Source of the DNA: Gemmata palustris
Lineage (GTDB): Bacteria; Planctomycetota; Planctomycetia; Gemmatales; Gemmataceae
DNA: 64,000 nt
Direction of reading: 5' to 3'
Assembly: GCF_017939745.1 (NCBI RefSeq)
Contig: NZ_JAGKQQ010000001.1
Location: 4,526,001 to 4,590,000 of the forward strand
Below are positions 1 to 64,000 of this stretch, in pieces (position 1 is the stretch's first letter; every line of letters begins with the position of its first letter). The position numbers and the translations under genes were made by a program. Under the pieces are notes generated by a model, which did not search any database, had not been told where the DNA came from, and worked only from the letters and a program-made list of their open reading frames with translations.

Positions 1-61
1 TTGTTCCGCTTCTCGTATATTTGTTCCGCGTTCAACGCTCCGCATTCCGCACTTTTCCCAG

Positions 62-147
62 TGCCCCGGGTGGGAATCGAACCCACATTGCCCACAAGGG
101 GCGGCTGCTTTACAGGCAGCCTGGCGGCCCACCGCGCGCCCGGAGGC
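62..147 (-). tRNA. tRNA-Tyr (GTA), atypical
   Basis: Read on the minus strand, the anticodon arm is GCTGC-CTGTAAA-GCAGC, giving anticodon GTA. A GCCC/GGGC variable arm makes it class II (86 nt), as expected for bacterial tRNA-Tyr. The T arm GTGGG-TTCGATT-CCCAC is perfect and the discriminator is A. The acceptor stem (GCCTCCG with CCGGGGC) has a C-C mismatch at pair 6. Position 8 is G instead of U, and the D arm does not fold cleanly. It is the last gene of the array in the direction of transcription and may be degenerate. Confidence 0.72.
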
Positions 148-166
148 GTAACCGACATCAATCGAG

Positions 167-240
167 TAGCACGGGAGGGATTTGAACCCACACACACCAA
201 GGTTTGAGCTTGGTCGCACTTCCAGTTGGCGTACCGTGCC
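167..240 (-). tRNA. tRNA with Leu anticodon CAA but a short variable arm
   Basis: The minus strand gives acceptor GGCACGG paired with CCGTGCT (a G-U first pair), discriminator A, anticodon arm CCAAG-CTCAAAC-CTTGG (anticodon CAA) and T loop TTCAAAT with one mismatch in the T stem. CAA reads the Leu codon UUG. At 74 nt with a five-base variable region the gene is class I, whereas bacterial tRNA-Leu are class II with a long variable arm. The amino acid it carries is therefore uncertain. Confidence 0.65.
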
Positions 241-252
241 GTCAATTCCGTT

Positions 253-316
253 CTTAGTTCCAAGCTCCAGGTTCCAAATTGATAACCCGCAATCACGTAT
301 TTAACTTGGAACTAAG
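253..316. repeat. 12-bp inverted repeat between tRNA genes
   Basis: CTTAGTTCCAAG at 253-264 and its exact complement CTTGGAACTAAG at 305-316 are separated by 40 bases. The segment is much more AT-rich than its surroundings. It could be a processing or termination structure between the Thr and Leu-like tRNAs, or a small repeat remnant. Confidence 0.45.
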
Positions 317-339
317 AGCCTGGAATCTGAAACTCTTAA

Positions 340-410
340 AGCCCCCGGCGGGAGTCGAACCCGCGCGTCCGCCATACCAAGACGGCAAGCTACCGCTACA
401 TCACAGGGGC
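340..410 (-). tRNA. tRNA-Thr (GGT), Gly-like body
   Basis: The acceptor is GCCCCTG with CGGGGGC and the discriminator is U. The anticodon arm CCGTC-TTGGTAT-GGCGG gives anticodon GGT. The T arm GCGGG-TTCGACT-CCCGC is perfect. The D-arm start TGATGTAGCGGTAG is identical to that of the neighbouring tRNA-Gly, and both genes are 71 nt with U73. U73 is normal for tRNA-Gly but unusual for tRNA-Thr, so this gene probably arose from a Gly-type copy by anticodon change. Confidence 0.75.
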
Positions 411-436
411 GATATATCTCCAGTCCCGAAATCAAG

Positions 437-507
437 AGCGCCCAGTGGGAGTCGAACCCACACATCCGCCTTGGCAAAGCGATAGGCTACCGCTACATCA
501 TGGGCGC
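437..507 (-). tRNA. tRNA-Gly (GCC)
   Basis: The acceptor GCGCCCA/TGGGCGC is fully paired and the discriminator is U, as usual for bacterial tRNA-Gly. The anticodon arm TCGCT-TTGCCAA-GGCGG gives anticodon GCC. The T arm is GTGGG-TTCGACT-CCCAC. The gene is 71 nt. The D stem has one mismatch and matches that of the Thr-type tRNA next to it. Confidence 0.85.
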
Positions 508-528
508 GGAACGAACCGTCACAGACAG

Positions 529-602
529 TGGAAGCGGTGGGAATCGAACCCACGTACACCTGCTTAAGAGGCAGGCTCCTAGCCAACGTCGGACACACTT
601 CC
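529..602 (-). tRNA. tRNA-Lys (CTT)
   Basis: The acceptor GGAAGTG pairs with CGCTTCC and the discriminator is A. The anticodon arm CCTGC-CTCTTAA-GCAGG gives anticodon CTT. The T arm GTGGG-TTCGATT-CCCAC is perfect. The D stem is three pairs (TCC/GGA). The length is 74 nt, and nothing is irregular apart from the short D stem. Confidence 0.85.
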
Positions 603-622
603 ATTTACCCGGTGTCGGGTAG

Positions 623-695
623 CGATCCCGAGGGGACTCGAACCCCCGATCTTCTCCGTGACAGGGAGACGGCCACTCCACTGGCCCGCGGGACC
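623..695 (-). tRNA. tRNA-Asp (GTC)
   Basis: The acceptor GGTCCCG/CGGGATC has a G-U second pair. The discriminator is G, which fits tRNA-Asp. The anticodon arm TCTCC-CTGTCAC-GGAGA gives anticodon GTC. The D stem GGCC/GGCC is perfect. Position 8 is C where U is nearly universal. The length is 73 nt. Confidence 0.82.
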
Positions 696-707
696 GTTCA
701 CGAACAG

Positions 708-788
708 CAGGTGGGGGAGGAATCGAACCCCGCAGGACGAACCGTCGGTTTTGGAGACCGAGTGCGTTCCCAGACGCAATCCCCACCT
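708..788 (-). tRNA. tRNA-Trp (CCA), enlarged variable region
   Basis: The acceptor AGGTGGG/CCCACCT with an A-U first pair and discriminator G is typical of tRNA-Trp. The anticodon arm TCGGT-CTCCAAA-ACCGA gives anticodon CCA. The gene is 81 nt because about 12 bases lie between the anticodon and T stems, where tRNA-Trp normally has about 5. Position 8 is G, and the T stem has a mismatch. Confidence 0.75.
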
Positions 789-797
789 GTATTTCAG

Positions 798-870
798 TAC
801 CCCGTGCGGGAGTCGAACCCGACCTGGGCGGCTTGAAAGGCCACCGACCTCACCGGAAGTCGAACGGGGC
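798..870 (-). tRNA. tRNA-Glu (TTC)
   Basis: The acceptor GCCCCGT pairs with ACGGGGT and the discriminator is A. The anticodon arm GTGGC-CTTTCAA-GCCGC gives anticodon TTC. The D stem is GACT/GGTC. The T stem has one terminal mismatch. The length is 73 nt. It is the first gene of the array in the direction of transcription. Confidence 0.82.
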
Positions 871-904
871 ATAAATCTCTTCCGGCGCGTCCCCAAAACG
901 AGAA

Positions 905-935
905 CCGGCCGGGGGTCACTTGTACCCCCGGCCGG
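905..935 (-). terminator. 12-bp GC hairpin followed by TTTT
   Basis: CCGGCCGGGGGT and its exact complement ACCCCCGGCCGG flank a 7-base loop. Read on the minus strand, a TTTT follows about 7 bases after the stem. It lies 30 bases past the stop of the small minus-strand reading frame at 966-1139 and 35 bases before tRNA-Glu, so it fits a terminator for that small gene. Confidence 0.5.
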
Positions 936-965
936 CGCGGTTGCCATAACATGGCTCGCCAGGGG

Positions 966-1139
966 TCACCCACTCGTATCGCTCTTACCGCTCAGACTGA
1001 CTTCAAGCTCGACGCGCGCCGCGGTATCAAGATCCAGGCTTAACGCATAACCCGTTTCCAGGCCGGCGGTATACAGCGTCTTCGCGGCGACCGTCGCGGT
1101 CGTTAGTTGAAGCTCGTTACTCGTGTGCCAGCGTGTCAT
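966..1139 (-). CDS. small hypothetical protein (57 aa)
   Basis: A 57-residue frame starts at the ATG ending at 1139 and stops at 966. The product has an ordinary composition, with alternating polar and hydrophobic residues (for example YALSLDLD and VELEVSLSG), which suggests beta strands. No family is recognised. Third-position GC looks lower than in neighbouring genes. A strong hairpin with a T run sits 30 bases downstream, which supports a real transcript. No Shine-Dalgarno sequence is clear. It may be a spurious frame. Confidence 0.4.
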   Translation of the reverse strand: MTRWHTSNELQLTTATVAAKTLYTAGLETGYALSLDLDTAARVELEVSLSGKSDTSG

Positions 1140-1288
1140 GGTTGTATCGGGTGTACGTTGAGTTCCGTGTTGGTGATTAACCCGCGGTTGTTGATTCCAA
1201 CTCGCGGTGTACGCTAGATAGACGCGGGACTCATCAAAGGGTTCGCACAGAATCGAATTTATTTTGCGCGGGCGTTGAGAACTCAATC

Positions 1289-2377
1289 GTGAACGATCTA
1301 GAACCCTGGATGCGGCATACTCTTGCGCTGGCAGCGCGGGGGCGCGGATTTGTCGAACCGAACCCGATGGTCGGGGCCGTCGTGCTCGACACGAGCGGCC
1401 AGTTGGTGGGTGAGGGCTGGCACCAGAAGTTCGGTGGCCCGCACGCAGAAGTGTTCGCGCTGGCCGCGGCCGGAGATCGCGCACGCGGCGGAACACTCGT
1501 GGTCACGCTCGAACCGTGCTGTCACCACGGGAAGACGCCCCCCTGTACTGATGCGGTTCTGAAAGCGGGTATCGCCCGCGTTGTAGTAGCGATGGCCGAT
1601 CCGTTCCCGAAAGTGGCCGGCGGCGGGATCTCGATTTTGCGAGAGGCTGGAAAGGACGTTCACGTAGGGTTGTGTGAACCGGACGCGCTCGCCCTCAACG
1701 CCCCTTACTTGAAGTTGATCCGCACCGGGCGCCCGTGGGTTCATGCGAAATGGGCCATGACACTCGACGGGAAAATCGCCACGCGAACCGGTGATTCCAA
1801 GTGGATCAGCGGGGAAGAGTCGCGGCGCCGAGTTCACGAACTGCGCGGGCGGCTGGACGCGATTATTGTGGGGCGTGGAACCGTCGTGGCCGATGATCCG
1901 CTTCTTACAGCTCGGCCCGCGGGGGCGCGTGTCGCAACGCGCGTGGTAATTTCGGCTTCCGGCGATTTACCCGAACGATGTCACTTGCGCACAACCGCAC
2001 GAGAAGCACCCGTAATCGTTTACACACTCGACGCGAACGCCCCGAAGTTCCGCGGTTGGGCCGCGGACGGCGCGGAAATAGTCGCGTTCCCCGATGCGAT
2101 GACGCTCGACGCAGTTCTCGCGGACCTCGGTCGTCGGCGCTTCACCAACGTGCTGGTCGAAGGCGGGGCGGGATTACTCGGTTCGGTATTCGATGAGCGC
2201 GTTGCGGATGAATTCCATGTGTTCATTGCGCCGAAGGTGATTGGGGGAACGGGCGCGCCCGTTCCAATCGCCGGGCTCGGCGCCGCGCAAATGGCCGAGG
2301 GGCTCGCGCTGCAGGGCGTTACTTTCGCGCCATCCGGCGCAGACGTATACGTTCACGGCTTCGCACGCGGCATGTAA
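1289..2377 (+). CDS. ribD: bifunctional riboflavin biosynthesis deaminase/reductase RibD
   Basis: RibD catalyses two riboflavin steps: deamination of the pyrimidine intermediate and NADPH-dependent reduction of the ribosyl side chain. The N-terminal deaminase domain (about residues 1-145) shows HAE at 52-54 and PCCHHGKTPPC at 76-86, which supply the zinc ligands and catalytic Glu. The reductase domain starts near residue 148 with the segment WAMTLDGKIA and runs to the C-terminus. The 362-aa length is normal for the fused enzyme. The start is GTG. No other rib genes are in the window; the next gene begins 132 bases downstream and belongs to another system. Confidence 0.95.
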   Translation: MNDLEPWMRHTLALAARGRGFVEPNPMVGAVVLDTSGQLVGEGWHQKFGGPHAEVFALAAAGDRARGGTLVVTLEPCCHHGKTPPCTDAVLKAGIARVVVAMADPFPKVAGGGISILREAGKDVHVGLCEPDALALNAPYLKLIRTGRPWVHAKWAMTLDGKIATRTGDSKWISGEESRRRVHELRGRLDAIIVGRGTVVADDPLLTARPAGARVATRVVISASGDLPERCHLRTTAREAPVIVYTLDANAPKFRGWAADGAEIVAFPDAMTLDAVLADLGRRRFTNVLVEGGAGLLGSVFDERVADEFHVFIAPKVIGGTGAPVPIAGLGAAQMAEGLALQGVTFAPSGADVYVHGFARGM

Positions 2378-2441
2378 CCGGCACAAACCGTCCGGGACCG
2401 GCGCGCGGCACGAAAGAACTACGCTCCTCGGGGCGTAACAC

Positions 2442-2471
2442 TTGCAGTCGGTTTTCGCGCTGGCTTATACT
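2442..2471 (+). promoter_or_regulatory. possible sigma70 promoter upstream of tssK
   Basis: TTGCAG at 2442-2447 and TATACT at 2466-2471 are 18 bases apart, and the -10 lies 38 bases before the tssK start. The -35 match is weak. Confidence 0.35.
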
Positions 2472-2509
2472 GCCGTTACTCGAACACCCTCAACACATTA
2501 GGTTCCCGC

Positions 2510-3928
2510 ATGACGGCCCGGGCGGTTCACTGGCACGAGGGCATGTTCCTCCAGCCGCACCAGTTCCAGGCCGAGCACCGGTACCTCACGGCCCGGGCGC
2601 ATCGTGCCGGTAGCTGGCCGACGCACCACGTTTGGGGGCTGCGTACCGTCGAAGTCGATCCGGACGCACTCGCGAACAACCGCTTCGTTGTGCGGTCGTT
2701 ACGCGCGGTCTTCCGCGACGGCACCCCGATCGAAGTCCCCACTGACGGCTTGCTACCCACACTCGAACTCAAGGGGCTGTTCGAGCCGGGGCAACCGCTG
2801 ATGGTGTATCTGGCGACCCCCGCCCTCAACCTCGGCAAAGCGAACATCTCAGAAGACGTACCGGACCCGAACGCCCGCTACCGTCTCGATACACAAGAAC
2901 TCGAGGACGAAAACACCGGCGTGAACCCGCAGCCCATCCGGGTGCGGCTGCACAACTTGCGCCTCCTCGTCGGCGATCAGGATCAAACGGGTTTCGCGAC
3001 ACTTCCGCTCGTGCGGCTCGTGAAGTCCGCGCTCGCAAACGCGCCGCCCGAAATCGACGTGTCGTACATTCCGCCGGTGCTCGCGTGCGACACGTGGCCC
3101 GCGCTGCACGGTGACATTCTGCAGGGGCTCTTCGACCGTATCGGGCGGAAGCGCGAACGGCTCGCAAGTGCGCTGGCGGCTCGGGGCGGGGCGCTCGTGG
3201 GGACCGACCCTCAAGACGCGGTCTCCGCCGCCCACCTCCGCGAGCTGAACGAGTCCTACGCGGTGCTGAGTGTGGTCGCGTTCACACCGGGAATCCCGCC
3301 CCTCACGGCTTACACCGAACTGTGCCGGCTCGTGGGACAGCTCGCGATCTTCGACCGTTCCGGGCGCTGGCCCGCGATCCCGCCCTACGACCACGACGAT
3401 TTGGGCGGGTGCTTTTACCGCGTGAAGGTGTACCTCGACACGCTGCTCGACATCCTGCCGGAACCCGAATACAAGGAACGGCCGTTCATCGGGATGGGCT
3501 TGCGAATGCAGGCCGCGATCGAACCGACGTGGCTCGATCCCGCGTGGGAGTTGTACCTCGGGGTGCGGTCCGAAATGGACCCGGACGAGATGATGCGGTT
3601 GCTCACGGTGCCGGGGCAACTCGATATGAAGGTCGGCTCCGGGGACCGCGTGGACGCGATCTATCAACTCGGTCAGGCGGGGCTCCGGTTCGAGCCGTGT
3701 CCCCGACCCGGGTTGCTGCCGGACCTCGCGGGGCAGCGCTACTGCCGCGTGAGTCGGTTGCCGGAACGCGAGTGGGGCGCGGTCACGCGCTCGTTAACAG
3801 TCGCGGTGCGGTTCAACGAGACGCGCGTGGTGGGTGCGATCCAGGGGCAGCGAACCGTCACCGTTCGCGCGGGCGGAGGGCGAACGAACACGATGCAATT
3901 CACGCTGTACGCAGTGCCCGCGGGGTGA
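2510..3928 (+). CDS. tssK: type VI secretion baseplate subunit TssK
   Basis: TssK is the trimeric T6SS baseplate component that docks the baseplate to the TssL/TssM membrane complex. The N-terminus carries the family hallmark HWHEGMFLQPHQFQ (residues 7-20). The rest (472 aa, slightly longer than usual) follows the TssK pattern, with the segment VRLVKSALANAPPEI near residue 168 and the C-terminal docking region. It is followed 124 bases later by tssL, the standard partner. No sheath, Hcp, VgrG or ClpV genes lie in the window, so the rest of the machine must be elsewhere if it exists. Confidence 0.9.
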   Translation: MTARAVHWHEGMFLQPHQFQAEHRYLTARAHRAGSWPTHHVWGLRTVEVDPDALANNRFVVRSLRAVFRDGTPIEVPTDGLLPTLELKGLFEPGQPLMVYLATPALNLGKANISEDVPDPNARYRLDTQELEDENTGVNPQPIRVRLHNLRLLVGDQDQTGFATLPLVRLVKSALANAPPEIDVSYIPPVLACDTWPALHGDILQGLFDRIGRKRERLASALAARGGALVGTDPQDAVSAAHLRELNESYAVLSVVAFTPGIPPLTAYTELCRLVGQLAIFDRSGRWPAIPPYDHDDLGGCFYRVKVYLDTLLDILPEPEYKERPFIGMGLRMQAAIEPTWLDPAWELYLGVRSEMDPDEMMRLLTVPGQLDMKVGSGDRVDAIYQLGQAGLRFEPCPRPGLLPDLAGQRYCRVSRLPEREWGAVTRSLTVAVRFNETRVVGAIQGQRTVTVRAGGGRTNTMQFTLYAVPAG

Positions 3929-4052
3929 GTGCCTCGGCGCAGGATTCTCTGATGCTTGGAGACGGGCAAGAACGATTAAGGACTGGCTTTCGGCGCGGGC
4001 CGATGGAATGTGACTCGGCGGAACGCAAGAGCGGAGAACATAGAACAAGCGA

Positions 4053-4736
4053 ATGCGCGACCAACTGCTATCCGTGGTGAACCCGATCGTGCGCACCGCG
4101 CTGAAGCTGCGCGACGATTGGGCTATTGGTGCGGGACCGCCGTTCGACGCGGGGCGCGAGTTGCTCATCGCGCGGTTCCGCGAACTCCTTCTGACCTTCG
4201 CCCCGCCTTCCGCGCGACCGGGGGCATCGAGTTTCGAGATCGACCTGTCCGCGTCGAGCCTCAGTTCACCGGAAGCGCGGTACCTCGGCATCGGCTACGC
4301 GATCGCGAGCTGGGTGGACGAACTGTTCACGCTCAATTCGCCGGTTGCGGGCCAGTGGAACGAGCGGAAGTTCGAGGTCGAGTTCTACGAAACGAACGAC
4401 CGCGCGTGGCGCTTCTGGATTCAGGCACGCATGGCCGCCGAACGCGCCACCGACGACGACCTGGAAGTCTTTTACTTGTGTGCGGTGCTCGGGTTCCGCG
4501 GTGAATGGGTAGAAGATCAGGCACAACTCCGAGCGTGGCTCGGGTCCACCCGCGAGCGCCTGGTGAAGGCGCTGAGAACCGAATGGGTCGGCCCGCAAGC
4601 ACTGGAGCCGCCCGCGAGCGTGCCCCCCCGATACGGCAAAGCGCGTCTGGCACGCATGGCCGTGTTCGCGGGGTTGGCCGTGCTCGTGTGCGTCCCGTTC
4701 GGCGCGCTTCTGGTCGCGCGGCAACTGATGAAGTGA
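4053..4736 (+). CDS. tssL: type VI secretion TssL/DotU-family inner-membrane protein
   Basis: TssL is a tail-anchored inner-membrane protein whose cytoplasmic hook domain binds TssK and TssM. The 227-aa length and build are canonical. The soluble DotU domain (about residues 1-195) shows the family segments ASWVDELFTL and WNERKFEVEFYE, and FYLCAVLGFRG follows near residue 135. One hydrophobic helix spans about 198-223 at the C-terminus. No peptidoglycan-binding OmpA-like extension is present. It lies between tssK and the TssM-like gene, separated from the latter by a low-GC segment with a small unknown gene. Confidence 0.88.
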   Translation: MRDQLLSVVNPIVRTALKLRDDWAIGAGPPFDAGRELLIARFRELLLTFAPPSARPGASSFEIDLSASSLSSPEARYLGIGYAIASWVDELFTLNSPVAGQWNERKFEVEFYETNDRAWRFWIQARMAAERATDDDLEVFYLCAVLGFRGEWVEDQAQLRAWLGSTRERLVKALRTEWVGPQALEPPASVPPRYGKARLARMAVFAGLAVLVCVPFGALLVARQLMK

Positions 4737-4786
4737 TGCCGCGTTTCCCGATCGGGTGAGTTGACCAGGGGATTGAGTGAAAGAAT

Positions 4787-4820
4787 TTTACTGAATTTTA
4801 GTATACTAGCGGTGTATAAT
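4787..4820 (+). promoter_or_regulatory. AT-rich promoter-like segment
   Basis: This is a strikingly AT-rich patch inside the T6SS block. A consensus TATAAT lies at 4815-4820, TATACT at 4802-4807 and TTTACT at 4787-4792. Spacing to a good -35 is not ideal. It may start transcription of the small gene at 4951 separately from tssL. Confidence 0.35.
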
Positions 4821-4950
4821 GCCAGATAAGCCGGCCGTCACCGCAAGTGTCCAAACAGGCGCATCAATTGGAAGATGCGTTCCAGAAGGGGAAAGGTTAG
4901 CGAGTGTTAGTTGATGATCGCCAGGTTTGACAACGCGAGGTACACAAAAC

Positions 4951-5274
4951 GTGGAAGTGACCGAAGCCGTTTTGGAAGGTTGCCTCGGTCAAAAGGTAGG
5001 CGATGTGGTTCAGCGGCTCGGCCTCACAGAATGTCGATGGGGTTGGGCGGACGAACCGCCGTGTGTCCTACGCGGTGCTTTTTATCGTCCTGCTGACGGC
5101 GTGAGGGTGACGCTTTACGTTGCTACAGACGAGGTACTGTTCCGCCAGTTCAACGTACGCCGCGACTGGGATTACGACGCATTTTTGAAGTGCCAGATTG
5201 GTGGCATTCAATACCGCTCGGGGGTGGCTTGTTTCGATGTTGGATCGGCTATTCCGTGGCAGTGGCGGTCTTGA
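4951..5274 (+). CDS. hypothetical protein inside the T6SS block (107 aa)
   Basis: No family is recognised. GTG at 4951 is chosen because GAGG lies 10 bases upstream; a TTG at 4927 in the same frame would add 8 residues. The protein is soluble, acidic and Trp/Tyr-rich, with no signal peptide or membrane helix. Base composition is lower in GC than tssL and the TssM-like gene, and it has its own promoter-like upstream patch, so it may have been inserted between them. An immunity or accessory role is possible from position only. The 251 bases after it (5275-5525) hold no gene I can support. Confidence 0.6.
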   Translation: MEVTEAVLEGCLGQKVGDVVQRLGLTECRWGWADEPPCVLRGAFYRPADGVRVTLYVATDEVLFRQFNVRRDWDYDAFLKCQIGGIQYRSGVACFDVGSAIPWQWRS

Positions 5275-5525
5275 ATGACGTTCCCAAGACTGAATTGGTA
5301 TTAATACGGTGGCATGTACTGTGAACCAATTGTCTGGAAATCTTGATGCTCTTGCTACGAACGGCCCGGTTCTGAACCCTACCGGGCCGAAATGTTAGCA
5401 ATGGTTAGCGTCGGCGGTGTGGTGGCCCGAGATATTTGGCCGTAAGTGTTTGAAGTGAAAGACTTTCGCGGACTTGGTGCTTCAGTAAGGCGTTACGCAG
5501 ACAAAGCCACACAATCGGACGCGGC

Positions 5526-7031
5526 ATGTTCACACGCTTCTTCACCTGGCTCACGTCGCGCAAGGTGTTGCGCGTCATCGTGTGGACGCTCCACGTCCTC
5601 ATCGTCATTCTGGTTACGCTCGGGCTGTACGCGATCAACCAACGGTACCACCTCGAAACCGAGTTGCTCTCGCCGTTCCCCGGGCTGTACGCCTACTGGC
5701 TGCCGCTGCTGTTCCTGCTGATGTACGCCGGTGCGTGGTTCGGCTACTGGTTCTTCCGGCTGCTCACCGACCCGCGCGACGGTTCGCACCCCGACATTGA
5801 TGACGCCTGGGAAGCGGCCCTGAAATCACTCGACGCGGCCGGGATCGACCCGACCGAGGTGCCGCTATTTCTCGTGATCGGTAAGCCGCGAACCGACCTC
5901 GCCGACTTCTTCGCCGCGACGAAGCTCCCGTTCGCGGTGCGCGCGGAACCCCGCACGGAAGGCGCCCCGGTGCAGGTGTACGCGACCCGCGACGCGGTGT
6001 TCGTGGTGTGCCCCGGCGCGTCGGTGCTGTGCCGGCTGGCCGACATCTTCGTGAGCGAGGCGCGTGCCGCAGCGCCCCCGCCTCCCCCGGCCGGCTTCGA
6101 TTTGCTCGACAGCACCGAGCGCCCGCTCGAAGTGCTGCCCGGGTCCGCGCTCGTCGTCGTGCCCGAAGCCGGTACCGCGTCGGCCGACGTGCTGGACGAA
6201 TGGCTCCCGCGCCCGGGCGTTTCGGACGTCCCCGCGGTCCCCGCGGACGAAGCGGACCGGCTCGCGGGGCGCTTGAAGTACCTGTGTCGGTTGATCGCCG
6301 AGCGCCGCCGACCGTACTGCCCCGCGAACGGGATCGTGTGGCTGGTTCCCGTGGTCGGCACGTCGTCCGAAGCGGTCGCGGACCGCACCGCAGTGGCGTG
6401 TCGCGCCGATCTGCTCGCGGCCGAAGCCGGATTGCAAGTTCACTGCCCGGCCGCGGCGGTGGTCTGCGACGCTCAAGACCTTCCCGGCTTCCGCGATCTG
6501 CTCCGCGGGTTGCCCGAGCCGCTCGCCCGCGAACGGCTGCTCGGTCGGTCGTTCCCCCTCGTGCCCGCGGTGCCGGCCGAGAAGCGGCCCGACGTGCTGT
6601 TTAACGGCGTGGATTGGGTCGCGCGGAGTTTGGTGCCGGGCGTCGCGTACCAGCGGTTCGGCAGCGAGGCGGAGGGGAACGGCGAGCGCTGGTCGCCCGC
6701 GAACGCCCGGCTGTGGGCACTCTTGTGTGAACTGCACACGCGCCGAGCGGCCCTTGTGCGATTGCTGGGACAGGGTATCACCGACGGCGCGGATCGGCTG
6801 CCCATGCTCGCGGGGGCGTACCTCGCCGGGACCGGCCCCGCGGAGCAGGACCAAGCATTCGTTGCGGGCGTGGTGCAGCAACTCATCGGCTTGCAGAACA
6901 ACGTCGGCTGGACCGCGACCGCGATCGCCGAAGAGCGCGACTACCGCCGGATGACCGCCATCGGGTACGCCGCATCACTCGCGCTCGTGATCGCCGTTGG
7001 GGTGTTCGCGTACCAGACGTGGCTGAGATGA
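5526..7031 (+). CDS. TssM/IcmF-like protein lacking the periplasmic domain
   Basis: The layout is TssM-like: two N-terminal membrane helices (about 14-38 and 55-80), a long cytoplasmic region, then one helix near 476-496 and the C-terminus almost at once. Canonical TssM proteins run to 1100-1300 aa, with a large periplasmic domain after the third helix; here that domain is absent (501 aa in total). The place of the Walker A loop (residues 113-128) reads VIGKPRTDLADF, without the GKT/S motif, so nucleotide binding is doubtful. It follows tssK and tssL, which supports a membrane docking role. It could instead be a related planctomycete-specific membrane protein. Confidence 0.7.
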   Translation: MFTRFFTWLTSRKVLRVIVWTLHVLIVILVTLGLYAINQRYHLETELLSPFPGLYAYWLPLLFLLMYAGAWFGYWFFRLLTDPRDGSHPDIDDAWEAALKSLDAAGIDPTEVPLFLVIGKPRTDLADFFAATKLPFAVRAEPRTEGAPVQVYATRDAVFVVCPGASVLCRLADIFVSEARAAAPPPPPAGFDLLDSTERPLEVLPGSALVVVPEAGTASADVLDEWLPRPGVSDVPAVPADEADRLAGRLKYLCRLIAERRRPYCPANGIVWLVPVVGTSSEAVADRTAVACRADLLAAEAGLQVHCPAAAVVCDAQDLPGFRDLLRGLPEPLARERLLGRSFPLVPAVPAEKRPDVLFNGVDWVARSLVPGVAYQRFGSEAEGNGERWSPANARLWALLCELHTRRAALVRLLGQGITDGADRLPMLAGAYLAGTGPAEQDQAFVAGVVQQLIGLQNNVGWTATAIAEERDYRRMTAIGYAASLALVIAVGVFAYQTWLR

Positions 7032-7038
7032 AGGCGTT

Positions 7039-7157
7039 GTTTTCCCTGGGACCGCGGGCGTCCCGCCCGCACAGAGTAGAACGGTTCGTTTGCTTCCCAT
7101 TTGTGAACGGGTGCGATCACCGTAGGCGGGCGGGACGCCCGCGGTCCCAGGGAAAAC
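7039..7157. repeat. 32-bp perfect inverted repeat (intergenic palindrome)
   Basis: Arms at 7039-7070 and 7126-7157 are exact complements around a 55-base loop. The core reads GGGACCGCGGGCG-TCCC. The element lies between the convergent TssM-like and fhcB genes. A diverged relative occurs at 41651-41675 and 41966-41990, so this is a dispersed element, possibly also a bidirectional terminator. Confidence 0.8.
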
Positions 7158-7161
7158 AGCC

Positions 7162-8511
7162 TCAGCCCACGCGCTTCAAGAGTTCGTTCAGCACGTCGGC
7201 GTCGCTGGGGTAGTCGGTCGGCAGCAGCACGCGGAGCGGAATCGGCACTTCGTCCATGCGGTACGCGGTGCCGGGTCGGTGGATGCCGTACACGGCCGTT
7301 GTGAACCGCACTGCGGTCGGGACCGGCGGCTCCGCGCCGGACGAATCGAGCGCGATGACCGGGATCTTCCGCAAGTGCTCCAGCGCCGCGGGCGGGAAGT
7401 CGGCGACCGTCTCGCTCCCGACCAGAAGGCAGGCATCAGGTTCACCGCGTGCGAGCACGTTAGGCCCGGTGAACTCGCCGGGGTTGTACCGCGGGTACCC
7501 GCGACTGAGGTTCACGCCGAATGGGTAGCCAGTTTGCCACGCGAGCACGGAGTCCGCGCCGGCCACGTCCCCGAACCGCCGCATCCGGCGCGCGTAGAAC
7601 CGCCCGCGGTCGTTCAGCTCGGAGACCAGTTGCAATAGTGCTTCGACCGTGCGGTGCGCGAGTTTCCCGCGCGTGAGCCCGGCGCCGAAGAAGAACATCC
7701 CGCACCGCGCGGCTGTGATGCGCCCCGCGAGTTCGGAGAGAGCGGGTGAAGGGGCGAAGGGGGTTAGGGGGTTAGGCTCTTCCTCCCCCTTCCCTGGCAG
7801 GAGGGGGTCACAGGGGGAACCCGTGGGGGGTTCTCCCTCACAAGAAGCGAGGGGGCCTGGGGGGGTAGGTCGGACGAGCATCCGCAGGGTCCAGAGCGCG
7901 TCCCAGTTCCGGGCGCTTGGTACCTGCACGAAGAGGTCGGCGCGTTTCGCGGTCTCGGTTTCCTCTTCGTCCACCACGACCACGAACCGATCCGCGCGCC
8001 CGCCGGGGAGCCAGCGCCCGATCGGATCGACCGAGTAACGCTCCATGTGCCGCGGGTGCGTTACGACCGGGTCACTACCCCAAAACACGACGAGGTCCGC
8101 GCGGTTCTTGCCCTCACCGAGCGTGCAGGTAGATTCGCCCACCTGCTGGAGCGCGACGATGGACGGCGCGTGGCCGGTGCTGGCAGTAGTGTCGATGGTC
8201 GCGCCGAGTCGGTCCGCGAGCGCGACGGCCGCGCGCTGACCCTCCGTCGTGCTGCGCGACAGCCCGTAGATGAGTGGATAGCGTGCGGTTCGCAGGATCT
8301 CCGCGGCGCGCGCGAACGCGGCCTCGGGTTCGGCCGGTTGTCCGTCGAGTAGTACCGCGGGGGAAGAAGAGGTGTTTTGTGCGAGGAACCACGGCTCCGC
8401 GAGCTTGCACGCCCCGCGCGCCCCGGTGACGCGCCCCCGGTCCACCGTCACCGTGAGGTCGTCGCACACGCACCCGCACACGGTGCAGCCGACACTGGTG
8501 AAGGTTTGCAT
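7162..8511 (-). CDS. fhcB: formylmethanofuran dehydrogenase-type subunit B (FhcB)
   Basis: FhcB is the B subunit of the formyltransferase/hydrolase complex in the tetrahydromethanopterin C1 oxidation pathway, which converts the formyl group to formate in methylotrophs and some planctomycetes. The N-terminus has a cysteine cluster (C9, C12, C16 and C35, within GCTVCGCVC and GACK), like the [4Fe-4S] motif of molybdopterin oxidoreductases. Later segments such as VVFWGSDPVVTHPRH fit the family. The start ATG ends at 8511, and an alternative longer frame upstream is not supported. About 43 residues near 214-257 are encoded by a dispersed repeat and interrupt the domain in frame. fhcD lies 17 kb away, so the pathway genes are scattered. 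Confidence 0.87.
   Translation of the reverse strand: MQTFTSVGCTVCGCVCDDLTVTVDRGRVTGARGACKLAEPWFLAQNTSSSPAVLLDGQPAEPEAAFARAAEILRTARYPLIYGLSRSTTEGQRAAVALADRLGATIDTTASTGHAPSIVALQQVGESTCTLGEGKNRADLVVFWGSDPVVTHPRHMERYSVDPIGRWLPGGRADRFVVVVDEEETETAKRADLFVQVPSARNWDALWTLRMLVRPTPPGPLASCEGEPPTGSPCDPLLPGKGEEEPNPLTPFAPSPALSELAGRITAARCGMFFFGAGLTRGKLAHRTVEALLQLVSELNDRGRFYARRMRRFGDVAGADSVLAWQTGYPFGVNLSRGYPRYNPGEFTGPNVLARGEPDACLLVGSETVADFPPAALEHLRKIPVIALDSSGAEPPVPTAVRFTTAVYGIHRPGTAYRMDEVPIPLRVLLPTDYPSDADVLNELLKRVG
7742..7870 (-). repeat. dispersed GC-tract repeat embedded in frame in fhcB
   Basis: The DNA consists of G and C runs typical of the intergenic palindromes here. It translates to PTPPGPL, GKGEEEPNPLTPF and similar Pro/Gly/Glu-rich stretches. 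The same translated phrases (PTPPGPLPKGKGE, NPLTPF) occur inside the protein at 54012-55691. About 129 bases (43 codons) keep the fhcB frame open. Boundaries are approximate. Confidence 0.75.
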
Positions 8512-8528
8512 GGAGATTTGTGAGTTTG

Positions 8529-8574
8529 GTCGCGGTTCTCGCCCCACTGCTTTTGGTGGGGCGAGAACCGCGAC
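8529..8574 (-). terminator. 19-bp perfect hairpin between DUF4340 gene and fhcB
   Basis: Arms 8529-8547 and 8556-8574 are exact complements around an 8-base loop. It starts 9 bases past the stop of the DUF4340 gene and ends 18 bases before the fhcB start. It should terminate the exporter operon, leaving fhcB to its own promoter or to readthrough. Confidence 0.65.
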
Positions 8575-8582
8575 TACGGATC

Positions 8583-11111
8583 TTACTTCGCGAACCCGCC
8601 CGGCTTGTCTTTGAACGGCTTCAAGAGTGCGCCGTCGATCGTGAACATCGGGTCGGTGGCGGGCAACCAGCCGGTTTCGCCGTAGTAGGTCGCGCCGTTG
8701 TCCGGGGTGGCCCCGAGCCGGAACGTGACGGCCCCGCCCGGCCACTCGAACCGGACGTCGAGGAACTCGTTCGGGTTGGCGAGCCCGTGCCGGGCTTCGG
8801 GCCGCCCCTGCTCGAAGCCCTTGACGCGGCTCTTGGCGATCAGGTCCACGAACGCCGAGACTTTGGCCGGATCGACCACGAACCCGGCCGGGGCGTTCGG
8901 CGGCGCGCCGGGGGCCGCGGGCGGAACGATCCACACGCCGTCCTTGTTCTTCTCCAGCCGCAGCGTAATGGGCGTGTTCCCCAGAATGTTCCCCCACCCC
9001 TGGAGCACTACCTTGTTCACGGCGGGGGCATCGACGCTGCGGAACACGACCCGGTCGCGCAGGTCGGGGGCCACGAACTTGTCGAGCACCAAGCGCGGGA
9101 GCGTGAACACCGCCGCCTTACCCGCGACGCGGGCGTACACGAAGTTGGGATCGGCGGTGTCCTTGCCGAACTCGTACACGCGCTCCTTGTCCAGCGAATC
9201 GGGCTTCAGCCCGACGACGACCTTCAGGCGCGGCGCGGGCGTGAACCCGTACTCGGCGAGTTTCGCGTCGCTCGGTTGTTCGTCCACGAACCGCGTAACC
9301 GATTGTGTGGTGCCGAGCAGTTGGAGGATGTACTCCAGGCTCTTGGGGTCCGCGATGCGGCCCTTCGGTTCCGGGGCGGCGAACCGCCACAAAACCTCTT
9401 TCGTGGACGGATCAGGCTTCTCGTCCTTGTTGAGCACGTAATTGTTCGCGCCGCTCACGTTGACCTGCATCACCGCGTCGGAGCCGAACGTCGGGAGCGA
9501 CGGGTCGAGGAGGTCCAAACGCGATTTAGCGACCGCGGTGATCGCGTCCACGGTATCGGTGGCCCCTCCAACCTTCACCTGTGCCGGGATCGTGAACTCG
9601 TTGGGCGGGAGCCCGGGCAGCGTGCGCCGGACGTAAACCGTGTCGCCGTCCTTGCGCCCGAACTCGATTTTGATCGGCTCGGCCTTCTTGGTCGGCTCCG
9701 CTTTGGGATCGGTCGGCGCGGTGAATCCGTCTGCCCATACGAAGATCGTAGCGGAGATCGCGGCGAAGTTGGCCGGGTTCGGTGGGGGGAAGTCTTTGAT
9801 CGTTCGCCGCGCCATAACGACATCGAGCAACCGCTCGACCGGTCCGCGGTCCGCGGACTGCGGGTCACCCGGCCCGCCGAAGAGCCGCCATTGCAGTGGC
9901 ACCTCCCCGGAACGCCGGAGTTTCGTCGGCTTGTCGGCCGGCTGACCGGCGAGCACGATGTCGATGCCATCGACCTTCGCGCGGTCCGCGTTCACCAGGG
10001 TGCGGTCACGGAGCGGAGCGGGATCGAGGACGACGCCGTTCAGCCCGGACAGATCGCCCGCCGTGGCGCGGATCACGCCCGGCTGCCCCTCGACGCGCAC
10101 GTACACTTTGCCGCTCGGGGGGCTCGGCGGCGCGCCCGGGAGCGTCACGGGCGGGGCCGCCCCTTCGCGCTTGCCGAGGTACACAATCGCGGTCTGGTTG
10201 TCCTTGGTCTTCATCTCGACCTTCACGAGGTCGGGGTTGCCCGCGTCCAGGCCGTATTCCTTGAGGTCTTTCGGGGCGTCGATGAAGTCGGCCGGGGTCG
10301 CGGCGGTCACGCTCGTGAGCGCACCGAGCAGTCGGCGGACGCCGGTGAACGTGGTCGGCGACCCGGCCGCGTCGCCCTCGACATCGGCGTCGCCCCACCC
10401 GGCCGGGCTATCGAACTTCCACGCCCCCCCGGGTGCGCGAGTAAGGGCGAGCGTCGCTTTCTTGTTTGGTAATTCCAGGCGCACCGAAGTGACGTCCTCG
10501 CCCACCGCACGCGAATCGGAGGGGAAGATTGCTGACGAACGATAGTCCGCGGTCCACTTCGTCAGGTCGCCCGCCTTGCCGCCGCCCGCGACTTGATCCT
10601 GGCGGAAGAGCGCGTCGAGGTCGCGGCGCCCCACCGCGATGGGGCGATCGGGTTTGGCCGTTGTGGTCACGAACGCCACCGCTTCCCGACCACCGATACT
10701 GACGTTGCCAACGTTCAGCGTGCCGGACCGCTGTTCGCCCTGGCGCAGCGTGACTTTCAGGCTCGGCGGCTGGAGACCGTGGAGCGCGGGGTTGGAACTC
10801 AGTTCCGCGAACACGGTCGGCTTGGCCTTGAGCAGGGATTCGACGATCGCTTTGACGGCCGCCCCGTTCGCTTTCGCGCGGATCGGCTCGACGATCTCCC
10901 AATCGTCGTTGACAACGCGCTTGAACTTGAGCGTGGCCGATGTGTCGGGGCGCTCGATGACGACCTCGTCAATGTCCCCGACCTTCGCCCCGCTCAGGCC
11001 GACGAGGAGCGTGTCGGGTGCCGCGGGATCGAGGAAGAACGTCCGAACGAGCAGCACGGTGCCAATCAGGAGGACGGCACCGATCAGAACCGTCGTCAGT
11101 CGGAAATTCAT
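8583..11111 (-). CDS. DUF4340 domain protein of a Gld-type ABC exporter
   Basis: The 842-aa protein has one N-terminal membrane helix (about residues 6-26, NFRLTTVLIGAVLLIGTVLL) followed by several repeats of the DUF4340 type. These occur as TLKFKRVVNDDWEIVEP near 60 and similar beta-rich units later. Such proteins are encoded next to GldF/GldG-like ABC transporters and probably form an extracytoplasmic part of the complex; the substrate is unknown. The start ATG ending at 11111 places the helix at the N-terminus. It begins 46 bases after the GldG-like gene and ends just before a strong hairpin, so it is the last gene of the four-gene operon. Confidence 0.85.
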   Translation of the reverse strand: MNFRLTTVLIGAVLLIGTVLLVRTFFLDPAAPDTLLVGLSGAKVGDIDEVVIERPDTSATLKFKRVVNDDWEIVEPIRAKANGAAVKAIVESLLKAKPTVFAELSSNPALHGLQPPSLKVTLRQGEQRSGTLNVGNVSIGGREAVAFVTTTAKPDRPIAVGRRDLDALFRQDQVAGGGKAGDLTKWTADYRSSAIFPSDSRAVGEDVTSVRLELPNKKATLALTRAPGGAWKFDSPAGWGDADVEGDAAGSPTTFTGVRRLLGALTSVTAATPADFIDAPKDLKEYGLDAGNPDLVKVEMKTKDNQTAIVYLGKREGAAPPVTLPGAPPSPPSGKVYVRVEGQPGVIRATAGDLSGLNGVVLDPAPLRDRTLVNADRAKVDGIDIVLAGQPADKPTKLRRSGEVPLQWRLFGGPGDPQSADRGPVERLLDVVMARRTIKDFPPPNPANFAAISATIFVWADGFTAPTDPKAEPTKKAEPIKIEFGRKDGDTVYVRRTLPGLPPNEFTIPAQVKVGGATDTVDAITAVAKSRLDLLDPSLPTFGSDAVMQVNVSGANNYVLNKDEKPDPSTKEVLWRFAAPEPKGRIADPKSLEYILQLLGTTQSVTRFVDEQPSDAKLAEYGFTPAPRLKVVVGLKPDSLDKERVYEFGKDTADPNFVYARVAGKAAVFTLPRLVLDKFVAPDLRDRVVFRSVDAPAVNKVVLQGWGNILGNTPITLRLEKNKDGVWIVPPAAPGAPPNAPAGFVVDPAKVSAFVDLIAKSRVKGFEQGRPEARHGLANPNEFLDVRFEWPGGAVTFRLGATPDNGATYYGETGWLPATDPMFTIDGALLKPFKDKPGGFAK

Positions 11112-11157
11112 ACCCGAGCTCCCAGTCGTTCGTCCGTAGTGCGGTCCCGGTGCGCGT

Positions 11158-13266
11158 TCACGCCTGTTGCCGTCGGATGACCCATGTGCCCAGCCCGAGT
11201 GAGACGACCACAATCAGCCCGAAGATCACGGGCATGTACTTGAGTCGGGTACCGTCGATCGTTTTGGCCCCCGGCAGGGCGTACACCGCGTAGGCCTTGG
11301 ATTCGACGCCCTGTGGGACCGGCGGGCGGTCCCGGAGCCAGTCGATGGTGGCCCCGAGCAGGTCGAACGCGGGGGGGCTCTCCGCCCCGAACTGACCGGC
11401 GAGGGCGTCGCACACCATCAGCCCGTTGCCGTACACCGCCACGCGGCCGTTTCCGCCCTCCGCCACAACGACCCCCACGGTGCGCCTGCGGACGGCAACG
11501 GCGTTCGCGGGGCGCACGTTCGGGTTCGCCGGGAACTCGTCGGCCAGCCACGCGCCGCCTTCGGTGTCCGTCGTCAACAGGGGGGTGGCCGTCATCCCGG
11601 GCGTGGTATTAAGTGCGTTCACCTCACGGGGAAGTGGCATCTGAATACTGATCCGGCGGAACAGCCGGACGATCGGGTTCTTGGCGTCCGCCGCGGCTTG
11701 GGTGAACTCGACCGGGGGACTCGTGACCGGGATGCGTCGGTCGGCGGACAGCGCGAACAGGTACTTGTCACTCAGCCCGACGTTGAACTGTGCGAGCACG
11801 GGTTCGAGACCGGTCGGCGTTACTTTGCGCAGGTTCGGCCCGGGCAGGGTCGCACCGGACAGGACGACGAGCCTCCCCTTCCGCTCGGTCATGTACTTGC
11901 GGACCGCGTCCACGTACTTGGGGTCGAGCGGCTTCTGCGGGTCGGCCACGACGAGCACGGCGCAGTCGTCCGGCACCTTCGGGCTCTCGCCCTCGAACGT
12001 CAGCGGCTGTACGTCCAGGTAGTTCTTTTCCAGGAACGTGCGGAGCCGGGTCGCGGCCCGTTCCGGGTCCGTTCGCCCGGCGAGCTCCAACTCATCAGAC
12101 GACTGGGTGAAATATACCTTCGGCTTCTGCTTGTTGTCCGCGAGGAACAACAGTTCTTTCACCAGCCGACCTTCCCCCGTAAAGACCGTCTTGGGGGTCT
12201 CACCGCGGGGGCCGGGTTCGGTGGTGAAGAACTCTTCCACCGGAATGAACGAGAACCGCTTCTTGTCGCCCGGGAACGTGAGCAGGACGCCCAGTTCACC
12301 GTCTTGCACCGGCGGGTAGTTGGCCTTCAGTTCGGCGAGATCGGCGGTACTGGAGACGGGACTGAGGAACCGGACCCGGAACTTGTCGCGGCTGGTTTCT
12401 TGGAACCGGGTGAGCACGTCGCGGAGGTCGCTCTCGACCCGGCTGCCCTGGCCCGGGAGGATCGCGTAGGCCTCGATCGGCTGGTCCAGCCCGCGCAGGA
12501 ACTCTTCGGTCCGGGGACTCATCGAGTAGAACCCGCTCCCGGTCATGTCGATCTTGTTCGACACGCGGTACGCGAACACGACGTTGGCGATGACGAGGAC
12601 GACGAACAGTACCAGCGCCGTCAGCCCCAGATTGGTCCCGTACACGAGCTTACGAATTGACGGATTGTTGCGTTCCTCGGCCCGTGCGGGGGTGATCGCG
12701 GCCAACCCCAGTGCGGCGCCGAAAGCGATCATCAGGACCGGGATCAGGACGTACCGCGCCTCTTCTTCTTGACCCTTTTCGAGCCAGTTGACGATGCTCT
12801 CGCTCCACCGATAAAAGAACACCCCGCCGGTCGCAATCAATTCCCACGCGAGCGCGCCGCCGACGGCCAAGATGACCGCACGGGCCTCGGCCCGCTGTTG
12901 CGATTCCGTTGTTCGGGGAAGGGAGACGAGCAACCGCGCCGCGCCGCCGATGGCGACCAGAAACGCGCTGAGAGCGGCGATCGCTCCCCATCGGAAATCG
13001 CCCTCCTTTGTGCCCGCGACCGGTTTGGCCGACTCCGGGCGCTCGGGATCGAGCGGGTTCTCGACTTGCGGTTTGTCAGGTGCCGGCGCCGGCGCGTCCC
13101 GGAACCCTTTGACCGCCATGTACCCGGCGAGCGCCAGGAGGACGACCGCCAGACCCGCCAGGACGCTCCCCGCGTTCTGGCGCTGCGTCCGGACGAACTC
13201 GACGACCGGGTTCCCGGAGTTCGGGGCCGGAGCGTTCGGGACGGGAACAGGTGGCGTCGGTTGCAT
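11158..13266 (-). CDS. GldG-like ABC exporter auxiliary protein
   Basis: The 702-aa membrane protein has about five helices in the first 260 residues, a large extracytoplasmic domain of the GldG/ABC_transp_aux type, and a last helix (about 677-697) before the basic tail RRQQA. The domain start FYSMSPRTEEFLRGLDQPI (about residues 262-280) is the usual GldG-family signature, resembling the segment that follows 'Y(S)LS..T' in the family. It lies between the permease (51-base gap) and DUF4340 genes. The complex is related to the Gld ABC system of gliding Bacteroidetes, but gliding is not implied here. Confidence 0.87.
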   Translation of the reverse strand: MQPTPPVPVPNAPAPNSGNPVVEFVRTQRQNAGSVLAGLAVVLLALAGYMAVKGFRDAPAPAPDKPQVENPLDPERPESAKPVAGTKEGDFRWGAIAALSAFLVAIGGAARLLVSLPRTTESQQRAEARAVILAVGGALAWELIATGGVFFYRWSESIVNWLEKGQEEEARYVLIPVLMIAFGAALGLAAITPARAEERNNPSIRKLVYGTNLGLTALVLFVVLVIANVVFAYRVSNKIDMTGSGFYSMSPRTEEFLRGLDQPIEAYAILPGQGSRVESDLRDVLTRFQETSRDKFRVRFLSPVSSTADLAELKANYPPVQDGELGVLLTFPGDKKRFSFIPVEEFFTTEPGPRGETPKTVFTGEGRLVKELLFLADNKQKPKVYFTQSSDELELAGRTDPERAATRLRTFLEKNYLDVQPLTFEGESPKVPDDCAVLVVADPQKPLDPKYVDAVRKYMTERKGRLVVLSGATLPGPNLRKVTPTGLEPVLAQFNVGLSDKYLFALSADRRIPVTSPPVEFTQAAADAKNPIVRLFRRISIQMPLPREVNALNTTPGMTATPLLTTDTEGGAWLADEFPANPNVRPANAVAVRRRTVGVVVAEGGNGRVAVYGNGLMVCDALAGQFGAESPPAFDLLGATIDWLRDRPPVPQGVESKAYAVYALPGAKTIDGTRLKYMPVIFGLIVVVSLGLGTWVIRRQQA

Positions 13267-13317
13267 GGTTGGTTCGCGCGGGGGCTACGGTGTATCGGGA
13301 GCGTGGGCTCGGCGCCG

Positions 13318-15120
13318 TCAGTTCCACTTGCGGGTTTCGAGGATCTTCGTCGCGAGGAACAGCCAGAACACCGCCAGCGACAGAGCCAAGAGGAGATCCC
13401 GGACCGGGAGCTGGCCGGACAGTGACTCGACCCACATGCGGTAAAACGACAGCCGGTTCGCGACCGTGAGGAGCACCTCAGGCAGGTCCAGGAACATCGG
13501 ATTCTCGCGTAAAAATACGAACGCGAGCAGCACCAAGAGGACGGCGAACGTGAGGACCGCGGACACGATCTGATCTCGCGTTAGGGCCGAGAAGAAGATA
13601 CCCATCGCGATGAACATGGCCCCCTGTGCGCCCAGCCCCAAGTAGAACCCGATCAGCGGCCGGTAGTCGAACGGCGCGTCGCCGACGACCCGGAGCGCGA
13701 TCAGGAACAGCCCGGTCGGGAGCCAGCAGAGCAGGAAGAAGATCCACGTCCCCAGAAACTTGCTGAGCACCACGGGGACTTCGTTCAGCGGGGCGGTCAG
13801 GAGCACCTCGAGCGTCCCGGACCGCTTCTCTTCCGAGAGCAGCCGCATCGTCAGTACGGGGATCTGGAGCGTGAACGCGAACAAACTCAGAATGTGGACG
13901 CCGTACCCGAGGACGATCGGCTCGCGCCGCGGGTTACCGTCTTGGAGCGACCCGGCGAACTCCGCGTAGGCGACGCCCTGAACGAGGAGCATCCCCGCGA
14001 GGACGATGAACCCGATCGGGGAGGCGAAGTACGCACCGAGTTCGCGCCGAACGAGCGTTACGAACTGATTGTCCGAGCACACACCGAGGGAGACGGAGAG
14101 GTAAATGAGACCGATGCCACCGAGGATCGCGCCGCCCGGGATCAGGAACGGCCGGGGCGCGATTGCAACGTGGGTGCCCGTGCTACCCATGATGAATACC
14201 CCCGCGGTCGCTACACCCACCCCCGCGAGAACCGCACGCAGCCACACCGGGAACTTGCCCAGCGCTCCCAGTGCTACAACTCCCAGGCTCGCACCCAGTA
14301 CGAGGACGCGCCCGGCCGTTTTCCAGTAGTCGAGCGCTTGCGACGGCTTGCGCAGCGCGGCCGGTCCGTCGAACAATACCGTCGGGAACACTGTGCGGGC
14401 GAATGCGTAGAAGAGGGCCGCGGCACCGACCGCGCCGAGCGCGACCGCGACCGTGTGCCCGATTCCGGTGTCGGTGTCGGCCTGCCCCAAGTAAGCACAG
14501 AGGAACCCCAACCCGAGAGCGGCGAGCGCCAAACCGGTCCCCGCGAGCCACTCCGGGTTTGCGATACCCGCGATAAGAACGCCGACGCACAAGGTCGCGC
14601 CCACCGCAAGCAGTACGCCCCCTCCGATCGTGCGGAGCTGTTCGTCCGTTTCGTGGCGCGTGAACGGGATCGCGAACAGAATCGCGAGAATCCCGGCTCC
14701 CAGGCCCCACGGCATGAAATAGAAGCCGATCGACTTGGAGTCGGCGCCCTTAAACGGTCCCGGTACGAGGGCACCGACCAGCGCCAGCGCGAGGAACGCG
14801 ACGAACAGCATCCCGTACATGCGCCGAATTTCCTGCTCGCCGTCAATGATCGCGTGGTAGAGCATCAGCGCGATGCCCACTCCCGCCAGCAGGAACCCCC
14901 AACTTTCGGGCACGATCCGGGCCTGCCCGGTGGCGCGCGTGGCGACTACCACCACTGCACCGAGGACCAGCAGGAACAGTCCGAGGAACCCGACGACCCG
15001 CGCGAACGCCGGCCCCTCGAACTTGATTGCCGAGGGCGCGGTTTCGACCGGGGCGCGGAGCGCCCCGACCGCGGTCGCTACGGGGATCGGATCGGTCGGC
15101 GCGGGCGGGGTGCTACTCAT
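13318..15120 (-). CDS. ABC-2 type permease (GldF-like) with extra N-terminal membrane half
   Basis: The C-terminal half (about residues 345-600) is a classic ABC-2 permease of the GldF type. It shows VRRELGAYFASPIGFIVL near 358, the LLSEEKRSGTLEVLLTAPL segment near 430 and six membrane helices. The N-terminal half (about 45-335) adds eight or more helices not found in GldF, which is about 240 aa. Thus 600 aa is roughly 2.5 times normal. This may be a fusion with another membrane protein. It is downstream of the ATPase gene (96-base gap) and upstream of the GldG-like gene. Confidence 0.85.
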   Translation of the reverse strand: MSSTPPAPTDPIPVATAVGALRAPVETAPSAIKFEGPAFARVVGFLGLFLLVLGAVVVVATRATGQARIVPESWGFLLAGVGIALMLYHAIIDGEQEIRRMYGMLFVAFLALALVGALVPGPFKGADSKSIGFYFMPWGLGAGILAILFAIPFTRHETDEQLRTIGGGVLLAVGATLCVGVLIAGIANPEWLAGTGLALAALGLGFLCAYLGQADTDTGIGHTVAVALGAVGAAALFYAFARTVFPTVLFDGPAALRKPSQALDYWKTAGRVLVLGASLGVVALGALGKFPVWLRAVLAGVGVATAGVFIMGSTGTHVAIAPRPFLIPGGAILGGIGLIYLSVSLGVCSDNQFVTLVRRELGAYFASPIGFIVLAGMLLVQGVAYAEFAGSLQDGNPRREPIVLGYGVHILSLFAFTLQIPVLTMRLLSEEKRSGTLEVLLTAPLNEVPVVLSKFLGTWIFFLLCWLPTGLFLIALRVVGDAPFDYRPLIGFYLGLGAQGAMFIAMGIFFSALTRDQIVSAVLTFAVLLVLLAFVFLRENPMFLDLPEVLLTVANRLSFYRMWVESLSGQLPVRDLLLALSLAVFWLFLATKILETRKWN

Positions 15121-15216
15121 GGGTAATTCGCGCTCTGTTTCCAGCCGACGGGGATGGTAAGCCCCTGTTTATCGTTCTGTGTAAGGCGCCCACTGGTGCG
15201 CAAGGCCCCGATGGGT

Positions 15217-16215
15217 TTACGCCGCCGGGGTCTTATCCGGTTCGGCCGCGGGCGGTGCTACGGGGGCGGTTTCCGCTTGATACCGCTGCCGAACGACATC
15301 GTCGAAAATGGCTTCGAGGCTGGGCTTCCGAATCTCCAACCGACCGAGGCCCCAACCCTTTGTTACAACCCGGGCCGCGAGCGCTTCGCGGTGATCCTTG
15401 TGGTCCCGCGTCCTCACCTCGAACGCGGCCAAGTCGCTCCCGATGGTCGTTGATTCCACCGACGCGAGCTCCGGCTGTTCGCGCATGAACTTGGTGGTTT
15501 CTTCGACGGGGCCGCGAACTTCCAACAGGTACGACGCCTCGCGGGAGTCGATGGCTTTTTTGGTTTCGTCGAACTTGATGCGGCCCTTGTCGATGATGAT
15601 GACGCGATCGTAGACCTTCTCGACTTCCGGGAGCACGTGCGTCGAGAACAGGATCGTGTGCTGGCCGCCGAGTTCCTTGATGGTGGCGAGGGTCTCGCCG
15701 ATCTGCACCGGGTCGAGGCCGCTGGTCGGCTCGTCGAGGATCAGAATGGGCGGGTCGGCGAGGAGCGTGTCGGCCAGGCCCACGCGCTGCCGGTAACCCT
15801 TTGAGAGCGTGTTGAGGAGGCGGTTCTGCACTTCCTTCACGCGGCACTTTGCCATGCAGTGGTCGATGCGGGCGCTGCGCCCGTGGCGCTCGACGCCCTT
15901 CAGCTTGGCGCGGTAGGCGAGGTACTCGCGGACCCGCATTTCGCCGTACACCGGCACGCTCTCGGGCAGGTACCCGATGTTCTTGCGGACCTCCATCGAC
16001 TGGTACATCACGTCGTAGCCGTTGAGCCACGCGTACCCGCTGGACGCGGGGAGCCAGGTCGTGAGGATGCGCATGCAGGTGGATTTGCCGGCCCCGTTGG
16101 GGCCGAGGAACCCGACCAACTCGCCGGGCGCCACCTGGAAGGTGACGTCGTCCACGGCCTGCACGGGGCCGTAGTTTTTGGAAAGGTTCTGAACGTTGAT
16201 CGCCGGCGTCTGCAT
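15217..16215 (-). CDS. ABC transporter ATP-binding protein (GldA-like)
   Basis: This is the ATPase driving the Gld-type exporter. Walker A GPNGAGKST is at 38-46, the signature LSKGYRQRVGLA near 148, and Walker B ILILDEPTSGLD just after. The H-loop segment FSTHVLPEVE follows. A C-terminal extension of about 100 residues ends in an Ala/Pro-rich tail. The length is 332 aa. The start ATG ending at 16215 places the beta-strand NVQNLSKNYG at the N-terminus. It is the first gene of the operon and is divergent from the HAD gene; both promoters must lie in the 165-base gap. Confidence 0.92.
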   Translation of the reverse strand: MQTPAINVQNLSKNYGPVQAVDDVTFQVAPGELVGFLGPNGAGKSTCMRILTTWLPASSGYAWLNGYDVMYQSMEVRKNIGYLPESVPVYGEMRVREYLAYRAKLKGVERHGRSARIDHCMAKCRVKEVQNRLLNTLSKGYRQRVGLADTLLADPPILILDEPTSGLDPVQIGETLATIKELGGQHTILFSTHVLPEVEKVYDRVIIIDKGRIKFDETKKAIDSREASYLLEVRGPVEETTKFMREQPELASVESTTIGSDLAAFEVRTRDHKDHREALAARVVTKGWGLGRLEIRKPSLEAIFDDVVRQRYQAETAPVAPPAAEPDKTPAA

Positions 16216-16380
16216 GTTCGACCGTTTGGTGTCGCGACTCAGGTGCAGAACAGGGGCACGGATTTCGCCGATTGGACGAATCACAATGATATGACGCTGA
16301 ACCGCCCCGACAAGTTGGCGCAATCGCGTAAACTCTCCCGGCAGTCGTCGCGCCCCGCCCGCGATCCTAAAAGAACTACC

Positions 16381-16983
16381 ATGCACACGCACACTTGGAC
16401 CCCGCCGGCGGGCACGACCGGGCTCATCTTCGACTGCGACGGCACGCTGGCGAACACCATGCCGGCCCACTACAAGGCGTGGATCGCGATGCTCGGGCGG
16501 TTCGGCATCCCGTTCCCCGAACCGCGGTTCTACGCGATGGGCGGGATGCCCACGGCTAGTATTATCCGTGTACTTGCCGGGGAGGTAGGCGTAGCCGTAC
16601 CCGACGTGGATGCGATGGTCCACGAAAAAGAGCAAACGTTCCTCACGTTCCTCGAAGCGGTCGCGCCCATCGAGCCGGTGCTCAACATCGCAACCGCATA
16701 TCGCGGAAAGCTACCGATCGCGGTCGCGAGCGGTGGGTACCGCGATACTATCACGCGCACATTGGATCGGCTCGCGATCCGCGACTGGTTCGATGCGATC
16801 GTAACAGCCGAAGACACTCCTCGCCACAAGCCGGAGCCGGACGTGTTCCTGGAAGCCGCGAAGCGCCTGGGCGTCGAGTCGGCGAAGTGCGTGGTGTTCG
16901 AGGACACCGACATCGGCCTGGAAGCCGCCCGGCGCGCGGGGATGTTGGGCGTGGACGTGCGCCCGTGGGTGAAAACGATCTGA
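16381..16983 (+). CDS. HAD-superfamily phosphatase/phosphoglucomutase-like protein
   Basis: The 200-aa HAD-IA enzyme has motif I FDCDGT with D18 and D20, a cap domain (about 28-95), motif II (VASGG near 119), motif III Lys (HKPEPDVF near 152) and motif IV FEDTDIGLEAA near 173. The closest families are beta-phosphoglucomutase-like and YqaB-type sugar-phosphate phosphatases. The substrate cannot be told from sequence. It is cytoplasmic, has no signal peptide, and stands alone between divergent and convergent genes. Confidence 0.85.
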   Translation: MHTHTWTPPAGTTGLIFDCDGTLANTMPAHYKAWIAMLGRFGIPFPEPRFYAMGGMPTASIIRVLAGEVGVAVPDVDAMVHEKEQTFLTFLEAVAPIEPVLNIATAYRGKLPIAVASGGYRDTITRTLDRLAIRDWFDAIVTAEDTPRHKPEPDVFLEAAKRLGVESAKCVVFEDTDIGLEAARRAGMLGVDVRPWVKTI

Positions 16984-17008
16984 GCGCCCGCGCGTAAGAC
17001 GTTCCAGG

Positions 17009-18352
17009 CTATTCGGGCGCGTTCGCGCTGCTCACGTCCGCAGCTTTCTCGGCCGGCGTCGGTGGCGCATCAATGGCCGGCTCGCTCCGCGCCACGAAGA
17101 CCGCGGTCGTCAGGTCCGCGGTCACGTTCACCATCGTGCGGCACATGTCGAGGATGCGGTCCACGCCCAGCACGAGCGCGATCGCACCGGCGGGCACACT
17201 GACCTGAACCAGAATCAGCCCGATTAGTGGGAGTGACCCACCGGGCACGCCGGCCATTCCGGTGGCCGTGAGGATGCACAGCACCAGCACGACCAACTGC
17301 TGGCCGAAATTCAGATCGACGCCGAACGCTTGCGCGAGGAACAGCACCGTCACCGACTCGAACAGCGCGGTGCCGTTGTGGTTCATGCTCGCGCTGAGCG
17401 GCAGCACGAACCGCGACACGCTCGGCGGGACGCCCAGTTCCTCCTCAGCGCACTGCATCGCGGTGGGGAGCGTCGCGCTCGACGAGCTCGTACTGAACGC
17501 GGTCACCATCGTTCCGCGTGCGCGCTTGAAAAACTCCAGCGGCGACATCCCGCCGAGGAATTTCACCAATAGAGGGAGCACGACGCACAAGTGAAGGGTC
17601 AGCCCGCCGAGCACGGTGAACACGAACGCCGCGAGCGCGACCAGCACCTTGTACCCGAGCGCTGCGGTCGTGGTGAAGATCAGGCAAAACACGGCATACG
17701 GGGCGATCGCCATCGCGAGCCGGAGAATGAAGTCGGCAATGAAATTGACGCCTTCAAGTAGGTCGATCATCAATTTGGCGCGGTCGGGTGCCATCCGCGT
17801 GAGCGCGATGCCCACGATGAGCGCGGTGAAGATGACCGCGAGCATATCGTTCTCGACGAACGCCTTCAGTGGGTAGCGGGGCACGATCTTCACGAACGTG
17901 TTAATGCCGAACCCTTCGTCCCCCTCTTTCTTGTCCAACTTCTTGTCGGCCTCTTTCGAGTATTCCGCGAGCAGTTCCTTTTTCTTCTCCTCCGGGATCT
18001 GGTCCCCGGGGCGGACGGCGTTCACGAGCGACAGCCCAATGGCCGCAGCGCACGCGGTCGTCACGAGGAAGTAACTGACCGTCTTGAGCCCGACGCGCCC
18101 GACGTTCTGCCCGCCCCCGAGTCGCGTCACGCCGACCGCGAGCGACGCGAACACGAGCGGGATGATCGCCATGAACAGCAGGTTCAGGAAGACGTCGCCG
18201 ACGGGCTTGGTGACGTACTTAATCACTCCCGCGACCAGTGCCGCATCGATCGTGCCTTCGGCTTTGAGTGCGTTCACCGCACAACCGAGTACGGCCCCGC
18301 CGACGAGACCGAGCAGGATGCGCGTGTGCGGAACCGATTGCGCGGCGGCCAT
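17009..18352 (-). CDS. dicarboxylate/amino acid:cation symporter (DAACS family)
   Basis: This inner-membrane importer of glutamate, aspartate or C4-dicarboxylates couples transport to Na+ or H+. The 447-aa length and eight-helix plus two-hairpin layout fit. The first hairpin motif STSSSSATLPTAM (about residues 289-301) and the helix-7 motif NHNGTALFE (about 331-339) are the substrate and cation signatures. A hydrophilic loop at about 135-165, rich in Lys and Glu, is longer than in Glt(Ph). It is convergent with the HAD gene (25-base gap). Confidence 0.92.
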   Translation of the reverse strand: MAAAQSVPHTRILLGLVGGAVLGCAVNALKAEGTIDAALVAGVIKYVTKPVGDVFLNLLFMAIIPLVFASLAVGVTRLGGGQNVGRVGLKTVSYFLVTTACAAAIGLSLVNAVRPGDQIPEEKKKELLAEYSKEADKKLDKKEGDEGFGINTFVKIVPRYPLKAFVENDMLAVIFTALIVGIALTRMAPDRAKLMIDLLEGVNFIADFILRLAMAIAPYAVFCLIFTTTAALGYKVLVALAAFVFTVLGGLTLHLCVVLPLLVKFLGGMSPLEFFKRARGTMVTAFSTSSSSATLPTAMQCAEEELGVPPSVSRFVLPLSASMNHNGTALFESVTVLFLAQAFGVDLNFGQQLVVLVLCILTATGMAGVPGGSLPLIGLILVQVSVPAGAIALVLGVDRILDMCRTMVNVTADLTTAVFVARSEPAIDAPPTPAEKAADVSSANAPE

Positions 18353-18527
18353 AGTGTGCCCGGGATGGTGCGGTCGGCAGAATAAACGAAGTGCTGTTGT
18401 ACCGCATCTAACAGGAGCACGCCATCCCGCGCCCTGGGTGCCGCAAGGGGCGGGCGCGATTCAACTGGTCTGCGCACCGAGTCAGCGGTAATGTTCTTCA
18501 CAACTACCTCACACGGCACCATTCCCC

Positions 18528-20081
18528 ATGTTCGACTACCTCATCCGCAACGGGCGCGTCGTAGACGGCACCGGCCTTCCGTGGGTCGCGGCGAATGTTG
18601 GCATCACCGGGGATCGTATTGCGGCCGTGGGCGCGCTCGGCGGGGCGAGCGCGAAGCAAGTGATCGACGCGGCCGGGAAGGTGGTGTGCCCCGGCTTCGT
18701 GGACGCACACGTCCACGGCGACTTGCCGCTGCTCGCCGATCCCGCGCACGAACAGGGCGTCCGTCAGGGCGTGACCACGCACGTCATCGGTCAGGACGGG
18801 GTTGCGTTCGCGCCCGCGTCGCCGGCAACGATGGCGTACATGCGGCGCTATACCGCCGGCTTCAATGGCAACTTCCCAACTCCCGGTCGTAACTGGTATT
18901 CGATTGGTGAGTTCCTCACACAGTTCGACGGGCAGTCTTCCATCAATGCCTGTGTGCTGATCCCCAACGGCAACGTTCGGATGGAGGTGACGGGCCTCGA
19001 TCCGCGAAAGCCCACGCCCGCCGAACTTTCACGGATGAAGGCGCTCGTGCGAGAGGGGATGGAGCAGGGCGCGGTCGGCCTGTCCAGCGGGTTGGATTAC
19101 GTGCCGAGCATCTACGCGGACGAAGACGAACTCACGGCCCTGTGCGAAGAGATCGCGCCGTTCGGTGGCGTGTACGTGACTCACATGCGCGGGTACAACC
19201 GCGAGAAAGCACCGGCTGCGCTGCAGGAGGTGTTTAACATCGGGAAACGCGCGCGATGCGGGGTCCACGTGTCGCACTTCAACTGCCTCGCTGACCAAAC
19301 GATTCCGATGCTCGATGCCGCACGAGCCGACCGCGTGGATGTGACCTTCGACCTGTACTGCTACCTCTATGGCAGCACCATCGTCGCGATGCTCACGCTC
19401 CCGCCGGAAACGCTCGAAGGCGGGATCGAGGCCACGGTCGAGCGATTGAAGCTCCCCGCGACGCGCAAGCAACTCGAAGCCGCGTTCGCGAACCCACGGT
19501 TCCCGATCGAAACGATTCGGCTCGCGAGTTTGCCGCACGATAAATACCGGCACCTCGAAGGGCAGGCGCTCCCGCGTGCGGCGGAGTTGTGCGGCCAATC
19601 GGTGCTGGATTTCACGTGCGATCTGCTCATCGCGACCGATCTCGCGGCCGGGTGCGTGATCCGACACTTCGCGGAGCGCCAGGAATCGGACGTTCTGAAG
19701 TTAATGAAGCACCCACTGATGATGGCCGGGAGCGACGGCATTTACGTCGGCGGGAAACCTCACCCGCGCGGGACCGGTTGCTTCGCGCGCTACCTCGGCC
19801 ACCACGTCCGCAACGGCGATTGGACGCTCGAAGAAGCCGTGATGAAGTGCTCGTACCACACCGCCCGCCGGTTCGGATTAAAAGACCGCGGACTGATCCG
19901 TGAGGGGCTCGCGGCCGATGTGGTAGTGTTCGACGCGGACGCGATCGCGGACCGTTCCACATACGATAACGGTAAGGCACTCGCAGTTGGTGTGGAGCAC
20001 GTGTTTGTGAACGGTACCCCGGTGTTGCTCGCCGGCGAGCGCACGAGCGCGCGATCGGGGCGCGGGTTGAAGCGAGGTTAG
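18528..20081 (+). CDS. N-acyl-D-amino-acid deacylase family amidohydrolase
   Basis: This zinc-dependent amidohydrolase, related to D-aminoacylase, releases D-amino acids from their N-acyl forms. The length of 517 aa is typical. The metal-binding motif GFVDAHVHGD puts HxH at 61 and 63. Further family segments are AVGLSSGLDYVP, GVYVTHMRGY and GVHVSHFN (metal His residues), and the C-terminal amidohydrolase strand ADVVVFDADAI. There is no signal peptide. It lies 39 bases upstream of pyrB, which may be only chance or a transcriptional link. Confidence 0.85.
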   Translation: MFDYLIRNGRVVDGTGLPWVAANVGITGDRIAAVGALGGASAKQVIDAAGKVVCPGFVDAHVHGDLPLLADPAHEQGVRQGVTTHVIGQDGVAFAPASPATMAYMRRYTAGFNGNFPTPGRNWYSIGEFLTQFDGQSSINACVLIPNGNVRMEVTGLDPRKPTPAELSRMKALVREGMEQGAVGLSSGLDYVPSIYADEDELTALCEEIAPFGGVYVTHMRGYNREKAPAALQEVFNIGKRARCGVHVSHFNCLADQTIPMLDAARADRVDVTFDLYCYLYGSTIVAMLTLPPETLEGGIEATVERLKLPATRKQLEAAFANPRFPIETIRLASLPHDKYRHLEGQALPRAAELCGQSVLDFTCDLLIATDLAAGCVIRHFAERQESDVLKLMKHPLMMAGSDGIYVGGKPHPRGTGCFARYLGHHVRNGDWTLEEAVMKCSYHTARRFGLKDRGLIREGLAADVVVFDADAIADRSTYDNGKALAVGVEHVFVNGTPVLLAGERTSARSGRGLKRG

Positions 20082-20120
20082 GCGAACGGTTGGCTGCCGA
20101 CTGCTCGCTCGGAGAGCTAT

Positions 20121-21035
20121 ATGAAGCACTTGTTGGGGTTGGAAGGGATGTCGGCGGCGGGGCTGAACCGCCTCTTCGACGCGGCGGAGACGTTCGCCGG
20201 TGTTGGGGTTGGCGACGTGCCGAAACGCGACGATCTCAAAGGGAAGGTCGTCGTCAACCTGTTCTACGAGCCGTCCACACGCACGCGGATGAGTTTCGGC
20301 TTGGCCGCACGCCGGCTCGGTGCGGACGTGCTCGACTTCTCGCCGAGCGGGTCGAGCACGTCGAAGGGCGAGACGTTCATCGATACCGCGAAGAACATCG
20401 AGGCGATGGGCATCGACATGGTTGTGGTGCGGCACTCGTCGCCGGGCGCGCCGCACGTGCTCGCAAAACACCTCGCCCCGCACGTTCGCGTCGTGAACGC
20501 GGGCGACGGGGCACACGAACACCCCACGCAAGCGCTGCTCGACATCTTCACTATCCGCAAGAAACTCGGTCGTGTGCAGGGGTTGACAGTGGGATTGGTC
20601 GGGGACATCGCACACAGTCGCGTGGCGCGGAGCAACATCCACGCGCTCACGGCACTCGGCGCGAAGGTCATCGTGTGCGGTCCGACCACGCTCGTTCCCG
20701 CGGAAGTGGCTCAATTCGGTGTGGAGATCGCGGACAAACTCGACGACGTGCTCCCGCGCTGTGACGTGCTGAACCTGCTCCGCGTGCAATTCGAGCGGCA
20801 ACGGAGCGGACTGTTCCCGTCCATTCGCGAGTACCGGTTACTGTTCGGCGTGGACGGTGATCGCATGAAGAAGGCAAAGAAGAACGTGCTGTTACTCGCC
20901 CCGGGGCCGATCAACCGCGGCGTGGAGATCACGCCGGAGGTCGCGGACGGTCCGAACTCGGCGATTCTCGATCAGGTCACAAACGGCCTCGCCGTGCGCA
21001 TGGCGGTGCTGAGTGAGTTGAGCAGGGCCGCGTGA
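20121..21035 (+). CDS. pyrB: aspartate carbamoyltransferase catalytic subunit
   Basis: This enzyme makes carbamoyl-aspartate from carbamoyl phosphate and aspartate, the second step of pyrimidine synthesis. Carbamoyl phosphate motif STRTRMSF is at 52-59 and HPTQ at 134-137. The 304-aa length is standard. GGAG lies about 9 bases upstream of the ATG. The dihydroorotase gene that performs the next step is 1.8 kb downstream. No pyrI regulatory subunit is present. Confidence 0.96.
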
Positions 21036-21097
21036 TGCCGCGTCGAGAAGCCCTGACGTGTTGAGTTCGTGATTACTCAACGATCAGAAAGCGCAGC

Positions 21098-21125
21098 GCG
21101 GCCCCGTGATGTAACACGGGGCCGC
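21098..21125. terminator. 11-bp GC hairpin between convergent genes
   Basis: GCGGCCCCGTG and its complement CACGGGGCCGC flank a 6-base loop, 63 bases after pyrB and 22 bases past the end of the convergent membrane protein gene. It fits a bidirectional terminator. A second small hairpin (TTGAGT/ACTCAA) is at 21061-21080. Confidence 0.6.
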
Positions 21126-21146
21126 GTCTCATTGTGCCGCTCGCTT

Positions 21147-22046
21147 TCACGCGCCGGCGGCCTGCGACGAAACTTCCTTCTCGCGAATCAGATCCTGGAT
21201 GCGAGCCATTTTCGCACCGACGAACAGCACGTTATTCAGCTCGAAGTCGAGGTTCGCGGGCCCACCAGTCTTCACGTGTAGATCGCCGCTCCCCAATCCC
21301 AACAGCCAGTGCCGGAACAGGTCATCGCGCTTCTTCTCCAACATTAACCCGGCTGTATCGACGGCGAGTTCACCGTCGCCGATCTCCCGGCGGATGCGCA
21401 CCTGACCGCGCGAAACGATGAGATATGTGTAATGGTCGTAAATGAACGTTGAGAACGCCCAGATCACGAACAGCGGGATGCCGATCGCGAGATAGCCCCC
21501 TGCATTCATGCGCACGTCTACCCCACCGAGCCAGAAGAGCACTTGGTCCCACCAGCCGAATAGTGCGACCACCAGTCCGACGATGACCAGCGCCGCGATA
21601 GCAATAACCGACGCGAGCCCGCGGAGGGTCAGGTTGGTGATGGTGACCACGAGGAGCAGGACGCCGGTGAACACGACGCCGTAATTGTTATTGGCCGCAA
21701 CGCGGAGGCGCGGTGAAGGATCGCTGTTCGTGGCCGTTGCGGGTGGAACGACTTCGCCCGGAGGTGTTACGAGAACGTCGCGCGTCTTGTCCGTACCGGG
21801 CGCGGATTGACCTTGTTCAATTGTCGTCCCACGTGGAACGATCGCCATGACGTGCCCGTCGAGAAACGTCAGGCCGGCCATGAGGAACGCCACCGCCCAA
21901 ACCGGCCACCAGTAGAAGAGGTTACTGTGCCCATAAACGCGAATCTCTTCATCCGGCACCGGCCCGCCACTCACGGCCACGGTCGCAGGTGCGATACCGG
22001 GAGGGGGAACGGAACCGGCGGGATAAGTGGGAACTGCCGAACTCAT
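21147..22046 (-). CDS. membrane protein with PH-like domain
   Basis: The 299-aa protein is chosen to start at the ATG ending at 22046. A Pro-rich cytoplasmic N-terminus (about 1-35) is followed by about four membrane helices: near 46-63, a pair at about 122-165 and one near 186-204. A C-terminal soluble region (about 210-290) resembles the bacterial PH-type fold, including YLIVSRGQVRIRREIGDGELAVD. Function is unknown. The gene is convergent with pyrB and divergent from the small secreted protein gene; the two starts are 200 bases apart. Confidence 0.65.
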   Translation of the reverse strand: MSSAVPTYPAGSVPPPGIAPATVAVSGGPVPDEEIRVYGHSNLFYWWPVWAVAFLMAGLTFLDGHVMAIVPRGTTIEQGQSAPGTDKTRDVLVTPPGEVVPPATATNSDPSPRLRVAANNNYGVVFTGVLLLVVTITNLTLRGLASVIAIAALVIVGLVVALFGWWDQVLFWLGGVDVRMNAGGYLAIGIPLFVIWAFSTFIYDHYTYLIVSRGQVRIRREIGDGELAVDTAGLMLEKKRDDLFRHWLLGLGSGDLHVKTGGPANLDFELNNVLFVGAKMARIQDLIREKEVSSQAAGA

Positions 22047-22245
22047 GGTGCTTTCTCCAGAACGCGCTGCCGCGGGGGCGCGAAAACCGAAGCGCGCCAC
22101 GGCCGCTCGACGCCGCAGTTCACGCAACCGGCGTGCCACTTTGAACCGGACTATTCCCCCTCTCCGGCGCGGTCGCTAAACTGTTCCCACCTGATCGCCG
22201 GCCGATGGGCGGTACGGGGATCAGAGTGTTTCAGGAGGAAGCATC

Positions 22246-22689
22246 ATGAAGCGGTTCCTGTTCGCGGTCGCAGTGGTGGCTCTGGCCGCGTCCGCTGGTG
22301 GCGCTGAGGACAAGCCGGCTGCCACCCCGCCGGCCACTGCGACCCCGGTCGTCGTGAGCACGCCGGGCACCCCGGTTGTCGAGTACGGGTCGGTGACGAC
22401 CGCGTCGCCCCGTCGCGGGCTGTTCGCGCGGCTCCGCAACCGCGGTACCAGCAGCACCTACACGACCGGCCCGGTCACCACCGTCCCGACGACCGGCGCC
22501 ACGCCGATGCCGCCAGCCACCCCGCCGGCCCCAATGCCGATGCCGGGCAAGACCAGCGCGACCCCGATGCCGGGCACCACGGGCGTCGTCATGGCGAGCG
22601 GAACGGACAGCGGCACGGTTATGACGGCCAGCTACAGCGAGCCGGCCAAGCAGCGCCGCGGGCTGTTCGGGCGCCTCCGCAACCGCTAA
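22246..22689 (+). CDS. small secreted Pro/Thr-rich protein with two RRGLFxRLRNR motifs
   Basis: The 147-aa protein has a Sec signal peptide (MKRFLFAVAVVALAASAGGA, cleavage near 19-20). The mature part is rich in Pro, Thr, Ala and Met. The basic motif RRGLFARLRNR (about 55-66) returns as RRGLFGRLRNR at the very C-terminus. AGGAGG is about 6 bases upstream of the ATG, a strong ribosome site. No enzyme domain is seen. The repeated basic motif could bind nucleic acid, lipid or wall polymer; this is inference only. Confidence 0.75.
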   Translation: MKRFLFAVAVVALAASAGGAEDKPAATPPATATPVVVSTPGTPVVEYGSVTTASPRRGLFARLRNRGTSSTYTTGPVTTVPTTGATPMPPATPPAPMPMPGKTSATPMPGTTGVVMASGTDSGTVMTASYSEPAKQRRGLFGRLRNR

Positions 22690-22819
22690 GCGGCCCGCAC
22701 GGCAAGCCACGCGACGCCGGGAGCCGCACGGTTGCGTTTCCCGGCGTTTCTTCGCGCAGAAAGAGTCGTTCCCACTGGGGGCGGTTCGTTTCCACTTCAA
22801 CTTGTGATCGAGATTCACG

Positions 22820-24142
22820 ATGTCGACCCCACTCCATCTCCGTAACGGCCGCGTCATTGATCCGTCGCGCGACTTCGATCAGGTCACCGACTTGTGGCTC
22901 GCCGACGGCAAGATCGCGGGTACCGGCGCGCGGCCCGCGGGCATTTCCGGCGACGTACAGACGCTCGATTGCACCGGACTGATTGTGTCGCCGGGCATCA
23001 TCGACATGCACGTTCACCTGCGCGAACCGGGACGCGAGGAAGACGAAACCATTGCTACTGGCACCGAAGCCGCAGTCGAGGGAGGCGTCACGTCGGTCGC
23101 GTGCATGCCGAACACCGAGCCGGGGCTCGACACGCGCATGGCCGTCGAGTTCGTGGTCCACCAAGCCCAGCGCGCGGGCTTTTGCAACGTGTTCCCCATT
23201 GGAGCGGTCACGAAGGAACGCGCCGGGAAGGAACTCGCGGAACTCGGTGGGTTGGCCGAAGGCGGAGCGGTCGCGTTCACGGATGATGGCGCGCCGGTGT
23301 ATTCGGCCGAGATCATGCGGCGGGCACTCGAATACTGCAAGATGTTCGACAAAGCGGTTCTGGTTCACGCCGAGATCCTCGAACTCACGCAGGGTGGCGT
23401 GATGAACGAGGGACTGGTGAGTACGCAGCTCGGCCTCCGCGGGATGCCGGGCGTCGCGGAAGACATCATGATCTACCGCGACATCGTGCTCGCGGAACTG
23501 ACCGGCGGTAAAGTTCACATCCTGCACGTTTCGACGGCCGGCGGCGTCGATCTCATTCGGCAGGGGCGCAAACGTGCTGAGGTGCTGAAAGCGGCCGGGA
23601 AGCCGTCGTTCTGGATCAGTGGCGAGGCGTGCCCGCACCACTTCATCCTGACGGACGAAACGCTTCGATCGTTTGATAGTAACTACAAGATGTCGCCGCC
23701 GTTGCGTACCGAGGTGGATCGTCAGGCGATCCTCGACGGACTCAAAGACGACACGCTCACGGTGCTCGCGACCGACCACGCTCCGCACGCCCCCGAGAAG
23801 AAAGAGCGCGAACTCGACCAAGCGCCGAACGGCATTCTGGGCCTGGAAACGTTCCTGCCGCTGTGCGTGACACACCTGATTGAACCGGGGCACCTCACGT
23901 GGCCCCGCATGCTGGCGAAGATGACGTGTAACCCCGCTGCGGTGCTCGGGATCGATCGCGGGACGCTTCAAACCGGGAAACCGGCCGACGTAACAGTGAT
24001 CGACCCCAAAGCGAAGTGGACGATCGACAAGACCGAGTCGAAGTCGAAGAGCCGCAACACGCCGTTCCACGGCACCGCGGTCACTGGTCGTGCGGTGGCT
24101 ACGATCGTCGGTGGCGCGATCAAGATGAGCCGCTTGGGGTAG
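22820..24142 (+). CDS. pyrC: dihydroorotase
   Basis: The zinc amidohydrolase closes carbamoyl-aspartate to dihydroorotate, the third step of pyrimidine synthesis. The metal motif IDMHVHLREPG has H64 and H66, with R68. Other landmarks are ACMPNTEP near 95 (Asn in substrate binding), VLVHAE near 180, ILHVSTAGG near 235 and ATDHAPHAP near 316 with the catalytic Asp. Length 440 aa fits the type I/multifunctional-like class (PyrC of Gram-positives). It pairs with pyrB 1.8 kb upstream. Confidence 0.95.
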   Translation: MSTPLHLRNGRVIDPSRDFDQVTDLWLADGKIAGTGARPAGISGDVQTLDCTGLIVSPGIIDMHVHLREPGREEDETIATGTEAAVEGGVTSVACMPNTEPGLDTRMAVEFVVHQAQRAGFCNVFPIGAVTKERAGKELAELGGLAEGGAVAFTDDGAPVYSAEIMRRALEYCKMFDKAVLVHAEILELTQGGVMNEGLVSTQLGLRGMPGVAEDIMIYRDIVLAELTGGKVHILHVSTAGGVDLIRQGRKRAEVLKAAGKPSFWISGEACPHHFILTDETLRSFDSNYKMSPPLRTEVDRQAILDGLKDDTLTVLATDHAPHAPEKKERELDQAPNGILGLETFLPLCVTHLIEPGHLTWPRMLAKMTCNPAAVLGIDRGTLQTGKPADVTVIDPKAKWTIDKTESKSKSRNTPFHGTAVTGRAVATIVGGAIKMSRLG

Positions 24143-24146
24143 GGCG

Positions 24147-24794
24147 ATGACCGAAGCGGAGTGGATCGCGTGTGCCCTTCCGGAACTCATGTTGCGAGGG
24201 CTTCCGGGTGTCGCGAGTGCCCGGAAGCTACGTCTGTTTGGGTGTGCTGCGTGCCGCCGGATTTCGGACCTAATGGGTGATGCTCGTTGTTGCGAAGCCG
24301 TTACCGCGTCCGAACAGTTCGCCGACGGCTTGATTCTCGAACGGGCGCTCGATCTCCTTTCAGCTGCAGCGGAAGAGGCTTACGAAGAGGCCGCCACGGA
24401 CAACGACGACCTGATGGCAAATGTTGCTTATGCGGCCTCATATTCTTCGAGTCCTTCGCTTGCCGTACATGTTCTCGCTGAAGCGATCAATGCGATCCTC
24501 CCGGCAGCTTCAGGTGGTGCAACAGACGAGCGGGCCGCTCAGGTCGAGCTTCTTCGCGACATCTTCGGCAATCCCTTCCGACCGCTCACTTTCGATCTCG
24601 CGTGGCTCACTTCCGACGTACTCGCACTGGCGCATGGCATTTACGAGGAGCGTGCCTTCGATCGGGTGCCGATTCTGGCCGACGCGCTCCAGGATGCAGG
24701 TTGTGACAACACCGACATCCTCTCGCACTGCCGCAGCGAAGGGGCCCACGTGCGCGGGTGCTGGGTCGTCGATCTCGTGCTCGGCAAGTCGTAA
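24147..24794 (+). CDS. Gemmataceae-type conserved hypothetical protein
   Basis: The 215-aa protein starts 4 bases after the pyrC stop. I recognise it as a paralogous planctomycete family of unknown function. Its landmarks are LRLFGCAACRRI near 30, a Glu/Ala-rich helical centre, GNPFRPL near 136, ALAHGIYEERAFDRVPILADAL near 162, and the C-terminal HVRGCWVVDLVLGK. The conserved Cys and His residues could bind metal, but no fold is known to me. No membrane or signal segments are visible. It could be translated with pyrC by coupling. Confidence 0.8.
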   Translation: MTEAEWIACALPELMLRGLPGVASARKLRLFGCAACRRISDLMGDARCCEAVTASEQFADGLILERALDLLSAAAEEAYEEAATDNDDLMANVAYAASYSSSPSLAVHVLAEAINAILPAASGGATDERAAQVELLRDIFGNPFRPLTFDLAWLTSDVLALAHGIYEERAFDRVPILADALQDAGCDNTDILSHCRSEGAHVRGCWVVDLVLGKS

Positions 24795-24802
24795 CTCGGT
24801 GG

Positions 24803-24808
24803 TATAAT
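24803..24808 (+). promoter_or_regulatory. -10 element upstream of DUF4058 gene
   Basis: A perfect TATAAT lies 25 bases before the start codon at 24833, in the 38-base gap. No good -35 is seen. Confidence 0.3.
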
Positions 24809-24832
24809 GCGGCGCACCGTAGAGGGTTGCGA

Positions 24833-25606
24833 ATGCCGTCGCCGTTTCCCGGAATGAACCCGTACATCGAACAGGCGGCCGTATGGCAGGACTTCCACAC
24901 GCGGTTCATGAGTACCGCGGCGGATGTGATCGGGGCACAGGTCGAGCCGCGATACTTCGTGAAAATCGAAGAGCACCGCTACCTCCACGAACTCTTCTCG
25001 GCGGAGCGCGAACCGTTTGGTCGTCCCGACTTGAGCGTGCTTCCGGGTGACGAAAATGCCCCCGTGCCTTCTGGTGGAGCTGCCGTAGCTGCGCCCGCTA
25101 CCGTCTTTACACCGGACGCGGTTGAGGAAGAAATCCAGCGATACCTCGAGATCCGTGATCGGCAGACGCGCGAGGTCGTCACCGTCGTCGAACTGCTCAG
25201 CCCGTCTAACAAGGATTCCAAAGAGGGGCGGCAACAATACTGGAACAAGGTTCGGCTGCTTCTGAGTCGGACCAAAGCTAATCTCGTCGAAATCGACCTG
25301 CTTCGCGGTGGCCCGCGAATGCCGTGGCGCGAGATGAAAGAGTGCGATTACTACGCGCTCGTTAGTCGCGCGTCCGAGCGCCCGCGTGTTGCCTTTTGGC
25401 CCGTAAAGCTGCGAGAAGCGCTCTCGCCCATTCCGATCTCGCTGCGCCCCGACGAACCGGAGCCGCTGCTCGATCTGCAAGCCCTGATTCACCGCATTTA
25501 CGACGCCGGTCGGTACCGGCTCTTCATCTACGATTCCGACCCCGAACCGCCGCTGTCCGCATCGGATGCGGTGTGGGCCGCACAGCTTTTGCACCCGCCC
25601 GCGTGA
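24833..25606 (+). CDS. DUF4058 family protein
   Basis: The 257-aa protein begins with the family hallmark MPSPFPGMNPYIE. It continues through the central DUF4058 motif VTVVELLSPSNK (about 121-132), which resembles a PD-(D/E)xK-type strand, and LVEIDLLRGG (about 157-166). Function is unknown; the family is highly expanded in planctomycetes and cyanobacteria. It is cytoplasmic. It ends 3 bases before the stop of the convergent fhcD gene. Confidence 0.88.
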   Translation: MPSPFPGMNPYIEQAAVWQDFHTRFMSTAADVIGAQVEPRYFVKIEEHRYLHELFSAEREPFGRPDLSVLPGDENAPVPSGGAAVAAPATVFTPDAVEEEIQRYLEIRDRQTREVVTVVELLSPSNKDSKEGRQQYWNKVRLLLSRTKANLVEIDLLRGGPRMPWREMKECDYYALVSRASERPRVAFWPVKLREALSPIPISLRPDEPEPLLDLQALIHRIYDAGRYRLFIYDSDPEPPLSASDAVWAAQLLHPPA

Positions 25607-25609
25607 CGC

Positions 25610-26560
25610 TCACGCTGCGGGTTGCTTCTCGGGGTGCAAGTAGACGAAGCTCTTCCCGAGCCGCCCGCCGTAGTTGCCCGCAGAGATCATGAGCAGGTCT
25701 AGGGTGTCTTTTGCGGCCGCGATCGCGGCTTGCGTTGCCTTCACGATGGTCGGCAGGTCCGCGCCGTTGATGATGATTTCTTGCACGCTCGTGACGCCGT
25801 TTGGCAACCGCGACGTGATCCCTTCTTTGCCGCGAAGGGTCGGGCAGTATTCGGCGAAAGTGCTCGCGATACTGAACTTGTACTTGCTCCCCGCCTTGCT
25901 CCCGCTCGACGCGACCCCGCCCGGAAACGGCAGAATCACCCCGGGAACTTCACTCGCGGCGACCGCGGCTTTCGTCGCGGCATCGAGCGCGGCATCGGCG
26001 GTTGCGCCGAAGAACCACAAGTTCCCGCCCATCAGCCCGTCAGTGAACCCGCAGCGCCGTTCGATCACGAACTCACCGCTGAGGATCGGTACCACCCAAC
26101 ACCGGCGCCCGAATCGGTCCGCGGTGAATTGGTGTCCGTCGCCGAAGTACGAGGTCTTCCGCCCCAGCGGGAACCACTTCGCGCCCGGCTTCGGTGGTTG
26201 AGTGCTCGCGTACCAGCTCCCGTCCGCGGGCAACACGTTGAACACGGCCGTTGTGGGACACGTCATCACGTTCTGCGACACGCGGACTAGCGCACTGCGT
26301 TCGAGCCGGGCTTCGCGGTCTTTGTGGAAGCGCGGAACGTGGAACTGAATAATCGCGCCCGGTCGGTTGTCGGGCGTTTCGCTCGCGTCCACGTACCGGT
26401 CCAAACCGGCTTCACAGTCGCAAAGGATGGTACTGCTTGCGTTGCCGGTACTTGCGTTGATGGCTTTGTCGAGCCAATACCGGTCGCGTGCGGTGATGAG
26501 GACGCTCGCATAGATGCTGCGGAACGCTTCGGCGTAGGTGTCGTCAATCGTGGCTGGCAT
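25610..26560 (-). CDS. fhcD: formylmethanofuran:tetrahydromethanopterin formyltransferase (FhcD/Ftr)
   Basis: FhcD transfers the formyl group between tetrahydromethanopterin and methanofuran in the C1 pathway, working in one complex with FhcA, B and C. The start MPATIDDTYAEAF fits the family N-terminus. Later Ftr landmarks are VLITARDRYW near 22, ETPDNRPGAII near 62, CPTTAVFNVLP near 102, YFGDGHQF near 134, GGNLWFFGAT near 176, PFPGGVASSGSKAGSKYKF near 205 and SAGNYGGRLG near 293. Length 316 aa is close to normal. The ATG ending at 26560 is chosen. The gene is alone here; fhcB is 17 kb away. Confidence 0.93.
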   Translation of the reverse strand: MPATIDDTYAEAFRSIYASVLITARDRYWLDKAINASTGNASSTILCDCEAGLDRYVDASETPDNRPGAIIQFHVPRFHKDREARLERSALVRVSQNVMTCPTTAVFNVLPADGSWYASTQPPKPGAKWFPLGRKTSYFGDGHQFTADRFGRRCWVVPILSGEFVIERRCGFTDGLMGGNLWFFGATADAALDAATKAAVAASEVPGVILPFPGGVASSGSKAGSKYKFSIASTFAEYCPTLRGKEGITSRLPNGVTSVQEIIINGADLPTIVKATQAAIAAAKDTLDLLMISAGNYGGRLGKSFVYLHPEKQPAA

Positions 26561-26608
26561 CGAGCGTAACCTCAATTCAAGGCATTTTTTGCTATGTATT
26601 GTGGACAA

Positions 26609-27394
26609 GAGCGGGAAGTTGGGTCAATCGAAAGAGGCGGAAAATGGCAATTGCCATTGAATCGCGCATTTTCCTTGATTGAGTGCGCGATTTGCGTGCA
26701 TTTTGGGATTTGATTGTTTTCATCTGAAAAAATTCGACACGTCAAATTGCCTTATTTCGTCAGTCTTTGCGACTTCTTAACGCACACGTTCGTGGAATTG
26801 GCACGCTGCTCGCTATTACCTATTTCGGCGAGAGCCAATTAACCGCACGGCTGACTGGCAGAGGGAGAGGCTGTCAGTCAGTCGTGCGGTTCGATCATTT
26901 CCAGCTACTCATTTCGCGTTCCGAAATTCCCTGCTTCAAAATTTCAAGTTTGTCGGACCTGGACGCTGCGTGGCGTGTGTCCATCTTCGTTAGTGCCAAT
27001 CTGTGGGTAACAATCACTAACATTTTGGGGCCGAGGAGCCTCCGCTCGGATTACGTGCAGCACGGATGTTGCGTTAAGTGCTGATGCTTCAAAGCCTTGA
27101 ACGTCAGGGAGCCGGTTCGTTACTGCTGGCCGCGAGCCGATTGCGGCTAACATTCGCTACGAAAACTCCAAAACTCGCGGTTCTCGGCTAACATCCGATC
27201 GGAATTTCGGCCTCGATATGGAGCCGGACGCTCGCTCAGTAGACATCTCGCTCGGCACCTCACCGGAATTATAACAATGTGGACTGAAGTCCACAAATGA
27301 AAATATGTCCGATCGGGATTTTGGTGCTCTCGTTTCTTGGAGTAGAGTCCGAAACTGGGAACCTGAAACGTCCCCCGGTGGTTAGAATACGAGC
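26609..27394. other. 786-base AT-rich intergenic region with a hairpin
   Basis: No gene is supported. The left part is AT-rich with short A and T runs. A 15-base hairpin with one mismatch lies at 26843-26889 (CCGCACGGCTGACTG against CAGTCAGTCGTGCGG). Two copies of TCCGATCGG(A/G)ATTT occur, near 27188 and 27309. TAGAAT at about 27385-27390 may be the -10 of the SirB1-like gene. A 105-residue plus-strand frame at 26767-27084 has no coding features. Confidence 0.5.
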
Positions 27395-28216
27395 ATGAAA
27401 CTCAGTTCCGCCCTCACGACCCTTGCGGCCGACCCGCACGCACCGATCGACATCGCGCGCGTCGCACTACTCGTTGCGCGTGACGCCTACAGCCACATGA
27501 ATCCACGGGCGTACCTCCGCCGCATTGATCGGCTCGCGGACCAACTCCGGCCGCGGTTGCACGGGTCGCTCGCGGCGCGCACCGCCGAGCTCTCGACCTT
27601 CCTCTTTGAAGAGTGCGGCTTCGTGGGGAACACCGAGAACTATTACGACCCGCGCAACAGCTATCTCAACAAGGTTTTGGACCGCCAGATGGGGTTGCCG
27701 ATCGCGCTCTCGGTCCTGGCAATGGCGGTCGGAACGCGGGCGGGCATGACCGTGGTCGGCGTCGGGTTGCCCGGTCACTTCATCGCGAAGGCGGTGGACG
27801 GGAACGAGGAGGTGCTCTTCGACCCGTTCAACGGCGGGCAGTTCCTTGACATCGAAGCGTGCGAAGCGCTGGTCGGTGGGGTGACCGGTCGACCGTTTGA
27901 AGCAACACCGGAAGCACTTGCGGCCACGCCGCCGGGCGCGATCGTGGCGCGGATGCTCCAGAACCTGAAAACCGCGTACCTGGCAGACCGGTCGTACACG
28001 CGGGCCGCTCGCATCACGCGCCGACTCACGCAACTCGTACCCGGCGACGCGACGCAGCACCGCGACCTCGGCGTTCTGCTCGTGCGTGCGGAGCAACCGG
28101 GCCGGGCGATCGACCCGCTCCGCGCGTACCTGCGTGCCGAACCCCAGGCCGAGGACGCCCGCGACGTCGAGAAGTTCCTGACCCAAGCGCTCACCGAGAT
28201 CGCGCGCTGGAACTAA
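27395..28216 (+). CDS. SirB1-type transglutaminase-like protein with TPR tail
   Basis: The 273-aa cytoplasmic protein has the SirB1 N-terminal region (about 30-180). It includes FLFEECGFVGNTENYYDPRNSYL (about 69-91), the DRQMGLPIALSVL segment and the LPGHFIAK segment, which carries the family His. About 185-265 is helical and TPR-like, with the repeated pattern ARITRRLTQLVPGDATQHRDLGVLLVRAEQPGRAI. Members are conserved but poorly characterised, and enzymatic activity is not proven. Confidence 0.85.
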   Translation: MKLSSALTTLAADPHAPIDIARVALLVARDAYSHMNPRAYLRRIDRLADQLRPRLHGSLAARTAELSTFLFEECGFVGNTENYYDPRNSYLNKVLDRQMGLPIALSVLAMAVGTRAGMTVVGVGLPGHFIAKAVDGNEEVLFDPFNGGQFLDIEACEALVGGVTGRPFEATPEALAATPPGAIVARMLQNLKTAYLADRSYTRAARITRRLTQLVPGDATQHRDLGVLLVRAEQPGRAIDPLRAYLRAEPQAEDARDVEKFLTQALTEIARWN

Positions 28217-28281
28217 TTCGCGCGACGCGCTGACCCTTCGCCGCGCACTATACGGCGGACACTCACTCGGAGGGTCGGCTC

Positions 28282-30339
28282 ATGTCTCACACCGCAGTCG
28301 CGCTCGCGCGTTTCATCGCACCGCGCCCCACCTCCGCGTCCGATGCCGCTCTGTTGAGAACATTTATCGCGTCGCGGACGGACGATGCGTTCGCCGAACT
28401 GGTCCGGCGGCACGGCCCGATGGTGCTGGCCGTGTGCCACCGCGTGCTGACCGACGAGCACGACGCCGAAGACGCATTCCAGGCGGTGTTCATCGTTCTC
28501 GCGCGCAAAGCGGGAGCCATCCGCGGGTCGAATATAGCCGCATGGCTACACGGCGTGGCGGCACGCACCGCGAAGGGGGTACGGGTCATGCGCGAGCGCC
28601 GGCAGAAGCACGAGCGCGCGAGCCGCGTTCGACCGTCTACTGAGATTCCCGCACCCGCAGACCACGCCCTCGCGAATGTGATTGACGAGGAACTCGCGAG
28701 CCTTCCCGAATCGCACCGTGAAGCAATTATCTTGTGCGAACTGCGAGGGCTGTCACGCAAGCGAGCCGCGACCGAACTCGGCATCCCCGAGGGTACGCTG
28801 TCCAGCCGACTCGCGGGTGCGAAGCGGAAACTCGCCGAGCGGCTCTCCGCGCGCGGGGTCGCCCCAGCTCTTGCGCTCGGTACGCTTCTCGCGCCGGTTA
28901 CAGTCTCGGCGCGGTTGCTTCAAACGACAGCCGCCGCTGTTCGTGGCGCGGCCGGAAGTGCGGCGAGCGCGACCGCAGCAACGGTGGTCAAGGCGATGCT
29001 CTTCGACCAACTCAGGTCCGCTGCGCTTGCGGCCGCGGTGTGCCTTACGGTCGTTTGCGGCGGGCTGGCGGTGACCCACTCGTCCGATTCGCCCCCAGAA
29101 GTTAAAGCCCCGGCTCCCGCTCCGCGCTTCGTGGAGGACGCGGCCGGTCTCGTGACGAAACTCGGTAGCGGAGACTTTGCCGAACGTGAGGCCGCTCACA
29201 AAAGCCTGCGCGGAATCGGGCTGAAAGCGGAACCCGCGCTCCGGGCCGGGGCGAGGTCCGAAGACCCCGAAGTGCGCACGCGGTGCGCCACGCTCCTCAT
29301 CGCGATTCGCAAGGACGCTCTCGACGCCCTGGTAAAGAGCTTCGACACCGCAAAAGACACCGAGCCGGATCACCCGATCTGGGCGCGGTTCAAAACGATT
29401 GCGGGCCGTGATCGAGCGGCCCGCGTGCTGTTCGCGGAACTCATTTCCGATCCGCACCGGCGCCAATTACTCGACGACGTGGCACGCGACCCGGACCGCG
29501 CGGGGACGCTCTACAGTGGCGAGATAAAAGCGTACTGCGTGCACGTGCAGAAATTGTGGCAAAAACAGTTGGATCGGGTGAACAACTCGAAGGCGCCGGA
29601 ACCGCAGGAGCGCCCGTGGGCCGATGAACTCGTCATACTGTACCTGGGGACGTACCCCCGGAGCGCCGGAGCGGTTCCCGATAACTTGGAGAACCAGCTC
29701 TTCCGCACGTGGGACGCCGCACTCGCGGGACCGGCCGGCCCCGCAGCGCGCCGGGTGTTTACCGCGTGGTTCGCGCTGCGAGACAACGAACTCGTCGTTG
29801 AGGGCGGGTTGAACAAGATCGGCCGCGACCGCGTTGCCGAGGCGCTGCCGCTGTTGCGGAAGCTGATCGTTGATGAAAAGGCCGAACCGGACCGGCGCTC
29901 ACAAGCGGCCCTTCTCATCGGGATGCTCGGCACAAAGGACGATCTTTCGCTCCTGCGTCGCGTAGCGGAATCAAAGGAAGCGAACAAGCCGCGCGAGCGA
30001 TGGAGCGTGATCTTGAAGGGGCGCGAGGAACTCAACTTCCTGTGGCACGGCGTCAAGTTCGGCGAGAAAGTATCACAAGAGCAGTGGGCCGAGGCGTGGA
30101 AGAAAGCCGACGTGCGCGAGGGCGACCGCAGCATCGCGGACTGTGCGTGGGCCGCGGCCGTGAAGCTCGCGGGCGGCAAGCCGGCGGAACTCGGCTTCCT
30201 GCACCCGCACATACTCGACGGCGGGAAGCCCGACACGGACTGGTTCTACTCTCCGCGCATTCACGGATTCCCCGACGCGAAGTCACGTTCTGCGGCGCAC
30301 AAGAAGGCCAGCGAGTGGCTCGATGAGCGGAAGCAGTAG
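28282..30339 (+). CDS. ECF sigma factor fused to membrane helix and HEAT-like C-terminal domain
   Basis: Residues about 22-95 are sigma region 2 and about 135-190 region 4 (the HREAIILCELRGLSRKRAATELGIPEGTLSSRLAGAKRKL segment). A membrane helix follows near 248-268. The remaining 400 residues start with a HEAT-like pattern (KLGSGDFAEREAAHKSLRGI) and extend as helical repeats. This is the layout of planctomycete ECF01-Gob-type sigma factors. It suggests a membrane-tethered sigma that could be released by proteolysis or sense extracytoplasmic conditions through its own C-terminus. GGAGG lies 6 bases before the ATG. No separate anti-sigma gene is adjacent. Confidence 0.87.
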   Translation: MSHTAVALARFIAPRPTSASDAALLRTFIASRTDDAFAELVRRHGPMVLAVCHRVLTDEHDAEDAFQAVFIVLARKAGAIRGSNIAAWLHGVAARTAKGVRVMRERRQKHERASRVRPSTEIPAPADHALANVIDEELASLPESHREAIILCELRGLSRKRAATELGIPEGTLSSRLAGAKRKLAERLSARGVAPALALGTLLAPVTVSARLLQTTAAAVRGAAGSAASATAATVVKAMLFDQLRSAALAAAVCLTVVCGGLAVTHSSDSPPEVKAPAPAPRFVEDAAGLVTKLGSGDFAEREAAHKSLRGIGLKAEPALRAGARSEDPEVRTRCATLLIAIRKDALDALVKSFDTAKDTEPDHPIWARFKTIAGRDRAARVLFAELISDPHRRQLLDDVARDPDRAGTLYSGEIKAYCVHVQKLWQKQLDRVNNSKAPEPQERPWADELVILYLGTYPRSAGAVPDNLENQLFRTWDAALAGPAGPAARRVFTAWFALRDNELVVEGGLNKIGRDRVAEALPLLRKLIVDEKAEPDRRSQAALLIGMLGTKDDLSLLRRVAESKEANKPRERWSVILKGREELNFLWHGVKFGEKVSQEQWAEAWKKADVREGDRSIADCAWAAAVKLAGGKPAELGFLHPHILDGGKPDTDWFYSPRIHGFPDAKSRSAAHKKASEWLDERKQ

Positions 30340-30450
30340 TGCCGGCCCGCTTCAGCGCGGGCCAAAGACACGGTGCGGGTGTCCATTGAAGGCGTGCGCC
30401 ACGAAATTCAGGCGCGCCCGGTTCCTTGGGTGCCAGTTTTCAGCCCCGCA

Positions 30451-30503
30451 TGCGGCTGGGCGCATAGCCAGGGGTTTCACCCCTGGCTATGCGCCCAGCC
30501 GCA
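30451..30503. terminator. 25-bp perfect hairpin between convergent genes
   Basis: Arms 30451-30475 and 30479-30503 are exact complements with a 3-base loop. It lies between the ends of the ECF fusion gene and aguA. The structure is unusually long for a terminator and may be a dispersed element used as one. Confidence 0.75.
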
Positions 30504-30519
30504 CGACGACCCTTCTTGT

Positions 30520-31587
30520 TTAAACGGGCTCCTGCTGCGTCATGCAGTGGAGCGTACCCAGCCCCCACACCAGATCGACGCAGCTAATCCCGACCACCTC
30601 GCGGCCGGGGAACAGGTCCGCGAGCGTGCCCAGCGCGACGCGGTCGGCCGGGTCGTTGAACGTCGGCACGATCACCACACCGTTCGCGATGTAGAAGTTC
30701 GCGTAACTCGCGGGCAACCGCGTGCCGTCGAAGATCAGCGGGCGCGGCATCGGGAGCGGCACCACTTCGAGCTTCGTACCGTGCAGGTCGGTCATGCTTT
30801 CGAGCCGCTCGCGGTTCTCCTGCAGGATCGCGTAGTTCTCGTCGGCCGTGTTCGTCTCCACCACGGTTACGACGGTCCGCTCGCCCACGAACCGGGCGAG
30901 GTCGTCAATGTGGCCGTGCGTGTCGTCGCCCACGATCCCGCGATCGAGCCACAGCACCTTCTTCACACCCAGATAGTCCGCGAACACCTGTTCGTAATCC
31001 GCCCGCGCGAACGGCGGGTTGCGTTCCTGGGTTTTGCTCAGCAGGCACTCTTCCGTTGTGAGCAGGAGCCCCGCGCCGTTCACATCAATACTGCCGCCCT
31101 CGAGCACCACGCGGTGCCCATTGTGTGTCGGCTGCGTGCTCGGCACGTTCAGCTTTTGCGCGGCGAACGCGGGTACCAAATCGTCGTGCTGCCAGTCGGG
31201 GTACTTGGCCCACGCATTGAACCGCCAGTCGAGGGCGATGCGCTCGCCGCTGGCGCTGGTTACGAAGATCGGGCCGGAGTCGCGCAACCACGAGCGGTCG
31301 GTGGGCAGTTCCCACAACTTCACGCGGCCCATGTACGCGTGCGCGCGCGAAAGTACGTCGGCTGCGGTGTTTGCGTGCTTTTCGTCGGGGACGAGGAGGT
31401 TCACCGTCTCGTGCCGGGTGAGCGCGCGAACGATCTCCGCGTAAACCCAGGGGATCGGTTCGAGGCGACCCGGCCAATCGGATTCGCGGTGCGGCCACCC
31501 GAGCCAGGTGGCCGCGTGCGGTTCCCATTCAGCGGGCATTCGGAACCCGCGCGCGGCGGGTTTATCGAGGTGGGTCGGTGCAGTCAT
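30520..31587 (-). CDS. aguA: agmatine deiminase
   Basis: This enzyme hydrolyses agmatine to N-carbamoylputrescine and ammonia in polyamine synthesis. The 355-aa protein belongs to the Porphyromonas-type arginine deiminase superfamily. Landmarks are MPAEWEPHAATWLGWPH near 17, RDSGPIFV near 101, EGGSIDVNG near 163, GDDTHGHIDDLARF near 217, and the catalytic Cys at 348 in TLHCMTQQEP at the C-terminus. It stands alone, with no aguB nearby. Confidence 0.92.
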   Translation of the reverse strand: MTAPTHLDKPAARGFRMPAEWEPHAATWLGWPHRESDWPGRLEPIPWVYAEIVRALTRHETVNLLVPDEKHANTAADVLSRAHAYMGRVKLWELPTDRSWLRDSGPIFVTSASGERIALDWRFNAWAKYPDWQHDDLVPAFAAQKLNVPSTQPTHNGHRVVLEGGSIDVNGAGLLLTTEECLLSKTQERNPPFARADYEQVFADYLGVKKVLWLDRGIVGDDTHGHIDDLARFVGERTVVTVVETNTADENYAILQENRERLESMTDLHGTKLEVVPLPMPRPLIFDGTRLPASYANFYIANGVVIVPTFNDPADRVALGTLADLFPGREVVGISCVDLVWGLGTLHCMTQQEPV

Positions 31588-31702
31588 CGTGTGACCGTGA
31601 GGAGGATTTTCAGGCGATGCCGAAACGCTGATGGCATCTTTTAATCCCGCGCGAAACTTCGGAATTTCTAATCAAGCGAGGCGATTCTGCCGGGAGACGT
31701 TC

Positions 31703-31731
31703 TTGCGAGCCGGCCGTACCACGGCTATAGT
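31703..31731 (+). promoter_or_regulatory. sigma70-like promoter of response-regulator gene
   Basis: TTGCGA at 31703-31708 and TATAGT at 31726-31731 have the ideal 17-base spacing, 54 bases before the ATG at 31786. This is the best promoter match in the window. Confidence 0.5.
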
Positions 31732-31785
31732 CCACTACATCAAGGACGAACTACCCGAACATCGGGTGCGGTTGCAGGAGGCAGC

Positions 31786-32208
31786 ATGTCGTCGCGCTAC
31801 GGCACAATTCTACTCGTTGAAGACGACCCCGACCTGCGCGGTACCCTCGAAACTGTTCTCCACAACGCGGGTTACGAAGTTATCTCTACCGGTAACGGCC
31901 TCCGAGCGGTCGAACTGGCCCACGAGCACAAACCTGTTGCCGCAATCGTTGACATGCTCCTGCCGGGCCAGAGCGGGTTTCAGGTCACGCTCGCGCTGAA
32001 GGAGCGGTTCGGCGACAACATCCGCGTCGCCATCATGTCCGGGTACACGTCCCCCGCCCAACAAGACTACGCCGCGGCGTCCGGCGCGGAGCACTTCCTG
32101 CCGAAGCCGTTCGGCCCGACCGCACTATTGGACATCGCCGCCACGATTTGCCCGCCGCGCCCGACGCCGGTCATCAGCGTGCGCCGCAAAGTCAAAATCG
32201 GGGTGTGA
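31786..32208 (+). CDS. single-domain response regulator
   Basis: The 140-aa protein is essentially one receiver domain. The acidic pocket is E12-D13-D14, the phospho-acceptor is D56 in AIVDMLLPG, the conserved Ser/Thr is in IMSGYTSP, and the Lys is in FLPKPFGP. The last 20 residues are basic. No output domain is present, so it may act by protein contact, for example with one of the hybrid kinases. AGGAGG lies 4 bases before the ATG. Confidence 0.93.
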   Translation: MSSRYGTILLVEDDPDLRGTLETVLHNAGYEVISTGNGLRAVELAHEHKPVAAIVDMLLPGQSGFQVTLALKERFGDNIRVAIMSGYTSPAQQDYAAASGAEHFLPKPFGPTALLDIAATICPPRPTPVISVRRKVKIGV

Positions 32209-32227
32209 GGCTCTTGGTGGTCCGTGA

Positions 32228-32334
32228 GAACGGCACGGCGTAAGCCCGCCGGTGCTACCAGTTTTTGAGGTGCCGCCGGTGCGGCGCGGGCACACTTAGG
32301 GCGGCACTACCGGCGGGCTTACGCCGCGCCGTTC
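32228..32334. repeat. 26-bp imperfect inverted repeat
   Basis: Arms at 32228-32253 and 32309-32334 match with one mismatch. The core is TAAGCCCGCCGGT and its complement. It sits just after the response regulator gene. The internal sequence holds further short GC palindromes. The element resembles other intergenic palindromes in this window in size and place, not in sequence. Confidence 0.7.
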
Positions 32335-32502
32335 GCTCGTGCTAGCGGCCCAGTTGGTTGTTGTTCCACCGGCCGGCTCACGCCGACCGTTCGCCTATTA
32401 AAGCTCACTTCGCGAACGATAAATCCTTGCCTGAGTGGTGCCTACCGGCGACAATCGCCGAGCTGCCCGTACCACCACACCCGCGACCTTATCGAGAACG
32501 AA

Positions 32503-33402
32503 ATGCTCCTCTCCCGTCGGGGCGTAATCGCCCTTTTCGCTGCCGCGTTTGCTTCGCCCACATTCGGGGCCGATCCCATCAAGCACGGGTTCCTCGCCAC
32601 GGGCGCGGAAACGTTCATCGCCGACGAGTCCGGCAAGGTGACGTGGAAGTACCCACAATCGTCGCGCGACGGCTGGGTGCTCGAAAACGGCAACGTGTTG
32701 CTCGCGCTCTCGAAGAGCAAAGCCTATCCGGGCGGCGGAGTCGCGGAAATCGACAAGGACGGCAAAGAGGTCTTCGCGTTTAGGGGTGTACAATCCGAGG
32801 TGAACACGGTTCAGGCGCTCGGTGAAGGGAACGTGTTGCTCACCGAGGCCGGAGACAAGCCGCGTATTCTCGAGGTGAACCGCGACGGGAAGGTGCTCGC
32901 CGAAGTGCCGCTGCAGGCACAAACGAAGGACCACCACCTGCAAACGCGGATGACACGCAAGCTCCCCAACGGCAACTACCTCGTGCCGCAACTCTTGGAT
33001 CGCGTGGTGCGCGAGTACGACCCGAAAGGGAAGATCGTGTGGGAGGTGAAGACCCCGCACATGCCGTTCACCGCGATCCGCCTGCCCGACGGCAACACGC
33101 TGATCGGCTGCACGCTCGGCAACTTGGTGATCGAAGTGAACAAGGACGGCAAAGAGGTGTGGCGCGTGACGAACGATGATCTCTCGAACAAGCCGATCAA
33201 CGACGCCTGTGGCGTGCAGCGCCTGGAGAACGGCAACACGGTGATTACGAGCCACCACGCGACCGCCAAACAAACGAAGCTCACCGAAGTGACGCGCGAG
33301 AAGAAAGTGGTGTGGACCTACACCGACGATCGCAAGAGCGGTATTCACCACTTCCAGATTCTGGACGCGCGAGGTAAGCCCGAGAAGCACCCGCTGCGGT
33401 AG
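32503..33402 (+). CDS. secreted beta-propeller protein
   Basis: The 299-aa protein has a signal peptide with the Tat-like start MLLSRRGVIALFAAAF, cleavage near 22. The mature part has repeated beta-propeller blades: DGWVLENGNVLLA, EIDKDGKEVFAFRG, GEGNVLL, EVNRDGKVLAE, LPNGNYLVPQ, PDGNTLIG, ENGNTVITS. The pattern resembles arylsulfotransferase-like and NHL/PQQ-like propellers. No catalytic His is placed with confidence, so function is unknown. A scaffold or substrate-binding role outside the cytoplasm is likely. Confidence 0.75.
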   Translation: MLLSRRGVIALFAAAFASPTFGADPIKHGFLATGAETFIADESGKVTWKYPQSSRDGWVLENGNVLLALSKSKAYPGGGVAEIDKDGKEVFAFRGVQSEVNTVQALGEGNVLLTEAGDKPRILEVNRDGKVLAEVPLQAQTKDHHLQTRMTRKLPNGNYLVPQLLDRVVREYDPKGKIVWEVKTPHMPFTAIRLPDGNTLIGCTLGNLVIEVNKDGKEVWRVTNDDLSNKPINDACGVQRLENGNTVITSHHATAKQTKLTEVTREKKVVWTYTDDRKSGIHHFQILDARGKPEKHPLR

Positions 33403-33493
33403 GAGAGGTGCCTCGGCGAGTTGCGGCCAAGCAGGACGCGATTCAATTTTGCGTTCTGCTCTGTGCTCGAATAAGCAGTGGAGGGCGAATCCG

Positions 33494-33916
33494 ATGGCAG
33501 ATGGCATGTATGAAGTGATCGCTCTTATTCCGGAGACGAGCGACTTTTCACTGGAGGTCGCGCTCAAACACTTCGGCTCGCTTAAATCCGGATCAACTCG
33601 TCTGCGTGCGGAGGCGGCTGTCGGCCCCGGCAAGCGAAAGCCGTCGGGGTTCCGCGTCTATTACGGCGACTGGGCGATTGTCGCGTGGTTGGAAGCGGAC
33701 AAATCAGTGTTGGAAGACAGCCGCGAACTGGCCAACCGCGACAATTTGCCCGCTCCGACCGAGGTGGTGTCGACGTGCTCTCGGAGGCTTTCGGTTTGGT
33801 CGGACGAAGATCCGGGCTTCGATCACACCGACGAATTCAACAGTTTCACCGACGAACTCCGGGCACGGTTCGGTGTGCTCATTTACGATAACGTCAATGG
33901 GGAATGGTGGACGTGA
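33494..33916 (+). CDS. hypothetical protein (140 aa)
   Basis: The ATG at 33494 is chosen, with MADGMYEVIALIP at the N-terminus. The protein is acidic, mixed alpha/beta, with no signal or membrane segment. The C-terminus (GFDHTDEFNSFTDELRARFGVLIYDNVNGEWW) resembles small immunity or SUFU-like proteins in style only; no family is recognised. It ends 23 bases inside the convergent gdx gene. Confidence 0.6.
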   Translation: MADGMYEVIALIPETSDFSLEVALKHFGSLKSGSTRLRAEAAVGPGKRKPSGFRVYYGDWAIVAWLEADKSVLEDSRELANRDNLPAPTEVVSTCSRRLSVWSDEDPGFDHTDEFNSFTDELRARFGVLIYDNVNGEWWT

Positions 33917-34220
33917 ACTTGAGCCCCACTACGCCTCCCACGATGAGCAGTAAAAAGAGAGCCCGCCAAACCGTGATTGGTTCGCCGAACAGGATGATGC
34001 CGAGGACGGCCGTTCCGACGGCGCCGATGCCCGTCCAGACGACGTACCCCGTGCCGATCGGAATGGTCCGAACGGCCAGCGACAGGAACGCGAAGCTCAC
34101 GGCCATCGCGGTGACGGTCAGTACGCTCGGCCAGAGCTTCGTGAAGCCCTGCGTGTATTTCAGGCCGATGGCCCAGCAGATCTCGAAAGCGGCGGCGATG
34201 AGAAGATACACCCAAGCCAT
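33894..34220 (-). CDS. gdx: SMR-family guanidinium exporter (Gdx/SugE)
   Basis: The 108-aa protein has four membrane helices. The essential Glu is E13 in AAFEICWAIGLK. The Gdx-type signature is clear: KYTQGFTKLWPS near 21 and GYVVWTGIGAVGTAVLGIILFGE near 59. Gdx proteins export guanidinium in exchange for protons as antiparallel dimers. The ATG ending at 34220 has AAGGTG just upstream. A tandem-hairpin guanidine-II riboswitch lies 20-69 bases before the start, which supports the guanidinium substrate. The 3' end overlaps the convergent hypothetical gene by 23 bases. Confidence 0.9.
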   Translation of the reverse strand: MAWVYLLIAAAFEICWAIGLKYTQGFTKLWPSVLTVTAMAVSFAFLSLAVRTIPIGTGYVVWTGIGAVGTAVLGIILFGEPITVWRALFLLLIVGGVVGLKFTSTIPH

Positions 34221-34240
34221 AACGCACCTTTGGCGCTAGT

Positions 34241-34289
34241 GGTGGGTCGTCCCTACCGGAAGTTGAAAAACGTTGGGTCGTCCCGACGT
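34241..34289 (-). promoter_or_regulatory. guanidine-II (mini-ykkC) riboswitch
   Basis: On the minus strand, two hairpins stand in tandem upstream of gdx. The distal one reads CGTCGGGACGACCCAACG (34288-34271) and the proximal one GGTAGGGACGACCCACC (34257-34241). Both have a GGG-ACGA-CCC core, with the loop ACGA, exactly the motif of the mini-ykkC class (loop ACGR). The linker is 13 bases. In this class, guanidine binding to the paired loops frees the ribosome site; here the proximal hairpin ends 20 bases before the ATG. Confidence 0.85.
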
Positions 34290-34544
34290 GTGATGGCCTA
34301 CCCAATCATTTTACCCCCGCCGACCGGCAATTTCAACGATCCGGCCCCGTTTGAAGTGATTCTCAGGGGTAGCGGGCCTTCCTCTCGCGGCGTTAGAACT
34401 TTGATTGGCCGCGCCGCAGTTTACCTGGCGCGGCCCGCTCGCCATGCCGTTCTTCTTCCGGCTGGGGTAGACGCGAGCCCCGCATCTGGGGTAGGGTACG
34501 GATGTTTATTTGCGCTCGCGTTCCCGCGCCTTCCGAGGTTCATC

Positions 34545-36773
34545 GTGCCTGCCCCCGCTCCGCTGCCACCCGCGCTGTTCGCCGCCATCGCCCGGCACTG
34601 GGGGTTCTCGTCGCTCCGACCGATTCAGGAACAGGCCATCCGCGCGTCACTCGCCGGGCGCGATTCGCTCGTCGTCATGCCCACCGGCGGCGGGAAATCA
34701 CTCTGCTTTCAGGCGCCGGCGGTCGTTCGCGGGGGGCTCACGGTCGTGATTTCGCCGCTCATCGCGCTCATGAAGGACCAGGTCGATAACCTGACCCGCA
34801 TCGGCGTGCCCGCAGCGCGGCTCGACAGTACGCTCAACGCGGCCGAACGCGCTTCCACTGCCGAAGGTATCCGCAACGGCACCACGCGACTCGTTTTCAC
34901 GTCTCCGGAGCGGCTCGTCAACACCGACGTGTTCCGGATGCTCCAAAACGCCGGGACCAACACGATCGCGGTGGACGAAGCGCACTGCGTGAGTCACTGG
35001 GGGCACGACTTCCGGCCCGAGTACCGGCAACTCGCCCGGTTGCGCGAGTTCTTCCCCGGCGCCGCCGTTCACGCCTACACCGCAACGGCCACCGAGCAAG
35101 TGCGGCGCGACATCGCGCAACAACTCGGGTTGAAGCAACCCGAAATCTTGGTCGGTAACTTCGACCGGCCGAACCTGATCTTCCGCGTGCTCCCCAGACT
35201 GGATTTGCAGACCCAAGTGCGCGAGGTGCTCAACCGGCACGCCGGCGACGCCGGGATCGTGTACTGCTTGCGGCGCAAGGACGTGGACGAGATGACCGCC
35301 GCGCTGAAGGCCGCCGGGTACCGCGCGCTGCCCTACCACGCCGGCATGGACAACGAGTCGCGCCGGGCCACGCAAGAAGCGTTCGCGGCTGAAGAGGCTG
35401 ATATCGTGGTGGCAACGGTCGCGTTCGGGATGGGGATCGATCGCTCGAACGTGCGGTTCGTCGTCCACGCCGCGATGCCGAAGACCATAGAGCACTACCA
35501 GCAGGAAACCGGGCGCGCCGGGCGAGACGGGTTGCAGTCCGAGTGCGTGCTGCTCCACTCCGGTGCGGACTTCGTTTCGCTCAAGGCGATCATCGAGAAG
35601 TCGGCGGAAGAGGCGCAGACCGCGGCCGAGTACGTCACCGCGAGCATCAAGCACCTCGACGAAATGGCCCGGTACTGTCGCGGGGCCGTGTGCCGGCACA
35701 AGGCGCTCGTTCAGCACTTCGGCCAAACCTACGACGCACCCAATTGCGGCGCGTGCGATTTGTGTCTCGGCGACACGCAGGAAGTCCCGGACGCAGTGAC
35801 CGTTGCGAAGAAGATCCTCTCGTGCGTGGCGCGCGTGAAAGAGAGCTTCGGCATCGCGCACGTGATCGACGTCCTTCGCGGGGCCGATACCGCCACGATC
35901 CGCGCACGCGGGCACCACGAACTGAGTACGCACGGACTGCTGAAGAGCGTTCCCAAAACCGACTTGCGCGACTGGGTCTACCAACTGATTGGGCAGGACG
36001 TGCTGGTACAGGGCGGGGACGAGTACCCGCTCCTCAAGCTGAACTCCGCGTCGTGGGCCGTGATGAACGGGAAGCAGACGGTGCGGCTCATCCAACTCGC
36101 CCGGCGCGAGAAGCGCGGCAGTTCCGCCGCGTCCGCACAACCGTTCGCGCTGCCCGCCGGGGCCGATGCCAAACTGTTCGAGGCGCTCCGCCAGCTCCGC
36201 CGGCAGGAGGCGTCGCGTGCGGGCGTGAAGCCGGAGCAGGTGTTCCCCGACACGGTGCTCGCGGAAATGGCCCGCGGCCGGCCGACCACCGAGGACGCAC
36301 TTCGGCGCATCTCCGGTGTCGGCGATTACCGGCTCCAGTCTTATGGCCGTGCCTTCCTGAAGGCGATCATCGCGTACTGTCTGCGCACCGGGCTGATGAA
36401 CGACGTGCCGCTGCCAAAAAGTGCGCTGGCACCGAGAACCGCGCCGGCTGCTTTGCCTCCCGCAACGCCCAAGCCGGGAGGGAAGAAGGAACTCGCGTTC
36501 AAGATGTTCCGCGGCGGGTCGTCGATCACCGACGTTGTGAACAAGACCGAGTTGGCCGCCGCAACGATCACCGACTACCTCGCGGAGTTCGTGCGGACGG
36601 AAAAGCCGACATCGATCTTTCACTGGGTGCCGGAAGACGTGTGCGAGCGGGTCGCGGCCGCCGCAGAGATCCACGGCACGGCAAAACTTAAGCCGGTGTT
36701 CGAGGAACTCAACCGCGAAGTGAGTTACGACGCGATCCGCGTGGTGTTCGCGCTCCTCGATACGCAAGCCTGA
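34545..36773 (+). CDS. recQ: ATP-dependent DNA helicase RecQ
   Basis: RecQ unwinds DNA 3'-5' in recombination and repair. GTG at 34545 is chosen because GAGG is 7 bases upstream and the protein then begins just before the helicase domain; a longer upstream frame lacks family similarity. Walker A PTGGGKS is near 45-51, DEAH (VDEAH) near 144, and motif VI QETGRAGRDG near 321. The zinc-binding C-residues and RQC domain follow (CRHKALVQHFG, CGACDLC near 400). HRDC is near 555-625. A C-terminal helix-turn-helix (GGSSITDVVNKTELAAATITDYL) completes the 742 aa. Confidence 0.95.
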   Translation: MPAPAPLPPALFAAIARHWGFSSLRPIQEQAIRASLAGRDSLVVMPTGGGKSLCFQAPAVVRGGLTVVISPLIALMKDQVDNLTRIGVPAARLDSTLNAAERASTAEGIRNGTTRLVFTSPERLVNTDVFRMLQNAGTNTIAVDEAHCVSHWGHDFRPEYRQLARLREFFPGAAVHAYTATATEQVRRDIAQQLGLKQPEILVGNFDRPNLIFRVLPRLDLQTQVREVLNRHAGDAGIVYCLRRKDVDEMTAALKAAGYRALPYHAGMDNESRRATQEAFAAEEADIVVATVAFGMGIDRSNVRFVVHAAMPKTIEHYQQETGRAGRDGLQSECVLLHSGADFVSLKAIIEKSAEEAQTAAEYVTASIKHLDEMARYCRGAVCRHKALVQHFGQTYDAPNCGACDLCLGDTQEVPDAVTVAKKILSCVARVKESFGIAHVIDVLRGADTATIRARGHHELSTHGLLKSVPKTDLRDWVYQLIGQDVLVQGGDEYPLLKLNSASWAVMNGKQTVRLIQLARREKRGSSAASAQPFALPAGADAKLFEALRQLRRQEASRAGVKPEQVFPDTVLAEMARGRPTTEDALRRISGVGDYRLQSYGRAFLKAIIAYCLRTGLMNDVPLPKSALAPRTAPAALPPATPKPGGKKELAFKMFRGGSSITDVVNKTELAAATITDYLAEFVRTEKPTSIFHWVPEDVCERVAAAAEIHGTAKLKPVFEELNREVSYDAIRVVFALLDTQA

Positions 36774-36879
36774 CCCGGTTTCGGGACTTCTTGACGAGCC
36801 GCGACCGCAAGGGAGCGGGGCCGAGGCTCTGCGTTAGACCGGGACTTCGGCGACCCGGGCGCGCTTCCCGCTCCCTTGC

Positions 36880-38137
36880 CAGTAGTTTCAAGTGATTTGG
36901 CAGTGCCGCATGGGAGTTCCTAAGTTCAAGGTTCTCAGGCACTTGAACGGGAGCCTCCCATGCGACGTGGTTACTCTACGATCACCCCGGCGGTGGTCCA
37001 CGCACTGACGCGCCGAACGTTGGAACGGGCCCTGGGTTGGACCGACTACAAGCGGTCGGTCACGCGCACCCAGTTGCTCGACCTGGTGCTGTTGATCGCG
37101 GGCACCACCCGCACGTTGTTCGCGGTAGTGACCCGGTACTTCGGGTTCTCCCACGAGACCGCGCGACAGGCGATGCACGCCAACCGGGGTTCCCGGGACC
37201 AACTCACGGCCCGGTTGGTGGATGCCCTTCACCAGGTGGCGGGGTTCACGCGCCGGGACCGGAGGCGCCGGTGGACGTGTGCCATCGATGTGCATTACGT
37301 CCCCTTTTATGGGGATCGCAGCACCCCGGGGATCATCGGCGGACCCAAGAAGGCCGGGACCTCGTTCTTTCACGCGTACGCCACCGGGGTACTGATTCAC
37401 AAGCACCGGCGGTACACCGTGGGGCTGATGAGCGTGACGAAAGGAACCAAGCCGCACCAGCAGGTGCAGACCCTTCTGGACCAGGTGGCGGCCCGCGGGC
37501 TCACGGTCCGCGGGGTGGTTCTGGACGCCGGGTTCGACAGCGGGGAGACCCTGTTGCTGTTGCAGGAACGGAACCTGAGCTACACGGTCCCGATGCGCAA
37601 GAAGGGCACCGGTACCAACCGCCGCAACGCCAGCTACACCCAACCCCACGGCACCATCACCACCATGGAGTGGGTCACCGAGAAGAGCCGCAAGGCGGTA
37701 TCGACTCGGGTGCTCGTGTGGCAACGGAAGGGCGAATCGCACGCCCGGGTGTACGCGTTCCGCGGGTGGGGCGATGCGACCGCCGTGTCGGAGGCGAACC
37801 GGGCTCGGTTGGGGCGCCGGCGGTACCGAGAGCGGTTCGGGATCGAGACCAGCTATCGGCAGAAGAACCAGGCCCGCGGGTGGACCACCAGCACCAACCC
37901 CGAGTACCGGTTGCTGCTCGAGGGCGTGGCCCTGCTGTTGCGCCAGGTGTGGGTGTACCTGACGCTCCGGATCGCTCGGGCACGCGGGCTCGCGCCGACC
38001 GCCTGGGTCGCCCAGTTCCCGTTGGCCGAGATGCTCGACTGGCTCACGCAACGGATCCGCTCACGATACCCACGCACACGATGTATTACCCTGCCACACA
38101 ATACACTTACAACCAACGCAACGCCTTGAAACTACTG
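36880..38137 (+). mobile_element. complete insertion sequence, 1258 bp, DDE transposase
   Basis: Terminal inverted repeats CAGTAGTTTCAAG (36880-36892) and its complement (38125-38137) match over 13 bases. The target duplication TTGC is at 36876-36879 and 38138-38141. One transposase gene fills the element. The element looks intact and recent, because ends, duplication and reading frame are all clean. Confidence 0.92.
36960..38129 (+). CDS. IS transposase (ISH3/IS4-like DDE)
   Basis: The 389-aa protein shows the RNase H-like DDE layout of the ISH3/IS4 type. The first Asp is in TCAIDVHYVPFYG (near 104), with the neighbouring KKAGTSFFHAYAT segment typical of ISH3. The second is in GVVLDAGFDSGE (near 184), and the Glu is in RRYRERFGIETSYRQ (near 290), the Y-R-E signature. 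The N-terminus has a helical DNA-binding region. It extends to 5 bases before the start of the right inverted repeat. No frameshift is seen, so it should be active. Confidence 0.88.
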   Translation: MRRGYSTITPAVVHALTRRTLERALGWTDYKRSVTRTQLLDLVLLIAGTTRTLFAVVTRYFGFSHETARQAMHANRGSRDQLTARLVDALHQVAGFTRRDRRRRWTCAIDVHYVPFYGDRSTPGIIGGPKKAGTSFFHAYATGVLIHKHRRYTVGLMSVTKGTKPHQQVQTLLDQVAARGLTVRGVVLDAGFDSGETLLLLQERNLSYTVPMRKKGTGTNRRNASYTQPHGTITTMEWVTEKSRKAVSTRVLVWQRKGESHARVYAFRGWGDATAVSEANRARLGRRRYRERFGIETSYRQKNQARGWTTSTNPEYRLLLEGVALLLRQVWVYLTLRIARARGLAPTAWVAQFPLAEMLDWLTQRIRSRYPRTRCITLPHNTLTTNATP

Positions 38138-38241
38138 TTGCGGTCGCGGCTCATTAAATTTGACGAAGCGCTCCCGAGCGAGTGTGTACCGATCAACTTC
38201 CCCCTGCGGTCGCGGCTCGTTACACACAAACCGTAACCGGA

Positions 38242-38736
38242 TTAACCCGGGTCCGCTTCGCACCACGTCAGGGTTCCGCGATTTCGGCCGCAGGGCCGAC
38301 AATACCAACCCTCCGCACGAGCCGGGCGCCGGTGGCGATCGTACTCCGCAGCGCACCCCGGACACGTCGCGCGCCAGCGGCCGCGCGGCATTTCGATCTC
38401 TTCGCCATAACACGCTTCCGGGCGCGCTCCAATTGCGCGACACTTCGCCCGCCAAACCGCATCGTGTCCGTGACGCGGACCGACCAATGCGTGCGCGATT
38501 TCATGAAGCAGCGTGTCGAGCACTTCCTCGTCCGTGTTCCGCGCTGCGAAGTGGACCGAGAGCTCGATGCGCCCGGGTTCGCCCGCGTGCGGGTAGAAGC
38601 ACACGCCGGCGCGCCGCACGTTCGCGTTGAACCCGAACTCCCACGCGGTCAGTCCGTGCAAGTTCAGCAACGCGCGGGCCTGCGTGCGAATTCGCGCCGC
38701 GCGTTCGGATAGCCGGAATGGTGTCTCGACCTCCAT
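38242..38736 (-). CDS. SprT-like zinc protease domain protein
   Basis: The 164-aa protein starts at the ATG ending at 38736, with GGAGG 8 bases upstream. HEIAH at 78-82 with a further His at about 90-91 gives the zinc-metalloprotease site. A C-terminal zinc ribbon follows (CPGC near 125 and CRPC near 144). The fold matches the SprT family of DNA-protein crosslink proteases. It is cytoplasmic and has no obvious partner nearby. Confidence 0.87.
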   Translation of the reverse strand: MEVETPFRLSERAARIRTQARALLNLHGLTAWEFGFNANVRRAGVCFYPHAGEPGRIELSVHFAARNTDEEVLDTLLHEIAHALVGPRHGHDAVWRAKCRAIGARPEACYGEEIEMPRGRWRATCPGCAAEYDRHRRPARAEGWYCRPCGRNRGTLTWCEADPG

Positions 38737-38965
38737 ACGAATTCCTCCAACGCGACAAACAAGGACACTCAACTTTACTCAACCGCCCGCGCGCCCACTT
38801 TTGTGACGCGAGGGCTTCGGTCCCGGGGCGTGACGTGCGGGGCCGCGCCGCCCGCGTATTCGGTTCGATCGGTACACGGGAATCCTTTTGGCGCGAGCGT
38901 GCGGGGCGCGTACAACGGGGAAACCGCATTAAACACGAGCACAGAACCACCAAGAGACACCCCTC

Positions 38966-39769
38966 ATGAGCCGCCTGAGTTTGGTTGCAGCCCTTGTCCT
39001 CGCACTTTTTGCAATATCCGCAGGCGCACACGACACCTGGGTTCAGACGAACGCCCACATCATTCGGACCGGCGACGCGATTCACATCGACCTGTTACTC
39101 GGCAACCACGGGAACGATCACCGCGACTTCAAGATCGCGGGGAAGCTCCCGGCCGAATCCGTGGGGTCGTTCGTGGTCGTGGCGCCGGACGGCAAGAGCT
39201 ACGACCTAAAGACTGATCTGGCCGACCTCGGGTACGCGCCCAAAGAGGGCTTCCACACCGTAAAGTTCGCGCCCGCGAAGGCCGGGCTGTACGTTGCCGC
39301 GCAGAGTTCCGATAGCGTCGTGAATCACGGCAAACCGGTGCGGGCCGTTCGCAGTGCCAAGACATACTTCGTAGTTTCCAACTCGCTCGATAAGGTGCCG
39401 GCCAACCTGACGGGTTTCGATAAGCCGCTCGGCCACAAGTTGGAACTGGTGCCCGAAGTGAATCCGGTCGCTCCGATGGGGCCGGGAACCGCGCTCAAGG
39501 TGAAACTGCTCCTCGCCGGAAAGCCGCTCGCGGGGGCGCGCGTGAGTTTCATCCCGCGCGGTGTCGCGCTCAAAGAGGGAACGGACCCCACTTACGACCG
39601 CACGACGGACAAGGACGGGCGCGCGAGTTTCACTCCGAAGACCGGCAACTACTACCTCGTCGTAGCGCACCACGAGACGGATGAAAAGGGCGACAAGTAC
39701 GAGGCGACCAAGTTCGCCGCCACGCTCACCGTGTTCGTGCCGGACAAGTGCCCCTGCTGCGACGAATAA
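38966..39769 (+). CDS. DUF4198 family secreted protein
   Basis: The 267-aa protein has a signal peptide (MSRLSLVAALVLALFAISAGA, cleavage at AGA-HD near 21-22). HDTWVQTN after the cleavage site is the DUF4198 hallmark; these proteins are linked to metal uptake, mostly cobalt and nickel, in the periplasm. A second domain (about 165-255) shows a carboxypeptidase-regulatory-like repeat (GTALKVKLLLAGKPLAGARVSF and GRASFTPKTGNYYLVVAHH). The C-terminus ends in CPCCDE, a possible metal site. It precedes the CocE hydrolase by 36 bases. Confidence 0.83.
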   Translation: MSRLSLVAALVLALFAISAGAHDTWVQTNAHIIRTGDAIHIDLLLGNHGNDHRDFKIAGKLPAESVGSFVVVAPDGKSYDLKTDLADLGYAPKEGFHTVKFAPAKAGLYVAAQSSDSVVNHGKPVRAVRSAKTYFVVSNSLDKVPANLTGFDKPLGHKLELVPEVNPVAPMGPGTALKVKLLLAGKPLAGARVSFIPRGVALKEGTDPTYDRTTDKDGRASFTPKTGNYYLVVAHHETDEKGDKYEATKFAATLTVFVPDKCPCCDE

Positions 39770-39805
39770 CCGGTTCCCCCTCTGCACCCCCGAGACGAGA
39801 CTCCA

Positions 39806-41638
39806 ATGCGGCTACTCGCCTTTGTCTTTCTCGCACTCTTCGTTCCGAATGCGCCCGCGCGTGCGCAACAAGCGAAAGTCGACGCCCGGTTCGAGCGCAC
39901 GGAAGCGATGGTCCCGATGCGCGACGGGAAGAAGCTGTTCACCACGGTTCACGCCCCGAAAGACCCGAAGGGGCCGGTCGCCATCGTTCTGCTCCGCACG
40001 CCCTATGGCATCGACGGGCGCACGGAGCGGCTGTTCCGGGACTACTTCAAGGAGATGATCGACGACGGGTACGCCTTCGTCCTCCAGGACATCCGCGGGC
40101 GGTTCAAGTCGGAGGGGACGTTCGTGATGACGCGCCCGGCGCGCGACCCGCAAGACCCGAAGGCCGTGGACGAAGCGTCCGACACGAGCGACACCATCGA
40201 CTGGCTGCTGAAGGAGGTGAAGAACAACAACGGGCGCGTCGGGATGCTCGGGATCAGTTACCCCGGCTGGCTCGCGGCGGTCGCGATGCTCGACCCGCAC
40301 CCGGCACTCAAGGCGGTCTCCCCGCAAGCGTCGCCGGTGGACATGTTCCTCGGGGACGACTTCCACCACAACGGCGCGTTCCGGCTCAGTTACGGGTTCG
40401 AGTACGTCGCGATGATGGAAACGGACAAGAGCAACTTCAGTTTCAAGTTCGACAAGCACGACACCTACGAGTGGTACCTGAAGCTCGGCGCGCTCTCGAA
40501 CGTTAACCGACTGCACTTCAAGAACACGCTCCCGACGTGGAACGACTTCGTCGCGCACCCGAACTACGATGCGTTCTGGAAAACGCAGTCGCTCGAACCG
40601 CGGCTCACGAAGGTCACCGTGCCGACACTGAACGTAGCGGGTTGGTACGACCAGGAGGACTTCCGCGGGCCGCTGAAGATCTACGAACTGCTGGAAAAGC
40701 ACGACACCAAGAACCAGAACTTCCTCGTGGTCGGCCCGTGGAACCACGGTGGGTGGGGCGGCGGTAGGGCCGACAAGTTGGGGCGCATCCCGTTCGATTC
40801 GGCCACCGGCGCACACTTTCGGAAAGAGATTCAGGCGCCGTTCTTCGCGCACTACTTGAAGGACGTCGGCAAAGACGCGCCGCCCGAAGCTCGCATGTTC
40901 CAGACCGGCGCCAACAAATGGGAGACCTACGATTCGTGGCCCCCGAAGGGCGTCGTATCGCGAAAGTTGCACTTTCACCCGAAGGGCAAGTTGAGCTTCG
41001 ATCCGCCGGTGGAAGGCGCGACCGAGGCCGATGAGTACGTCTCCGACCCCGCGAACCCGGTCCCGTACCGCCCGCGCCCGGTGCGCCCGACGTACCCCGG
41101 CCCCGAGTGGCCCGAGTGGATGGTTCAGGACCAGCGGTTCACGCACGGGCGCCCGGACGTGCTCTCTTACGAGACGGAGCCACTGACGGAAGACGTGATC
41201 GTGGCCGGCTCGATGAAGGTGAAGGTGTTCGGCTCAACATCTGGCACGGACTGTGACTGGATCGTTCGATTGATTGACGTGTACCCCGATGACTACACGA
41301 AGCCGGCGGACCTGGCCGGCTCCCAACTGCTCATTGCAGGCGAGCCGGTTCGGGCGCGGTTCCGCAAGAGTTTGGAGAAGCCCGAGCCCGTGAAGCCCGG
41401 CGCGGTGGAGGAGTACACGATCGATCTGAACTGGGGGCACCACCGATTCCGCAAGGGCCACAAGATCATGGTGCAGGTGAGTAGCACGTGGTTCCCGGTG
41501 ATCGACCGGAACCCGCAGAAGTTCGTCCCGAACATCTTCGAGGCCGTGGACAGCGACTTCCAGAAAGCGACGCAGCGCGTCTACCACACGCCGAAGTTCG
41601 CTTCGCACATTGCTCTGGACGTACTGAAGGCGAAGTGA
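39806..41638 (+). CDS. secreted CocE/NonD family hydrolase
   Basis: The 610-aa protein is of the X-Pro dipeptidyl-peptidase S15 / cocaine-esterase type. A signal peptide spans about 1-21. The nucleophile is S151 in GMLGISYPGW. The catalytic Asp and His lie further on in TLNVAGWYDQED and PWNHGGWGGG. The C-terminal jelly-roll domain (about 385-605) is typical, with LSYETEPLTEDVIVAGSMKVKVFGS. Likely substrates are esters or amides in the periplasm, not defined. It follows DUF4198 closely and may be cotranscribed. Confidence 0.9.
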   Translation: MRLLAFVFLALFVPNAPARAQQAKVDARFERTEAMVPMRDGKKLFTTVHAPKDPKGPVAIVLLRTPYGIDGRTERLFRDYFKEMIDDGYAFVLQDIRGRFKSEGTFVMTRPARDPQDPKAVDEASDTSDTIDWLLKEVKNNNGRVGMLGISYPGWLAAVAMLDPHPALKAVSPQASPVDMFLGDDFHHNGAFRLSYGFEYVAMMETDKSNFSFKFDKHDTYEWYLKLGALSNVNRLHFKNTLPTWNDFVAHPNYDAFWKTQSLEPRLTKVTVPTLNVAGWYDQEDFRGPLKIYELLEKHDTKNQNFLVVGPWNHGGWGGGRADKLGRIPFDSATGAHFRKEIQAPFFAHYLKDVGKDAPPEARMFQTGANKWETYDSWPPKGVVSRKLHFHPKGKLSFDPPVEGATEADEYVSDPANPVPYRPRPVRPTYPGPEWPEWMVQDQRFTHGRPDVLSYETEPLTEDVIVAGSMKVKVFGSTSGTDCDWIVRLIDVYPDDYTKPADLAGSQLLIAGEPVRARFRKSLEKPEPVKPGAVEEYTIDLNWGHHRFRKGHKIMVQVSSTWFPVIDRNPQKFVPNIFEAVDSDFQKATQRVYHTPKFASHIALDVLKAK

Positions 41639-41650
41639 TTGGGTTGATCC

Positions 41651-41990
41651 GGGACCGCGGGCATCTTGCCCGCACGAGCCGAGCCCAAATGCTTTCCGAA
41701 GTATTTGGGCGGTTTGTAGTCCGCTTCCGCCAAGCGATTGCAAGTGCCTGGTGCGTCTTTTGCCCTCTCCCCTTGCGGGAGAGGGTGGTGAGGCTTTGCG
41801 AACCGGGTGAGGGGTACTCCCTGAATGTGGAAGCAACCCCTCACCCCGCCGCGAAGCGCGGCGACCCTCTCCCGCAAGGGGAGAGGGCACAACCAATTGT
41901 TGCCAGCGCTTGGCCGGAGCGGGCTACAGAAGACAACACCCACGCGATGCGGTAGGCGTCCTCAGGTGCGAGCACCTTGCCCGCGGTCCC
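41651..41990. repeat. nested palindromic repeat region
   Basis: The 359-base gap between CocE and DUF1501 genes holds no gene. Outer arms 41651-41675 and 41966-41990 are imperfect complements (GGGACCGCGGGCA core) and relate to the repeat at 7039-7157. Inner arms 41762-41785 and 41865-41888 are perfect 24-base complements (core CCCTCTCCCCTTGCGGGAGAGG). The GGGTGAGGGG/CCCCTCACCC pair lies between them. The inner type resembles the elements inside the FhcB and CehA-like genes. Confidence 0.75.
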
Positions 41991-41997
41991 AGGGGAG

Positions 41998-43377
41998 TCA
42001 TAGCAGTTCGCTGATCGGTTCGGGGTCGTCGAGCACGTTGACGGGTCGGCCGCTCGGGTCGAGCAGTTGCAGTTTCGGGTCGATGCCCAGAACCTGGTAG
42101 ATCGTGGCGTGGATGTTCGAGGGCGTGACCGCGCGGGTGTGCGGGCGCTGGCCGAGCCGGTCCGTCGAGCCGACGACCTGCCCGCCCTTCACGCCGCCGC
42201 CACCCATGAGGCAGAACATCGCGTTGCCCCAGTGGTCGCGCCCCGGCGTGCCCTGACTCATCGGCGCGCCGCCGTTTCCGCCGTCGTTCATCTTCGGGGT
42301 GCGGCTGAACTCGCCGCACAGAACTACGAGCGTCGTGTCGAGCAACCCGCGGTCGTCGAGGTCGGTGAACAGCGCGGAGACCGCGCGATCGACCTTCGGT
42401 AAGTAGTTCTCGTAACCGGTCTTCAAGTCCCAGTGGTGGTCCCACCCGCCGAAGTGGACCGTGACGAACGTGGAACCGGCTTCGACCAGCCGCCGCGCGA
42501 GGAGCGTGGATTGTCCCCAGGTGTCGCGGCCGTACCGGTCGCGGAGCCGGGTGCTTTCCTTACTAATGGCGAACGCCTCGCGCGCGGTCGGCCCCGTCAC
42601 GAACTCGTAGGCCTCGCGCCCGAACCGGTCCATTGCTTGGGCCGTCGGGTGCGCGTCCAGGTGCTTGCGCTTACTGTCGAAGTGCGTGAGCAGCGACCGG
42701 CGGTCCTCCATCTTCTCCAGGGTCAGCCCGTTCGCGAGGTTCAGGTTCGGCACCTGGAAGTTCGCGACACTCGGGTCGCCGGTCAGGAACGGGTCGTGTT
42801 GCGCGCCGAGCATGTGGGCGCCGAAGTACCCGGGCGCGATCCCGATGCTGGCCGCGTGCGGGGTCGCGGTGTAGCCCGGCATCCCGTTCACGCGCGAACC
42901 GAGTTCGCGGTTCACGATGGCCCCGATGCCCGGGAACTTCTGCGCGTTGTTCGCCCCGGACACGCCCATGTCTTTGGTCGTCAGCATCCGGTGCCCGCCG
43001 GCGAAGTGGTCGCCGGTGTCGTGGTACAGCGAGCGCACCATCGAGAACTTGTCGGTCACCTGCGCCTGTTTGGGGAACAGCTCGGTGATGTCGAAGCCGG
43101 GCACCTTGGTGCGGATCGGCTTCCAGATCCCGCGGTACTCGCCCGGCGCGTCCGGCTTCATGTCGTACATGTCCATGTGCCCGGGGCCGCCGTCGAGCCA
43201 GATCAGGATCACGGACGTGCTCTTGCTGCTCGCCGGGGATTGGGCCGAGGCAGCCTTCGCGCGGAGCACGTCCGGTAGTCCGAGGCTCGCCATCCCCGCG
43301 ACGCCCAGTTGAAGGAAGTCGCGGCGCGAAACGCCGTCGCAGTAGCGGCTCGAGGAGCCGAGGTCGAGGCTGAACAT
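41998..43377 (-). CDS. DUF1501 family secreted protein
   Basis: The 459-aa protein begins MFSLDLGSSSRYCDG, with a Tat-type signal SRRDFLQLGVAGMASLG (residues about 17-33). The DUF1501 domain (sulfatase/alkaline phosphatase-like fold) follows, with VILIWLDGGPGHMDMYDMKPDAP near 58 and the C-terminal GRDHWGNAMFCLMGGGGVKGG near 380. Such proteins usually pair with DUF1549/DUF1553 cytochrome-like genes; this copy has no partner nearby, unlike the gene at 57639. The substrate is unknown. The start at the ATG ending at 43377 puts the twin Arg where expected. Confidence 0.9.
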   Translation of the reverse strand: MFSLDLGSSSRYCDGVSRRDFLQLGVAGMASLGLPDVLRAKAASAQSPASSKSTSVILIWLDGGPGHMDMYDMKPDAPGEYRGIWKPIRTKVPGFDITELFPKQAQVTDKFSMVRSLYHDTGDHFAGGHRMLTTKDMGVSGANNAQKFPGIGAIVNRELGSRVNGMPGYTATPHAASIGIAPGYFGAHMLGAQHDPFLTGDPSVANFQVPNLNLANGLTLEKMEDRRSLLTHFDSKRKHLDAHPTAQAMDRFGREAYEFVTGPTAREAFAISKESTRLRDRYGRDTWGQSTLLARRLVEAGSTFVTVHFGGWDHHWDLKTGYENYLPKVDRAVSALFTDLDDRGLLDTTLVVLCGEFSRTPKMNDGGNGGAPMSQGTPGRDHWGNAMFCLMGGGGVKGGQVVGSTDRLGQRPHTRAVTPSNIHATIYQVLGIDPKLQLLDPSGRPVNVLDDPEPISELL

Positions 43378-43566
43378 GTTTGGGCCTCCGAGACGGGCAC
43401 GGGTGGCGGGAATTCGGCGGGTGGGTGCGCGTGGTGCGCTCGTGCAGCAATCAAACTGTCGCATACCCGCGGCCCGCGGTCAAGAACGCTGTGCCGCGGG
43501 TTACTGGGAATAGCACAGCGTGGCACAGCCGCGACCGTGGGCCGCGTGCGGCTCCTTCAACGACTA

Positions 43567-44211
43567 TTATCGGGCCGCGAACGGGCGCAGTTGCTCCGCG
43601 GTCAGTTTCTCGGGCTGGGTGTACTTCTCGCCGACGGCGTACCCGCCTTTGGTGGGGGCGTCCTTTTCATACGCCCAAACGTCGTCGGTGATCGCCGCGC
43701 CCCAGCGCACGACCACGCGCCCGGAGCGGATCGCGTCCATTCCCTTGTTCACGTTCGCCAGCGGGCTCGCCGCTGCCGCCGCTTCGTTCGCGGGGAGCCG
43801 GTCCCCGGCACCGACGGCGGCAAACAGGAGGGCGTAGACGTCGTTCAGTGCGTTGATCCGGTCCCGGTCTTGTGCGACGCGATCCGAATCTTTCTTCTGC
43901 TCGGCCCATTTCGCGTCACTCCGCGCTTTCTCCGCAGCTTGTTCTTCTTCCGTCACGACGCGCGGGGCACCCTGGTACTCGATCCGCGTGACCTTGTTGT
44001 TGCTGAAACCGAGTTTGAGCTTGCCCTTCTCGGTGGTCCACTCGTACTGGTCCGCTCCGTCCTTTCGGCCCGAGCCGAGAAGCGCCTCGACCTCGGACAG
44101 TGTCATGCCCGGCTGCACCTTTTTGGCGTTCTCCTCGGACACCTTCTTCGAGCAGCCCCCCAGCAGAGCAACCAGGACAACCAAGCAGAGGCATTTCGCC
44201 GGACCGCGCAT
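43567..44211 (-). CDS. SmpA/BamE-like lipoprotein
   Basis: The 214-aa protein has a lipoprotein signal with lipobox LLGGC (C20). The mature part starts with VQPGMTLSEVEALLGSG, the SmpA/OmlA hallmark, with the strand GKLKLGFSNNKVTRIEY. A Glu/Ala/Lys-rich helical stretch (about 92-125) and a C-terminal domain of unknown type follow. A role in outer-membrane assembly is possible by family, though planctomycete BamE equivalents are not proven. Confidence 0.75.
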   Translation of the reverse strand: MRGPAKCLCLVVLVALLGGCSKKVSEENAKKVQPGMTLSEVEALLGSGRKDGADQYEWTTEKGKLKLGFSNNKVTRIEYQGAPRVVTEEEQAAEKARSDAKWAEQKKDSDRVAQDRDRINALNDVYALLFAAVGAGDRLPANEAAAAASPLANVNKGMDAIRSGRVVVRWGAAITDDVWAYEKDAPTKGGYAVGEKYTQPEKLTAEQLRPFAAR

Positions 44212-44515
44212 AACGACCCTCGGGAGAGTGTGATCGACGATTCGCTAACGCTCGCCAGTTTCGGGCCTCTCCCGGTCACAGTCAAACACTTTCACTTCTC
44301 TTTGGTGGCGGAAGGCGGAGCCGTTGCGAGGTGCGTGCGTGAAGCACGTTCGAGAATCATTTCGACCGAATCACGGACCCGCAAAGGGATTTCGATTGTG
44401 TCGAATATTCCGATTTGACTGACCCGATTTCCTGTCGCAAGTTAACGAGTCACTCGGGTTCCGGTCCGGCCTGAGTGCGCTGTTAAACCGATCCGCCGCT
44501 TATCAGAGAGCTACC
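44212..44515. other. 304-base divergent promoter region
   Basis: No gene is seen. The segment lies between the divergent lipoprotein and RpoD-family sigma genes and has higher AT content around 44380-44460. TTGACT at 44415-44420 is the best -35 hexamer for the sigma gene, but no good -10 follows at standard distance. Confidence 0.4.
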
Positions 44516-45334
44516 GTGAGAACTGAAAATAACGCCCGCACCGCGTTCTCCACGTACCTCAGCGAGATCGACCACACGCCGCTGCTCTCGGCCCCCGAAG
44601 AGCGCGAGCTCGGCGCGCGCGTGCTGACCGGCGACGCCCAGGCCCGCGACCGCATGGTGCGCGCCAACTTGCGCCTCGTCGTGAATATTGCGCGGGGGTA
44701 CACCGGTAAGGGCCTCGCCCTCGACGACCTCGTGTCCGAAGGGAACATGGGCCTGTTGCGCGCGGTCGAAGGGTTCGAGCCGTCGATGAACACGCGGTTC
44801 AGTACCTACGCGAGCTACTGGATCAAGCAGAGCATCAAGCGCGCGATCGTGAACACCGCGAAAACGATCCGCATCCCGGCGTACATGGCGGAACTGCTCA
44901 CCAAGTGGCGCCGGGCCACCAATCAACTCAGCGACGACCTCGGGCGCCCGCCGACCCACGACGAAATCGCCAAGCTCCTGGGGCTATCGAAGAAGAAACT
45001 GGCGATCATCAAGAAGGCGATCCGCGTCGCGAACGCGGGCTCGCAGGCCGATCAAGGGGACGCGGGGTGGAGCATCGAGGAGATGCTCATGGACGCCCGG
45101 GCCGATACGCCCGAGTCCGAGATGGGGAAATCGGACGACCTGAAGCAGGTGCTGCACCTGCTCGACAAGATGGACCCGCGCGAAGCGAGCGTCCTGCGCA
45201 TGCGGTTCGGGCTGAACGACGAGGAGCCGAAGACCCTCAAGGAAATCGGCGAGTGCCTGGGCCTGACCCGCGAGCGGGTGCGCCAGATCGAGAACGAAGC
45301 GCTCTCCAAGTTGAGCGACGGGATGAGCGTGTAA
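44516..45334 (+). CDS. RpoD/RpoS-family RNA polymerase sigma factor
   Basis: The 272-aa sigma-70 protein starts at GTG, placed by the region 1.2 segment AFSTYLSEIDHTPLLSAPEE. Region 2 contains RMVRANLRLVVNIARGYTGKGL-type sequence and YASYWIKQSIKRAI. Region 3 includes the IRIPAYMAELLTKW segment. Region 4 has LKEIGECLGLTRERVRQIENEAL, the -35 recognition helix. It lacks region 1.1, as group 2 or 3 sigma factors do. The spacing between regions fits a heat-shock or stationary-type sigma, not the housekeeping one. It ends at a strong bidirectional hairpin. Confidence 0.9.
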   Translation: MRTENNARTAFSTYLSEIDHTPLLSAPEERELGARVLTGDAQARDRMVRANLRLVVNIARGYTGKGLALDDLVSEGNMGLLRAVEGFEPSMNTRFSTYASYWIKQSIKRAIVNTAKTIRIPAYMAELLTKWRRATNQLSDDLGRPPTHDEIAKLLGLSKKKLAIIKKAIRVANAGSQADQGDAGWSIEEMLMDARADTPESEMGKSDDLKQVLHLLDKMDPREASVLRMRFGLNDEEPKTLKEIGECLGLTRERVRQIENEALSKLSDGMSV

Positions 45335-45356
45335 ACGATAAGTGACTGCGGTAAAA

Positions 45357-45412
45357 CGGGAGCCCGCTCTCGGTTCCCGGACAACGTGTCCCGAACCGAG
45401 AGCGGGCTCCCG
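45357..45412. terminator. 20-bp perfect hairpin between convergent genes
   Basis: Arms 45357-45376 and 45393-45412 are exact complements (CGGGAGCCCGCTCTCGGTTC type) around a 16-base loop. It begins 23 bases after the sigma gene stop and ends 3 bases before the stop of the convergent kinase gene, so it should end both transcripts. Confidence 0.7.
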
Positions 45413-45414
45413 CC

Positions 45415-48084
45415 TTACGCGCCCGTGAGCATTTCTTGAACGACCGCGGCGAGCTGGCTGGGGATGTACGGCTTGTTGAGGCGCCGGGTGCCGGGGGGCT
45501 CGTCCTCCGGGAGCAGGCCGCCCCCGTGGTAGCCGCTGGCGAACAGAACTTTGACGCCCGGATCGATGCGCCGAATTGCTTCAAACACCTGTCGCCCGGA
45601 CAGCTTCGGCATGCTCGCATCGAGAACGGCGAGCTTCACCTGCCCGTTCGCCTTCTGGAACGCGTTGACCGCCTCCGCGCCGTCGACTGCCAAGAGGACG
45701 TTGTACCCGGACAGCTCCAGTGCGACCCGGGCCAGGTCGCGCACCCCGGCTTCGTCGTCGGCCACCAGCACCGTCTCGCCGCCCCCGCGGGGGAAGTCGG
45801 TGCGCACTTCATTCCTGAACCCGGCCCGCTCGTCGGACGCGATCCCGCGCGGCAAATAGACGTCGAACCGGCTCCCCGCACCGGGCTCGGACGTGACCTC
45901 CACCAGCCCGCCGTGTGCCGTCGCGATGCCGTACACGACCGCCAGCCCCAAGCCGGTTCCCTGGCCCACGCCCTTCGTGGTGAAGAACGGGTCGAAGATC
46001 TTCGCCCGCACCTCTTCGCTCATCCCCGTGCCCGTGTCCGAAACGCTCAGGCGCACGAACCGGCGCACAGCGCCCGCTTCGCTCGGCGGGTCCGCCTCGG
46101 TCGTTTCCAGCGTGAGCGTTCCCCCATCGGGCATCGCGTCCCGCGCGTTCAAGCACAGGTTCATCACCACCTGCTGGACCTGTACCGGGTCGGCCGCGAC
46201 GGGGCGCAGTTCCGGCTCCGGGACGAACCGGATCGTGATCCGCGGGTCGATACTGCGGCGGAGCAGCTCCAGCGACTCGCGCACGAGGGCGTTCAGATCG
46301 ACGACCGCGGTGCGGAGCGGCTGCCGGCGCGCGAACCCGAGCATCTGCTTGGTCAGTTCCGCGGCTTGCTTGGCCGCGCGCTCGGTCGCGAGGAGCAGTT
46401 CGGCCGCGTCGGGCCCGGTCGCCGCGCCGCACCGGACCAGTTCGAGGTTCCCCAGCACGACGGTGAGCAGGTTGTTGAAGTCGTGGGCGATCCCGCCCGC
46501 GAGCCGGCCCACCGCTTCCATCTTCTGCGACTGGCGCAGCGCGTCCTCGAGGCGCTCCTGCTCGGTCTCGTCGCGCCCGACGACGATCAGCCCGAGGGTC
46601 GCGCCGTCGTCCCCCCGGAGCGGGGCCACGACGGTATCGAACAGCGCCTTGCGCCCGTTCGGGTAGGTCACCCATTCTTTACTGCGCTCGGTGCGCCCGG
46701 TCGCGAGCACCAGTTCCTCCGCGGCGCGCATGCGCACCGCCCACTCGTCCGCGAAGACTTCGTCGCACCGGAGCCCGGCGAGGTCCGCGGCCGGGCGCCC
46801 GGCGAACGCCTCGAACGCGGGGTTCCCGCCGAGGAACCGGCCCTCGCGGTCCTTGTAGCACACGACGTCCGGCACGGACGCGAACAGCCCCTCGAGGAGC
46901 GCGTGCTGCTTCGCCAGCTCGCGCACGGCCGCGTCGCGCTCGGTCACGTCGCGGTAGTTCACCACTACCGCCCGGACGCTCGGGTCGTCGAGCCGGTTGA
47001 CCCCGTTCATCTCGATCACGCGCGTGCCGCCGTCGGCCGCGATCGCGCGGAACGTTGCCGGTACGTCTTCACCCGGGTGGCTCAGGCTGTACGCCAGGCG
47101 CTTGCGCGTGGCCGAAACGTCGTCCGGGTGAACGAACGCGAACGCTTCCAGTCCGGTGACCGCTTCGGGGGCGAACCCCAGGATGAACTTGATGGCCGGG
47201 GTCGCGTACTTGACGGTGCCGCGCTCGTCGAGCAGCAGGATCCCATCGCGGCTCTTCTCCACGAGGGCGCGGAACCGCCCCTCGCTCTGGCGCACGGCCT
47301 CTTCCGCGGCCCACTGCTCGGTTACGTCGGTCACGCACCCGTCGAGGCGCGTCGGGCGCCCGGCCGCGTCGCGCACCACCTGGAGCCGGTCGCGCACCCA
47401 GCGCGCGCCGCCGTCCGGGGTCTGCACGCGGTAGAGCTGCTCGCAGTCGCCCCCCCCGGTGAGCACCCGGCGCAGGGCCACCCGGTACGCCTCGCGCTCG
47501 CCCGGGTGGACGACTTCGGCCCATTTAAAGGGGTGATCGAAGAACTCGGTCGGGCGCCCCGCGATCCGGCCCAGGAGCGGCGACACGTACCGAAACAGCC
47601 AGCCGGAGAACACGTCCGGCCCGGCCGCGCGCTCGGCGCTCCACAGCGCGGCCGGGGAGCTGCTCAGCACCGTGCGCAGCTCGGCCTCGACGCGCCGCGC
47701 TTGCGCCAGGGCCGAGCGGCGCTCGCGGTCGTCGCGCGCGATAATCAGGCCCAGCGGCTTCGGGGCGAGGTGCAGCCGCGACACCGTGAGGCTCACGGGG
47801 AGCCACGTGTCGCCCTTCGTGCGGAGCAGGAACCCGTCCTGGCCGTGGAACACGACCGTTTTGGTGAACGCCCCTTTGAGGCGCTGGGTTCCGCCGGCGG
47901 CCTCGAATCGGAACAGGTAGGTGACGGAGAACTGGAGCACTTCCGCCCGCGAGAACCCGGTGAGCCGCAGCACGACCGGATTCACCTCGAGCAACCGGTC
48001 CGTGTCCGGGTCGAGCAGAAACAGGGCGTCCCCGATCTCGGAGAGCAGCGCCTGCGCGAGTTCGGCCTGGTCGTACGCGGTCAT
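45415..48084 (-). CDS. hybrid sensor histidine kinase, four PAS domains and receiver
   Basis: The 889-aa cytoplasmic protein reads PAS (about 10-120), PAS (about 130-255), PAS (about 258-375), PAS (about 385-500), HisKA with GGIAHDFNNLL near 526, HATPase (about 615-745, with GTGMSEE and KGVGQGTGLGLAVV), then a receiver (about 770-889) with the acceptor Asp in VLDASMPKLSG. No membrane helix is visible, so the signal is probably internal, for example redox or ligand bound by PAS. Phosphate would pass to the own receiver; the partner response regulator is not identified. One gene, monocistronic, convergent with the sigma gene. Confidence 0.93.
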   Translation of the reverse strand: MTAYDQAELAQALLSEIGDALFLLDPDTDRLLEVNPVVLRLTGFSRAEVLQFSVTYLFRFEAAGGTQRLKGAFTKTVVFHGQDGFLLRTKGDTWLPVSLTVSRLHLAPKPLGLIIARDDRERRSALAQARRVEAELRTVLSSSPAALWSAERAAGPDVFSGWLFRYVSPLLGRIAGRPTEFFDHPFKWAEVVHPGEREAYRVALRRVLTGGGDCEQLYRVQTPDGGARWVRDRLQVVRDAAGRPTRLDGCVTDVTEQWAAEEAVRQSEGRFRALVEKSRDGILLLDERGTVKYATPAIKFILGFAPEAVTGLEAFAFVHPDDVSATRKRLAYSLSHPGEDVPATFRAIAADGGTRVIEMNGVNRLDDPSVRAVVVNYRDVTERDAAVRELAKQHALLEGLFASVPDVVCYKDREGRFLGGNPAFEAFAGRPAADLAGLRCDEVFADEWAVRMRAAEELVLATGRTERSKEWVTYPNGRKALFDTVVAPLRGDDGATLGLIVVGRDETEQERLEDALRQSQKMEAVGRLAGGIAHDFNNLLTVVLGNLELVRCGAATGPDAAELLLATERAAKQAAELTKQMLGFARRQPLRTAVVDLNALVRESLELLRRSIDPRITIRFVPEPELRPVAADPVQVQQVVMNLCLNARDAMPDGGTLTLETTEADPPSEAGAVRRFVRLSVSDTGTGMSEEVRAKIFDPFFTTKGVGQGTGLGLAVVYGIATAHGGLVEVTSEPGAGSRFDVYLPRGIASDERAGFRNEVRTDFPRGGGETVLVADDEAGVRDLARVALELSGYNVLLAVDGAEAVNAFQKANGQVKLAVLDASMPKLSGRQVFEAIRRIDPGVKVLFASGYHGGGLLPEDEPPGTRRLNKPYIPSQLAAVVQEMLTGA

Positions 48085-48283
48085 GCGCGCCGGGGCGTTG
48101 TGGGGAGGGTCGCGCCCGCGGGCGAGAGGGGCCGCGGGCCGCGTGATGTGGCACCCGGGGCAATATAGCTCACGCCAATGGCCCGGCTACGCACCGACAC
48201 TGGGAACGTCACAGAAACGTACAAAGCTTGCCGATATAAACCGACATTCGTGTGCTCACCTGAAAGGGCGGCCATCGGACCCG

Positions 48284-49558
48284 CTACTTCGTGCCGAGGC
48301 AATAGAGCCGCTCCTCGCGCCGGCCCTTCTCCTTGACCGCGACCCGCATGAAAATGTGCCCGCCGCACACGGCGGGGGTGGCGAACGCCTCGTCGCCCAA
48401 CCGGTTCTCGGCCAGGACCTCGAACTCCTTGGGCGCCGCTTTGAAGACGAACGCGAGCCCGGTCTCGTTCACCGCGAGGACGTGCTCCCCGATCATGACC
48501 GGCGACGCGCTGAACGTGCCCCCGAGCCGGCCCTTCCAGATTTCTGCGCCGGTGTCGCTTCGCAGACAAATCGCGTTCCCTTCGTCCATTACCGCGTACA
48601 GGTGACCGGCGCGGAAGAGCATCGAGGGCACGTACACCCGCGCCTTGCTCTCCCACGCGACCCCGGACCCGTCGGCTTTGATCGCGGCGACATGGTTCCT
48701 GGGGTACCCGCCGCTCGTGAAGACGTGTTTGCCGTCGGTCACGGTGGACGTCACGCACTCGGTCGTTGATCCTTTAATCTCCCAGTTTTCCTTCCCCGTG
48801 AGCGGATCGAGACTCGTGACGAGGTCGCACCCCGTGAGAACGAGTTGTTCCTTACCGGCCACGTTCACCACGATCGGCGACGCATAGTTCGGCGCTTTTG
48901 GCCGCTTCCGGGTCCACACCACTTTGCCGGTCGCGCGCTCCAGCCCCGCGAGTAACCCGCTCTCCTTATTATCTGCGGTCACGAGCAACAGCGGCCCGAA
49001 CACGGTCGGGGACGAGCCGAAGCCCTGGTGCAGGACGTAATCCGTCACCTTCGTTTGCCACACCTTTTTGCCCGTCAGGTCGAGCGCGGTCGCGTGGACC
49101 GCCCCGCCGTTGAGAAAGTTGATGTACACCCGCTCGCCGTCGCACGCGGGGCTCGAAGAGGCGTGCGAGCTCTTCGCGTTGCCGCCCTTCGCGAAGTTCC
49201 CTTTGTGGACCTCTGCCTGCCAAAGGTGCCGGCCCGTTTTTCGGTCGAGGCACAGTAGCGATTGTGTTTCCGCTTCCTGATCGGCTGTCGCGAGGAACAC
49301 GCGATCCGCCACTACGATGGGCGAGCCGTGCCCGCGCCCGGGGAGCGGGGCCGCCCACAGGACGTTCTTGTCCTGGGACCATTCCAGCGGCACGTTCTGG
49401 CCCGGCGCGGCGACGCCGTCGCGCGTGAACCCGCGCCACCACGGCCAGTCGGTCGCCGCAACCGCGATCGTACTCGGCTCCTTTCGGGGTTCGATCGCGG
49501 ACAGTTGAGCGGCGAGCGCGGAAGAGGGGAGGGTCGCCAGGAACGTGCGGCGGTGCAT
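48284..49558 (-). CDS. secreted PQQ-binding-like beta-propeller protein
   Basis: The 424-aa protein starts MHRRTFLATLPSSALAAQ, with a short Tat-like signal, cleavage near 18-22. Mature sequence shows PQQ-type blades such as VLWAAPLPGRGHGSPIVVADRVFLATAD, LCLDRKTGRHLWQAE and GSPIVV/ASPIVV repeats. No enzymatic residues are identified, and members of this group in planctomycetes are of unknown function. A longer upstream frame exists but lacks the signal peptide at its N-terminus. The stop TAG is at 48284-48286. Confidence 0.85.
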   Translation of the reverse strand: MHRRTFLATLPSSALAAQLSAIEPRKEPSTIAVAATDWPWWRGFTRDGVAAPGQNVPLEWSQDKNVLWAAPLPGRGHGSPIVVADRVFLATADQEAETQSLLCLDRKTGRHLWQAEVHKGNFAKGGNAKSSHASSSPACDGERVYINFLNGGAVHATALDLTGKKVWQTKVTDYVLHQGFGSSPTVFGPLLLVTADNKESGLLAGLERATGKVVWTRKRPKAPNYASPIVVNVAGKEQLVLTGCDLVTSLDPLTGKENWEIKGSTTECVTSTVTDGKHVFTSGGYPRNHVAAIKADGSGVAWESKARVYVPSMLFRAGHLYAVMDEGNAICLRSDTGAEIWKGRLGGTFSASPVMIGEHVLAVNETGLAFVFKAAPKEFEVLAENRLGDEAFATPAVCGGHIFMRVAVKEKGRREERLYCLGTK

Positions 49559-49736
49559 TTTGATGGGTTCCGAGAGAATAGATACGCGGGCGATTCGAGC
49601 CTTCAGATACGCAGCACGGGGCGAGGGAGTATCGGACGGTCGCCTATTCTTTGCAATTCGGTTCCGACCCGATCTTGGCGGGCGGAATTGAGAGTACGAG
49701 AGCCGAATGACGAACGCAAGACACGCAACGGCTGAA

Positions 49737-49952
49737 TCAGTGACGGGCTTTCGCACTTAAGTATGGAGTCAAATTCCCACAATGCCAGGAATCCGCGCAC
49801 AGCCCCCAAATGATCCAAGTATCCCATTTTCTCCAGTCGAAATTGGTGTAAATGTCCAGTGTTGCTCCACTCTGAAGTTCAATTATTCCGAATATTCCTT
49901 TTTTGTGGATAAGTAGGTTCCCGGTCGCGTCGGTTTCGTCTATAAACGGCAC
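49737..49952 (-). CDS. small hypothetical protein or gene remnant (71 aa)
   Basis: The frame starts at an ATG ending at 49952 and gives a natural-looking 71-residue product with Trp/Ile/Asp-rich segments (IFGIIELQSGATLDIYTNFDW). DNA here is markedly lower in GC than its surroundings, which suggests foreign origin. No ribosome site or family is visible. It may be the 3' part of a lost gene. Confidence 0.35.
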   Translation of the reverse strand: MPFIDETDATGNLLIHKKGIFGIIELQSGATLDIYTNFDWRKWDTWIIWGLCADSWHCGNLTPYLSAKARH

Positions 49953-50015
49953 TTCACCGCGGCGCGTATGGCGCGGTGTCGCCCACCATGTGGTACACCA
50001 GGAGGTACGAGAAGG

Positions 50016-50615
50016 ATGACCACTACGATTCTGGCCGCTATCGCCCTAGCCGGTTCGCTGGTACCCGCGGCCAAGCCCGAGTTCCAGGCCCAAACCGATT
50101 ACGGCCAGGCACTGCGGCAGGCTGCCGCTGAGGGGAAGCCGATGGCGGTGCTGATCGGGACCGGGAACCCGTTCGCCAAGGCGATGGGCGACTCGGACCT
50201 GCCCGAAGCGACCGCGAAACTGCTCCGCGATAAGTTCGTCTGCGTGACCGTGGACGTGAGCACCCCGGCCGGGGCTCAACTGGCCGGCCAGTTCCAACTC
50301 ACCGACGGGCTGGTCATCAGCAGCGCCGGCGGAACGCACCAGGCGCTGCGGCAATCGGGAGCGGTCAGCGCGACCGACCTGACGAAGCACGCCACGGCCT
50401 TCGCGACCGCGCCCGGCACCCCGGCGACGACCGTGACGGTCGGCGCGACGAGCGCGCCGTACACCGTGTACCCGGCCGGCTACGCCCCGGTGTACCGCGG
50501 GACCGTCATCCAGGGCGGGTGCTCCGGCGGGAGCTGCCCGACGATCATCCAGGGCGGCTACTCCTTCCCGTCCTCCGGTGGGTGCCCGAACGGGCGCTGC
50601 CCCACCCCGCGCTAA
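50016..50615 (+). CDS. secreted thioredoxin-fold-like protein with Cys/Gly-rich tail
   Basis: The 199-aa protein starts at the ATG at 50016 with AGAAGG just upstream. The signal peptide is short (MTTTILAAIALAGSLVPAA). The central part (about 25-125) looks like a thioredoxin-fold, with DYGQALRQAAAEGKPMAVLIGT and the VCVTVDVSTPAGAQLAGQFQL strand, but no CxxC active site. The C-terminal 50 residues hold GGCSGGSCP and GGCPNGRCP, a repeated Cys motif. Role is unknown; the tail could bind metal. Confidence 0.75.
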   Translation: MTTTILAAIALAGSLVPAAKPEFQAQTDYGQALRQAAAEGKPMAVLIGTGNPFAKAMGDSDLPEATAKLLRDKFVCVTVDVSTPAGAQLAGQFQLTDGLVISSAGGTHQALRQSGAVSATDLTKHATAFATAPGTPATTVTVGATSAPYTVYPAGYAPVYRGTVIQGGCSGGSCPTIIQGGYSFPSSGGCPNGRCPTPR

Positions 50616-50720
50616 TGAACGCACTTCCTCGTCTCGCGGCACGCCCTCGGCTCTAGGGCATTGTTCCCGGCTCGGGACCGGTGCCACGAAAGTCGCGCGT
50701 TCGTGAGTGACGTAAAACAG

Positions 50721-50753
50721 ACGCGGCCGGCGGTCTCCGACCACCGGCCGCGT
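50721..50753. terminator. 10-bp GC hairpin between convergent small genes
   Basis: ACGCGGCCGG (50721-50730) and CCGGCCGCGT (50744-50753) are exact complements around 13 bases. It lies between the secreted thioredoxin-like gene and the convergent lipoprotein gene that ends at 50779. Confidence 0.5.
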
Positions 50754-50778
50754 CGTAGGGTCACCCTCCCGGGTGATC

Positions 50779-51186
50779 TCACTTGTTCGAGCCGCTCTTC
50801 ACCGGTGTGCCGGGCAGCGTTGGGAGCGGGAGCACCGCATTGCCCGGAGGCGCTGTTTCGGGAACCGCGGGTGAAGGGATCAGGTTATTCGGTGCGGGCA
50901 TGTGCAGCTCGTCCGGGCGCGGGCCGCCGGGCACGAAGGGGCCGGTCGGAGTGTACGTGCCCCCGGGAACCACGGTGGAAGGTGTTCCGGGTGGGCAGGG
51001 CACCGGTTGACCGGTCGCCGCGTCGAAGCACCCACTACTGCGACCGACCGTTTGGCACGGAGCCGCGGGCCGCGAGTGTGATGTGAACCACCCCGGGCGC
51101 CAATCGCTGCAATTCGACCGACAGCCCGTTTGGGCCGCAACGAGAACTGCGGCAGCGGCAATCAAGACCGACCGGCGGAGCATCAC
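50779..51186 (-). CDS. small Pro-rich lipoprotein
   Basis: The 135-aa protein has the signal MMLRRSVLIAAAAVLVAAQTG with lipobox Cys at 22. After CRSNCSD the mature part is rich in Pro, Gly and Thr, without domains. A second Cys-rich stretch (CQTVGRSSGCFDAATGQPVPC) is near 43-64. It is probably an outer-envelope structural protein; the role is unknown. Confidence 0.75.
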   Translation of the reverse strand: MMLRRSVLIAAAAVLVAAQTGCRSNCSDWRPGWFTSHSRPAAPCQTVGRSSGCFDAATGQPVPCPPGTPSTVVPGGTYTPTGPFVPGGPRPDELHMPAPNNLIPSPAVPETAPPGNAVLPLPTLPGTPVKSGSNK

Positions 51187-51548
51187 AGACCCCCCTCACA
51201 CTAGCAGCGGCCTGCCGCTCGTCGTCTTCCGTCGCCCAACTTCACTAATTTTGCTCACGGCCCTATTTTTCGCAACAGAACGCGCGCAACAAATACGCAG
51301 CGCGCAAGAGTCGCGCCGGGCGTTCTCCGTGCGATCTGTTCGCCCGTAATAATCGCCACAACAAGTGTAATAAGAAGGGTTCAGCCACTTTAACTGACGT
51401 TGAACTCCCGCCGCGGAGGTCCGGTTCGTAGCGGGGCCACGCCCACCGGGTGAGAACCGAGATGATGGCCAGGATGAATCGCGCCACCGTGACGAATTAG
51501 CGGGTAAGAAGGAGCCTTCCCGAAAGGATCTGGGGCCGACTTGTTACC
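51187..51548. other. 362-base intergenic region
   Basis: The stretch between the lipoprotein start and the end of the kinase gene holds no gene I can support. It is AT-richer around 51240-51390. No clear terminator for the kinase gene is seen apart from a short hairpin near 51198-51215. Confidence 0.4.
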
Positions 51549-53546
51549 TCACTTCATCCCCGACTCTTCTGTGAGGCGGCGCACGATGTTCATTAAATCC
51601 TCGGGGTGGAACGGCTTCTGAAGGAACTCGGTGTGGGGGCCGAACTCGGCCGTCACGATGCGGTTGTCCGTGAACCCGCTGACGAGGACCGCGGGCAGTT
51701 TCGGCGCAAACAGCCGGAGCGTCTTGAGAACCTGATCGCCGGTCACCCCCGGCATCATCACGTCGATCACCGCGACCTTGATCGCGTCGCGGTTCCGGTG
51801 GAACTGTTCGACCCCGGAGGCCCCGTCCGCGGCCAGAATCGCCGTGTACCCCAGTTCTTCCAGCGTCGAAGCCGTTACCTCGCGGACGAACATCTCGTCG
51901 TCGATCACCAGTGCGGCGCTCGTGGTCCGCGGGGACGGGCTGGGCGTTAATGGGGGTGAAACCTGTTCGACCGGCCCCGGCCAGTACACGGCCACGGTGG
52001 TGCCCGCGCCCGGCGCGCTCTCGACGCGGATGCCGCCCTTGTGGGCACGAACGATCCCGAGCACGGCCGCCAACCCCAACCCGCGCCCGGTGAACTTGGT
52101 CGAATAGAACGGGTCGAACATCCGGGCGCGGACCTCGGCCGATACCCCCGGGCCGGTGTCGCCGACCGCGAGGCGCGCGTACCGGCCCGGCGCGGGCGCG
52201 AGGTGGAACGTGCCGTCGGGCATCCCGGGCGGCACCTCGGTGGAACTGGTGCTCACCGCGATCTCGCCCGGGGCGCCCGCGAGCGCCTCGGCCGCGTTCG
52301 TCACGAGGTTCACCAGCACCTGTCGGACCTGGGCGGAATCGGCGTGCGTCAGCGGGAGGTCGTTCGCGAGTTCGTACCGGACGGTGTGCGGGGCGGCGGG
52401 GCCGGCCAGCAGCGGCGCGGACTCGCGGACCAGGGGCGTGAGGTCGATCCGCGCGGCCCCGCCCAGGTTCCGCCCCGCGTAGGCGAGCATCTGCCGGCAC
52501 ACCTCCGCGGCGCGCCGGCACGATTGCTCGATCTGGTCCAGGTAAGCGGCCGCGGACGAGTTGGCGGGCAGCCCGCGCCGGGCCAAGTTCGCGCTCCCCA
52601 GTACGACGGTGAGGATGTTGTTGAAGTCGTGCGCCACGCCGCCCGCGAGCACCCCCAAGCTCTCCCACTTCGCCGCGTCGCGGAGCTGCCGGTTGAGCGC
52701 CTCGCGCTGCTCCTCGGCGCGCTTGAGTTCCGTGATGTCGGACGTGACGGCAATGATTCGGGCGGGCCTCCCGGAGGCGTCGCGGAGCACCTGACCGCGG
52801 GTCGAGAACCACCGCGGGAACCCGTCCGGGGCCGGGGCGCGCCCGCGGAACTCGTACCGCATCGGCTCGCCGGTGTCGATCGCCCGCTGGCGCCCGCCGG
52901 TCACCAGGGCCGTGTCGTCCGGGTGAACCGCGTGGAGCGCGAGTTCGGGGTTCGAGTAGTCCGGCCCGCGCGGGACGCCGTAGAAGTCGGGGATGTCGAG
53001 CGTGGTCTCCCACCTGTTCGTGGTCAGATCCATGTCCCAGGCGAGCATCTTCGCCCCGTCCAGCGCCGCCGTGAGCCGGGTGCGGCTCAGCTCCAGTGCT
53101 TCCGCCGTGGCCCGGTACGGGGTCACGTCCAGGGCCAGCGACAGGGTCGAGAGCGGCTGCTTCGCGTCGTCGAACAGGACGGAGGTGTACCACTCGCACC
53201 AGACGAGGCCGCCGCTCTTCGTGTAATTCGGGGTGACGAGCACGCGCCGCGCCCGGCCCCCGGCGAACGTGTCGCGCGTGATCTGGCGGGCCAACTCGTA
53301 GTGGTCCTCGTGAACGAAGTGCCAGTCGAACAGGCCCTTGCCGATCACCTCCGCGGCCGACCACCCGAACACGCGCTCGGCCTGGGCGTTCCACCGCGAG
53401 ATCCGGGTCTCGTGGTCCCACTCGATCACGACCAGCGGGGTGTTTTCGGCGTGCGCAACGAGCTTCTGGTGCGCGAGCCGGAGCAGGCGCTCGGTTTCGG
53501 CACCGGCGCCGGTGGGCGGGACGGGGGTAACGGGCGAGTCTGACAT
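51549..53546 (-). CDS. hybrid sensor histidine kinase, two PAS domains and receiver
   Basis: The 665-aa protein starts at the ATG ending at 53546 (MSDSPVTPVPP). PAS 1 is near 28-145, with VIEWDHETRISRWNAQAERVFGW. PAS 2 is near 160-280. The HisKA H-box GGVAHDFNNILT is near 310, the HATPase near 390-510 (DTGPGVSAE, GRGLGLAAVLGI), then a Pro-rich linker (SPPLTPSPSP) and a receiver near 545-660 with the acceptor Asp in VIDVMMPG. There is no membrane helix. The linker phrase recalls the protein-embedded repeats and may be a shortened copy. Confidence 0.92.
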   Translation of the reverse strand: MSDSPVTPVPPTGAGAETERLLRLAHQKLVAHAENTPLVVIEWDHETRISRWNAQAERVFGWSAAEVIGKGLFDWHFVHEDHYELARQITRDTFAGGRARRVLVTPNYTKSGGLVWCEWYTSVLFDDAKQPLSTLSLALDVTPYRATAEALELSRTRLTAALDGAKMLAWDMDLTTNRWETTLDIPDFYGVPRGPDYSNPELALHAVHPDDTALVTGGRQRAIDTGEPMRYEFRGRAPAPDGFPRWFSTRGQVLRDASGRPARIIAVTSDITELKRAEEQREALNRQLRDAAKWESLGVLAGGVAHDFNNILTVVLGSANLARRGLPANSSAAAYLDQIEQSCRRAAEVCRQMLAYAGRNLGGAARIDLTPLVRESAPLLAGPAAPHTVRYELANDLPLTHADSAQVRQVLVNLVTNAAEALAGAPGEIAVSTSSTEVPPGMPDGTFHLAPAPGRYARLAVGDTGPGVSAEVRARMFDPFYSTKFTGRGLGLAAVLGIVRAHKGGIRVESAPGAGTTVAVYWPGPVEQVSPPLTPSPSPRTTSAALVIDDEMFVREVTASTLEELGYTAILAADGASGVEQFHRNRDAIKVAVIDVMMPGVTGDQVLKTLRLFAPKLPAVLVSGFTDNRIVTAEFGPHTEFLQKPFHPEDLMNIVRRLTEESGMK

Positions 53547-54011
53547 CGGCTGCTCTGGGCGGTAGAACAATCGCCAACAAGGACTTCCGCGGATTATAGA
53601 AGGTCGGTACGAGGAAACCGTACCGCGGCGCAATTCGGGCGCAATCGCCCCTGCGCAGAAACTAACTCAAAGCACCGCTACGTGGAAGATCAAATGGTTG
53701 CCGGCACGTCGGTCGGTTGCTGACGGGGGCTGGGCCACGTTTTCCCGGAGGGCACGAACTCTTCGAGCCGATCCAACTGTCGGCACAGGCCCCGGGTGAT
53801 TAGTACCATTTCTGATTCTAAAATCAGCCCCGGATTCGGGTTGCAGAGCGATTCGCGGCCCGGACGCACCATGTCGACTACCACCCCGGCGAGGTTTCTC
53901 CCCCGGGACTGGTGGAGTCGTGGCGGGCGCCACGCGGATCTCTTCCATCTGTAAATCCAGAAACTCGGGCCGCGTGGCCATTTCCATGAGTGGAGCAGTT
54001 CGGCCCCCGCG
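53547..54011. other. 465-base region with a possibly frameshifted short gene
   Basis: Two minus-strand frames overlap at 53667-53987 and 53690-53884. The first starts with an ATG (MEMATRPEFLDLQMEEIRVAP). The second continues with a plausible stretch (VVVDMVRPGRESLCNPNPGLI) ending near 53690. They could be one decayed gene with a frameshift near 53900. No family is recognised. Confidence 0.3.
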
Positions 54012-55691
54012 TCACGTGCCGGCTCCCAGTTTTTGTGCGGCTTCCGCGCACCGGTCGAGCAGTGTTTGTTTCCGCTTGGGGTTCGCGAACCGGCCCTGGG
54101 TTTCGACCCATTCGCACATCTGCTCGATCAGCCCTCGCAGCGCCGCGACCGCGTCCGGATTTCGGGTCGGCGAGCCCACAACGACCGGCGATGTGTGCGC
54201 GAAACCGGCCGAACCCATCACGCGCGCTGCCACCCAACCGGGCGCGCTGATCGTTGCTTCCGCGCGCGCGTTTGATGCGACGACGTCACCGTTCGCGACG
54301 ATCTCCACGGGTCGTGACTCGAAGGGCGCCCGTTGGGAGGCACTCGCGCGCTGGCCCTCGACCGCGAACGTGAGGAGCGGACCCGCTGTCACGAACGTGC
54401 TCCCGGCGCGAACGGCCGCGAGCCAGGAAGAACCTCCCCCCCCCGCCCCCCTCGCTTCTAGTGAGGGGGAGAAAGAACCATCGGACATGGGCATGGCTTT
54501 ATGCCCAGCGATTTCGCGCGCCAGCTCCCCCTTCCCTTTAGGGAGGGGGCCCGGGGGGGTAGGTTGTATCTGCAACCCCTCCCCAACCCCTCCCCTAAGC
54601 GGAGAGGGGCTTAATACCGGCGCTTGTGGCGTGATGCCCGTCGTATTTGGTTCTGTTCCCCCTTCCTTCTTAGGGAAGGGGGTTAGGGGGTTAGGTTGTC
54701 TTTGCTCCTCCCCCTTCCCTTTAGGGAGGGGAGCCGGGGGGGGAGATTGCTCCCGCGCGTAGGTCCGCATCGCGCCGAGCGGCACCGCGTTCGAGTCCTT
54801 GCCGCTCGCGCCGACGAGCGGCACCATCACCCCCGCGTCCCAGAGCCGGTACACCCACGGCATTAGCGGCGACTTGCGCGGTTTCGCGCACACTTCGATC
54901 GCATCAATCTTCCCCAGAATCGCGGCGACGAGCGCCTCGCCTCCGGTTACCCCGCCGGTCGGCTCGAACGCATCGACCCACACCACCAATCCGCCCTTGC
55001 GGTGGCACTGGTCGCACCAGTCGCAGATGCCCCAATCGTCGGAATCTTCGCCGCCGAAGGTGAGGGGAAACACCGGGCGGTGCGAGTTCAGGAGCGACAC
55101 CTTCCCCAACACCGGGTGAGTGTTGAAGGTGTTGACGATGACCGCGTGCCCGTCGCGCTCCAGTGCGGGAACTTGCCCGCTGAACGCGAGCAGGTTCGGC
55201 GTGGTGGTGTACGTGTTGGCGTCCATCGCCAGGACCGGGATCGGTGTCGCCAGCACGTTCACGGAAGTCAGGTCTTCGGCTCGGGCTTCGAGGAGCGCCG
55301 CGTGCGGCGGGAGGAAATGGCTCCGCGCATCAAACGTCACCCAGCCTTCCGCGCGCGTGTCGATCCAGCGCTCGATTGTGAACCGCAGGGAAATTTGCCC
55401 GGCGCCGAGGGTGACGGGCGCGTCGAGTGGTGTCCATTCCGGCCCCTTCGCGGCTTGTACCCGGAGCGGCACGCCGGCCGGGAGCGGCACTTCACACGCG
55501 CCATCAATGTAGAACCAGCGCTCGCGCCCGATTCTCAGGTGACCGCCGACGTCCTCGTTGCGCCCGCCGGCGAACTCCGCGGACCGGCCGAGCGGCGCGT
55601 AGTGGGTTCCGTCCGGTCCGGTGATGCGCACGCGAACGGGGACCGGTCGGTTCGTGGTCGCGGCGTTGATCCGAAGGTGAACATTCAACAT
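54012..55691 (-). CDS. CehA/McbA-like metallohydrolase with embedded repeat
   Basis: The 559-aa protein starts at the ATG ending at 55691 (MLNVHLRINAA), without a clear signal peptide. The C-terminal part shows the CehA/McbA pattern (PHP-type metallohydrolase): VRAGSTFVTAGPLLTFAVEGQ and the preceding ASGKDSNAVPLGAMRTYAR. Upstream are DARSHFLPPH and DWCDQCHRKGGLVVWVDAFEP. An in-frame repeat of about 106 residues (near 315-420) separates YAREQ and WLAAVRAGS, which normally are adjacent. This could impair or simply decorate the enzyme. Substrate is unknown. Confidence 0.75.
   Translation of the reverse strand: MLNVHLRINAATTNRPVPVRVRITGPDGTHYAPLGRSAEFAGGRNEDVGGHLRIGRERWFYIDGACEVPLPAGVPLRVQAAKGPEWTPLDAPVTLGAGQISLRFTIERWIDTRAEGWVTFDARSHFLPPHAALLEARAEDLTSVNVLATPIPVLAMDANTYTTTPNLLAFSGQVPALERDGHAVIVNTFNTHPVLGKVSLLNSHRPVFPLTFGGEDSDDWGICDWCDQCHRKGGLVVWVDAFEPTGGVTGGEALVAAILGKIDAIEVCAKPRKSPLMPWVYRLWDAGVMVPLVGASGKDSNAVPLGAMRTYAREQSPPPAPLPKGKGEEQRQPNPLTPFPKKEGGTEPNTTGITPQAPVLSPSPLRGGVGEGLQIQPTPPGPLPKGKGELAREIAGHKAMPMSDGSFSPSLEARGAGGGGSSWLAAVRAGSTFVTAGPLLTFAVEGQRASASQRAPFESRPVEIVANGDVVASNARAEATISAPGWVAARVMGSAGFAHTSPVVVGSPTRNPDAVAALRGLIEQMCEWVETQGRFANPKRKQTLLDRCAEAAQKLGAGT
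54431..54748 (-). repeat. dispersed G/C-tract repeats embedded in frame
   Basis: About 318 bases made of several related palindromic units, with tracts such as CCCCCTTCCCTTTAGGGAGG twice and GGGGTTAGGGGGTTAGG. In translation it repeats PLPKGKGE, NPLTPFPKKEG and SPSPLRGGVGEGL-type phrases. The frame stays open through the whole array. It shares sequence with the insert in fhcB (7742-7870) and style with 41762-41888. Boundaries are approximate. Confidence 0.8.
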
Positions 55692-55785
55692 GAGAGGAAC
55701 GTGTTCCGCCACATTAAGGGACAGCGTTGGGGACGAATCGATTCCGGGCGCCACGGTTTGCGCTGGCGTCGCTATTGGCCGATGT

Positions 55786-55791
55786 TATACT
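55786..55791 (+). promoter_or_regulatory. -10-like element upstream of DUF1549 gene
   Basis: TATACT lies 80 bases before the ATG at 55871, within the divergent gap to the CehA-like gene. A TGGCGT 16 bases upstream is a poor -35. Confidence 0.3.
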
Positions 55792-55870
55792 TTTGTGAGA
55801 CCTGCCCGCCGAATTCTCCCGCCACGGCTTGTACCGCGACCAATTAACCCGCCTACCAGGAGCACCCTTC

Positions 55871-57550
55871 ATGCGGCTCCGTTTGCTGCTCGCCGCCGTT
55901 TGTGTGCTCGTACCCGTAGCGACCGAAGCGGCGGACCGCGCGCCGGCGCCGCGGGTCGTTGAACCGGCCCCCGTTCCCGCCCCCCGCGCACTCGTCGCGT
56001 CCGGGTTGCTCCCCGTTGAGCAAGTTATCGACCAGTTCGTGGACGCCGCGATCGCCGAGGCCGGTATCGCGACCGCGGAGCAGGCCGACGACGCGACCAT
56101 CATTCGCCGACTCACGCTCGACCTCGTGGGGCGCATCCCGACGACGGGCGAGGTCGATGCCTACGTCAAGTCGACCGACCCGAACAAGCGCGCGAAATTG
56201 GTCGACCGGCTGATCGCGGCGCCGGGGTTCGTCCGGCACCAGGCCGCCCTCTTCGACGTCATGCTCAACCCCGACGGCGAGCGCCGCGGGGGCGCACTTC
56301 GCGCGTACCTCGCCGACGCGCTAAAAGAGAACAAGCCCTGGGACCGGATCTTCCGCGAAGTGATGCTGCCCAACGAGGCCGACCCGAAGTTGAAGGGCGC
56401 TGCGGAGTTCATTCGCGGGCGCGTCGCCGACGCCGACAAACTCACCGCCGATGTGAGCGTCGCGTTCTTCGGGGTGAACGTGAGCTGCGCGCAGTGCCAC
56501 AACCACCCGCACGTCGAGGACTGGACCCAGGATCACTTTTACGGGATGAAAGCGTTCCTCGCGCGCACGTTCGACAACGGCGGGTTCCTCGGGGAGCGCG
56601 GGTACGGCACCGTGAAGTACAAGCCGACCAAAGGCCCGGAGCGCACCGCGAAGATGATGTTCCTCACCGGAACCACCCTCGAGGACGCGAGCGCGAAGGA
56701 GCCGAGCGCCGCGGACCAGAAGGCCGAAAAGGACGCGCTCGACAAGGCCCGGACCGCGAAGGCCCCGCCGCCCGCGCCGAAGTTCAGCGCACGGGCCAAG
56801 CTCGTCGAAGTCGCTCTTAAGGGAGAGAACGCGGACTTCTTCGCGCGGTCGCTCAGTAACCGCCTGTGGCACCGGTTCCTCGGCACGGGCCTCGTCAGCC
56901 CGCTCGATCAGATGCACAGCGAGAACCGGCCGAGTCACCCGGAACTGCTCGCGTGGCTCGCGCGGGACACCTCGGCCAACGGGTACGATATCAAGCGCCT
57001 GGTGCGCGGGATCGTGATGAGCAAGGCGTACTCGCGGAGCAGCCGGTTCGAGGCGTCCGAGAGCCTCCCTTCGCACAAAATGTTCGCGGTCGCGCGCCTC
57101 AAGCCGATGACGCCGCTGCAACTCGCCACGTCCCTGAAGCTCGCGGCCGCGGACCCCGCGAGCTTCGACAAGCTGAAGCCCGAAGAGTTCGAGAAGCGGA
57201 TGGAGCAGCTCGAATCCTCCGCGCGCGGGCTCGCCGCGCAACTCGCGCAGCCGGCCGACAACTTCCAGATCGGCGTCGGCGAAGCGCTCCTGTTCAGCAA
57301 CGGCGACCGCGTGATGAAAGAGTTCCTCACGGACGCACCGGGCACGGCCCTCGGGCGCGTGAAGCAGATGAAGGAACCGAAAGAGGCGGTCGAGTTCCTC
57401 GTGAAGACCGCCTACGGGCGCGCCGCAACCGAGCCCGAAACAACGGCGCTCGTCGCTTACATCGAAAAGCGCAAGGGGCGCGAGCCCGAAGCCTACCGTC
57501 AGGTGCTCTGGGCGCTCGTGACCGCGCCCGAGTTCCGATTCAGCTATTAA
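55871..57550 (+). CDS. DUF1549/DUF1553 (PSCyt2-PSD1) secreted protein
   Basis: The 559-aa protein starts at the ATG at 55871 with AGGAG upstream. The signal peptide spans about 1-22 (MRLRLLLAAVCVLVPVATEA). DUF1549 (about 45-250) contains a haem-type CAQCH at about 207-211, within VNVSCAQCHNHPHVEDWTQD. DUF1553 is near 310-550, with SNRLWHRFLGTGLVSPLDQMH. These planctomycete proteins are thought to be cytochrome-like partners of DUF1501 proteins; the gene 88 bases downstream is exactly that partner. The pair may act on sugars or sulfated polymers, unproven. Confidence 0.9.
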   Translation: MRLRLLLAAVCVLVPVATEAADRAPAPRVVEPAPVPAPRALVASGLLPVEQVIDQFVDAAIAEAGIATAEQADDATIIRRLTLDLVGRIPTTGEVDAYVKSTDPNKRAKLVDRLIAAPGFVRHQAALFDVMLNPDGERRGGALRAYLADALKENKPWDRIFREVMLPNEADPKLKGAAEFIRGRVADADKLTADVSVAFFGVNVSCAQCHNHPHVEDWTQDHFYGMKAFLARTFDNGGFLGERGYGTVKYKPTKGPERTAKMMFLTGTTLEDASAKEPSAADQKAEKDALDKARTAKAPPPAPKFSARAKLVEVALKGENADFFARSLSNRLWHRFLGTGLVSPLDQMHSENRPSHPELLAWLARDTSANGYDIKRLVRGIVMSKAYSRSSRFEASESLPSHKMFAVARLKPMTPLQLATSLKLAAADPASFDKLKPEEFEKRMEQLESSARGLAAQLAQPADNFQIGVGEALLFSNGDRVMKEFLTDAPGTALGRVKQMKEPKEAVEFLVKTAYGRAATEPETTALVAYIEKRKGREPEAYRQVLWALVTAPEFRFSY

Positions 57551-57597
57551 CGTTTGCCCCCGACCTGTGACACGCACCTCCGACCTGCGACATGCAC

Positions 57598-57617
57598 CCC
57601 CGACCTCGCGGTCGGGG
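57598..57617 (+). repeat. 8-bp hairpin after tandem GACCTG(T/C)GACA repeats
   Basis: The DUF1549-DUF1501 gap has two imperfect tandem copies of CCGACCTGyGACAyGCACC (near 57560-57599), then CCCCGACC-TCGC-GGTCGGGG. It could attenuate or stabilise the message between the two genes. Confidence 0.45.
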
Positions 57618-57638
57618 TTCACTTAACACGAGGCAATC

Positions 57639-58943
57639 ATGGCCCGTAACACGTTCTGCGGTTCCGCGGCCCACGCCATCAATCGCCGCGGGTTCCTGGG
57701 GGGTATCGCGGCCGCCGGCGCTGCGGTCGCTGCCGATATGACTGCGCTCAACGCGCTCGCCGCACCCGGTGTGAACGGCGCGCTCAAGAAGACGCAGAAG
57801 CGCATCATCCTGTTGTGGCTCGCGGGCGGGGCGTCGCAGCTCGAAACGTGGGACCCGAAGCCGGGCGCCCCCACGGGCGGGCCGTTCCGCTCGATCCAGA
57901 CCGATGTGCCCGGCCTGCGCATTTCGGAGCTGATGCCGAAAATGGCGGCGCGGATGAAGACCACGTGTCTGATCCGCGGGCTGAACACCAAGAACGGCGA
58001 CCACGGTAGCGCGGCCCAAACCATGATGCGCGGCCGGCGCGACGAAGCGGCCCTGCGCTACCCGGACCTCGGGGCCGTGGTCGCGCGCGAAATGGGCCGC
58101 GCGGACAGCAAGGTGCCCGACTACGTCACGTTCTACACGCAGACCGAGGGCCGCAGCATGGCGCCCGGCGACGCCGGGTTCCTCGGGTCGCGCTACGCCC
58201 CGATGGAATTGACCACGAGCAACTACCCGGAGTTCATCAAGAAGCTCGACGGCATCACCGATCTCGATCACCAGGAACGCGGGGAACTCCGCGATCTGTT
58301 GGGCAAGCAGTTCGGCCGGGGCCGCAGTTCCGAAACGATGAGCAGTCAGAACGAAGCGTACCAGCGCGTCCGCGGGATCATGGCCAGCGAGAAACTGTTC
58401 GACATCACCCAGGAACCGCAGAAGGTCCGCGACCGCTACGGCCCGACGCAGTTCGGCGAGCAGGTGCTGATCGCCCGGCGATTGGTGGAAGCCGGGGTGC
58501 CGTTCGTCCGCGTCGGGCGCGCGTGGTGGGACAGCCACGGGCAGAACTTCGAGACGCACCAGGAGATGGTGCCCGAACTCGATCACGTCATGGCGACGCT
58601 GATCGACGACCTCGGCGAGCGCGGGATGCTCGACGACGTGATGGTCATCACGCTCTCCGAGTTCGGCCGCACGCCGGGCATCAACGCGAGCTTGGGGCGC
58701 GACCACTTCGCGAGCGCGTGGAGCAGCACCATCACGGGGTGCGGCATCAAGCGCGGCTCGGTGTACGGCAAGACCGACCCGAAGGGACAAACTGTTGTGT
58801 CCGAAGAGGCGGACGCGGGCAGCCTGTTCGCGACGATCTACTCGGCCCTCGGCCTCGACCCGGACAAGAACTACCAGGTCGGCAGCCGGCCGATCCCGCT
58901 CGTGAACCCCGGCGTGCATCCGATCTCCGCCGTGCTGCAGTGA
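57639..58943 (+). CDS. DUF1501 family secreted protein
   Basis: The 434-aa protein has a Tat-type signal INRRGFLGGIAAAGAAVAA (about 14-32). The DUF1501 domain follows with IILLWLAGGASQLETWDPKPGAP near 55, the EFGRTPGINA segment and the final GRDHF near 350. It pairs with the DUF1549/DUF1553 gene upstream and is likely exported in the folded state. The activity is not established. Unlike the copy at 41998, this one is in the usual gene pair. Confidence 0.92.
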   Translation: MARNTFCGSAAHAINRRGFLGGIAAAGAAVAADMTALNALAAPGVNGALKKTQKRIILLWLAGGASQLETWDPKPGAPTGGPFRSIQTDVPGLRISELMPKMAARMKTTCLIRGLNTKNGDHGSAAQTMMRGRRDEAALRYPDLGAVVAREMGRADSKVPDYVTFYTQTEGRSMAPGDAGFLGSRYAPMELTTSNYPEFIKKLDGITDLDHQERGELRDLLGKQFGRGRSSETMSSQNEAYQRVRGIMASEKLFDITQEPQKVRDRYGPTQFGEQVLIARRLVEAGVPFVRVGRAWWDSHGQNFETHQEMVPELDHVMATLIDDLGERGMLDDVMVITLSEFGRTPGINASLGRDHFASAWSSTITGCGIKRGSVYGKTDPKGQTVVSEEADAGSLFATIYSALGLDPDKNYQVGSRPIPLVNPGVHPISAVLQ

Positions 58944-58993
58944 AAGCGGACGCGCGGTATCATGGACCGACGCCCGTTTATCGGAGATGACAC

Positions 58994-59230
58994 ATGACCC
59001 GCGAAGAGCACCGCGCCGTCAACGAGACCGCGTTTCCGCGGCTGAAGCCAACAATCGACGCGACTTACCCGCCCAAACAGTTCGTAGCGATTGCGGGCGG
59101 AAAGATCGTTACCGACGATGCGAATTTCGACAAGCTGCGCGAGAAACTGCACGCCTTGGGAATCGATCTCTGGGACGCGCTCATTGAGCGCGCGGGAGAC
59201 GATACCCCAGATTATCTCGAGATTCTTTAG
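58994..59230 (+). CDS. small hypothetical protein (78 aa)
   Basis: The frame starts at ATG with GGAGA 7 bases upstream. The product has a TYPPKQFVAIAGGKIVTDDANFDKL stretch typical of DUF5678-like small proteins. It is acidic and soluble. The position just before the aspartyl-protease-like gene (14-base gap) suggests they form one unit. Confidence 0.7.
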   Translation: MTREEHRAVNETAFPRLKPTIDATYPPKQFVAIAGGKIVTDDANFDKLREKLHALGIDLWDALIERAGDDTPDYLEIL

Positions 59231-59244
59231 ACACGGGACGCCCA

Positions 59245-59660
59245 ATGCCCGAACAGCGCAACCCCTATCGCGGTCCACGGCCCTGGCTCTGTTTAGGGTT
59301 CCGTGCTCCGGACCGGACCGTAATGAGCCTTGACCTAGTTGCGGATACCGGCAGCCCGGCCGGAATTATCATCCGTACCGACCTCATGAACGCGCTTCGT
59401 GTCGCTCCGTCACGAAATCGTCAGAGCAATTTTGGCGAACTCGAAGGTGGTTGGATTCAATGGCACAATCCCGACCTGGGATTGTTGAACTGGTTCTCGC
59501 TTTTGGAAACGATCGAGCAGCGGCCGCAGCCGCGCGGTCCCATTCCGACTTCGTGGGCCTCGTCGGGCTGCCGTTACTCCGCCTCGGTGAATACGGCGGA
59601 AACGCCACCGACTTCTGGTTCCGATACCCACCTACCTCAACGTCCACTTCGTCGCCATGA
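59245..59660 (+). pseudogene. aspartyl-protease-like gene with a frameshift
   Basis: From the ATG at 59245 the first frame encodes VMSLDLVADTGSPAGIIIRTDL with the retropepsin-like DTG, then GELEGGWIQ near residue 67. Around 59470-59490 the second half continues in the +1 frame (IVELVLAFGND, DFVGLVGLPLLRLGEYGG, NATDFWFR), ending at 59660. There the stop overlaps the WD40 start as ATGA. The first frame runs on as random sequence. Together they make a typical member of about 139 aa. The shift is either a real mutation, a programmed event or a sequencing error. Confidence 0.65.
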
Positions 59661-60658
59661 AAACTCCCCTCCCCGACAGCCTCAAATTGGTCAAGGACTT
59701 CTCCCGGCCGACGATCACGTTCGCGATCGCGCGCGCGGACGGGTCCGACACCGCGTACCTCGGGTGCTCGGACTTCAAGGTGTACCGGGCCGACTTCGCC
59801 GCGCCGAAGTTTGAACCCAAAGAACTCTACGCGCACGAGAGCTACGTCACCGGCGTCGCGCTCGCGGGCGCCGCGCTCGTGAGCGGCAGCTACGACGGCA
59901 AACTCGTGTGGTTCGATACGGACGAGGGGGAGAAGGTCCGCACGACGGACGCGCACGCGAAGTGGATTCGCAAGGTGGTCGCGGCGCCGGACGGGAAGCT
60001 CGTCGCGAGCGTGGCCGACGACATGGTGTGCAAGGTGTGGGACGCGGCGACGGGTAAGCTCGTTCACGCGCTGAAGGGGCACAAGGAGAAGACGCCCAAC
60101 GATTTCGCCTCCATGTTGTACGCGGTCACCTTTTCGGCGGACGGCAAGTTGATCGCGACCGGCGACAAGGCGGGGCACGTCGTCGTGTGGGACGCGGCGA
60201 CCGGTAAGGAACTGTCGGTCTGCGAAGCGCCCGTCATGTACACCTGGGACAAGGTGCAGCGGCTCCACTCGATCGGCGGCATCCGCTCGCTCGCGTTCTC
60301 GCCGGACGGCAAGTCACTCGCGGTCGGCGGGATGGGGCAGGTCGGGAACATCGACCACCTCGAGGGCAAAGCGCGCGTGGAGGTGTTCGACTGGAGAGCC
60401 GGTAAGCGGACGGCCGAGTTCCCGGGCGACAAGTTCGTGGGGCTGGTGAACCGGCTCGCGTGGGCGCCGGACGGATCCTGGCTCGTGGGCGGCGGCGGGG
60501 CGGGTGAAGGGTTCCTGTGCTTCTTCGACCCGACCAACAAGAAGACGCTGCGCCAGGAAAAGCTGATGATGCACGTTCACGACTTCGCCATCTCGACCGC
60601 GGGCGACCTCATCACGAGCGTCGGCCACAACCGGATCGCGGTCCACAAACTCGGTTAG
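59657..60658 (+). CDS. WD40 repeat protein
   Basis: The 333-aa protein has about seven WD40-type blades. Examples are YVTGVALAGAALVSGSYDGKLVWFD (near 72), KWIRKVVAAPDGKLVASVADDMVCKVWDAATGKLV, LYAVTFSADGKLIATGDKAGHVVVWDAATGKEL and IRSLAFSPDGKSLAVGG. No signal peptide, so it is cytoplasmic. A scaffold is likely. The start overlaps the stop of the preceding gene (ATGA), which suggests translational coupling. Confidence 0.88.
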   Translation: MKTPLPDSLKLVKDFSRPTITFAIARADGSDTAYLGCSDFKVYRADFAAPKFEPKELYAHESYVTGVALAGAALVSGSYDGKLVWFDTDEGEKVRTTDAHAKWIRKVVAAPDGKLVASVADDMVCKVWDAATGKLVHALKGHKEKTPNDFASMLYAVTFSADGKLIATGDKAGHVVVWDAATGKELSVCEAPVMYTWDKVQRLHSIGGIRSLAFSPDGKSLAVGGMGQVGNIDHLEGKARVEVFDWRAGKRTAEFPGDKFVGLVNRLAWAPDGSWLVGGGGAGEGFLCFFDPTNKKTLRQEKLMMHVHDFAISTAGDLITSVGHNRIAVHKLG

Positions 60659-60726
60659 CGCCACGCGGCGTCCGTGGGAAACGGGTGCCGCTTTTCGCGG
60701 GCGCGCCCCGTTATCTTGCCGGCGGG

Positions 60727-61713
60727 TCAATCGTCCCGTGTGCAACTGATCTGGCTTTTCACGAGCGTGACCCGGTTGCCGATCGCGTTGAACCGCACTT
60801 GGTCCATGAACGAGCGCATCAGGAGCAGCCCGCGCCCGCTGGGGCGCTCGAGGAGTTCCGGGGTGGCCGGGTCCGGCAGACTGTTCACATCGAACCCCGG
60901 ACCCTCGTCCGCGACCACGAACATCGCCCGCCGCGGCGTCACGCGGGCCACCACGCGCACGCGGCGCGCGGCGTAGGGGGCCTGGGTGCGGCGCGCGTGC
61001 GCGAGCTCACAGAACGGTCCGTCGCCGTTCTCCTTCAACTGGGAACTGACCTCCAGGTTCCCGTGGTAGATCGCGTTCAGGAGCGCTTCTTCGAGGGCGA
61101 TGCCGACGCGCGTGACCCCGTTGCGGTTGCACACGCCCACCGCGAGCAGGTCGTCGCGGATCTGGGCGACCAGGGGGCCGATCAGCCGCGGGTCGTTGTC
61201 GAGCACGAACCGGCTCACGCGCCCGGTCATGCCGGAGAACAGGCGCACGCGGTCCGATTCCGTGCGGGCGTTCGTGAGCACCCGTTCCAGGATGCGCCCG
61301 AGTTCGCTCACCATCGCCCGCTTCGGGACGTAGTCCGCCGCCCCCGCTTTGAGCGCGCTGACCGCGACCTGCTCGCTCCCGTGCCCGGTCATCAGGACGA
61401 CCGGCACGCCCGGGAACCGGTCGCGCACCTGTTCGACCAGGGCCAACCCGTCCATCTTCGGCATGTACACGTCGGTGAGGACCAGGTCCGGCTGTTCCCG
61501 CTCGATCTGCTGCAGCGCCGAGACCCCGTCCGCGGCGTGAACGACGTTCCAGGTTCCGGCCCCATCGAGCAGTGAGTGGACGATCCGGCGCTGAACGGAC
61601 GAATCGTCGACCAGGAGAATGGTCGGGACGGCCTGTGCAGTCGATTTCGGTGCGCCGGGGGCGTAAAGCGGGGCCGGGGGGGTATCCACGAGAGCACCTA
61701 CTGGGGCGGGCAT
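60727..61713 (-). CDS. response regulator with HATPase (anti-sigma kinase type) domain
   Basis: The 328-aa protein has a receiver (about 30-145) with the acceptor Asp in VLTDVYMPKMDG and Lys in DYVPKRA. The HATPase (about 180-315) is of the RsbW/SpoIIAB type, with GIALEEALLNAIYHGNLE, VADEGPGFD and GRGLLLMRSFMDQV. Such proteins link a two-component input to partner-switching control of sigma factors, often via serine kinase activity. No anti-anti-sigma gene is adjacent. Confidence 0.88.
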   Translation of the reverse strand: MPAPVGALVDTPPAPLYAPGAPKSTAQAVPTILLVDDSSVQRRIVHSLLDGAGTWNVVHAADGVSALQQIEREQPDLVLTDVYMPKMDGLALVEQVRDRFPGVPVVLMTGHGSEQVAVSALKAGAADYVPKRAMVSELGRILERVLTNARTESDRVRLFSGMTGRVSRFVLDNDPRLIGPLVAQIRDDLLAVGVCNRNGVTRVGIALEEALLNAIYHGNLEVSSQLKENGDGPFCELAHARRTQAPYAARRVRVVARVTPRRAMFVVADEGPGFDVNSLPDPATPELLERPSGRGLLLMRSFMDQVRFNAIGNRVTLVKSQISCTRDD

Positions 61714-61846
61714 GAGCTACGTACCTTCCACGGCTGTGACCAATCGGACCGCGCGAGTGTGTGAAGCCCAGCGTAGAACAGTACCGCCCGGCGCGCGTGC
61801 CGGGGGCCGGGGCCGCGGCGCATTTCTCCCGCGGACCGTCCGCGAT

Positions 61847-61881
61847 TTCGCGCGAGCGCGAATTATCCGCGCTCGCGCGAA
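61847..61881 (-). terminator. 14-bp perfect GC hairpin
   Basis: TTCGCGCGAGCGCG and CGCGCTCGCGCGAA flank a 7-base AATTATC loop, just after the end of the minus-strand membrane protein gene (stop at 61890). Confidence 0.6.
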
Positions 61882-61889
61882 GGGAAGAG

Positions 61890-63092
61890 TCAGATGCGGA
61901 CGAACACTTTGTGCCGGTACATCCACCAGAGGACGAGCCAGAACACGACCAGGAACGTCACCCCGCTCGCGAGCGGTTCATACGGTCCCGCCTGAGTGAA
62001 GATGTTCGCGCCGAGGTGGGTTCTGAATGAATCGAGTACGAAACCTTTAATCAGGTGCTCGCCGACGTAGGCCGCGATCGAGTTCGCGCCGATCACCTTC
62101 AGCGGAAACGCCCACCCGCCGGGTAACCCGGTATCGAGAAGGGCCGCGAACAGCGCGAGCAACAGGAAACACCACCCGCCGCTGAGCAGCACCCACGCGG
62201 GCGTCCAGATGCGCTTCACGCTCGGGCAAATGCCGGCCGCGTCGAGTGCGTAGCCCGACGCCAGGAGCGCGAGCCCCACCGCGACGAACCGCCCGATCTT
62301 CGCGCCGGGTGCCGATGACGCGCGCAGCCACCCGCCGGCAATCAGCCCGAGGATCATTGTCGCGAGCGTCGGGATGAAACTGAGGGTCGCGTAGCCGCCG
62401 CGGTTGTGAGTGAACGGCACTTCGCGCGGGAACAGGTTGAGGAACCACACGTCGAACGCCCACGCCGCGTTGGTGTTCTTGTCCCAGTGGGCCGCGAACC
62501 CGGTCGGGCGCTCCGCCTCGGGCAGTCCGCTCACGGCGCGGTAGTCGAAGTCCGGTGCGGGGAGCGGGTACAGTGCGAACAAGCCCCAATAGCCCACGAG
62601 GATGGCGCCACACGCGCCCCACTGCCACACGGGGCGCACGCGCCCCAGCGCGAACAGGAACACGTACCCGAGGCCGATCTGCGAGAGCGTGTCTTCAAAC
62701 GTGAAATTCGTTTGCGCCTTCCCGACCGAGCGCAGGAACACGCCGAGGGCGACGAGCAGGAACGCGCGCCAGAAAGCGTGCAGCCAACTCACCCAGGCCG
62801 CTTCCGTGCGGGCCGCGCGCGACGCCAGCGAGAAGGGTAGAGCGACCCCCACCAGAAAGGAGAACGACGGCTGAATCAGATCGTGCAGCGAGCACCCGCG
62901 CCACGCGACGTGGTCCTGGTGGTGGGCGAGAAAACTCCAGAACTCGGAATTCGGGAAGCTGTTCTTTAGCTTGTCGAAGTGTAGCACTTCCGCCAGCATC
63001 AGGAACATGACAAAGCCGCGGTACGCATCCACGGACCCGATGCGCGACGGAGCGGGGAGCGACGCGCGAGGTGGTTGTTCAGGCGCGGACAT
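61890..63092 (-). CDS. heparan-alpha-glucosaminide N-acetyltransferase-like membrane protein (DUF5009-type)
   Basis: The 400-aa protein starts at the ATG ending at 63092, which keeps the usual RIGSVDAYRGFVMFLMLAEV helix near residue 17. About ten membrane helices follow. The DAYRGF motif and IQPSFSFLVGVALPFS segment are typical of HGSNAT/DUF5009/YeiB-like acyltransferases that transfer acetyl groups across the membrane to glycans. The substrate is unknown. The hydrophilic loop near 185-225 has conserved-looking DFDYRAVSGLP and HWDKNTN. Confidence 0.85.
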   Translation of the reverse strand: MSAPEQPPRASLPAPSRIGSVDAYRGFVMFLMLAEVLHFDKLKNSFPNSEFWSFLAHHQDHVAWRGCSLHDLIQPSFSFLVGVALPFSLASRAARTEAAWVSWLHAFWRAFLLVALGVFLRSVGKAQTNFTFEDTLSQIGLGYVFLFALGRVRPVWQWGACGAILVGYWGLFALYPLPAPDFDYRAVSGLPEAERPTGFAAHWDKNTNAAWAFDVWFLNLFPREVPFTHNRGGYATLSFIPTLATMILGLIAGGWLRASSAPGAKIGRFVAVGLALLASGYALDAAGICPSVKRIWTPAWVLLSGGWCFLLLALFAALLDTGLPGGWAFPLKVIGANSIAAYVGEHLIKGFVLDSFRTHLGANIFTQAGPYEPLASGVTFLVVFWLVLWWMYRHKVFVRI

Positions 63093-63210
63093 GGCACCTC
63101 TGGGGGTGAAAAATGAAGAGCGGGGAGCGAGAAGCGAGAGGGCCGGGTACGTTCCCCCGGTTCGCTCTCCGCTCCTCACTCCCCACTCTATTCCCCACCC
63201 CGCGCGCTCG

Positions 63211-64000
63211 TTAGTCCACCCGCTTGTTGTTCCCGCTCGGGAACAGCGGCAGGCGCCACTTGCGGACGGTCTTGTCCCAGCTCGCGGAGAGCACGAACCG
63301 GCTGTCGGGCGTGAAGCACACCCCCTGGACGCCGTCCGCGTGGCCCTCCAGCTTCTTCAGCTCTTTGCCGCTCTCGAAGTCCCAGATGCGGACCGTCTTG
63401 TCGAAGCTCGCGGACGCCACGAGCTTACCGTCGGGGCTGAGGGCGATCTGGTACACCTGCTCGGTGTGCCCCTTGAACCGGCGGAGCTCCTTGCCGGTGG
63501 CGATGTCCCACACGTGAACGTCTTTGCCGCGCGCCCCGGAGATCGCAGTCTTCCCGTCGGCACTGGTGACGATGGTGTAGACCATCATGCCGTCGTGCTT
63601 GTCGAACTTGCTCACAATGTCGCCCGACTTCGCGTCGTACACGGTGACCACGCCCGCGTCGTTGCCGACCAGCACGCTCTTGCCGTCCGGGGTGACGGCG
63701 ACGCTCTCCACGGAATCCTTCCCCTCGCCGTACCGCTTCAGCTCCTTACCCGACTTCAGGTCCCACGCGCGGCACGTCTTGTCGCTCGCACCGGAGATCA
63801 GCGTCTTGCCGTCGGCGGTGAGGGCCAGCCCGCGGATCGCGACCGCGTGCCCCTTCAACTGGGCCACTTCCTTACCCGATTGCAGGTCCCAAACGCGAAT
63901 CGTGTTGTCCCCGCCGGCGGTCACCGCTTGCGCGCTGTCGGGCGTGAGGACCACGCTCCCGACCCAGGACGTGTGCCCCTCGAGCACCTTCTGGAGGCGC
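63211..64000 (-). CDS. WD40 repeat protein, 5' end beyond the window
   Basis: At least 262 residues with six WD40 blades are visible. Each has the pattern GHAVAIRGLALTADGKTLISGASDK, TCRAWDLKSGKEL and so on, ending in the last blade before RLPLFPSGNNKRVD. The frame is open at the right edge (RLQKVLEGHTSWVG), so the N-terminus is missing and any kinase or protease domain would lie beyond. In Gemmataceae such repeats often follow a protein kinase; not seen here. Confidence 0.88.
   Translation of the reverse strand, partial: RLQKVLEGHTSWVGSVVLTPDSAQAVTAGGDNTIRVWDLQSGKEVAQLKGHAVAIRGLALTADGKTLISGASDKTCRAWDLKSGKELKRYGEGKDSVESVAVTPDGKSVLVGNDAGVVTVYDAKSGDIVSKFDKHDGMMVYTIVTSADGKTAISGARGKDVHVWDIATGKELRRFKGHTEQVYQIALSPDGKLVASASFDKTVRIWDFESGKELKKLEGHADGVQGVCFTPDSRFVLSASWDKTVRKWRLPLFPSGNNKRVD

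Follow-up and report, generated by a model that had tools for sequence, protein, structure and literature searches.

The host gene and its insert

The window—the whole stretch of 64,000 nucleotides of Gemmata palustris DNA that was analysed—contains on its minus strand a gene for a CehA/McbA-like protein of 580 aa with a PHP-like fold (54012–55754, GTG start as listed) and, inside this gene, an in-frame repeat insert of 318 bp at 54431–54748. The family assignment, proposed in the initial annotation, can be upheld in part: the NCBIfam model CehA_McbA_metalo matches the product with 53.9 bits, below its cut-off of 80, and a Pfam scan gave no match. The best PDB match of the predicted fold is a PHP domain (7ug9, E 6e-4), and this modelled fold is in keeping with the sub-threshold CehA/McbA match. 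The host core is predicted confidently, with ten-residue blocks mostly at about 90 or above. The insert lies between a strand (residues 330–333) and a helix (residues 441–449) and is predicted to be disordered, with pLDDT below 50 at residues 338–342, 349–399, and 402–441.

The insert comprises 106 codons, equivalent to about residues 336–441, and is free of stops in the minus-strand open reading frame (ORF). A palindromic repeat family that keeps the frame open inside a gene had been claimed for this place, and the borders then given coincide exactly with the outer borders of five units of a 41-nt palindrome, arranged as two inverted pairs and one single unit; the subtype letters A, B, C, and D are labels assigned in the present analysis. 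The first pair (54431–54565, 135 bp; whole-pair hairpin z −3.49) consists of a plus-strand D unit (54431–54471), with its AACC tag at 54431 pointing outward and a DNA hairpin z of −3.14, and its minus-strand A partner (54525–54565; single-hairpin z −0.29). The second (54574–54697; pair hairpin z −2.04), of 124 bp and thus of the commonest dimer length measured, joins a plus-strand C unit (54574–54612; z −0.95) to a minus-strand B unit (54656–54697; z −2.71). A single minus-strand A unit with the tag AATC follows at 54708–54748 (z −0.05). Tags point outward in both inverted pairs. As DNA hairpins, three of the five single units (A, C, and A) are unremarkable, and D and B are strong. Allowing up to three mismatches, two occurrences of the 20-mer core are present in the window, as against none in 100 shuffles.

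A likeness of the inserted peptides to those of FhcB had also been noted, and it is borne out by a second host in the window. The minus-strand ORF 7162–8997 is formylmethanofuran dehydrogenase subunit B by TIGR03129 (E 1.4e-114, in two stretches, the best-scoring one covering residues 169–376 and thus starting at residue 169 of the listed ORF), and it carries, in this genome, a minus-strand in-frame insert at 7756–7870 in which three units (B, A, and D) are matched partially or nearly completely and the frame is open. Elsewhere in the window, at 41763–41893, a palindrome of another type (CCCTCTCCC...GGGAGAGGG) is present as two copies that face each other and gives a weak match to unit C.

A search with the CehA/McbA-like host found matches in 43 of 59 genomes, its own included, a match possibly being partial or confined to the repeat, and an alignment was made of 30 orthologous places. 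In it, each of the 11 orthologues from the family's other genera has a short loop without a unit, and none of them carries the same insert in non-repeat DNA. Within the genus, units are recognised by profile at the insert place in 7 of 19 orthologues (G000, which is the genome of the window, G001, G003, G005, G008, G010, and G004, the last at a contig end); in an eighth (G018), the contig stops within a similar peptide that has no profile match, so that the contigs of both G004 and G018 break off at the insert. The 11 genus orthologues without units comprise two with a short extension that is not the repeat by profile (G002 and G015) and nine with neither repeat nor extension. The two halves of the host are adjacent in orthologues lacking the insert, as the initial annotation had anticipated. 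Neither length nor order nor orientation is constant among the genus inserts. In a tree built from the host part before the insert, the insert label requires at least three changes, placed on well-supported branches; these may represent one gain and two losses.

A dispersed family of inverted palindromes

The 41-nt unit has the form 5′-AACC(TA)-C tract-nnn-C tract/hairpin/G tract. Among 22 aligned units, the first two columns of the tag are invariant A and the third is C in at least 90%, AACC being the rule. The usual dispersed form consists of two inverted units with their tags outward, spanning about 100–186 bp, and has the terminal inverted repeats of miniature transposable elements (MITEs), with AACC...GGTT ends often extended to GAAGAACC...GGTTCTTC.

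The four subtypes differ in sequence and largely keep the stem. Stem positions pair in 83.0% of cells as against 75.1% in shuffles, and 20 stem cells have changed on both sides as against 6.8, neither value being reached in any of 500 shuffles. Two of five covariation measures were no better than shuffles, namely pairs with change on both sides (3 versus 2.5) and further pair types (5 versus 6.6). An Rfam scan of 601 bases returned 17 matches at E values up to 1, none reaching its gathering score.

A blastn search of the insert against its own 9.23-Mb genome returned 60 places, the insert itself included, and a covariance model of the unit gave at least 151 matches there, with 150 of 3487 first-look candidates scored. 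The covariance-model matches together with three blastn places form 93 seed clusters, which were extracted together with up to 4 kb of flanking sequence on either side. A profile search of these seed regions found at least 214 distinct units in 99 clusters, of which 78 contain a tag-outward inverted pair, 17 are single units, and 4 have another arrangement. One cluster only lacked a seed in the 736,244 unique bases searched, which suggests, by extrapolation, that about a dozen further clusters are still unseen at the same stringency. Along the main contig, the seed clusters are unevenly spread, with 26 in the first half and 61 in the second (n = 87, binomial p 2e-4); this may be related to replication or to a region of different history.

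Dimer lengths peak at 124, 100, and 132 bp, with class-specific remainders modulo 3 (some ends are mis-called by about 5 bases). Selection on dimer length was considered as the cause and is not claimed, as similar lengths and remainders are seen in copies that lie outside open frames.

Residence in coding frames

To assess how the clusters sit relative to genes, codon usage was learned from 264 long ORFs of the cluster regions, and the resulting score was computed for the 240 bases flanking each cluster on either side. Coding sequence is present on both sides of 68 of the 99 clusters: in 54 cases on the same strand and in the same frame, in 12 on the same strand in another frame, and in 2 on opposite strands; the remaining 31 have at least one weak flank. 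The same-frame clusters thus make up 54 of 66 same-strand cases (p 7e-16 against one-third), and their number is 38 with flanks of 90 bases and 51 with flanks of 150. By a second criterion, residence in an ORF with a coding score on both sides, 61 of the 99 clusters score above 0.05 and 51 above 0.1. Copies are present in both orientations, and some have no open spanning frame. For comparison, random stretches were drawn from the same regions with equal lengths skipped (n = 1340); 702 were classed as same frame, 78 as different frame, 48 as opposite strands, and 512 as weak. The clusters are thus about as genic and continuous as the ordinary sequence of the genome, a comparison made within the same neighbourhoods and without a formal test.

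Among the 54 in-frame clusters, 52 are free of stops and 2 contain one, and both other sense frames are closed in 45. The antisense frame is open in 50; one frame per strand can thus usually be read, which the palindromic nature of the unit permits. Sense against antisense openness was accordingly discarded as proof of selection (52 and 50 of 54, respectively): because the antisense frame is also open, an open sense frame by itself is weak evidence of selection, and the evidential weight lies on the agreement of frame and length.

Host genes across the genome

A Pfam scan of 40 of the 61 ORF entries (two of them, L045 and L082, without a match) placed inserts within or between the domains of phenylalanyl-tRNA synthetase beta (PheT, L050), TilS (L079), SelB (L055), UvrA (L056), RarA/MgsA (L057), RecD2 (L059), an aldehyde dehydrogenase (L085), a PNKP ligase (L087), and others. 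The insert splits the Pfam domain into two stretches in RarA, the aldehyde dehydrogenase, the PNKP ligase, AIRS, and five DUF1553 proteins, and the NCBIfam models of PheT, TilS, UvrA, and FhcB each match in two stretches. In the PNKP-ligase ORF, about 950 bp lie between two distinct in-frame clusters.

The five DUF1553 paralogues (L063, L064, L070, L076, and L088) are all split at profile positions 62–66 of 244, and none of the other DUF1553 genes, 61 in all by a hand count over 71 rows, is split there. Identity among the five around the insert is only 33%–50%, and in a second Gemmata genome (G008) the orthologue of L088 holds a repeat and that of L064 does not; some of these insertions, at least, thus look separate.

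Turnover between species

The flanks of 16 hosts were searched in G008, which is a single contig, and in G010, and the regions were read for 18 hosts. In G008, 17 of the 18 host sites are readable, and their length differences from G000 are all multiples of three, with no stop. The remaining site (L047) was set aside as its flank contains a repeat; the raw distance there is 67 bases, which is not a multiple of three. Fourteen of the readable sites hold repeats and three do not (PheT, the DUF1553 gene L064, and the TPR protein L089); these three are variable loops that have diverged too far for a target-site duplication to be read. The inserts of L056 and L088 are clearly the same in G008 as in G000, with small changes; at L059 the C-B pair is present in reverse orientation, and at L134 and L057 the pair types differ. 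In G010, 9 of 17 sites keep their length modulo 3, and several show stops. That assembly is a 454 draft (PMC4672568), and its long G and C tracts make homopolymer errors the likely source of the frameshifts, so that the out-of-frame sites are probably sequencing errors.

PheT gave matches in all 19 genus genomes, the one in G003 being partial and at a contig end. Across 17 aligned genes, G000 has a C-B pair at the insert place, G006 one unit, and G015 a different palindrome, and in the other 14 no unit was found there; the gene of G016 has a possible remnant at its end, judged by eye. The palindrome in the G015 loop (L138) resembles, by eye, those around one of the Y1 transposase genes described below (L043).

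TilS was found in 16 of the 19 genus genomes, the sole matches in G004, G007, and G018 looking like the repeat; these three and G006 were left out of the alignment. At 15 loci, the profile recognises units in the loop in six (G000, G005, G008, G010, G011, and G015) and none in eight. The remaining one, G016, has a peptide of similar make-up with no profile match, and its match contains a TGA. In G005 the repeat peptide reads in reverse orientation, and in G010 there is no single frame. At the same loop, the genes of G003 (L165) and G013 (L172) have other low-complexity peptides (QRSEDRDQKRPDDLSSDLCPL... and VGSGQWTEKTEDSS..., respectively), which may derive from yet other repeats.

Distribution beyond the genus

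A unit search of the 59 genomes with stricter filters found units in 14 of 19 genus genomes. The five without (G009, G012, G013, G014, and G017) also have no insert in the CehA/McbA-like host. Among other-genus members of the family, 3 of 18 carry units (G028, G029, and G033), one genome of the same order (G039) gave one weak hit, and the remaining genomes gave none at that threshold.

An exact 24-mer of the B unit occurs in at least 119 stretches. Among the matches listed, its hosts are many Cyanobacteria (Nostoc, Trichormus, Anabaena, Calothrix, and others), Gemmata, and other Planctomycetota, as well as an Anaerolineae metagenome-assembled genome (MAG), two Latescibacterota MAGs, and a Chthonomonadaceae MAG, with binning errors possible for these minor phyla. 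The unit profile matches 78 of 80 such loci. The cyanobacterial copies are mostly single, their stems match at 35%–49% G+C, and several lie in long open frames, judged by openness of the frame. Seven of these loci (L276, L281, L303, L314, L339, L341, and L344) have in common an open-frame unit, PNPLTPFP.REGG, with a long open frame on both sides and, judged by sequence, look like one orthologous gene.

The question of a mover

Three genes in the genome of the window match Y1_Tnp (PF01797; L041, L042, and L043), each amid palindromes of its own by eye, and these look like separate REP/RAYT systems. The surroundings of 31 Gemmata Y1_Tnp loci (E up to 0.1), inspected to as much as 1.5 kb, contain no repeat unit, and neither do those of 30 Y1_Tnp loci from elsewhere (E up to 1); these 61 are the loci returned by the search, not every Y1 match. 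Y1_Tnp is present in 16 of the 19 genus genomes, and it gave no match in G008, a genome with at least 113 units, or in Laspinema, which also has units. A RAYT as the mover is thus unsupported, with none of the 61 inspected loci having a unit nearby, and no parent transposon was found.

Origin and maintenance of the inserts

The repeats form a dispersed family of inverted palindromes that lies mostly in frame where the flanks are coding and changes its content at fixed sites. The explanation to which we give high confidence is that of a REPIN-like mobile palindromic repeat that is probably read as a disordered protein loop, with selection for frame acting as the filter. Copies would land at many positions, and those breaking genes would be removed. 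Within a gene, survival of a copy would be limited to surface loops that tolerate it, to the one usual stop-free frame of its strand, and to a net length divisible by three, the palindrome making either orientation readable. The surviving copy would presumably be translated as a proline- and glycine-rich disordered loop, harmless to the enzyme, and a loop already holding repeats could have further copies added, lost, or swapped.

That the peptides are instead domesticated, being useful in binding, sorting, or regulation and kept in frame for that reason, appears improbable. The presence of in-frame repeats in both species (G000 and G008) at 14 of 17 readable sites is what domestication would lead one to expect, and several of the hosts are DNA- or RNA-handling enzymes, as has been noted for other intragenic REPs (PMC3733652); however, a given site is free to vary in sequence and length, some orthologues lack the repeat, and the insert is predicted to be disordered in the one host modelled.

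A repeat present in the gene may also be absent from the protein, through removal from RNA or protein or through ribosomes bypassing the hairpins. Some of the hairpins are strong (D, B, and the D-A pair), and a non-coding gap is known to be bypassed in T4 gene 60 (PMC11194080). Excision or bypass would require neither a kept frame nor a kept length nor the avoidance of stops, yet 54 of 66 same-strand clusters are in frame, 52 of these 54 are open, and all 17 readable G008 sites differ by multiples of three, which makes both processes very unlikely.

Equally unlikely is the idea that the hosts are dying genes or the inserts assembly errors. The frameshifts of the G010 454 draft, the contigs of G004 and G018 that end at the insert, and the TGA in the G016 TilS match would fit it; against it stand the matches to PheT in 19 of 19 and to TilS in 16 of 19 genus genomes, with conserved C-terminal halves, the coding signal on both sides of the clusters, and the in-frame inserts of the single-contig G008. 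An ordinary proline- and glycine-rich linker, repetitive through base composition and slippage with no mobile element involved, can practically be dismissed, for while the sites are naturally variable loops and the insert is low in complexity, the units have sharp borders and four subtypes with a common tag, identical copies are dispersed in both orientations and also where no spanning frame is open, shuffles gave no hit, and the same 24-mer recurs in Cyanobacteria of 35%–49% G+C.

A translated mobile repeat filtered for frame could in addition belong to a trans-phylum lineage that has adapted to genes as its normal habitat, returns to the same core-enzyme loops in different species, and is moved by something other than a Y1 RAYT; this extension is offered tentatively. 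If it is true, selection would have shaped the repeat itself for readability as protein, beyond the weeding out of bad insertions.

Rickettsia and Wolbachia are the best-known sources of palindromic repeats that lie in frame, and isolated REP examples are on record from other bacteria. The large planctomycete genome analysed here has over half of its clusters in coding frames, and in its relatives the same genes contain other versions of the repeat or none at all. Gemmata thereby makes it testable whether core enzymes regularly gain peptide from mobile DNA, at what cost, and whether evolution can render a selfish repeat harmless in its translated form. For annotators, proline- and glycine-rich stretches are to be expected in the proteins of Gemmata and of some Cyanobacteria, and frameshifts in such tracts are suspect in 454 assemblies.

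Comparison with known repeat systems

No description of the Gemmata family was found among the titles listed from the openly licensed literature, those of a search by exact sequence included. The nearest parallel in its way of working is with the Rickettsia palindromic elements (RPEs) and Wolbachia palindromic elements, palindromes of about 100–150 bp that lie in frame in unrelated genes and add a peptide; the Gemmata repeats, too, are found in frame inside pre-existing genes. Rickettsia conorii has 44 RPE copies, nearly half of them in genes (PMC10969869), and a solvent-exposed insertion position and possible hot spots have been discussed for RPEs (PMC3767692). Such a position, exposed to solvent and tolerant of disorder, is predicted for the insert in the one Gemmata host modelled. 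Unlike RPEs, the Gemmata family occurs in other organisms and is built of inverted pairs of a G/C-tract unit with an AACC tag, being set apart here by description; 51 to 61 of its 99 clusters lie in open coding frames, and its content varies at the same loops between species. The resemblance to Rickettsia drawn in the initial annotation thus extends to the way of working, in-frame palindromes inside genes, and not to membership.

Structurally, the family is closer to REPs. GTAG/CGTC REPs are described as palindromes of 20–40 bp with a fixed tag at one end, often forming inverted dimers and for the most part intergenic; the intragenic ones of Opitutus terrae, Thauera, and Thioalkalivibrio encode 20–30 residues (43–82 in clusters), several have DNA- or RNA-handling hosts, uvrA among them, and two recB genes carry different REPs at about the same site (PMC3733652). 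The Gemmata units likewise are tagged at one end, form inverted dimers, occur within genes, and have a UvrA host. Their tag, however, is AACC and not GTAG or CGTC, they are not mainly extragenic, and none of the 61 inspected Y1 transposase loci has a unit beside it.

In Pseudomonas fluorescens SBW25, REPINs replicate as inverted doublets of REPs, spacer included, with a predicted hairpin fold; REPs there are associated with a RAYT gene, and overlap with genes is seen for only 14 of the 1,067 copies of the commonest 16-mers (PMC3116915). An inverted doublet is also the dispersed form in 78 of the 99 Gemmata clusters, but over half of the clusters are genic and no link to a RAYT was found.

The small dispersed repeats (SDRs) of heterocystous Cyanobacteria are short repeats of Nostoc and its relatives. 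The 24-mer of the Gemmata B unit is found in the same organisms, and the two are set side by side here by description only.

What is new relative to the known repeats is the AACC tag, the largely genic location, the reuse of the same loops, and the spread across phyla, with no link to a RAYT found. The tag and the mainly extragenic location of REPs are absent, their RAYT association was not seen at the 61 loci inspected, and kinship with RPEs was judged by description; the Gemmata family is thus assigned to neither group, working like RPEs and built like REPINs.
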